A stretch of DNA of 21,970 nucleotides from positions 1 through 21,970 of IMG/VR virus record IMGVR_UViG_3300009545_000473. One strand, 5' to 3'. Under the pieces are notes generated by a model that did not search any database, was not told the origin of the DNA, and worked only from the letters and a program-made list of their open reading frames with translations. This DNA comes from a virus. Positions 1 through 21,970 of the stretch are shown one piece after another. The translations under genes and the position numbers were made by a program. Every line of letters starts with the position of its first letter. The stretch's first letter is position 1.

Positions 1-177
1 GTGGCTGGTGTTGGTCAGGCTCAGCTTATGATTGAGGGTGGTGGCGTTGCCGCCGTCGATAGCGGCAATGGCAGTGGCTCCGCCTGGATAATCACGTGCG
101 GCGTGGAGCAAAGCTTGCGGTAGAGTCAACAGCGAACGCCGTGCGCGCTCAATGGAATTGAACTGTTTACGGTTCAT
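1..177 (-). CDS. CII-like phage regulatory protein (partial, runs off left edge)
   Basis: The first 59 codons of a leftward gene are visible. The reading frame is open from an ATG at 177 down to base 1, and a GGAG ribosome site lies a few bases upstream (minus strand). The protein begins MNRKQFNSIERARR and continues with an HAARDYPGGATAIAAIDGG stretch and then TTLNHKLSLTN. That pattern matches the phage CII regulatory family (CP76-type helix-turn-helix proteins), where a PGG turn precedes a recognition helix ending in a 'hKLxxxN' motif. Such proteins bind DNA and help set the lysis/lysogeny choice or switch on early genes. It lies downstream of the Cro-like gene in the same direction, the usual cro-cII order of lambdoid phages. 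The C-terminal part is outside the window, so total length is unknown. Family assignment is from pattern memory. Confidence 0.75.
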   Translation of the reverse strand, partial: MNRKQFNSIERARRSLLTLPQALLHAARDYPGGATAIAAIDGGNATTLNHKLSLTNTSH

Positions 178-450
178 GGCAAAACTCCAAAAACTCTGCC
201 AGTGACCGCCGCATGCCTGTTTGGTACAGTTGCGCCGTGGTCACTCACAGGTGGTCGCATGCAGCCGGTTGCTCTGTGGTAGAAAACCCGGCTGCACCCC
301 AATGGCAAGGCACACGCTCCGCATGTGCCCTGTCGTTACAGCCTGCAGACCGTGGTGGGTTAGCAGGCAACCCAGGGCATCCGTGCCTTGGGGGGTGGTG
401 GAACGGCGCGTTGTATTGGTTTGCTCCGCGCCGCTCTGCCTTTTACTTCG
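178..450. other. cro-cII intergenic stretch with one inverted repeat
   Basis: No convincing gene was found here. Open frames on both strands overlap each other, lack ribosome sites and have unlikely composition. An inverted repeat, GCAGCCGG (261-268) with CCGGCTGC (288-295), could form a hairpin in the leftward transcript about 85 bases before the cII-like start. No T-run follows it, so it is not a classical terminator. It could be an attenuator or part of a small phage RNA. That is inference only. Confidence 0.35.
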
Positions 451-639
451 TTAAGCAGCCTGCTGGCTTGACGCTTTATCTGTCGCCCTGAGCTTTCCAT
501 CTGTAAGCACTTGAACCTGATACTGGCGTGACTGCGGCGGCTCACAGCCCCATTGCGATACTGCAGCGGGGGAGACTTTCAGAGCCGCAGCCACTTTAGA
601 TTTCCCTCCGAAGAAGGCGATTACTTCTGTCGTGAGCAT
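451..639 (-). CDS. Cro-like DNA-binding protein
   Basis: This is a 62-aa protein starting MLTTEVIAFFGGKSKVAAAL. A longer frame opens at 678, but the ATG at 639 is preferred because a CAGGAGAG ribosome site sits just before it and the fold of the family begins there. The segment FFGGKSKVAAALKVSPAAVSQWG is a typical helix-turn-helix of the P22-Cro/YdaS type: a short helix, the recognition helix 'SPAAVSQW', then a basic tail. Proteins of this class repress the lysogeny promoter and favour lytic growth. It is transcribed divergently from the CI-like repressor gene, with a shared operator region between them, which fits the role. The gene symbol is left blank because the exact orthologue is not known. 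Confidence 0.82.
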   Translation of the reverse strand: MLTTEVIAFFGGKSKVAAALKVSPAAVSQWGCEPPQSRQYQVQVLTDGKLRATDKASSQQAA

Positions 640-665
640 GGTGCTCTCCTGTTTGCCTGCCCAAT

Positions 666-694
666 ACAGTAAGTACACTTAACTTATTTGGCAA
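666..694 (-). promoter_or_regulatory. Predicted sigma-70 promoter for the cro/cII-like genes
   Basis: Read on the minus strand there is TTGCCA (694-689), a 17-base spacer, and TACTGT (671-666). It is well placed about 30 bases upstream of the Cro-like start at 639. The spacing is ideal and the hexamers are moderate matches to the consensus. The spacer overlaps the TAAGT-AC-ACTTA inverted repeat, so a repressor bound there would block this promoter. Confidence 0.55.
670..681. promoter_or_regulatory. Candidate operator inverted repeat
   Basis: TAAGT-AC-ACTTA is an exact 5-bp inverted repeat around a 2-base centre. It overlaps the -10 box and spacer of the predicted cro promoter. Related TTAAG/CTTAA half-sites recur at 725-738 and 1433-1446, as expected for several operators of one phage repressor. 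Which protein (CI-like or Cro-like) binds is not shown by the sequence. Confidence 0.5.
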
Positions 695-724
695 GCAAAT
701 GAAGGACTCCAAACAAAGTAAGCC

Positions 725-738
725 TTAAGCTAGCTTAA
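725..738. promoter_or_regulatory. 14-bp perfect palindrome overlapping the cI start codon
   Basis: TTAAGCTAGCTTAA is a perfect 14-bp palindrome whose last base is the A of the repressor's ATG. No Shine-Dalgarno sequence is visible in the 20 bases before that ATG. Binding here could block transcription or translation of cI itself. The layout also leaves room for a leaderless or near-leaderless cI message. Confidence 0.5.
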
Positions 739-1394
739 TGAATACTCCAGCAGAAAGAATCGCATACGCCATTTCCAAGTGCGGAAAGAAAGCCAGCGTC
801 TTGGCGATAGAGTCCAACCTGAGTGCTGCCAGAATTAGCCAGTTAGCGCAGGGAGACGGGAGCCTCAAGGCTGAAAATCTTTTCCTATTCGCACGCGCTA
901 CCGGGTTCTCAGCCCAGTGGCTTGCCGAAGGCATAGGGGACAAATATGACGCCGGTGCCCTCGAGGAGGGCCATGTGCTGATTCCCCAATTCACCGCCAA
1001 GGCGGGTGCAGGCCCGGGCCACACCAACCACCACATAGAAGACCTCGGCGGCCTAATGTTTAGGAGAGACTGGCTTACCCGAATGGGCTTGAAGGAAAAG
1101 AACCTCAAGGTCATCTACAGCACAGGAATGAGCATGTTCCCGACCATTGCTGATGATGATGTGCTGCTGATTGACGAAGGCCAGCGCGAGCCGTTGAACG
1201 GCAGAATCTATGCAATTCAGCGCCCAGACGGAGACATCAGCATCAAGCGCCTAGTCCACACGCTCACCAACGGTTGGATAATTCGAAGCGACAACGAGGA
1301 CAAACGCGCTTATCCGGATGAGAGCGCTACTGATACAAGCATTGGTCATCTACTCATCATCGGACGGGCCGTATGGCACGCTGGAGCCCTCTAG
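738..1394 (+). CDS. CI/LexA-type phage repressor (HTH plus S24 peptidase domain)
   Basis: This 218-aa protein is a typical self-cleaving prophage repressor. Residues 5-65 hold an XRE-type helix-turn-helix (AIESNLSAARISQLAQGDG), followed by the 'ATGFSAQWLAEG' helix common in Pseudomonas phage repressors. Residues about 80-215 form the S24 peptidase domain. The nucleophile is Ser132 in STGMSMFPTI and the general-base lysine is Lys170 in DISIKRL. The likely cleavage site is one of the Ala-Gly bonds in FTAKAGAGPG (Ala89-Gly90 or Ala91-Gly92). It should maintain lysogeny and be inactivated by RecA after DNA damage. It is divergent from the Cro-like gene. The start was chosen because the frame begins there and the HTH needs these residues, although no ribosome site is evident. 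Confidence 0.93.
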   Translation: MNTPAERIAYAISKCGKKASVLAIESNLSAARISQLAQGDGSLKAENLFLFARATGFSAQWLAEGIGDKYDAGALEEGHVLIPQFTAKAGAGPGHTNHHIEDLGGLMFRRDWLTRMGLKEKNLKVIYSTGMSMFPTIADDDVLLIDEGQREPLNGRIYAIQRPDGDISIKRLVHTLTNGWIIRSDNEDKRAYPDESATDTSIGHLLIIGRAVWHAGAL

Positions 1395-1428
1395 CTGTAG
1401 ATCTCTTAACAAAATACATTAAGCCTTC

Positions 1429-1457
1429 TTGACTTAAAAAGTTAAGAGAACTTTAAT
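1429..1457 (+). promoter_or_regulatory. Predicted promoter of the rightward early operon, with embedded inverted repeat
   Basis: TTGACT (1429-1434), a 17-base spacer and TTTAAT (1452-1457) form a strong sigma-70 match 37 bases before the first gene of the operon. An inverted repeat CTTAA-AAAG-TTAAG (1433-1446) overlaps the -35 box and spacer and reuses the half-sites seen around cI and cro. This suggests that the prophage repressor also controls the operon. The promoter is prediction. The control is inference. Confidence 0.6.
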
Positions 1458-1493
1458 TGCCCCACTCTCCCACCACAGAGCGAGGCAATTCCC

Positions 1494-1664
1494 ATGCAAA
1501 CCGCAACGTTGCACGTCCTACCAAAGTGCCCAGAAAGCCGCGTTTTCGAGGTGCGCCGCCTAGCCATAATCCACGGCTGCGCCTTCGCCCCTACCAAACG
1601 CAAATCAACTACCAGCCCAACGCCAACCCCCTTCAATCCTGACGATGGAGGGCGTGCAGCATGA
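1494..1664 (+). CDS. Small phage protein of unknown function (56 aa)
   Basis: This short frame begins ATGCAAACCGCAACG and encodes MQTATLHVLPKCPESRVFEV, followed by a basic middle and a proline/threonine-rich tail. A GAGCGAGG ribosome site lies about 8 bases upstream. It ends in a TGA that overlaps the ATG of the next gene (ATGA at 1661-1664), the same coupling used throughout this operon. It is the first gene after the predicted promoter. Two longer frames overlap the same region (1457-1642 plus, 1442-1636 minus), but they lack ribosome sites and fit the operon less well. No family is recognised. Confidence 0.6.
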   Translation: MQTATLHVLPKCPESRVFEVRRLAIIHGCAFAPTKRKSTTSPTPTPFNPDDGGRAA

Positions 1665-2224
1665 GTAGACTATCTCTCAACGCCAGCGCCTACATCCGTC
1701 TACAGGCCCAGGTAAACCTTAGCGGCACCTTCAATCACACCCTGCATTCGTGTGATGGCTGCCAATCCGTAGCGGCTCAGGTTGAGATCGAACAATGCAC
1801 CGCCGGCATCACGGTGATGGTGCGCATCTGCGGGACGCGCAATACATCAGTCACTCTCGATAAGCACCGCAAAAACAACGCCACGCGCGTTGCGAGCTTT
1901 ATCGAAGGTATCGCCAATGGCCGCAGCCCCACCGGTGTGCCCGACGTAGATGAGCATGAAGCTGTCAGCGATATAGAGGCCACTCTACGTCTGGCTATCC
2001 GGCGTGGGCGCGGCATCTACCACCTGATCGCCGACGAACTGGAGCCTTCTCTAAAGATACAGCGCAACCCACGCGGCGGTTTTATCGCCGTGATCGAAAT
2101 AGACGACGACGCAGGCTGCCTACTCACCCTGCCCGCCGACAACCAGCGCGCTTACGCAATCTTGGTTGAAAACCTTAATCAATTCCTGCAGGGCTACCGC
2201 AACAGCCTCGCGGCCGCCGCGTGA
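1661..2224 (+). CDS. Phage hypothetical protein (187 aa)
   Basis: The protein begins MSRLSLNASAYIRLQAQVNL and has no signal peptide or membrane segment. The N-terminal half has a Cys pair (HSCDGCQS). The C-terminal half is acidic and mixed, with a IAVIEIDDDAGCLLTLP segment that reads like a strand-rich core. It overlaps its upstream neighbour by 4 bases and lies 9 bases from the next gene, so it is translated as part of the early operon. No function is assigned. Position among small early genes suggests a role in early takeover or regulation, which is inference from context only. Confidence 0.75.
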   Translation: MSRLSLNASAYIRLQAQVNLSGTFNHTLHSCDGCQSVAAQVEIEQCTAGITVMVRICGTRNTSVTLDKHRKNNATRVASFIEGIANGRSPTGVPDVDEHEAVSDIEATLRLAIRRGRGIYHLIADELEPSLKIQRNPRGGFIAVIEIDDDAGCLLTLPADNQRAYAILVENLNQFLQGYRNSLAAAA

Positions 2225-2233
2225 GGTGCCTAC

Positions 2234-2524
2234 ATGAGCATATCCCTCAAACGCGCAGCCCAACGCCTTGGTCTGGGTCACCGCGAATTGATGAAACGCA
2301 TGCGCGACAAAGGTTTGCTAGATAAAAAAAACCTGCCAGCTAACCCAGCCGCAACCAAAGACTTTTTGGTCACCCGCGAGAGCCGCTGGTTTCACGAGGA
2401 ATACGGGATGCAATACCAACGTACCACTCGTGTGACTGAGATCGGCATCTCCTGGCTAGCCAACCAGATCGGTATTGAATGCCCAGCACCACCCGCCGTG
2501 CCTGACCCGCGAGAAGTCGCGTAA
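2234..2524 (+). CDS. KilAC-like (antirepressor C-terminal domain) DNA-binding protein
   Basis: This 96-aa protein matches the KilAC/ANT domain found at the C terminus of phage antirepressors. It starts with a SLKRAAQRLGLGHRELMKRM helix-turn-helix. A 'DKKNLPANPAA' turn follows, and then the RTTRVTEIGISWLANQIG ending, which corresponds to the family's 'TxVTxkGixwL' signature. The usual N-terminal Bro-N or Rha domain is absent, so this is a stand-alone KilAC protein of normal domain length. It probably binds DNA and modulates phage gene expression. The stop codon shares a base with the next ATG (TAATG at 2522-2526), which implies coupled translation. Confidence 0.78.
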   Translation: MSISLKRAAQRLGLGHRELMKRMRDKGLLDKKNLPANPAATKDFLVTRESRWFHEEYGMQYQRTTRVTEIGISWLANQIGIECPAPPAVPDPREVA

Positions 2525-2706
2525 TGAGACAGCCCGAAGCATGGCCGCGCCAGTACGCCCGCCAGATCACGGCGATGCGAACTCGCGAGGAACGCATCGC
2601 CGCGCTGGCAGAGGTACCGGAGCACCTACGCGATCTTGTGCGCACCCACGTTGAGATCGCCTGGAACCACCCCCGAGGGAATACACATGGATCGCAAACT
2701 GATTGA
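2524..2706 (+). CDS. Small phage protein (60 aa)
   Basis: The sequence MRQPEAWPRQYARQITAM is followed by a REERIAALAEVPEHLRDLVR helix and then THVEIAW. This resembles a small protein often seen beside replication or regulatory genes in Pseudomonas prophages, in which an arginine-rich helix is followed by 'VPxHLRDLVxTHVE'. The function is unknown to me. It starts on the stop codon of the KilAC-like gene and its 3' end overlaps the start of the next gene by 20 bases. The overlap is larger than elsewhere in the operon, but the family-like core supports the frame. Confidence 0.65.
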   Translation: MRQPEAWPRQYARQITAMRTREERIAALAEVPEHLRDLVRTHVEIAWNHPRGNTHGSQTD

Positions 2707-3154
2707 CACCTTACTGATCGAGCTGCTGAACCTGCCCGAAGAACGCCGTACCCCTGAGAAAATTCTGGCCAACCTGACATTAGCCGCGACCGCCGCCGGT
2801 GTTTCCCTCCCCATCACTGGCGCACCGCTGCAAATCGAGCACCTGCAACTGGCGGCGGCTCTCGACCAACTCGTGATCGATCTCGGCCCCAACTACCGTG
2901 CTCGCGCCATGCTGCGCCTTGGCAGCGGCATTGAGGGCGTTGAGTTGGGGGCCGTTCTCGAACCGCTAGACAGCACCTCACCACTGCCGCGTTTCGTGGC
3001 GTTTGGCAGCACGACACGTACAGCCCTGGCAGCCATCAACCGTGACATTCGAGCAAGCCACCAACCGCGCACTAAAGAATCGACGCGACGTACATCCGGA
3101 AAGCTGACGCTTGGCACGCTCAAGGCGCAGGTAGATAAGGCGAATGCAGCATGA
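2687..3154 (+). CDS. Phage hypothetical protein (155 aa)
   Basis: The ATG at 2687 is preferred over the upstream in-frame start at 2636 because a CCCGAGGGA ribosome site precedes it and the upstream start would overlap the previous gene deeply. The protein begins MDRKLIDTLLIELLNLPEER and is mostly helical in appearance. It ends with a basic region (RASHQPRTKESTRRTSGKLT) and a short helix. It has no membrane segment and no recognised motif. Its stop overlaps the next gene's start by 4 bases (ATGA at 3151), so it is part of the same translational chain. Confidence 0.7.
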   Translation: MDRKLIDTLLIELLNLPEERRTPEKILANLTLAATAAGVSLPITGAPLQIEHLQLAAALDQLVIDLGPNYRARAMLRLGSGIEGVELGAVLEPLDSTSPLPRFVAFGSTTRTALAAINRDIRASHQPRTKESTRRTSGKLTLGTLKAQVDKANAA

Positions 3155-3471
3155 CGGCCTCCGTACAGCACGAACTGCGCCTGCCGATAGCGCCCAGAAG
3201 TCAGACCGTTGACCTGTTGTACCGAACGCTCGGAGACCTGCTCGTGCCCGTCGAACAGGTACGTGAACGCTACTTCAGCAATCTGAACCAGGACAACTTC
3301 ACTCGCGCACTGACAAGCGGCCGTGTAGCGCTACCCATCACCACTCTGGATACCAGCGCCAAGCGCCCCCGCTTTATCGACATCCGCCATCTGGCCATCT
3401 TCATTGATACCCAGGCCGATGCCGCAGACGAGGAGCTGACAAAAACTCAACCCCAGCCAGACGAGCGATGA
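3151..3471 (+). CDS. PrtN-like (pyocin activator) transcription factor
   Basis: This 106-aa protein matches the PrtN family. It begins with a VDLLYRTLGDLLVPVEQVRE segment, then RYFSNLNQDNFTRALTSGRV, then ALPITTLDTSAKRP and the closing DIRHLAIFIDTQADAA. In PrtN the corresponding parts read as 'helix, then F-x-R-K/L, G-x-I/V-x-LP, and DLAxyIDxR'. In P. aeruginosa PrtN switches on pyocin genes when the PrtR repressor is cleaved after DNA damage. Here the gene sits in the early operon of a phage with a cleavable repressor, so it may activate other phage genes on induction. That role is inference. It overlaps its upstream neighbour by 4 bases and is followed by an 89-base gap. Confidence 0.78.
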   Translation: MTASVQHELRLPIAPRSQTVDLLYRTLGDLLVPVEQVRERYFSNLNQDNFTRALTSGRVALPITTLDTSAKRPRFIDIRHLAIFIDTQADAADEELTKTQPQPDER

Positions 3472-3560
3472 ATCTTTAACCGACACACTTCGATAGCAGC
3501 TGCACCACCGCGACCGCTGCACCACCAGCCAAGCGGAAGACAACAGTAGGAGCAAACCAC

Positions 3561-3959
3561 ATGACTGCATTTGAAATTTTCGCATTGATCAGCTTCGTAA
3601 TTGCACTCGCCATTCTGTACTGGGTCGGGTATCGAGGCGGACTGAAGGATGGCTGGAGCGAAGGCTACGACGACGGACACGCCAAGGGCTACATCGAGGG
3701 CATTGAGGAGGGCGAGTCGTCAGGCGCCACGGCCCTTGAACAGGTTACGAAGCGATGCACGCGCCTGGAGCTGATTTTGATCCGCGAGCCACAGGACCGG
3801 CAGATCCTTTTGGATATAGCCGGAAAGCTCAAACTCGCCGCCGATACATTCCGCGCATTGCAATCCGAAAACCACGCCACTCAAGCACTCGTTTTGCGCG
3901 ACCACGCTTTGAGCATGGCTGCCGAGTTGGATTCCTTATATCAGGAGGATGCAGCATGA
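3561..3959 (+). CDS. Membrane-anchored phage protein with glycine-rich repeat segment
   Basis: The 132-aa protein has one N-terminal membrane helix (residues about 4-24, FEIFALISFVIALAILYWVG). It is followed by a segment in which Gly recurs every four residues (YRGGLKDGWSEGYDDGHAKG, then YIEGIEEG, about 24-53). A helical cytoplasmic or periplasmic tail completes it. Short proteins of this shape are common in Pseudomonas phage early regions. Their role is not known to me. A ribosome site lies in AGTAGGAGC upstream. The stop overlaps the next gene's ATG by 4 bases. Confidence 0.72.
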   Translation: MTAFEIFALISFVIALAILYWVGYRGGLKDGWSEGYDDGHAKGYIEGIEEGESSGATALEQVTKRCTRLELILIREPQDRQILLDIAGKLKLAADTFRALQSENHATQALVLRDHALSMAAELDSLYQEDAA

Positions 3960-4177
3960 GTCGCGCCATCCCAATGCTGCGTCTGACGCCTCAGGCCGCT
4001 GGAACACTGCAACAGCAGTACACCAAGGCTATGAAGGAACTGAACGCAATGACTCGCCATAACAAAGAGTTCGACCGGCAGTTGAAAGCGCTGATCGGTT
4101 ACGACGCACTGCGCGAATTGCATAAGGCAGCTGACAACGCCCTGTTGCTGGCCGATCTTGTGAAGGAGGCCGCATGA
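3956..4177 (+). CDS. Small helical phage protein (73 aa)
   Basis: The ATG at 3956 follows an AGGAGG ribosome site and overlaps the previous stop by 4 bases. An upstream in-frame extension to 3755 would lie wholly inside the preceding gene and is rejected. The product reads MSRAIPMLRLTPQAAGTLQQ and then a predicted helical body (YTKAMKELNAMTRHNKEFDR, LKALIGYDALRELHKAADNA). It may form a coiled coil. No family is recognised. Its stop overlaps the HD hydrolase start by 4 bases. Confidence 0.68.
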   Translation: MSRAIPMLRLTPQAAGTLQQQYTKAMKELNAMTRHNKEFDRQLKALIGYDALRELHKAADNALLLADLVKEAA

Positions 4178-4716
4178 ACTGGATCCTAACCCACACCGGC
4201 AAACGTTTTGATCTGTTCGAGCCTGACGCCGACATGATCGATCCCCGAGACATCTCCCACTCACTGGCACACCTCTGCCGCTTCAACGGGCACACCCGTG
4301 AGTTCTACAGTGTGGCGCAACATAGCTGCATCGTCGCCGAGCTGGTGCCGGAAGAACACAAGCTCACTGCCTTACTTCACGACGCGCCAGAGGCGTACCT
4401 GGGCGACATGACCAAACCACTTAAACAGTGGATACATGCATACCAGGACTTTGAAGACTGGGTATGGCAACGCGTGTGCCAGCGCTTCGACATTGCTGCA
4501 GAACTTCCTGCATGCGTTCACCAGGCCGACTTGATTGCGCTGGCCACCGAACGCCGCGACCTCAAGCCAACCGATCCGGCTATCTGGGATTGTTTGGTCG
4601 GCATACAACCTATGGCCGAAATCATCCGTCCATGGCCTGCCGCAGAAGCCCGACTCACCTACCACCAGAGCCTGATGGACCAACTCTCTGTCGAACATCG
4701 GAGGAAAGCGGCATGA
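4174..4716 (+). CDS. HD-domain phosphohydrolase (YfbR-like)
   Basis: The 180-aa protein carries the HD metal-binding pattern. His50 lies in REFYSVAQHSCIVAELV, the His69-Asp70 doublet in LTALLHDAPEAYLGDMTKPL, and a later Asp119 in HQADLIALATERRDL. Length and order fit the YfbR/HDDC2-type nucleotidases, which dephosphorylate deoxynucleoside monophosphates. The N terminus (MNWILTHTGKRFDLFEPDAD, then IDPRDISHSLAHLCRF) is typical of the phage-borne versions. In a phage it may tune nucleotide pools or handle modified nucleotides near the neighbouring DNA methyltransferase. That is inference. It overlaps both neighbours by 4 bases. Confidence 0.85.
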   Translation: MNWILTHTGKRFDLFEPDADMIDPRDISHSLAHLCRFNGHTREFYSVAQHSCIVAELVPEEHKLTALLHDAPEAYLGDMTKPLKQWIHAYQDFEDWVWQRVCQRFDIAAELPACVHQADLIALATERRDLKPTDPAIWDCLVGIQPMAEIIRPWPAAEARLTYHQSLMDQLSVEHRRKAA

Positions 4717-4997
4717 AGAACCAACAGGAAAACACCAGCGCCCTGCCCGCTTTGCTCCGCAGCACCAGTGGTGTCGACACGTCAGAAACAAACAGTCTCT
4801 GCTGCGCAGCAGCAGTCATTATTGCTCCTTCCAGCGCCACTGCCGAGGCACGTATACCCCACGAAAAGCTGCGCGGGGCAGCGGTCAGTGATGCAACGCT
4901 TACCGCTTCGGGACGCCCGCCCGCGCAGCCTGTCGTGGGGTATATGCACGTTTCGGGGAATTCCTGCTTTGCCGCGCGGGAGGCCTCCCATGCTTAA
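4713..4997 (+). CDS. Small hypothetical protein overlapping a structured RNA region (94 aa)
   Basis: The ATG at 4713 is preceded by a CGGAGGAAAG ribosome site and overlaps the HD gene stop by 4 bases, so translation is plausible. The product starts MKNQQENTSALPALLRSTSG and continues with low-complexity, Ala/Ser-rich sequence. It ends in VGYMHVSGNSCFAAREASHA and overlaps the methyltransferase start by 8 bases. Much of its 3' half is a long inverted repeat (4851-4946), so the coding potential may be secondary to RNA structure. The ending is loosely reminiscent of the poorly understood Ash/Icd-like phage frames. I am not sure of this. Confidence 0.5.
   Translation: MKNQQENTSALPALLRSTSGVDTSETNSLCCAAAVIIAPSSATAEARIPHEKLRGAAVSDATLTASGRPPAQPVVGYMHVSGNSCFAAREASHA
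4851..4946 (+). ncRNA. Long three-tier hairpin upstream of the methyltransferase (candidate regulatory RNA)
   Basis: The outer stem pairs 4851-4864 with 4933-4946; it contains TATACCCCACGA against TCGTGGGGTATA and one G-T pair. After a 3x3 internal loop, a second perfect 10-bp stem pairs GCTGCGCGGG (4868-4877) with CCCGCGCAGC (4920-4929). A third stem pairs AGCGGT (4880-4885) with ACCGCT (4902-4907). That is about 30 paired positions in 96 bases. No T-run follows, so it is not an ordinary terminator. Its position, 44 bases before a phage methyltransferase start, suggests an attenuator, an antisense-type RNA like phage C4 RNA, or a protein-binding leader. The class is not established. Confidence 0.5.
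4978..4989 (+). promoter_or_regulatory. Palindromic ribosome-binding site of the methyltransferase gene
   Basis: GGGAGGCCTCCC is a perfect 12-bp palindrome that abuts the ATG at 4990 and contains the Shine-Dalgarno GGGAGG. The RNA could fold on itself (GGGA with TCCC), or a protein could bind here, limiting translation. It fixes the start choice at 4990 rather than the upstream in-frame ATG at 4768. Confidence 0.5.
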
Positions 4998-6981
4998 GCG
5001 AATCCTCACCCACTTCCATCTCTGCTGCGGCCTCGGCAGCGGCGCTGCTGGCTTCAACGACTCCAAACCAGTCCTGGGACCAGTGCAAGCTGAATGGCGC
5101 TGCCTGGGCGGTGTTGATGTCGACCCGGCCGGGTTGCGCGACTTCCAGATGATGACCGGCGTACCTGGCACGCTCATGGACTTATTCACGCGCGAGCAAT
5201 TCACGGCGTTCCACGGCCAGCAGCCTCCCGCAGGATGGAGGGAAGCCACCGCCGAAGATCTGCGCCGCGCTGCCGGCAACGAAGATCCAGATGCAGTGTT
5301 CATAAGCAGCCCCTGCAAGGGGGCCTCGGGCCTCTTGTCCGAGACTATGAGCCAGACGCCCAAGTATCGGGCACTCAACGAGCTGACGTTGCGTTGCGTA
5401 TGGCTGATGTGCGAAGCCTGGAAGCACAACCCGGTGTCGCTGATCGTGTTCGAAAACGTACCGCGCCTGGCTACCCGTGGCCGGTACTTGTTGGACCAGA
5501 TCACCAAGCTGCTAAGGCACTACGGCTACGCGGTGGCTGAAACCACCCACGACTGTGGCGAAATTGGCGGATTGGCCCAGAGTCGAAAACGCTTCTTGCT
5601 GGTGGCCAGGCACGTAGAGAAGGTCCCGGCGTTCCTGTACGAACCAGAGAAACGCAGCCTGCGTGCCGTCGGTGACGTGCTGAGCCGCATGCCGCTGGCA
5701 GGCGATATAGATCAGGCAGGGCCGATGCACCGCGTGCCGGCGTTGCAGTGGAAAACATGGGTACGCCTAGCCCTGGTCGAGGCCGGGAAGGATTGGCGCA
5801 GCCTGAGTCGGTTTGCGATCGAGGACGGGCACCTACGCGACTTTGTGATTGTGCCTGACTACCACAACGGCGTACTCGGGGTTGTCGATTGGGACGATAC
5901 AGCCGGGGTGGTTGCAGGTGCGAGCCGCCCAATAAACGGCAAGTTTTCCGTGGCAGATCCGCGCCCCACCAACAAATTCGAGTACACCCAATTCGGTGTG
6001 CTGCCCTATGACCGCCACTGCGGTGTCGTAACCGGTCAGCGCAGCCCGGGGCAAGGGACGTTCAGCGTTGCTGACCCGCGCATGACCGGCGAGCGCCACA
6101 ATAATGTGTTCCGCGTGGTACGCAATGATCAAACCGCCGGCACTGTCACTGCAGGACACGGGCCGAGCTCTGGCGGGCAGGCCGTGGCCGACCCTCGGCA
6201 ACCGTCCAAGGGTTTCGGCAAGTACCTGGTCACCGACTACAGCAAGCCGGCAGGCACCGTCATCGCCGGAAGCACCACCGGGCAAGGCGCTTTCGCCGTG
6301 GCAGATCCCGCCTACAAAAAATGGCACCCGAATGCCAGCACGCAAAAGTTGCGGATCACGCCCTGGTGCGAGAGCGCCAAGACTGTGACTGGCTCGCAAC
6401 AGGTCGCCAGCGGCGCGTTATCGATCGCAGATCCTCGCCCAGGAATGTCGCGCACCAAGGGCGATGCATACCTGACCGGGGGGCATTATGGTGTGGTCGA
6501 CTACAACACGCCGGCCGGCGCCGTGTCCGCCAGTGCGTGCCACGACAACGGACGTTGGTCGGTTGCAGATCAGCGCATGCCGGCGCCCAACGACAGACTG
6601 ACCTGCAGAATCACCAGCCTCGATGGGACCTGGCACCGGCCGTTCACCACCCTGGAGTTGGCCGCGCTGCAATCACTATTTGACCCAGAAGATCACTGGT
6701 CAGCAGATCCACAGACCGCCCATGAGATCGAGCGCATGCAGCGCGTTCGCAAGATTGAACAGGCGGGAGTCTTCCGTCTGGACGGAATCAACGACGGCCA
6801 GCACCGGGAGCGGATTGGGAATGCAGTACCCCGTGCGGCAGCCAGGGCAATGGCCGATGTGTTCGGCATGACACTGCTGCTTTCCGAGGCAGGAGAGACG
6901 TTCATGCTCAGCAACGTTTCGGTTTGGGTGCAGCCGGTGGCGATTGCGCTGAGTGTGGCGCAGCAGGAGGTTGGCGTATGA
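4990..6981 (+). CDS. DNA (cytosine-5-)-methyltransferase with six internal repeats
   Basis: The 663-aa protein shows the C5-methyltransferase motifs in order. These are the SAM-binding THFHLCCGLGSGAAGF (7-22), the catalytic Cys109 in FISSPCKGASG (motif IV), and ENV (155-157, motif VI). GGLAQSRKRFLLVAR (193-207, motif VIII, QxRxR) and IGNAVP (609-614, motif X) follow. Motif IV reads SPCK rather than the usual PPCQ. Between motifs VIII and X, about residues 285-528 are six tandem units of about 40 aa, each with a 'VVxyxxxAGTVxAGxxxGqGxFsVADPR' pattern. This is the place of the target-recognition domain. It should methylate phage or host DNA, probably as protection against restriction. The start at 4990 has a strong GGGAGG site; an extension to 4768 would overlap the previous gene. 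Similar large enzymes occur in other Pseudomonas and Burkholderia phages (from memory). Confidence 0.93.
   Translation: MLKRILTHFHLCCGLGSGAAGFNDSKPVLGPVQAEWRCLGGVDVDPAGLRDFQMMTGVPGTLMDLFTREQFTAFHGQQPPAGWREATAEDLRRAAGNEDPDAVFISSPCKGASGLLSETMSQTPKYRALNELTLRCVWLMCEAWKHNPVSLIVFENVPRLATRGRYLLDQITKLLRHYGYAVAETTHDCGEIGGLAQSRKRFLLVARHVEKVPAFLYEPEKRSLRAVGDVLSRMPLAGDIDQAGPMHRVPALQWKTWVRLALVEAGKDWRSLSRFAIEDGHLRDFVIVPDYHNGVLGVVDWDDTAGVVAGASRPINGKFSVADPRPTNKFEYTQFGVLPYDRHCGVVTGQRSPGQGTFSVADPRMTGERHNNVFRVVRNDQTAGTVTAGHGPSSGGQAVADPRQPSKGFGKYLVTDYSKPAGTVIAGSTTGQGAFAVADPAYKKWHPNASTQKLRITPWCESAKTVTGSQQVASGALSIADPRPGMSRTKGDAYLTGGHYGVVDYNTPAGAVSASACHDNGRWSVADQRMPAPNDRLTCRITSLDGTWHRPFTTLELAALQSLFDPEDHWSADPQTAHEIERMQRVRKIEQAGVFRLDGINDGQHRERIGNAVPRAAARAMADVFGMTLLLSEAGETFMLSNVSVWVQPVAIALSVAQQEVGV
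5842..6573 (+). repeat. Six-unit protein repeat in the methyltransferase recognition region
   Basis: The units end with near-identical tags: FSVADPRP, FSVADPRM, QAVADPRQ, FAVADPAY, LSIADPRP and WSVADQRM. The spacing is about 36-48 codons. Each unit also holds an 'AG-T/V-V' core (TAGVVAG, CGVVTGQ, AGTVTAG, AGTVIAG, AKTVTGS, AGAVSAS). The repeats are diverged at DNA level, so they are old duplications and not a recent slippage product. Confidence 0.8.
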
Positions 6982-7229
6982 CCGTTTTCCTACTGCTGTA
7001 CCTGTGCGCGGACGCAACCCGTACAGACTGCCAGGTGGTGAAGGCTGATAGCTGGAAGGGACCTCACGCCTATGAGCAATGCATTGACGTTCTGCCTGAT
7101 CTGACCAAGGCGCTGACTGCGCCCAACCGGAAACGACACAGATTCGTGTGTGAGATCCAATCCGACGGAGCACAACACGCCGAGCAGAAGTTACCGCCGT
7201 CGCGCGCTCATCAATCGTTTCGGATGTAA
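6978..7229 (+). CDS. Small Cys-containing hypothetical protein (83 aa)
   Basis: The ATG at 6978 overlaps the methyltransferase stop by 4 bases, with CAGGAGG upstream as a ribosome site. The protein starts MTVFLLLYLCADATRTDCQV and continues with WKGPHAYEQCIDVLPDLTKA and RHRFVCEIQ. The first ten residues are hydrophobic, but the stretch is short for a signal peptide. Four cysteines are spread over the chain. No family is recognised. The tail beyond about residue 65 is polar and may be poorly ordered. Confidence 0.6.
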   Translation: MTVFLLLYLCADATRTDCQVVKADSWKGPHAYEQCIDVLPDLTKALTAPNRKRHRFVCEIQSDGAQHAEQKLPPSRAHQSFRM

Positions 7230-7245
7230 CAGGAGAGGTGCATCA

Positions 7246-7740
7246 ATGAATACTCAGAAAATCGCTCCATTATTGCGCTGCCCCTTTTGCGGAAGTAATG
7301 CTCAATTCGCACACGATGGTGACGGCGGCCATTGGATTGAATGCAAACACGAACGATGCGGAGCCTCCACAAACATACGTTACAGCGTGAAGGAAGACTG
7401 CAAACCTTTGCTGACCGAACAATGGAACAATCGCGTTCGCAAAAAAAACATTAATAGGCCAACAACCTTTGACTTGTGCTCACTCGTCATGGAGTTAGAG
7501 GCCCTAAGAAACTCTGCTACAAAAGAGGAGCTTGCTCGGACCAGCACCTGGATTTGGGGGTTTCTTGCAGCCTGCAGCCAGCTGAAAGTTATTCAAAAAA
7601 TGGAAGTAAATCGACTTTTTCAACTCGTGCGTAACGCAGAAAAATATCGCAAAAAAGAGTTGGAGGCGTTTGAAAGTAAAGCTCGACTGCGCACACCTCT
7701 CCCCTGGCAAATGACCGATGCTCCGGGAGGCCATCAATGA
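7246..7740 (+). CDS. Lar-like restriction-alleviation zinc-ribbon protein
   Basis: The ATG at 7246 has an AGGAGAGG ribosome site; the frame is open upstream but without support. Residues 10-62 match the Lar family. A zinc ribbon starts LRCPFCGSNAQF (Cys12, Cys15), continues with a HWIECKHERCGAST segment (Cys33, Cys38), and ends LTEQWNNRV, the family's 'xxxAWNxR' close. The 164-aa chain is longer than classic Lar (about 65 aa). The extra C-terminal 100 residues are helical and lysine-rich and unassigned. Lar of the E. coli Rac prophage relieves type I restriction by aiding host modification. Its place beside a DNA methyltransferase supports an anti-restriction role here, which is inference. 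It overlaps the next gene by 4 bases. Confidence 0.72.
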   Translation: MNTQKIAPLLRCPFCGSNAQFAHDGDGGHWIECKHERCGASTNIRYSVKEDCKPLLTEQWNNRVRKKNINRPTTFDLCSLVMELEALRNSATKEELARTSTWIWGFLAACSQLKVIQKMEVNRLFQLVRNAEKYRKKELEAFESKARLRTPLPWQMTDAPGGHQ

Positions 7741-8723
7741 TTGCTCACAACATTATCAGCCTAAGCGGCGGCAAAGACAGCACTGCCACTCTACTGGTCG
7801 CCATTGCCCTAGAGGCACCCAACCTGCAGGCCGTCTTCGCAGACACCGGCAACGAGCACCAACAGACCTACGAGTACCTTGATTATCTGGAACAAGCCAC
7901 ATGCACAAAAATAACCCGGGTGCGCGCTGACTTTACCCAGCGCATTGAAGGTAAGCGCCGATTTATCGAATCTAAGTGGCGGGCGCAAGGTATCGCAGAG
8001 GAGGTTGTGCTTGCAGCGCTGGACGTGCTGCAGCCCACCGGCAACCCTTTCCTAGATCTGTGCATCTGGAAAGGCCGGTTCCCTAGCCGCAAGGCCCAGT
8101 TCTGCACCATGGAGCTGAAGCGTGACCCTATGCTTGAGCAAGTAGTCATGCCTTTGATGGGTGCCGGCGACATGATTCTGAGCTGGCAGGGTGTGCGCGC
8201 AGACGAGTCGCTAAACAGACGATATCTGCCGGAATGCGACGAAGTCGGTGGTGGCCTGTTCAACTACCGCCCGATCTTGAAGTGGGATGTCCCGGCGGTG
8301 TTCGAAGCTCACCGCTACATGTGCATCAAACCGAATCCGCTTTATTCACAAGGCATGGGGCGTGTCGGTTGCATGCCCTGCATCAACTGCCGCAAGGATG
8401 AATTACGCGAGATTGCCCTGCGGTTCCCCGAAGCGATTGACCGGATCGATCGCTGGGAGCGAACCGTCCAGCAGGCCAGCAAACGCGGTGCTGCCACGTT
8501 CTTTGCCGGATCAAATGCCAAGCATCCGAAAGGCTCAATCTCGGGCATGACAGCCATTGAAGTCATGGAGATCGCAAGCATCCGCCAGGCCGTTGAATGG
8601 TCCAAGACAGCCCGAGGCGGCATCCAATACGACCTGATGATTGCTACTGACGCCTCTGCCTGCTCCAGCGCCTACGGGCTCTGCGAGTCGGCCTGGGAGC
8701 CAGTAACCTTGGAGGTAGCATGA
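7737..8723 (+). CDS. PAPS-reductase-family (PP-loop) protein
   Basis: This 328-aa protein has the ATP-pyrophosphatase PP-loop SGGKDSTATLL (residues 10-20), then a FADTGNEHQQTYEYL motif of the adenine-nucleotide alpha hydrolase fold. Later it has FCTMELKRDPM (about 128-138) and GCMPCINCRKDELREIALRF, a Cys cluster that could bind metal or an iron-sulfur cluster. Cellular CysH reduces PAPS to sulfite, but phage members often sit beside DNA-modification genes and resemble DndC, the phosphorothioation enzyme, in these Cys motifs. Its substrate here is unknown. The other Dnd proteins are not in this window. It is coupled by 4-base overlaps to both neighbours. Confidence 0.82.
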   Translation: MIAHNIISLSGGKDSTATLLVAIALEAPNLQAVFADTGNEHQQTYEYLDYLEQATCTKITRVRADFTQRIEGKRRFIESKWRAQGIAEEVVLAALDVLQPTGNPFLDLCIWKGRFPSRKAQFCTMELKRDPMLEQVVMPLMGAGDMILSWQGVRADESLNRRYLPECDEVGGGLFNYRPILKWDVPAVFEAHRYMCIKPNPLYSQGMGRVGCMPCINCRKDELREIALRFPEAIDRIDRWERTVQQASKRGAATFFAGSNAKHPKGSISGMTAIEVMEIASIRQAVEWSKTARGGIQYDLMIATDASACSSAYGLCESAWEPVTLEVA

Positions 8724-8926
8724 GCGCAGCCCGTGTACTTGAGTTTGAAGACTTACAACGCGTAACGGGATATAGCCGCCGGGCAGACGTTGAAAAAACG
8801 TTGCGCTCCCAAGGGATTCGAATTTTCAGTGGACGAAAGGGGCCCTGGACTACGGTGGATTTGATCAACCAGGCGGGCGGGCTAAAACCCGTGGATACCG
8901 ACAGCTACAGTGCGGACATCGTATGA
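8720..8926 (+). CDS. DUF4224-type small protein upstream of integrase
   Basis: The 68-aa product has the DUF4224 pattern: a start of LEFEDLQRVTGYSRRADVEK followed by TLRSQGIRIFSGRKGPWTTV. Proteins of this type occur directly upstream of phage tyrosine integrases and may act as small DNA-binding partners or excisionase-like factors. That role is suggested by context and fold and is not proven. It overlaps the upstream gene and the integrase start by 4 bases each, so integrase translation is likely coupled to it. Confidence 0.8.
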   Translation: MSAARVLEFEDLQRVTGYSRRADVEKTLRSQGIRIFSGRKGPWTTVDLINQAGGLKPVDTDSYSADIV

Positions 8927-10071
8927 AACGTGGTCGAAAGCGCCAACACAATCCAAACATCCCTGGGCACATTGACCAGGCGGCTTTGCCGCGCTCGGTC
9001 TATTTCGACCATAGGGGCGCTGGGTGCTGGTACATCCTGTATTTCAATGAGGCCGGGCGGCGACAGCGGCAGAACCTTTGCGCGGGTAATGTGACGCTTT
9101 CAGAGCTTCACCGCCTCATCGAGGAGCGCAACGGCGTAGACCGCGACAGCCTGCAATACCTCTGTGATGAGTTCCACAAGAGTGACCAGTACAAGGTCCT
9201 CAGCGAGAAAACCCACGACGACTATGTCTACTCCCGCGACGTGCTTCTGGCGTTCCCGACGAAGCTTGGCAAACCGCTGGGCGAACTGGCGGTGCTCAAG
9301 TTCACGCCGGCGCTCGTCCAGCGGATCATCGACAAGATAGCCCAGGATGGCACTCCCTCCAAAGCCGCTCACTCACTGCGCTACCTGCGCCGAGTAATGC
9401 AGTGGGGCCGTAACCGTGGTTTTGTGAAGGACAACCCGGCTAAGGGCATTGAGTCGCCGAAAGAGCGCAAGCAGCGCCGACTGCCCGAAGACACGGTCAT
9501 GGTCAACCTGATCAGGTTCGCAAAGCAGCAAGGCCAACTCAAGAGCGGCCAGGCTGGGGCCTGCTCGCCTTACCTGTGGTATGTGATGGAGATTGGATAC
9601 CTGTGCCGCCTGCGCGGGATCGAGACGATCACACTCACCGACGAGAACGAACTCAACGAAGGGGTGCTCACCAACCGTCGTAAAGGCAGTCGGGACAATA
9701 TCGTCAGGTGGACTCCTCGGCTGCGTGCCGCCTGGGACGCGGCCAAGGCCGTCAGGTCAGAAACGTGGGAGCGGAAGCGAGTGCCGGTGCCAATCCGAGC
9801 AGACCAGCGCTTCCTTATTATTGCCGCTACCGGCAGGCAGTTATCGAAGTCAGGGCTTGATACAGCCTTCCAGCGACTGATAATGCAAGCGATTGAGAAG
9901 AAGGTGCTCACTGAAGAGCAGAGGTTTGGGATGCACGACTTTAAGCGTAAGGGCATCACCGATACGGTGGGCACCCGGGCAGACAAGCAACAAGCGTCAG
10001 GCCATAAAGACGAATCGATGATGGACGTTTACGATCTCAGCGTGCCGACAGTTAATCCATCTTCGGAGTGA
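8923..10071 (+). CDS. int: Prophage tyrosine integrase
   Basis: This 382-aa site-specific recombinase has an N-terminal arm-binding region (about 20-75) and a SAM-like core-binding domain (about 76-180). The catalytic domain has Arg231 in YLCRLRGIETITL, Lys254 in NRRKGSRDN, and His338 with Lys341 in GMHDFKRKGITDT. His361 lies in ASGHKDESMM and the nucleophile is Tyr370 in MDVYDLS. The second box reads HxxK rather than HxxR, a variant known in phage integrases of this type. It is the last rightward gene of the prophage, and its 3' end overlaps the convergent PIN-like gene by 20 bases. The nearest tRNA-derived att candidate is 1.9 kb to the right, with the two-gene cargo module between. Confidence 0.92.
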   Translation: MKRGRKRQHNPNIPGHIDQAALPRSVYFDHRGAGCWYILYFNEAGRRQRQNLCAGNVTLSELHRLIEERNGVDRDSLQYLCDEFHKSDQYKVLSEKTHDDYVYSRDVLLAFPTKLGKPLGELAVLKFTPALVQRIIDKIAQDGTPSKAAHSLRYLRRVMQWGRNRGFVKDNPAKGIESPKERKQRRLPEDTVMVNLIRFAKQQGQLKSGQAGACSPYLWYVMEIGYLCRLRGIETITLTDENELNEGVLTNRRKGSRDNIVRWTPRLRAAWDAAKAVRSETWERKRVPVPIRADQRFLIIAATGRQLSKSGLDTAFQRLIMQAIEKKVLTEEQRFGMHDFKRKGITDTVGTRADKQQASGHKDESMMDVYDLSVPTVNPSSE

Positions 10072-10705
10072 AAAGTTTTATAACATCAACCATGTAACTT
10101 TTAAGACATTCAGTACAGTGCTGTTCATCTCGGCCGTCGCCAAACGCAGAACGAAGAACTTTATCGTACTTCTTCTCACTTACTTGCTTTCGAGCAACTG
10201 ACACGCGCTCATTGACATACTCATATCCGGCATAGTTAATGAGTCTTAACATTGAAGACTCCAGACAATCGACATTTCCAGGGAGGAAAGAAAAGGCGGT
10301 ATCAAAATGCTCGTACGAACAGATCGCGGAGAGCGCCCTTTTATCGCCTGTCAGTATCTTGAACTCTTCGCCCCAGCCGTGACGATCGCTTGCATGTAGA
10401 AACAATGCAAACTCTCCGGGATCAACCTCATCGATCTGTTGCATGTGATCGATCAAATCAAAATCAACTTTAGCGTCATTGAGCACGCTGCATTGCTCAA
10501 GAAACCCGCAAATTCGTTCGTAAGCCTGTGAGCTTCCGACGTATTTTTCGATGGATTTGTCTGGATCTTTCAAGCGCAGGCTGTAGGGGAGACTAGAAAG
10601 GACGAAGCAGTCTTTGGCGCCTGAATTTAAGCTACCGAGGGTGTCTTGCAGTAGATCACATTGTGCAAGCTTGATCACCAAGTCGTTATCGGACAGTAGG
10701 ATCAT
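10052..10705 (-). CDS. PIN-like nuclease/toxin protein
   Basis: The 217-aa product begins MILLSDNDLVIKLAQCDLLQ, with acidic residues at 6 and 8. It has Glu98 in EVDPGEFALFLHA and Asp121 in FKILTGDKRALSAI. This order of acidic residues and the 'TGDkRaL' box match the PIN-like metal-dependent RNase fold. A C-terminal domain carries a CTEC pair (HCTECLKSYM) and is unassigned. The gene overlaps the upstream ImmA/IrrE gene by 4 bases and so is translated with it. A PIN nuclease with a protease partner suggests a toxin or defence module, but the partner is not a standard antitoxin. The call is moderate because PIN sequences diverge widely. Confidence 0.65.
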   Translation of the reverse strand: MILLSDNDLVIKLAQCDLLQDTLGSLNSGAKDCFVLSSLPYSLRLKDPDKSIEKYVGSSQAYERICGFLEQCSVLNDAKVDFDLIDHMQQIDEVDPGEFALFLHASDRHGWGEEFKILTGDKRALSAICSYEHFDTAFSFLPGNVDCLESSMLRLINYAGYEYVNERVSVARKQVSEKKYDKVLRSAFGDGRDEQHCTECLKSYMVDVIKLFTPKMD

Positions 10706-11682
10706 TCAGGGTCAACTAGAGCCCTTAGCAAGTCGAGACTATCTTCTTTAATCTCTTCCGCAAGATTTGAAAACAAATAACTAGACACTAAAGCTTTATC
10801 ACTCACACCTTGAGCCAAAAGCTTAAGCGTTTTAGTACACAATGGCCAAAAATTACCATTGTGAGCACAGTTTAATAAAACATGAGTTGGATCAATATGA
10901 TTCGCAGAACCATAGTTATTTACAACCCTAGCAAGATCTGGAGCCGGCATAAAACGACCTAGCCGCAGCTTAGCTGATGCTTTTCCCGCTAGAAGCTCAA
11001 GTGCAAACTCATCTGCCGCAACTTCATCATCATCACGACCGTCATCGTTTTTTGCAATTTCCGTATCAACGATGGCGCCATTAGCGTCCACATGTCCTAA
11101 AGCGATATGTCCAAGCTCGTGAGCTAGGTGAAAAAGCAAATAGCCGCACTCTTTCTTCGACGAAAGAACAATCGATGGGCGATTATTTGTAGACATGGCA
11201 ATACCATCCATCTTTTTCTTCATAATTGAAGAAGCAAGATGAATCACGGGAATTCCACATTCCCAGCAATAGTCCAGTAGGTCACTCAGGCCAACCCAAG
11301 GCTTGCCAGAAGCCAATATCTGACTCCGAATCTCAGCGGCCGAGACGGGGCGCACATAAGGGCGCTCAATATTGGACAGTACGATTTTGGAAGCACTGCG
11401 AGCCAGAGCTACCGCAAGCTCAACGTCGTCAGCAGTCGTCCCCTTTATGAGCTTGAAACGGCGCTGCTCAGGCAAATCAAACTCGATACGCGCAGGCGTC
11501 TCGGCAATTGACCGAAGCTTCAGATTCAAGGCACGCGCCAAGATGAACTTAGCCTGCTGGAGACCGCTAGGCGTCTCAGCTATCTCGTCATCCCACCAAG
11601 CAGGTAGAAACGCCTGTACCTGCCGCTTAGGCAGGCCATGGGCTCTGAACGCACTGTAAAGGCTTTGCATAGATTCAGTCAT
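10702..11682 (-). CDS. ImmA/IrrE-family metallopeptidase
   Basis: The 326-aa protein contains the zinc-protease site LFHLAHELGHIALGHVD (His188, Glu189, His192), then an acidic region and DDDEVAADEFALELLAG, which supplies the third ligand. This is the ImmA/IrrE (COG2856) arrangement. These enzymes often cleave XRE-type repressors. The N-terminal 130 residues include a MTESMQSLYSAFRAHGLPKR segment that may be a degenerate helix-turn-helix, but no clear one is seen. The GGAGG ribosome site is 7 bases before the ATG. The gene heads a two-gene leftward operon with the PIN-like nuclease at the edge of the prophage, a typical place for cargo expressed during lysogeny. Confidence 0.85.
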   Translation of the reverse strand: MTESMQSLYSAFRAHGLPKRQVQAFLPAWWDDEIAETPSGLQQAKFILARALNLKLRSIAETPARIEFDLPEQRRFKLIKGTTADDVELAVALARSASKIVLSNIERPYVRPVSAAEIRSQILASGKPWVGLSDLLDYCWECGIPVIHLASSIMKKKMDGIAMSTNNRPSIVLSSKKECGYLLFHLAHELGHIALGHVDANGAIVDTEIAKNDDGRDDDEVAADEFALELLAGKASAKLRLGRFMPAPDLARVVNNYGSANHIDPTHVLLNCAHNGNFWPLCTKTLKLLAQGVSDKALVSSYLFSNLAEEIKEDSLDLLRALVDPE

Positions 11683-11969
11683 ATCAAAGCCTCCATTCAG
11701 ACGTTAATGACATAAGGATTAGTCAAAGGTGAGCTCTTCTGCATGCCGGTTAGACATCGGCCCGCCCCTGAAAAGTCACAAGGATACTAAATCTTTTTTG
11801 CATTTCACGCAAGTTATCCACAGCTTTACACACAGGTTTCAGCTAAGGAAAAAGAGGTGATAGCAGGCGCGTACATTGCCAACCGCCATAGCAGGAAAAT
11901 CAAGCCCGAGGCCTTGTTGTTCACGTACAAAAAAAAGGCGCCAGCCCTTAATTCTGTTGAGTAGCTGAC
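11683..11969. other. Gene-free stretch at the prophage edge with DnaA-box-like sites
   Basis: Between the leftward cargo operon and the tRNA fragment no gene was found. A perfect DnaA-box match TTATCCACA lies at 11814-11822 and a one-mismatch site TTACACACA at 11826-11834. The promoter of the ImmA/IrrE-PIN operon must also lie here. A TTGACT box is present on the minus strand near 11720, but no convincing -10 was found at the right distance. The stretch may hold integrase arm-binding sites of attR, which is inference. Confidence 0.4.
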
Positions 11970-12018
11970 CTGACTTGTAATCAGTAGGTCCCGGGTTCGA
12001 CTCCTGGTGCCGGCACCA
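11970..12018 (+). other. tRNA-Thr(TGT) 3' fragment: attachment-site remnant
   Basis: The 49 bases run from the anticodon arm (CTTGTAA loop with TGT anticodon, TCAG stem) through the variable loop, the T-arm (CCGGGTTCGACTCCTGG) and the acceptor strand TGCCGGC, to the CCA tail. The 5' acceptor strand and D-arm are missing. Upstream, only GAGTAGCTGAC resembles the expected tRNA, and a CTGAC duplication breaks the anticodon stem. It cannot make a functional tRNA. Such a 3' piece is left at the far end of an element inserted into a tRNA gene. The intact gene is expected beyond the left edge of the window. Confidence 0.85.
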
Positions 12019-12061
12019 CATTAGGCTCCATTGCATTCTACTGAATGCTCTGGAAGCCCCG

Positions 12062-12087
12062 AAAACCCGCCCTTTGGCGGGTTTTTT
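12062..12087 (+). terminator. Rho-independent terminator downstream of the tRNA-Thr fragment
   Basis: AAAACCCGCC (62-71 of this block), a CTTT loop and GGCGGGTTTT form a perfect 10-bp stem ending in a run of six T. It lies 44 bases after the CCA end and is probably the native terminator of the tRNA-Thr gene carried along with the att sequence. It also insulates the P4-type integrase from upstream transcription. Confidence 0.85.
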
Positions 12088-12182
12088 CGTTCCAGGACCC
12101 TCTGTCGGGATCCAACAAAATCCCCCTTCCCCGAGGGTATGTTAGGGGTACTGCGATTTTCCGGTCAGGAGCGCGTACCCCT

Positions 12183-13511
12183 ATGCCACGTCTAGCGATC
12201 CCTCTCAGCGACCTGCAATGCCGCACGGCCAAAACCCGCGAGCGCGCTTACAAACTGTTCGACGGTGGCGGCATGTACCTTTTCGTCAAACCCAATGGCG
12301 TGAAGACCTGGCGCTTGAAGTACACCAAGCCCAACGGCAAGGAAGGTACGCTCATCATCGGCAATTACCCCATCGTTACCCTTTCCGTCGCACGACGTAA
12401 GCGAGACGAAGCCAAGGCGTTGCTGCTCGACAACCTCGACCCAATGGAAGAAAAGAAGAAGGCCAAGATCGTAGCCCAGCGGGTGGCACTGCTTTTCGAA
12501 ACCGTTGCCCTGGAGTGGCACGCTGATATGTCCCGCCGCTGGACCGAAGGACACGCGAAAACCGTAATGAGCCGACTGCGCACCCACGTCTTCCCGCTGA
12601 TCGGCCAACGACCCATCGCTGAGCTCGATACCCACGACCTGCTAGAGATCACCCAGCGCATCAAGGAACGCGGCACCATGGATGTGGCGTTAAGGGTACA
12701 GAACTACTTATCCACCATCATGCGCGGGGCCAAAAGGGCTCGGCAGATCACCATGAATCCTGCACTGGATCTGGCAGGCTCGATTCACGCGCCACGCACA
12801 ATCCATCGTCCGGCCCTATCCCTCAACCGCCTACCCGAATTGCTACACCGTATCGACAACTACAACGGCCGCGAGCTAACGCGCCTTGCTGTGCTACTGA
12901 CTCTGCATGTATTCGTCCGCTCCAGCGAACTGCGCTTCGCTCGATGGAGTGAGTTCGACTTCCAACGCGCCATGTGGGAAATCCCCGATACGCGCGCACC
13001 GATTGAAGGGGTACGCAACTCCACACGCGGGACCAAGATGAACGGCGACATTCAAATGGTTCCGCTATCGCCGCAGGTCATCGAAATACTGGAGCGCCTG
13101 CGCAGCCTCAGTCGCTTTTCAGAGTTGGTGCTACCGGGCGACCACAAGTACTGGAAGCCCATGTCCGAGAACACAGTGAACACCATGCTCCGCAACGTCG
13201 GCTATGACACCAGCAAGGACGTGTGCGGCCACGGCTTCAGGACCATGGCCTGTAGCGCCCTGCTGGAGTCCGGGTTATGGACCGACGCAGCCATCGAAAG
13301 ACAAATGAGCCACAAGGAACGCAACCGCGTGCGTGCCGCGTATATCCACAAAGCTGAATTTCTGGAGCAGCGCCGGCTGATCATGGCGTGGTGGAGCAAC
13401 TACATCGACGCCAACCGCCATGGGCATGTGACGCCCCACGAATTCGCTCACCCCGTCGGCGACAACATCACCGCCCTACAAAATAGCCGTGGCGCATCCA
13501 AACGTGGGTAA
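12183..13511 (+). CDS. intS-like: P4-type tyrosine integrase of the second island
   Basis: The 442-aa enzyme has the usual P4 integrase layout. A DUF4102-type N-terminal domain (PRLAIPLSDLQCRTAKTRER, then YLFVKPNGVKTWRLKY) is followed by a core-binding domain and a catalytic domain. Catalytic residues are Arg246 in VFVRSSELRFARW, Lys285 in RGTKMNGD, His350 with Arg353 in CGHGFRTMA, His377 in MSHKERN and Tyr387 in RAAYIHK. The ATG at 12183 is preferred to the upstream 12045 start because family members begin near 'MPRxxxPL' and the upstream extension covers a terminator. AGGAG lies upstream. The gene reads away from the tRNA-Thr fragment, the standard place of such integrases. It should recombine at that tRNA 3' end. 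Confidence 0.94.
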   Translation: MPRLAIPLSDLQCRTAKTRERAYKLFDGGGMYLFVKPNGVKTWRLKYTKPNGKEGTLIIGNYPIVTLSVARRKRDEAKALLLDNLDPMEEKKKAKIVAQRVALLFETVALEWHADMSRRWTEGHAKTVMSRLRTHVFPLIGQRPIAELDTHDLLEITQRIKERGTMDVALRVQNYLSTIMRGAKRARQITMNPALDLAGSIHAPRTIHRPALSLNRLPELLHRIDNYNGRELTRLAVLLTLHVFVRSSELRFARWSEFDFQRAMWEIPDTRAPIEGVRNSTRGTKMNGDIQMVPLSPQVIEILERLRSLSRFSELVLPGDHKYWKPMSENTVNTMLRNVGYDTSKDVCGHGFRTMACSALLESGLWTDAAIERQMSHKERNRVRAAYIHKAEFLEQRRLIMAWWSNYIDANRHGHVTPHEFAHPVGDNITALQNSRGASKRG

Positions 13512-13546
13512 GCCAATGAGATCACCGCAGTCCGCCCTTCCACGCG

Positions 13547-13591
13547 GGTCCATCCAAGCGGGGCTGCAAAGCCGCCCTGCTTGGATGGACC
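13547..13591. terminator. Long inverted repeat after the P4-type integrase
   Basis: GGTCCATCCAAGC (13547-13559) is repeated in exact inversion as GCTTGGATGGACC (13579-13591). The inner part GGGGC/GCCGCCC adds imperfect pairing. It starts 36 bases after the integrase stop. The T content downstream is poor (TCATTTAAAAAA), so termination would be inefficient or rho-assisted. It might instead be a protein-binding or RNA-stabilising element. Confidence 0.45.
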
Positions 13592-13625
13592 TCATTTAAA
13601 AAATCTAAAGCCCACGCAAATTGTC

Positions 13626-13715
13626 TGTGGAAAACCATAGATTTCCACCGGTGGATAATTTCATCCACAGCCGCAGAATTCCCGAAAATTCGAGCCTTGA
13701 CCCAAATTATCCACA
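13626..13715. promoter_or_regulatory. Cluster of four DnaA-box-like sites
   Basis: Sites resembling TTATCCACA lie at 13626-13634 (minus strand, TTTTCCACA), 13650-13658 (minus, TTATCCACC), 13661-13669 (plus, TCATCCACA) and 13707-13715 (plus, perfect). All others have one mismatch. Four such sites in 90 bases, in AT-rich DNA beside an integrase, are more than a random expectation. This may be an origin for autonomous replication of the excised island, or integrase arm sites with a similar sequence. Confidence 0.45.
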
Positions 13716-13953
13716 GGCGTAGAAAAGATCGGGCAAAGCGCTGTCGTTGACAGCAACCCAGGTAGCCAGAACCTTTAAGGCTACGCCACACCGTGGTGGT
13801 TCTCCCAAAGTGCGATTAGCGTCCGGCGGCTCGCACGGTCACTCACCGAGTGATGGATGCCAGCTTCAGATCATTGTCATTGCGGCAAATACATCTCCGT
13901 ACCCAACTGCCCTGCAGCAACCTATCCGCGTGGCCATTTCATTGCGCCAACCT

Positions 13954-13988
13954 GCGCCCGTCTCTTTCTCCCGGAAAGAGACGGGCGC
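13954..13988. repeat. 15-bp perfect inverted repeat, 5-base loop
   Basis: GCGCCCGTCTCTTTC (13954-13968) and GAAAGAGACGGGCGC (13974-13988) are exact inverted copies around TCCCG. No T-run follows on either side, so it is not a terminator. The outer part GGGCGCTCCTACC faintly recalls Pseudomonas REP elements, but the match is too partial to call. It is the strongest of five hairpins in this gap. Confidence 0.6.
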
Positions 13989-14100
13989 TCCTACCGCTGC
14001 TGCAGCCCAACTCGTACAAGGCTTTGCGGCATTCCCCCTCGTGACAAGAGGCGTGACAAACACCGAAGTCACCAGCAACAGCGGTGCAGATGATGGTGCC

Positions 14101-14211
14101 GCAGCCCAGGGAATGGGCTGCACCTGACTGACAGTCAGGTATGCCCCGGTCATCGCATCTCTGCCTTCACCTGATTCAGGATCTCGCGGCATTGGCCTCG
14201 TCAGCCAATGC
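14101..14211. repeat. Four consecutive inverted repeats upstream of the second recombinase
   Basis: In order these are GCAGCCCA/TGGGCTGC (14101-14121, 5-base loop), ACCTGACTG/CAGTCAGGT (14122-14140, 1-base centre), CCTGA-T-TCAGG (14170-14180) and GCATTGGC/GCCAATGC (14189-14211, 7-base loop). All arms are exact. They could be binding sites for the recombinase encoded 200 bases downstream, transfer- or replication-origin structures, or stems of one RNA. Confidence 0.55.
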
Positions 14212-14414
14212 AGTCTCCACCCGCCCACCGGAATCGGTGTTCAGGAGGCCAGATCATGAGATGCCCAAGCTCCCGGTCGTAAAGAGCCGCCAGTCCCGCG
14301 TTAGTGGACAACCCTCACAGGTCGCAGGGGCCTTGATCCCTGATAACACTCAACATCCATGGCGGGATGACGTGGGGGAAGCTTCAAACGTTTGGCTTGA
14401 AGAGGAGTTCGATC

Positions 14415-15395
14415 ATGGGATTGGTGGGTAGGCGAGATGGACGCAATTTTGGCTATGGCCGGCAACTGAGCTATGCAGGACCGCAGGCATTGAAAGACCT
14501 GTTTGGCGGTGGGCATTACGGGACGGTCAAAGCACACAGTGATCGGTGGCAGGCGTTTGTACGCTGGTGTCGGTCGGAGGATGGGCCAGGCGTCAACGAT
14601 GCGCGACAGATTGATCGGCAGACCTTGCTGGACTACACCGAGCATCTGCGCCAACAAGTTGAACACGGTGCTATCGGCATCGCCACTGCGCAAAACCGGT
14701 TGTCCAGTGTGAATCGGACCATGGCCGCGCTTCGCGGAGATCAGTATGTGAAAGTGCCGAGTCCGAGCAAGTCGTTGGGAATGCAGCGCACCAGTGTTCG
14801 TTGCTCGGTTCCGCAAGGCCAAGACCGCGAACAGGTGAAGCGGATCGTAGACGTGCTCTGCGAACACCAAATGCCGCGCGCGGCGGCCATCGCTCAGTTG
14901 GCGCGAGCCACCGGCATGCGCTTGCGCGAGGCGATTTTGGCCGACCTTCCCCGTCTAAAACGTGAAGCCAAGCAATTCGAAAAGATCAACATCCAGGACG
15001 GCACCAAAGGTGGCCGTTCAGGCGCGTCAGCACCTCGTTGGATTACGATAGATGATCATATTCGTGACGCGCTGAGGTTTGCCGAACAGGTCTCACCCGA
15101 CAGTAGCCGCAACCTACTTGCACCGGACGAAAGCTACCTCGATTTCCAACGGGGAATCGCCCGCCCCGCCCGAGATATCCTCCATCAGCACAACCTCAAA
15201 GGCTTCCACGAATTGCGGGCGGCTTATGCGTGCGAACGCTATGAGCAAATCACCCAGCATCCCGCGCCCATCAACGGCGGCCGTTGCTATCAGCTCGACC
15301 AACGCCTCGATCGGGAGGCACGAGACCAAGTCAGCTATGAGCTGGGGCACGGCCGTATCGACGTGGTGTCGGCTTACATTGGCAGTCGAACATGA
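14415..15395 (+). CDS. Integrase_1-type tyrosine recombinase
   Basis: This 326-aa protein matches the 'integrase domain-containing' proteins of Pseudomonas islands. It has a SAM-like N-terminal domain (about 25-110, GTVKAHSDRWQAFVRWCRSE) and a catalytic domain. Arg169 or Arg171 lies in TGMRLREAIL, Lys198 in DGTKGGRSG, His265 and Arg268 in GFHELRAAYACERY, His312 in YELGHGRID, and the nucleophile Tyr321 in VSAYIGS. The ATG at 14415 follows AAGAGGAG; an in-frame start at 14367 lacks such a site. It is only distantly like the P4-type integrase nearby. Its job may be a second recombination event, such as an inversion or an insertion. The target is unknown. Confidence 0.83.
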   Translation: MGLVGRRDGRNFGYGRQLSYAGPQALKDLFGGGHYGTVKAHSDRWQAFVRWCRSEDGPGVNDARQIDRQTLLDYTEHLRQQVEHGAIGIATAQNRLSSVNRTMAALRGDQYVKVPSPSKSLGMQRTSVRCSVPQGQDREQVKRIVDVLCEHQMPRAAAIAQLARATGMRLREAILADLPRLKREAKQFEKINIQDGTKGGRSGASAPRWITIDDHIRDALRFAEQVSPDSSRNLLAPDESYLDFQRGIARPARDILHQHNLKGFHELRAAYACERYEQITQHPAPINGGRCYQLDQRLDREARDQVSYELGHGRIDVVSAYIGSRT

Positions 15396-15667
15396 GCCAA
15401 CCATTTGATATGGAGCTGTTCCTGGCCGGCGTTCTGACCGGGTCGCATTCCACACGCCAACGCCACCTTCGTCAGGCGGAGGCTATCCAAACAGCAATCG
15501 TTGAGCGCTGGCAACGCGACAATCCATGGACTTGGCAGAGAAAACACCTTGCGTGGTTTTTAAATCACCACCTAAACCAGCGCACTGACTCGACGCGTTA
15601 TTACTATTTGCTGACCATGCAATTACTCACTTATCGCCTAGGAAAATCCTGGCAGTTCAACCGTTAA
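15392..15667 (+). CDS. Small partner protein of the Integrase_1 gene (91 aa)
   Basis: The ATG overlaps the recombinase stop by 4 bases (ATGA at 15392), so the two are co-translated. The product starts MSQPFDMELFLAGVLTGSHS, has a basic middle (TRQRHLRQAEAIQTAIVERW) and an aromatic stretch KHLAWFLNHHLNQRTDSTRY. It is probably helical and DNA- or protein-binding. From memory, a short gene of this kind commonly follows this recombinase in Pseudomonas islands. I know of no function. Confidence 0.68.
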   Translation: MSQPFDMELFLAGVLTGSHSTRQRHLRQAEAIQTAIVERWQRDNPWTWQRKHLAWFLNHHLNQRTDSTRYYYLLTMQLLTYRLGKSWQFNR

Positions 15668-15861
15668 GCGAAGGTCAGAAAACGGGCAGGAATGGACACT
15701 CATGGGCAGGTTAGCGACGGGAAAAGACCCGCGCCTGCCGTTGGTGAGCTTTGGCGATGGGGTAAGTTTTTTGTGCTATAAGTAAATACTTTGTCTAGGC
15801 TGTTTTTGAAACACTTCTGCAGCTGAATACAACTGCGGATAAGTATTGGGGAGCGAGGGAT

Positions 15862-17244
15862 ATGCCATTAAGTTACGAGCAGTACCAAGAGGAAGTGACC
15901 TCCGACATACTTAACGTTCTCGGCCAGGCCGCATGCCAGCCCATCTTATTTGTCGGATCCGGCTTTTCGAAAAGATACTCTAAGGGGCCAAGTTGGGAGG
16001 AACTGCTAAAAGTCCTGGCTTCGAGATGCCCAAACATTAGCTTGGACTTGGCTTACTACAAACAAAAGAATAAAAGCCTAGTTGAGATTGGAAGTATATT
16101 TTCTGACTGCTTTCGTGAGTGGGCGTGGACTGAGGGTAGAGATGAATTTCCTGCGGAATACTTTTCTGAAGAATACCCGTCTGATATTTTTATAAAATAT
16201 ACAATTGTAACTATTTTGAATGGAATGGGACCAAGTGAAACTGGTTCTTATGGCGCAGACGACTTAGATGCTGAAATAGCAGCCCTACAGTCTATGAGTC
16301 CGCACGCGCTTATCACCACCAACTACGACCAATTATTAGAGCTGATTTTTCCAGATTTCGAGCGAGTAGTAGGTCAGCAGGTACTAAGCAAGCCTTATTT
16401 GTCGGTTGGCGAAATTTTTAAGATACACGGATGCATTTCAGACCCTTTATCGCTTGTATTAACTGATGAGGATTATCAGGTCTTTGAGGCAGATAAAAAG
16501 TACTTAAGCGCAAAGCTACTCACATACTTCGCAGAGCACCCGCTTCTATTTGTTGGGTACCGAGCTGAAGACCCTAATATAAAAAGCATATTATATGATG
16601 TCACTCGCATGTTTAAAGCAAGCCAGGCTTTAACTCCAAATATTTACATACTGGAATGGGATAAAGATGTAAACGAATCGTCTTATCCTGCTCGTGAAAG
16701 AATCATCAACGTCGGAGAAGATGTGACAATTCGCGTAAAAAGCATTACAGCATCGTCCTTTGAGTGGGTATTTAAGGCGTTCGGAAACAATGGAACTTTA
16801 GAGCAGATTAACGTAAAGCTACTTCGAGCATTAATGGCGCGGGCCTTCAATCTGGTGAGGAGGGATACTCTGGCAAAACAGGTAGAGGTAAATTTCTCTA
16901 TGCTAGAACATGCCGTAGAGAGCGATGAGAACTTCGCCAAAATATTAGGCATCACATCTCTGGATGGGCCTGCCAGTGTAAATGCTAATTATCCGTACAC
17001 TCTCCAGTTAGTCGCGGAGAAGCTTGGATTTAATAGCTGGAATGGTGCGCACAAGCTAATTGAAACATTGGAGCAAATGACAGGCTTTGATATGAAAAAC
17101 TCCGACAACCCATACCACTTCAAATTAAAAACCGGAAAGTCGGCGAGTAGCTTTACTAGAAAATACTCGGAAGCTGCGGTCATCTTGCTTGGGAGGGTTC
17201 AGTCTGGCGAGAGCTTCAAATTGGCTCCAGGCTGCTCGACCTAG
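15862..17244 (+). CDS. SIR2-domain protein (SIR2_2 type), candidate defence NADase
   Basis: The 460-aa protein shows the sirtuin-like motifs of bacterial defence NADases. These are PILFVGSGFSKRYSKGPSW (27-45), ITTNYDQLLE (151-160, with Asn154 and Asp156), KIHGCISDPLSLVLT (187-201, His189) and LLFVGYRAEDPNIKSI (228-243). The last is the 'GYxxxDPxI' box of the SIR2_2 family. Residues about 1-300 are the SIR2 domain. The C-terminal 160 residues are unassigned and may sense infection or hold the enzyme inactive. SIR2 proteins in Thoeris, Dsr, SIR2-HerA and related systems deplete NAD+ when triggered, which gives the defence call. GCGAGGGA precedes the ATG. The DNA is clearly AT-richer than its neighbours, a sign of separate acquisition. 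No HerA, TIR or Argonaute partner lies beside it. Confidence 0.85.
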   Translation: MPLSYEQYQEEVTSDILNVLGQAACQPILFVGSGFSKRYSKGPSWEELLKVLASRCPNISLDLAYYKQKNKSLVEIGSIFSDCFREWAWTEGRDEFPAEYFSEEYPSDIFIKYTIVTILNGMGPSETGSYGADDLDAEIAALQSMSPHALITTNYDQLLELIFPDFERVVGQQVLSKPYLSVGEIFKIHGCISDPLSLVLTDEDYQVFEADKKYLSAKLLTYFAEHPLLFVGYRAEDPNIKSILYDVTRMFKASQALTPNIYILEWDKDVNESSYPARERIINVGEDVTIRVKSITASSFEWVFKAFGNNGTLEQINVKLLRALMARAFNLVRRDTLAKQVEVNFSMLEHAVESDENFAKILGITSLDGPASVNANYPYTLQLVAEKLGFNSWNGAHKLIETLEQMTGFDMKNSDNPYHFKLKTGKSASSFTRKYSEAAVILLGRVQSGESFKLAPGCST

Positions 17245-17623
17245 CATTCTAAGTCTGCGTTTTTCTTATTTTCTAAAAATATTCGGATGGCTAGTTTTGG
17301 ACTTGGAGGACGTGCATTGATGATATTCGTCATGGGGTGGTACCGGCCTGTCGTCACCGACGGCAACCGCCTCGTGGCAACTAATCAGTTCAAGGTGCCT
17401 ACAAAATCAGGGGCGATTCAGTCTAACCGATACCACTTCCTCAGCAAACAGCCTGTTTCATACACCCAAACGCAGTTGGCGCACCCAATTTCACATCAGC
17501 AGATGATACTTTGTTAAATCCCAACTCAAGCCTTTGAGGACGCGCAAAAGGTTTAATCGACGACATTGAAGAATAGTTACAAACTAATTAGACAAATCAC
17601 ACGCCAACAGCGGTAAACATCTT
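17245..17623. other. 379-base gap between the SIR2 and PRTase genes
   Basis: No supported gene was found. A 76-aa frame (17287-17517) has no ribosome site. Its middle (WYRPVVTDGNRLVATNQFKV) is protein-like and more GC-rich than its surroundings, so it may be a scrap of an older gene. The rest, 17518-17623, is AT-rich leader DNA before the PRTase gene. No clear promoter with correct spacing was identified. Confidence 0.45.
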
Positions 17624-19495
17624 ATGAAAAAAACGTCACCCCTGGCCCAAAATAAAGAACTTGATATCGAAGAGAAAATTCTAGGTGACCAACGATTCCT
17701 AGATCTAAGAATCTATTTCAATTTTGATTTTTCTATATTCTCCACGCCCCCTGGAACAATACAACAAGAAGATAACGGAATTCACAGCTATAAAAAATTC
17801 AAAAAATTCCAAGAGAATCAGAGATCAGAGTTCTCGCGACTAATATACAACGCAACGAAATCTTCAAACCTCGGGCAAGATTTTGAGGCGCATGCCAGCT
17901 TCCTAATGCAACTACCAAAAAATCGTTTTAGCTTTGGACTACTAACAAAGCATATTAGTAAGTTTGAGGATTATGCAAAAAAATGCATTAGTAAAAGATA
18001 TGCAGACCCTCAATCACTCGCCTCAATTGCAATCCCTGCTCTGATCCAACCATTGTATCATTGGTCAGAAGCAGTGGATGATGATCAGCGAAATTCTTTA
18101 ATGCTGCAAATCGAAGATCTTATCCATAACCTCAACAAAACTCTTCCTCCCTCTACAATAATTTCCGGCTCCGCAGAATTTAAAAGCTACATTTTATTCG
18201 CTTATATAATAGTTGCTGAAATCCTGAAACTCGGATTATCCAGCGCAATATTGGCATATCATCTGGTTTATTTCAGACAGCAAAGCGTATCCACTTGGGC
18301 AAACATCCATCCTAGAGAGCGCTTGTTATTCTCTGTAATATCGCTACATACTTTTTTACGCTTTTACAACAAAAGTGATTCTTTCTCGCCAAAATATGGA
18401 TTCAGCCATAACACCTTTACTGACCTGCATGCGCTAATGTACGACGCGTACGACGCATGTAGTAGCTTGGGATTAATCACCGCAGGCCAGGTTTTCATGT
18501 GGGTTGTCGAGCGCATTGAATCAGAAGCACTCGCCTACAATGACCTTGCAGGCGGCAGGCGCGCATTGAAAGGATTAACTCCAACAGAAACAAGATCAGT
18601 AGTCGAGTTGGTTAAGCGCTTTTCCTCCTATCGAATTCCAGTCACTGTCGAACGAGTTGAACGCTTTCTTGCTCAATTCGTAACTACTGGACGAATAAGG
18701 GCGGCATTAAAACTACTGAATCATTTAAAATTCTACCCTCTTTGGCAGCTTGGGGAAGCCATGGAGAGTATGTTAAGAACCGAATCAGAAAATCATGGAA
18801 AAATCGTCGTCGCCCCTTTGGGGGATCGAACAGGTAGCACTGCCATAATAAACTACCTAATATCTCACTCTGGATTAACTAGCATAGTTTTTGCTGACGA
18901 TTTGGTACATGCGATAAGTCTAACGAAGGCAGGAGATCGGATATATTTTGTCGATGACTGCACCCTCAGCGGCACGCAATCTATTCATATTATGCAGGAA
19001 CTAATGGGTGAACGCATTTTAAAACCTCACCACACCAAACATTGCGATGCTCTTTCAAAATCCCAGCAAACAGCCGTATGTAAACGGACACTGGTGTTTG
19101 CTTACTGCTTAGCCTGTGATACTGCAATTAATCGTATGAAAGACGAGCTTTCCAAGCTTCATTACGGAAAGATTAATTTTGAAATTATTTACGACATTCC
19201 CGAACCTTCAAAATCCAAAGCATTTACCTCTGCAAGCGCTGTGCCTTGGGAAAGCCAGACTGAAAGGGACGACCTAAAAAAATACTGTGCTGATATGGGA
19301 TATTCAATACTTGAGAAAATGGCTATAGATAAGGGATGGGACGAAGAACGGAGATTGGAAAGCTCTCTAGGCTATTCTGACTTCCAGCGACTTTTAGTAT
19401 TTCCATATAGCGTACCTAAAACCACTTTACCTATCCTTTGGACAGAGGGAAATTCGGAGGTCAAGTGGATGCCTCTCTTCCCTGTCCTCGACTAG
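17624..19495 (+). CDS. Large protein with wHTH-like and phosphoribosyltransferase-like (PRTase-CE) domains
   Basis: The 623-aa protein has three visible parts. Residues 1-315 are a helical domain of unknown function (FLDLRIYFNFDFSIF near the start, then several leucine-rich helices). Residues about 318-385 contain TPTETRSVVELVKRFSSYRI and FLAQFVTTGRIRAALKLLNH, which look like a winged helix. Residues about 390-620 form a PRTase-like domain, with KIVVAPLGDRTGSTAII (393-409) and the PRPP-loop-like IYFVDDCTLSGTQS (440-453, Asp444-Asp445). It ends with YSDFQRLLVFPYSVPKTTLP and LWTEG/WMPLFP. This ending is shared by PRTase-CE proteins predicted in bacterial conflict systems. Such enzymes are thought to act on nucleotide-ribose substrates. 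The ribosome site is weak. AT-rich, like the SIR2 gene. Confidence 0.75.
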   Translation: MKKTSPLAQNKELDIEEKILGDQRFLDLRIYFNFDFSIFSTPPGTIQQEDNGIHSYKKFKKFQENQRSEFSRLIYNATKSSNLGQDFEAHASFLMQLPKNRFSFGLLTKHISKFEDYAKKCISKRYADPQSLASIAIPALIQPLYHWSEAVDDDQRNSLMLQIEDLIHNLNKTLPPSTIISGSAEFKSYILFAYIIVAEILKLGLSSAILAYHLVYFRQQSVSTWANIHPRERLLFSVISLHTFLRFYNKSDSFSPKYGFSHNTFTDLHALMYDAYDACSSLGLITAGQVFMWVVERIESEALAYNDLAGGRRALKGLTPTETRSVVELVKRFSSYRIPVTVERVERFLAQFVTTGRIRAALKLLNHLKFYPLWQLGEAMESMLRTESENHGKIVVAPLGDRTGSTAIINYLISHSGLTSIVFADDLVHAISLTKAGDRIYFVDDCTLSGTQSIHIMQELMGERILKPHHTKHCDALSKSQQTAVCKRTLVFAYCLACDTAINRMKDELSKLHYGKINFEIIYDIPEPSKSKAFTSASAVPWESQTERDDLKKYCADMGYSILEKMAIDKGWDEERRLESSLGYSDFQRLLVFPYSVPKTTLPILWTEGNSEVKWMPLFPVLD

Positions 19496-19529
19496 TGACT
19501 GGCAATAATCGGTCAACAGGAGCCAGTCA
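19496..19529 (+). terminator. Inverted repeat after the PRTase gene
   Basis: TGACTGGC (19496-19503) starts on the base after the TAG stop and is inverted as GCCAGTCA (19522-19529), with an 18-base loop. No T-run follows. It may protect the 3' end or terminate transcription weakly. Confidence 0.35.
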
Positions 19530-19540
19530 GCCCCAGTCGC

Positions 19541-19723
19541 TTACATATACAGACGAACGTTCGAGTCCACCCTGAAAAATTCAGGGTGATTCCCACCTAG
19601 AGCGTTGAGGTTCGCCTCAACCCTCGGGTTGACCAGAACCGTAGCGAGCTTCTTCTTGAGCTGTTGCCGAACGGTAGCGCCAGCTTGTGCTACTCCTTCG
19701 AAGCCCGCGCATTAGATTCAAGG
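19541..19723 (-). pseudogene. relE: Decayed relE toxin gene
   Basis: In one minus-strand frame the sequence reads AGATVRQQLKKKLATVLVNP, then RVEAN. This closely matches the RelE core (TVREQLKKKLVEVL and PRIEAN in E. coli RelE). Just upstream, in another frame, it reads RASKE-stop-HKL, which corresponds to RelE's 'RALKEW-KL'. The Trp codon has become TAG, and one base has been lost before the GATV segment. The N terminus is missing, and past EAN the sequence (LNALGGNHPEFFRV and on to TAA at 19541) no longer follows RelE, so the catalytic C-terminal part is gone. It lies directly after the relB remnant in the normal relBE order. It cannot encode an active toxin. Confidence 0.72.
19568..19588. 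repeat. Perfect 9-bp inverted repeat
   Basis: CACCCTGAA-AAA-TTCAGGGTG forms a strong short hairpin. A second one, GTTGAGG-TTCG-CCTCAAC (19604-19621), with a UUCG-type loop, lies 15 bases on. They fall where the relE remnant stops matching its family, so they may mark rearranged DNA or be an imported terminator-like element without a T-run. Confidence 0.45.
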
Positions 19724-19982
19724 CTATAGGTAATTTAGCGAAACCTTTACCCGCTCGGGTGTAGCTAGCCGCTCGCGCGCATCGTTGCGATGCAGCGTCT
19801 CATCGTCTTCGGTCATCAAGACCAGGTAGCTGCCCACGCTCTGCCACGTACTGCAAAACTTGACGCATCAGCTCGGAAGGCGAAACGCCGAGCTTTTCCA
19901 GTTCGCGGTATGCAAGCGCCTTGAGGTCGTCGTCGATACGGACGTTGATGGACGCTATGGAATGCCCCCTCACTGATGACAT
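19724..19982 (-). pseudogene. relB: Frameshifted relB/dinJ-type antitoxin gene
   Basis: From 19982 the frame reads SVRGHSIASINVRIDDDLKA, LAYRELEKLGVSPSELMRQV and LQYVAERGQLP, a textbook RelB/DinJ ribbon-helix-helix N terminus. It then runs into GLDDRRR-stop at 19800. The usual C-terminal half, VLMTEDDETLHRNDARERLA and TPERVKVSL, is present in another frame and ends at TAG 19724. One extra base, or the loss of a few bases, around 19823-19828 therefore broke the gene. The DNA-binding half could still be made as a 60-aa peptide and might repress the old operon promoter. The toxin-neutralising half is lost. Its partner relE is also dead. Confidence 0.78.
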
Positions 19983-20070
19983 TGATTTTTACAGTTAACG
20001 AAATGCGTGAGTTCGGCAAGCCCACTCGCAGCTCAAGTATCGTGCACGGCATACTCTCAGGGCCTATCGA

Positions 20071-20086
20071 TCCCGGGTTAGACTCC
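20071..20086 (+). other. Candidate right attachment remnant (tRNA-Thr T-arm match)
   Basis: The 16 bases TCCCGGGTTAGACTCC match the tRNA-Thr T-arm at 11989-12004 (TCCCGGGTTCGACTCC) at 15 of 16 positions and in the same orientation. Flanking bases do not match. It sits exactly where island genes end and chromosome seems to begin. It may be a decayed attR of the P4-type island. A chance match is unlikely but possible. Confidence 0.4.
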
Positions 20087-20220
20087 ACTGAGATCCATAA
20101 CTAGCTGATTTATTTGTAGTTATAGATTGGGGTACGTCGAATTTTCCACCGAATTCCAGACCCGCAGGAAACCTAGTCTCGCCGAAAGATACCGTTCGTC
20201 TGGTGCCGCACCATACAAAA

Positions 20221-20250
20221 CAAAGCCCCTGCAGAAATGCAGGGGCTTTG
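20221..20250. terminator. Bidirectional terminator-like hairpin
   Basis: CAAAGCCCCTGCA (20221-20233), a GAAA tetraloop and TGCAGGGGCTTTG (20238-20250) form a perfect 13-bp stem. It is flanked by A-rich sequence on the left and TTGTTT on the right, so it could end transcripts in either direction. It fits a boundary between the island and the chromosome. Confidence 0.75.
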
Positions 20251-20573
20251 TTGTTTCTGGGGTGTTTGTATTTAGCTGATGCCCGCCCGCCTTTCTCCAC
20301 ACCTCTACACCCCCTCGAAAATCCCCCACCTCTATACCCAAGATTCAATTTCCAAGCTTTACGCTGAATTATGAACTGCCAACAATTATGGCTAACCCAT
20401 AAAAACACCTAATCCCACCAACCCAGCTATCTTCCCAATCGCTCCCCACTCCCCCGGCTGCAAACCCAGCGGCCGAGCCTGAGAACCCGACTTGATGCAG
20501 GCGCTAACTACGCCCCCCATTCGCAGTGATTACGAACGTGACAGCTCTCACTCGATAGAGGAGTTTTACCGAT

Positions 20574-20601
20574 CCCCAGCCTGGTCAGGCCGGGGCTTTT
20601 T
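20574..20601 (+). terminator. Rho-independent terminator upstream of the M48 gene
   Basis: CCCCAGCCTG-GT-CAGGCCGGGG forms a stem with one mismatch (A against C) and is followed by CTTTTT. It ends rightward transcription about 60 bases before the M48 peptidase gene. The transcript it served is not obvious, and it may belong to a chromosomal gene or tRNA displaced by the insertions. Confidence 0.72.
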
Positions 20602-20665
20602 GGTGCCCTGCTGGGCGGTTTTTCTGTATAACGCCGTCAAGACTAAGCGTTGCGAACGGATGCCC

Positions 20666-21970
20666 ATGAACGCCCTGAAACTGATCTGTTTGCTGGTGAT
20701 TGTCCCGCTGCTGCTCGCCGCTCTGGGCGGTTGGGAGCGTGAGCGGGCGGGTGAGGCTGCCGCGTGGTTGATCAACTACCAGGCCGATGTCAGCGCCACT
20801 CGGCAAACCCTGCAGACCTTGGCGACGCAAAACCCTACGGCCCTTATCGACCTGGGCGAGGAAAAAATCGGCATCCAGCCGGCGCTCGAGCGGCTGGATA
20901 AAATCACGGCCGAACTGCCCACCGCCCAACGTATCAATAGCGGCATGCGCACCCTGGCGCCGTGGGTGATGGGGCTGGGCCTGCTGGCGGCGTTGATCGG
21001 TGTGGCGGCGCTGGCCGGCACACAGTGGGCGGGGCGGCGTGCGCGGCAGTCGCGGGAAAAACTGTTGCAGGCGTTCGCCCTCGGCAGCCGCTTGTTGCCC
21101 TATGTGCTGGTGAGCCATGTGGTGGCGATGGCGACGACGGTGGCGCTGGCCTTGAGTTTCGAAGGCTTGGCGATGTGGCACATCGGTCGATTGGGTCGCG
21201 GCGAGTTCAAGCTGATGGCCGTGCTGGCGGTGATTGCGGCGTTCTGCCTGTATTCGATCTGGCTGCTGCTCAAACAATCGCGACACATGCTGGGTATGTT
21301 CAAACCCGAGCCGCTGGAGATGTTCGGGGCGGTGGTGACGCACGCACAGGCGCCGGAGCTGTGGCGCGACGTGAATACGTTGGCCGGCAAGCTCGGCGCG
21401 CTGTCACCGGACCATATCGTGGTGAGCCTGACCCAAGGGTTTTACGTGACCTCCAGCGAGGCCCACGTGCAACCGGCGCATACCACGCTGCATGGACGCA
21501 CCTTGCATGTGCCGCTGCTGTACCTCGGCCTGCTGAGCCGCGACGAAATCGGCGCGGTGATCGGCCATGAGCTCGCACACTTTGCAGGGGAAGACACCGA
21601 ATACAGCCTGCGCTTCTTGCCGATCTACGATGGGGTCAATCGCAGCCTGGCGGTGCTGCTGGATACCCTGCTGGCCAGTGACCTGATCCAGGAGTGGCTG
21701 ATGCGGCCGTCATTCCTGTTCGGCGTGTTTTTCATGCAGCGCTTTGATCACGCGGTCAACCATTGGAGCCGCGAGCGCGAGTTGCTGGCGGATGCCGCAG
21801 GTGCGCGCCTGGTCGGCAATGGCGCGGCGGCTTCAGCGCTGTTGCGCGTGTCGGTGTTGCAGCCGCTTATCGAGGACGCGCTGTTGGCCTTGTGTGACTC
21901 AGCCTCGGAAGAGGATCTGCCCACCGCCGCCCTGGCCGCGCTGCAAGGCCGTGAACTGCAGGTGCCGCCA
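20666..21970 (+). CDS. M48-family membrane metallopeptidase (partial, runs off right edge)
   Basis: The frame is open from the ATG to the window end (435 codons). An in-frame ATG two codons earlier (20660) is an equal choice, and neither has a strong ribosome site. The protein starts with a membrane helix (MNALKLICLLVIVPLLLAAL). It has three more hydrophobic segments near residues 97-118, 143-166 and 183-203. The zinc-protease site is GAVIGHELAHFAGEDTEYSL, with His301, Glu302 and His305; the third ligand is probably Glu372 in SRERELLADAAGARL. This is the M48 (HtpX/Ste24-like) order. Such enzymes act at the inner membrane in protein quality control. GC-rich composition and lack of phage features mark it as chromosomal backbone. 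Confidence 0.9.
   Translation, partial: MNALKLICLLVIVPLLLAALGGWERERAGEAAAWLINYQADVSATRQTLQTLATQNPTALIDLGEEKIGIQPALERLDKITAELPTAQRINSGMRTLAPWVMGLGLLAALIGVAALAGTQWAGRRARQSREKLLQAFALGSRLLPYVLVSHVVAMATTVALALSFEGLAMWHIGRLGRGEFKLMAVLAVIAAFCLYSIWLLLKQSRHMLGMFKPEPLEMFGAVVTHAQAPELWRDVNTLAGKLGALSPDHIVVSLTQGFYVTSSEAHVQPAHTTLHGRTLHVPLLYLGLLSRDEIGAVIGHELAHFAGEDTEYSLRFLPIYDGVNRSLAVLLDTLLASDLIQEWLMRPSFLFGVFFMQRFDHAVNHWSRERELLADAAGARLVGNGAAASALLRVSVLQPLIEDALLALCDSASEEDLPTAALAALQGRELQVPP

What the first reader, a model, noticed from the sequence alone, without database searches (positions are those of the whole stretch)
5842..6573. Six diverged repeats fill the target-recognition region of the C5-methyltransferase
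Units ending in VADPR-like tags recur six times between motif VIII and motif X, where other C5 enzymes hold a single target-recognition domain. This suggests a modular recognition surface, perhaps for several sequences or for multi-site binding, as in multispecific phage methyltransferases. The catalytic box is SPCK rather than PPCQ, another unusual point.
Basis: partly seen in the sequence, partly recalled or inferred. Interest (0 to 1): 0.6.

Follow-up and report, generated by a model that had tools for sequence, protein, structure and literature searches.

The report
Phage methyltransferase with shuffled recognition modules
This Pseudomonas prophage gene encodes a DNA-methylating enzyme carrying a row of interchangeable 40-residue modules that relatives swap, add and lose, which probably lets one enzyme mark several DNA sequences and so slip past several bacterial restriction systems.

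Summary
The gene at 4990-6981 (+) encodes a 663-residue C5-cytosine methyltransferase. Six diverged repeats of 38-46 residues (5845-6576) lie between motifs VIII and IX. Relatives show what the array is. In 252 distinct homologous proteins the repeat number runs from 3 to 10, units fall into about 13 sequence types (6 to 66, depending on the cut-off), and 51 orders occur. The first unit is almost always one type and the last always another. In 17 separate pairs of enzymes with nearly identical catalytic cores, whole units are replaced by unrelated ones. The units are under strong purifying selection. Columns that tell types apart flank a shared TV-like dipeptide, as in known target-recognition domains. 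Profile comparison links the units to arrays in a second phage m5C family, whose tested members partly protect many sequences, and links that family to a recognition domain of the SPbeta enzyme. Best reading: a multispecific methyltransferase with exchangeable recognition cassettes, probably for anti-restriction. No methylated motif is shown, AlphaFold did not resolve the array, and a loosely specific single surface remains possible. The lysine beside the catalytic cysteine (PCK, not PCQ) is a family hallmark.

The parts
4990..6981 (+). C5-cytosine DNA methyltransferase gene, 663 aa; ATG at 4990 (the longer GTG ORF from 4768 is not supported by homologues)
   Evidence: PF00145 4e-8; phrog_116 DNA methyltransferase 7.2e-49 over residues 3-660; Foldseek of the core to M.HaeIII/M.HhaI/DNMT1
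5011..5055 (+). motif I (AdoMet loop) HFHLCCGLGSGAAGF
   Evidence: alignment A1; motif names recalled
5299..5334 (+). motif IV FISSPCKGASGL with catalytic Cys109 and Lys110
   Evidence: P108 C109 K110 invariant in A1/A2; PCK 252 of 252
5449..5466 (+). motif VI FENVPR
   Evidence: 252 of 252 homologues
5578..5592 (+). motif VIII QSRKR
   Evidence: QSRxR in 249 of 252
5845..5964 (+). unit 1, type A (almost always first)
5965..6081 (+). unit 2, type D
6082..6198 (+). unit 3, type E, with TV dipeptide
6199..6312 (+). unit 4, type C, with TV dipeptide
6313..6438 (+). unit 5, type F, with TV dipeptide
6439..6576 (+). unit 6, type B (always last), AV in place of TV
6631..6672 (+). motif IX WHRPFTTLELAALQ
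   Evidence: WHRPFTT in 251 of 252; four searches used part of this stretch as a seed
6814..6831 (+). motif X IGNAVP
   Evidence: 243 of 252
7246..7740 (+). Lar-like restriction-alleviation protein just downstream: a second anti-restriction function in the same region
   Evidence: PF14354 9.7e-9, phrog_599 7.4e-8

Best explanation
The enzyme is a prophage-borne, stand-alone C5-cytosine methyltransferase with one catalytic core and a row of exchangeable target-recognition modules. Each unit keeps a shared scaffold (hGV..W....GTV........G.hSVADPR). It varies in two short stretches before and after the TV-like dipeptide; these are the likely base-reading loops, like recognition loops I and II of M.HhaI (recalled). 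One module at a time would dock against the core's active-site cleft, so that one enzyme methylates several different sequences and protects phage DNA from several host restriction enzymes. Phages change their coverage by swapping, adding or losing whole units. Shown: the C5 core, the tandem units, variation in number and order, cassette replacement, purifying selection, and a profile link to other TRD arrays. Inferred: that units touch DNA, that different types read different sequences, one-at-a-time docking, and the anti-restriction purpose. The three units with a Thr-Val dipeptide (3, 4, 5) are the likeliest active readers. Units 1 and 6, fixed at the ends, may instead be structural caps.
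For: All C5 motifs I, IV, VI, VIII, IX and X are present, and the core model matches M.HaeIII, M.HhaI and DNMT1. Of 402 sequences with the gene, 397 hold it in full and give 252 distinct proteins with 3-10 units, 13 types and 51 architectures; type A is first in 251 of 252 and type B last in 252 of 252. In 70 representatives with under 90% core identity, 31 architectures need at least 41 changes on the core tree, and both E/C order (44 against 3) and C/F order (16 against 3) occur. In 17 non-overlapping pairs with at least 94% core identity but different architecture, 29 of 93 units have no partner above 70% nt identity while 51 of 93 have one of at least 80%. Example: L084/L315 has N-core 0.99, units A 1.00, D 0.98 and C 0.94, then an E unit at 0.61, an added F, B 0.89 and C-core 0.93. 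Type-telling columns cluster at unit positions 2-9 and 23-30 plus 32-33; scaffold columns 12, 15, 20, 22, 31 and 35-39 are shared. dN/dS is 0.07 for all units and 0.02-0.15 per unit, against 0.03 for the N-core, in 54 relatives of the same architecture. Unit profile against second-family unit profile: hhalign 19.3, probability 60, E 8.8e-5; 60 column-permuted controls reach at most 10.55 and the reversed profile 7.15. Second-family unit against SPbeta-like TRD: 20.3 against a maximum of 16.4 in 100 controls. [quoted passage not shown] A Lar-like restriction-alleviation gene lies nearby.
Against: No methylome or protection assay exists here. Two AlphaFold jobs gave pLDDT of about 25-45 over the units, so neither fold nor DNA contact is shown. 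A direct profile comparison of the window's units with SPbeta-like enzymes found nothing (11.6, controls up to 17.0), so the link to known TRDs runs through the second family only, with modest probabilities (60 and 9). Only 3 of 6 window units carry the Thr of the dipeptide, and type B carries Ala in 150 of 156 distinct sequences. The second-family enzyme of Sinorhizobium phi2LM21 was inactive in E. coli (PMC5537653 passage).
Confidence: 0.66

Rival explanations
1. Relaxed specificity: the array as a whole forms one broad, loosely specific DNA-binding surface, and the enzyme methylates short, degenerate targets (such as CC or GC) rather than several defined sequences, one per unit.
For: Authors who assayed members of the second family call them relaxed in specificity, with partial protection of many sites (PMC3925955, PMC5537653, PMC6536676 passages). 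Partial protection fits weak, broad binding. Units without the Thr dipeptide residue are common.
Against: Units fall into discrete, conserved types with type-specific loop letters and are exchanged as wholes. A non-specific surface would not need this. Many sites protected is also what several specific modules would give.
Confidence: 0.2
2. Only one unit (most likely the last, type B, next to motif IX) is the true recognition domain. The others are a scaffold, spacer or protein-binding repeats.
For: B is last in 252 of 252. AlphaFold leaves the array unstructured.
Against: Middle units are as constrained as the last (omega 0.02-0.07), and their variable stretches are type-conserved. B lacks the Thr in 150 of 156, the opposite of what the sole reader should show. 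Scaffold repeats would not be expected to be swapped for unrelated types in near-identical cores.
Confidence: 0.09
3. The units read features other than DNA sequence (for example protein partners, packaging or replication machinery) and target the enzyme to places rather than sequences.
For: Second-family genes often lie near replication modules (PMC5537653 passage).
Against: The array sits in the TRD slot. Neighbouring genes are not conserved around the window family: the commonest window neighbour tested (PrtN-like) lies within 2.5 kb in 15 of 133 representatives, and the PAPS reductase in 2 (not every representative had 2.5 kb of flank).
Confidence: 0.04

Closest known systems
Multispecific C5 methyltransferases of Bacillus phages SPbeta, phi3T, rho11, SPR, H2 (mtbP group)
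   Same: One C5 core with tandem recognition domains of about 40 residues between motifs VIII and IX, each with a T(L/V/I) dipeptide (recalled). Stand-alone, in temperate phages. SPbeta mtbP read directly.
   Different: mtbP shows two such stretches; here there are 3 to 10 units of a strongly repetitive, tag-ended type (xADPR). Motif IV is PCK here, PCP in mtbP and PCQ in its kin. No direct profile match of units; cores align only at hhalign probability 56.
Relaxed-specificity phage m5C methyltransferases (JCM7686_0772/_2655, Phi2LM21_p23, Pyei1_p05, ARM81mr_p29, RR1-A, F116 p10)
   Same: Phage C5 enzymes of 550-700 aa with rows of P..T[IV]T units mostly 32-45 residues apart. Motif IV is PDC followed by K, T or R. 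Unit profiles match. F116 carries one near its LexA-like gene, the region where its kin H66 and LKA5 carry the window's family.
   Different: No sequence match by BLASTP and only E 0.016 by profile, so a separate family. Units lack the ADPR tag. Some members have been assayed; none of the window's family has, as far as my searches show.
M.HhaI / M.HaeIII (single TRD)
   Same: Core fold, and the TL dipeptide between two recognition loops (recalled for M.HhaI).
   Different: One recognition domain, PCQ motif (recalled).

Membership tests
C5-cytosine DNA methyltransferase | Motifs I, IV (PC), VI (ENV), VIII (QxRxR), IX, X in order | tested here: met
   PF00145 4e-8
C5-cytosine DNA methyltransferase | Class I methyltransferase fold like M.HhaI | tested here: met
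   Foldseek: M.HaeIII 1dct E 1.8e-8, M.HhaI 2uz4 1.8e-8; core pLDDT mostly above 80-90
C5-cytosine DNA methyltransferase | Catalytic activity at C5 of cytosine | not testable with these tools
   no assay possible
Multispecific C5 methyltransferase (SPbeta kind) | Tandem modules of about 40 aa between motifs VIII and IX | tested here: met
Multispecific C5 methyltransferase (SPbeta kind) | T(L/V/I) dipeptide in every module (recalled) | tested here: inconclusive
   3 of 6 window units; the hydrophobic partner is kept in all six; type B has Ala in 150 of 156
Multispecific C5 methyltransferase (SPbeta kind) | Modules homologous to SPbeta TRDs | tested here: inconclusive
   direct test negative; indirect link through the second family positive
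Multispecific C5 methyltransferase (SPbeta kind) | Several defined target sequences, one per module | not testable with these tools
   needs methylome data
Relaxed-specificity phage m5C family (JCM7686_0772 group) | Sequence relationship of the whole enzyme | tested here: not met
   BLASTP of RR1-A against the window finds only short scraps, best E 0.73; profile E 0.016

The most novel reading that the evidence does not exclude
A natural combinatorial code for cytosine methylation: a phage-borne reservoir of dozens of interchangeable recognition cassettes (3-10 per enzyme, caps A and B fixed, middle free). Each reads its own short sequence, so temperate phages reassort protection against restriction by recombination at unit boundaries, and the enzymes described as relaxed in specificity are really multispecific arrays of the same design. 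A weaker addition that nothing excludes: the invariant Lys next to the catalytic Cys alters cofactor use or chemistry.
Probability: 0.45. Interest if true: 0.8.

Novelty: new variant of a known kind. Interest (0 to 1): 0.62.

Why it matters
How one C5 core picks among several recognition domains has, to my knowledge, never been seen in a structure. A family with up to ten units, natural swaps in near-identical cores and unit types conserved across Pseudomonadota turns that into a direct experiment: exchange one unit, read the methylome. It would also recast phage enzymes described as relaxed in specificity as multispecific, give a dictionary of unit type to motif for predicting which restriction systems a phage withstands, and offer parts for cytosine methyltransferases of chosen specificity. 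In my ten paper searches I saw no paper that describes the unit arrays of this family; most subscription journals are not in that library.

Tried and rejected
Structure: AlphaFold on the window protein with an 81-row alignment and on a four-unit relative with a 60-row one gave a good core but pLDDT of about 25-45 over the units in both. No fold claim is made for the units, and no structure search was run on the second model.

Direct homology to SPbeta TRDs by profile: no match, score 11.6 within the control range. A sequence search of the PDB, single and with the A2 profile, gave no hit.

Recent transfer of whole units between distant cores: no unit of at least 93% nt identity in proteins with under 75% core identity. 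Swapping is therefore seen within lineages of near-identical cores, not across distant ones.

A fixed gene partner (for example the PAPS reductase, raising a hypermodification idea): rejected as a rule for the window's family, since the window's PAPS reductase has a relative within 2.5 kb in 2 of 133 representatives.

Cut-off dependence: unit types number 6, 13, 26, 39 or 66 at distance cut-offs 0.60, 0.55, 0.50, 0.45 and 0.40; architecture counts use 0.55. Counts are lower bounds on diversity: four scans kept only the best 80 loci (of 330, 575, 582, 582), all scans searched from conserved seeds, and some contigs were fetched more than once. Dropped before counting: L085, L137, L048, L083 and L072 (cut or broken genes). 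Two proteins have a unit that the model reads only in part or misses (L155, L115). No same-architecture control was run for the cassette pairs.

Literature: the key Trautner/Noyer-Weidner papers and the Murphy 2013 review are not held. What I say of their contents is recalled or taken from citing passages. Papers were seen as passages only (PMC12707154, PMC8936443, PMC5923457, PMC5537653, PMC3925955, PMC6536676, PMC13028781, PMC8616854); others only as search listings.

Full report
What is there. The open frame at 4990-6981 encodes a 663-residue C5-cytosine methyltransferase. PF00145 matches at 4e-8 and phrog_116, a phage DNA methyltransferase profile, matches residues 3-660 at 7.2e-49. All expected motifs are in order: HFHLCCGLGSG (I), SSPCKG (IV), FENVPR (VI), QSRKR (VIII), WHRPFTTLELAALQ (IX), IGNAVP (X) (motif numbering recalled). 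The predicted core matches M.HaeIII, M.HhaI and DNMT1 structures. The nearest relatives are Pseudomonas prophages: identical or nearly identical genes occur in IMG/VR contigs and a 98% one in a Pseudomonas genome.

The repeats. They are 21-44% identical, and their mean pairwise score is 56.4 against 19.0 +/- 1.0 in 1000 shuffles (maximum 24.4).

Relatives. Phage records, four scans of viral contigs and one of bacterial genomes gave, with the window, 402 sequences with the gene. Five cut or broken genes were dropped. The remaining 397 hold 252 distinct proteins. Unit number is 3 (1 protein), 4 (7), 5 (75), 6 (147), 7 (15), 8 (6) or 10 (1). Clustering 909 distinct unit sequences at one cut-off gives 13 types in 51 architectures; the number of types depends on the cut-off (6 to 66). 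Type A is first in 251 of 252 and type B last in 252 of 252. The middle is free: the window is A-D-E-C-F-B, others are A-D-C-E-F-B, A-D-E-F-C-B, A-D-G-B, A-A-D-L-A-K-E-F-C-B and so on. On a tree of the core (70 representatives under 90% core identity, from the first 182 proteins) the 31 architectures need at least 41 changes, unit number 24, presence of F 15, C 10, E 9 and G 7. Both orders occur for E/C (44 against 3) and C/F (16 against 3). Loss from a fixed ancestral order cannot explain reversed orders.

Cassette exchange. Among proteins with at least 94% core identity but different architecture I took 17 non-overlapping pairs. Of their 93 units, 51 have a partner of at least 80% nt identity, 13 of 70-80%, and 29 have none above 70%. 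L084 and L315 show it most clearly: N-core 0.99, first three units 1.00, 0.98 and 0.94, then a replaced unit (0.61) and an added F unit, then B 0.89 and C-core 0.93. I did not run a same-architecture control for these pairs. No near-identical unit was found in distant cores, so exchange is seen within lineages, and a donor was not traced.

Constraint. In 54 relatives of the window's own architecture dN/dS is 0.03 for the N-core, 0.07 for all units together, and 0.02 (C) to 0.15 (A) for single units. The units are maintained, not decaying.

Anatomy of a unit. In 70 representatives the shared columns are V12, W15, G20, V22, G31 and VADPR 35-39. The columns that tell types apart are 2-9 on one side of the TV-like dipeptide (21-22) and 23-30, 32-33 on the other. 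M.HhaI has two recognition loops on either side of a strand, the second with a TL dipeptide (recalled); the arrangement agrees. Window units 3, 4 and 5 read TV, units 1 and 2 VV, unit 6 AV. Type B has Ala in 150 of 156 distinct sequences. This makes the end units candidates for caps.

Link to known recognition domains. A direct profile comparison with SPbeta mtbP and eight related phage enzymes failed (score 11.6, controls to 17.0). A paper on Sinorhizobium prophages led to a second phage m5C family of about 700 residues (PMC5537653 passages). RR1-A, Pyei1_p05, ARM81mr_p29, F116 p10 and RcapNL carry rows of P..T[IV]T units mostly 32-45 residues apart, far more than shuffles give; ARM81ld_p31 and phi2LM21_p23 show fewer by this pattern (P 0.004 and 0.05). 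By my reading the first one or two anchors, and one internal one in RR1-A, are not units, leaving about 9 in RR1-A, 8 in Pyei1, 7 in F116, 6 in RcapNL, 5 in ARM81mr. By eye, unit types are shared and reordered there too. The window family's unit profile matches that family's unit profile (19.3, probability 60; 60 permuted controls at most 10.55, reversed 7.15), on the dipeptide. That profile in turn matches mtbP residues 344-371 (20.3, E 0.0037, though probability only 9; 100 permuted controls at most 16.4). The whole enzymes are not detectably alike (BLASTP scraps; profile E 0.016), so this is a separate family of the same design.

What the second family does. [quoted passage not shown] Pyei1_p05, whose array I read, is about 69% identical to them (PMC6536676 passage). 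The authors call this relaxed specificity; an array of several readers would look the same in such assays. Phi2LM21_p23 was inactive in E. coli.

Motif IV. Lys follows the catalytic Cys in 252 of 252 window-family proteins; 24 of 24 control C5 enzymes have Gln, though two of my scans used a PCK seed. The second family has K, T or R there. The Gln in M.HhaI lines the cofactor pocket (recalled). I draw no functional conclusion.

Structure. Two AlphaFold runs left the array unresolved. Whether the units are flexible beads or the alignments too shallow cannot be told.

Verdict. Multispecific C5 methyltransferase with exchangeable recognition cassettes, probably anti-restriction: 0.66. One broad relaxed surface: 0.20. 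Single reader plus scaffold: 0.09. It works like the SPbeta enzymes. Membership in that group is not claimed, because the module homology is only indirect and the several specificities are untested.

Noticed in passing
window 7246-7740 (+): Lar-like restriction-alleviation protein (PF14354 9.7e-9), close to the methyltransferase: a second anti-restriction gene in the early region.
   Followed up: partly
window 7737-8723 (+): PAPS-reductase-family protein, nearest PADLOC model SspD (3.3e-24). A PAPS reductase also follows the methyltransferase in phage D14A (L084) and the second-family gene in RR1-A (L443), though relatives of the window's one are rare as neighbours overall.
   Followed up: partly
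window 15862-17244 and 17624-19495 (+): SIR2-like protein (PF13289; PADLOC PDC-S25 4.9e-79) followed by a PRTase-CE protein (PF24390; PADLOC PRTase_III-A 2.6e-20): looks like a defence locus beside the prophage.
   Followed up: no
window 10052-11682 (-): Two-gene unit of an IrrE/M78-like metallopeptidase (PADLOC RmrA and PD-Lambda-2 weak matches) and a partner without family, just outside the integrase at 8923-10071.
   Followed up: no
window 12045-13511 and 14367-15395 (+): Two further integrase-like genes (with that at 8923-10071, three in 6.5 kb), suggesting stacked mobile elements; no tRNA found in the window.
   Followed up: no
L447 (F116) versus L076 (H66) and L078 (LKA5): Near the LexA-like gene of related Hollowayvirus genomes either the second-family or the window-family methyltransferase is found, as if interchangeable.
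   Followed up: partly
L083 (phage PA8) and L048: Broken copies of the gene: in both, the reading frame is split between two open frames.
   Followed up: no
phiCTX records S75107 / D13409, 25-210: A C-terminal remnant (62 residues, 61% identity) of this methyltransferase lies in the phiCTX fragments.
   Followed up: no
window 4174-4716 (+): Deoxyribonucleoside 5' monophosphate phosphatase (phrog_318 5.4e-67), with relatives within 2.5 kb of the methyltransferase in 12 of 133 representatives.
   Followed up: partly

Follow-up and report, generated by a model that had tools for sequence, protein, structure and literature searches.

The window analysed here, the 21,970 bases of virus record IMGVR_UViG_3300009545_000473, contains a Pseudomonas tRNA-Thr integrative island whose cargo consists of a SIR2_2 gene and a PRTase-CE gene. 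We consider these to be two independent defence-gene cargoes stacked by chance (probability about 0.8), because each gene is normally found without the other among several dozen relatives. A sequence-only reading of the same DNA had proposed one anti-phage module, with two independent defence genes as its fallback. Both families are indeed tied to anti-phage conflict and both genes are island cargo; the single system did not hold up, and the fallback is the best fit given that the partner is absent elsewhere.

From left to right, the record comprises a prophage-like part, the island, and a flank that carries a putative metallopeptidase gene. The features of the island are as follows:

11987..12018, plus strand: 3' end of tRNA-Thr(TGT), the left att site of the island (exact 32-base pattern)
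12045..13511, plus strand: tyrosine integrase of the island (Arm-DNA-bind_3, Phage_int_M and Phage_integrase; Pfam)
13726..13860, plus strand: radC RNA (RF01754), part of the island core (Rfam, 80.6 bits, cut-off 40)
14367..15395, plus strand: second integrase, Integrase_1 (PF12835; Pfam), the core gene directly 5' of the cargo slot
15392..15667, plus strand: 91-aa ORF, the terminal piece of the conserved core (end of core homology)
15862..17244, plus strand: SIR2_2 protein, 460 aa (ORF, Pfam and PADLOC profiles)
17245..17623, no strand: 379-base spacer (69% identity to sister cassette L002; fold and Rfam)
17624..19495, plus strand: PRTase-CE protein, 623 aa (ORF, Pfam and PADLOC profiles)
20064..20263, plus strand: right island border (common to sister islands L057 and L055 and to 30 of 60 islands)

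No complete tRNA gene was found within the window, in which only the 3' end at 11987-12018 is present; the prophage region upstream leaves the 5' half incomplete. At the equivalent spot in L057 and L055 (Pseudomonas), the whole tRNA-Thr is intact ahead of the integrase-bearing core, and the island tyrosine integrase shares 91% DNA identity with its L057 counterpart. The island is closed by att-like repeats at 20073 (CCGGGTTAGACTCC) and 20201-20213 (TGGTGCCGCACCA), with a terminator-like stem 3' of them inside the right border. The cargo region has a GC content of 38-47%, compared with 55-65% across most of the remaining window. With its integrase next to the 3' end of a tRNA, its att repeats, and its variable cargo between constant borders, this is a tRNA-targeted integrative island, and the AT-rich, tRNA-inserted character ascribed to this region from sequence alone was borne out. 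In the neighbouring prophage, whose upstream integrase lies at 8923-10071, an ImmA/IrrE-like metallopeptidase gene (PF06114) and a 217-aa gene with no family match occupy 10052-11682 on the minus strand, between that integrase and the tRNA fragment. They are AT-rich like the island cargo and are possibly toxin-antitoxin or defence cargo of this prophage.

Relatives of the Integrase_1 protein were detected in about half of the Pseudomonas species genomes searched (205 of 400), and the regions around the 60 closest were fetched as a sample of core-sharing islands. Core homology ends sharply at 15,600-15,705 in 53 of the 60. The right border was seen in 30, and siting at tRNA-Thr is evident only for islands with this border, not necessarily for all 60. 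Where both ends are visible, the core lies 2.2-10.7 kb from the right att site. These two limits therefore define a cargo slot at about 15,690-20,070, in which the SIR2 and PRTase-CE genes are the sole long ORFs. Sister islands with the same borders hold different cargo, and the exchange can thus be seen directly. Across the core-sharing islands, the cargo includes reverse transcriptases of retron and UG types, TOTE primases and a TIR effector, proteins resembling capP and LmuA, and also non-defence genes. Neither the SIR2 gene nor the PRTase-CE gene of the window was found in the 60 core-sharing islands. The radC RNA lies upstream of Integrase_1 in the window and in all ten other islands tested (L009, L057, L070, L076, L079, L089, L099, L107, L108 and L109). 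A literature search combining radC RNA with integrase and Pseudomonas returned no paper; this RNA may either regulate the integrase or serve as a site of recombination.

A tyrosine integrase beside an RNA gene, variable defence cargo and no recognised transfer genes are also characteristic of the Pseudomonas tRNA/tmRNA defence islands cDHS1/2 (PMC10250203) and I23/I44/I55 with IntY (PMC12595487). The present island differs from them in targeting tRNA-Thr(TGT) and in a core that adds the Integrase_1 integrase and the radC RNA. PRTase-CE genes also occur in other islands with the same Integrase_1 core, at L055:9528-11801, L057:6594-9785 and L009:8001-9868; these three came from PRTase-CE searching and are not a measure of enrichment. 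Two of them differ in architecture from the window gene.

The first gene was correctly recognised as SIR2_2 by the sequence-only reading (PF13289, E 7.6e-25; 88.1 bits against a curated cut-off of 24.5), and all the motifs it quoted are present. Its product has an N-terminal NADase domain at about 25-310 and a C-terminal domain at about 310-460. Residues G32 and G34 of the GSG motif, N154, D156 and H189 are invariant in 21 SIR2 homologue sequences, and His189 of the KIHG motif aligns with KomC His146, the residue altered in PDB entry 9xvc. In the structure model (pLDDT 79.9, with low confidence at 333-368), the C-terminal part is built of helices, then two strands and one more helix, and it is a guess that this part is a sensor. 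The nearest solved folds are ThsA (Thoeris), KomC, DSR2, AVAST5 and SIR2/HerA, with which the protein shares the SIR2 NADase fold and the catalytic Asn/His; sequence similarity to them is limited to the SIR2 domain. Considering the invariant catalytic residues, the KomC alignment and the fold matches, the protein likely hydrolyses NAD+ upon infection, by analogy with these families. No recognised partner gene for SIR2 was found in the cargo slot, and a search of the record for a Thoeris ThsB-type TIR gene gave no match to TIR_2 (PF13676), the only TIR family searched.

The best PADLOC match of the SIR2 protein is the candidate PDC-S25 (residues 12-401, E 4.9e-79), for which a literature search returned no paper. 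As in PDC-S25, the gene stands alone at most loci; the window protein is shorter, at 460 aa for a model of 517 positions, and the model does not reach its 60 C-terminal residues. A 90% identical SIR2 gene (L003:8001-9380) stands by itself among the structural genes of a Mu-like prophage, and therefore the gene also moves as phage cargo. At L053:7831-10332, a SIR2 homologue abuts a 377-aa same-strand gene with a weak match to classical SIR2 (PF02146, E 4.6e-4, below cut-off), so that this locus possibly holds two adjacent SIR2-type genes.

In the second gene, the PRTase-CE assignment and the PRPP-loop-like motif were likewise recovered (PF24390, E 6.1e-30; 105.4 bits against a curated cut-off of 27). 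The domain covers residues 345-620 of 623 and carries the PRPP loop VDDCTLSGTQ, which reads VDDC.LSGTQ across the four close relatives; most other PRTase-CE proteins seen show DD..SG or DD..TG in its place. The winged helix that had been read into this protein found no support: residues 1-344 gave no family-model match, and the AlphaFold model, built from a three-sequence alignment, was too poor to be informative (pLDDT 43.7). In this low-confidence model the N-terminal region is helical. Among the sequences compared, the 344-aa region is confined to the four close relatives, and a profile comparison with the N-terminal regions of other PRTase-CE architectures gave no match. Close relatives of the protein include those in L002 (85% identity), L009 (64%) and L006 (34%). 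The L009 relative (Pseudomonas sp. TH15) is frameshifted near residue 568, and ABC-three-component-like genes (CTD8 alpha/beta hydrolase) lie directly 5' of it at L009:4240-7945. A PDB sequence search with the PRTase returned weak CheY matches judged to be due to chance, and no paper was found in a literature search under PRTase-CE.

The same PRTase-CE domain is found with other N-terminal or partner parts in other genomes. It adjoins reverse transcriptases (L134-L137 and L145 tested), lies beside ORC-CDC6-like proteins (L133 and L138), and forms fusions with an OLD-type TOPRIM domain (L132) and with an AAA ATPase (L054, L056 and L057); in L057 the AAA fusion occupies the same island slot as the window gene. 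Since PRTase-CE thus appears as one effector domain with varying sensors elsewhere, this analogy suggests that the 344-aa region is a putative sensor. PRTases are also regarded as probable effectors of retrons (PMC12548924) and, with a mode of action described as unknown, of the DprA-PRTase system of P2 hotspots (PMC9122126, 2022). As in the latter, the PRTase would be the likely effector of phage-defence cargo; unlike in that system, there was no match to the DprA domain (DNA_processg_A) in the window. A role of the PRTase in NAD+ salvage was set aside, as its loop is of the type I PRTase kind. Nicotinamide PRTases have a different fold from type I PRTases.

Adjacency of the two families was counted from genome searches and fetched regions; a narrow-pattern contig scan with the three-sequence PRTase alignment gave one locus. 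No PRTase-CE gene was found near about 30 loci of SIR2 homologues that match over essentially their full length at 31-90% identity, namely in about 20 viral contigs, in the fetched flanks of seven Pseudomonas loci and around three plasmid loci (annotated genes up to about 5-6 kb away), some loci ending at contig ends (e.g. L051, L158 and L162). Conversely, no SIR2 gene was found near 23 PRTase-CE loci: the SIR2 profile gave none near 17 PRTase-CE genes from 399 genomes of the phylum, of which some contigs are short (e.g. L137 and L146), and none in L006, L009 and L054-L057. Moreover, no SIR2 match was obtained anywhere in genome G001, which carries the second-closest PRTase (64% identity). The close PRTase relatives (L002, L009 and L006) are too few for a strong test of linkage.

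The sole other copy of the pair is in IMGVR_UViG_2648501455_000009 (L002), which shares 85% DNA identity with the window over 15339 to 19697. As this identity includes the spacer, L002 and the window hold the same ancestral cassette, although most of the Integrase_1 gene is deleted in L002. Between the two copies, dS is 0.53 and 0.55 for the two genes, and dN/dS is 0.04 and 0.14. The equal dS values indicate that the genes have moved together since the split, and thus, as judged from these comparisons, the L002 pair is a co-inherited single ancestral arrangement rather than a repeated association. The dN/dS values show purifying selection on both genes; they speak for maintenance of each and do not imply cooperation. 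The 379-base gap noted earlier is present, and at 69% identity to L002 it resembles neutral DNA. A retron-like or structured RNA in this spacer was rejected, as there was no Rfam match and no unusual fold (z-score +0.40). Across 10000-21970, no Rfam retron RNA was detected at E values up to 1, a search that undescribed RNAs escape.

These data bear on whether the two proteins act as a single abortive-infection system, with the PRTase producing or consuming a metabolite that would activate the SIR2 NADase. Metabolite gating of a SIR2 protein has a precedent in Thoeris, and the two genes are adjacent, in the same direction and co-inherited in L002 at equal dS. However, the pair is kept at no other locus among the roughly 30 SIR2 and 23 PRTase-CE loci, being neighbours only in the window and the same-lineage cassette. 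The neutral spacer is unlike operon spacing, and other PRTase-CE genes reside in sister islands without SIR2. The adjacency check proposed with the module turned out against it, since PRTase-CE sits in other systems (type III-A retron-like, ORC-CDC6-like and OLD-TOPRIM) that lack SIR2. A joint system of this kind is therefore unlikely. What counts against independence is that in L002 the two genes still lie next to each other on one strand after a dS of about 0.54, despite the loss of most of Integrase_1, a persistence compatible with weak functional linkage. A recently assembled, rare two-gene system, in which the helical PRTase-CE protein would gate the SIR2 NADase and selection would have kept the two genes together in both known copies, is given a small chance.

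We regard it as very improbable that the PRTase was the effector of a type III-A retron (PMC12548924), was left behind when the reverse transcriptase and msDNA were lost, and is non-functional alone. The PADLOC PRTase_III-A models do match (E 2.6e-20, beginning at residue 327), the PRTase-CE domain with a PRPP-type DD..SG loop is shared, and reverse transcriptases adjoin other PRTase-CE genes. Nevertheless, the match scores 70.7 bits compared with 284 for a genuine retron PRTase against the same library. No reverse transcriptase (RVT_1) was found in the 22-kb record or in the fetched loci of L002, L006 and L009, and no Rfam retron RNA was present. The extra 344-aa region, conserved in four relatives, is unmatched in the retron-type PRTase of L134; the retron-type C-terminal extension is missing because the PRTase domain reaches residue 620 of 623; and purifying selection continues. 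Very doubtful, too, is that at least one of the genes plays no part in defence and is an ordinary metabolic or decaying passenger: the defence role of both is a prediction and the L009 relative is frameshifted, but the catalytic motifs are intact, both genes are under purifying selection, the nearest folds of the SIR2 protein are all anti-phage NADases, and the cargo slot is rich in defence genes.

For two independent cargoes, we infer the triggers, the NAD+ hydrolysis and PRPP chemistry, and the defence activity of both candidate genes as follows. The first would be a single-gene SIR2 abortive-infection candidate, whose C-terminal domain may serve infection sensing or assembly and whose SIR2 domain would then hydrolyse NAD+. 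The second would be a single-gene PRTase-CE candidate, with the helical N-terminal region as the putative sensor and the phosphoribosyltransferase domain as an effector acting on PRPP or nucleotides.

Adjacency within a shared cargo slot says little about joint function, and the present analysis keeps a chance pair from being catalogued as a new defence system. The radC-RNA/Integrase_1 core, located here at tRNA-Thr, is widespread in Pseudomonas, and its cargo slot offers a place to look for defence genes. Judging by their sequences, both genes appear to be new members of known families, the new part being the predicted helical N-terminal region of the PRTase-CE protein; the PRTase-CE subfamily with this region is the most worthwhile subject for follow-up.
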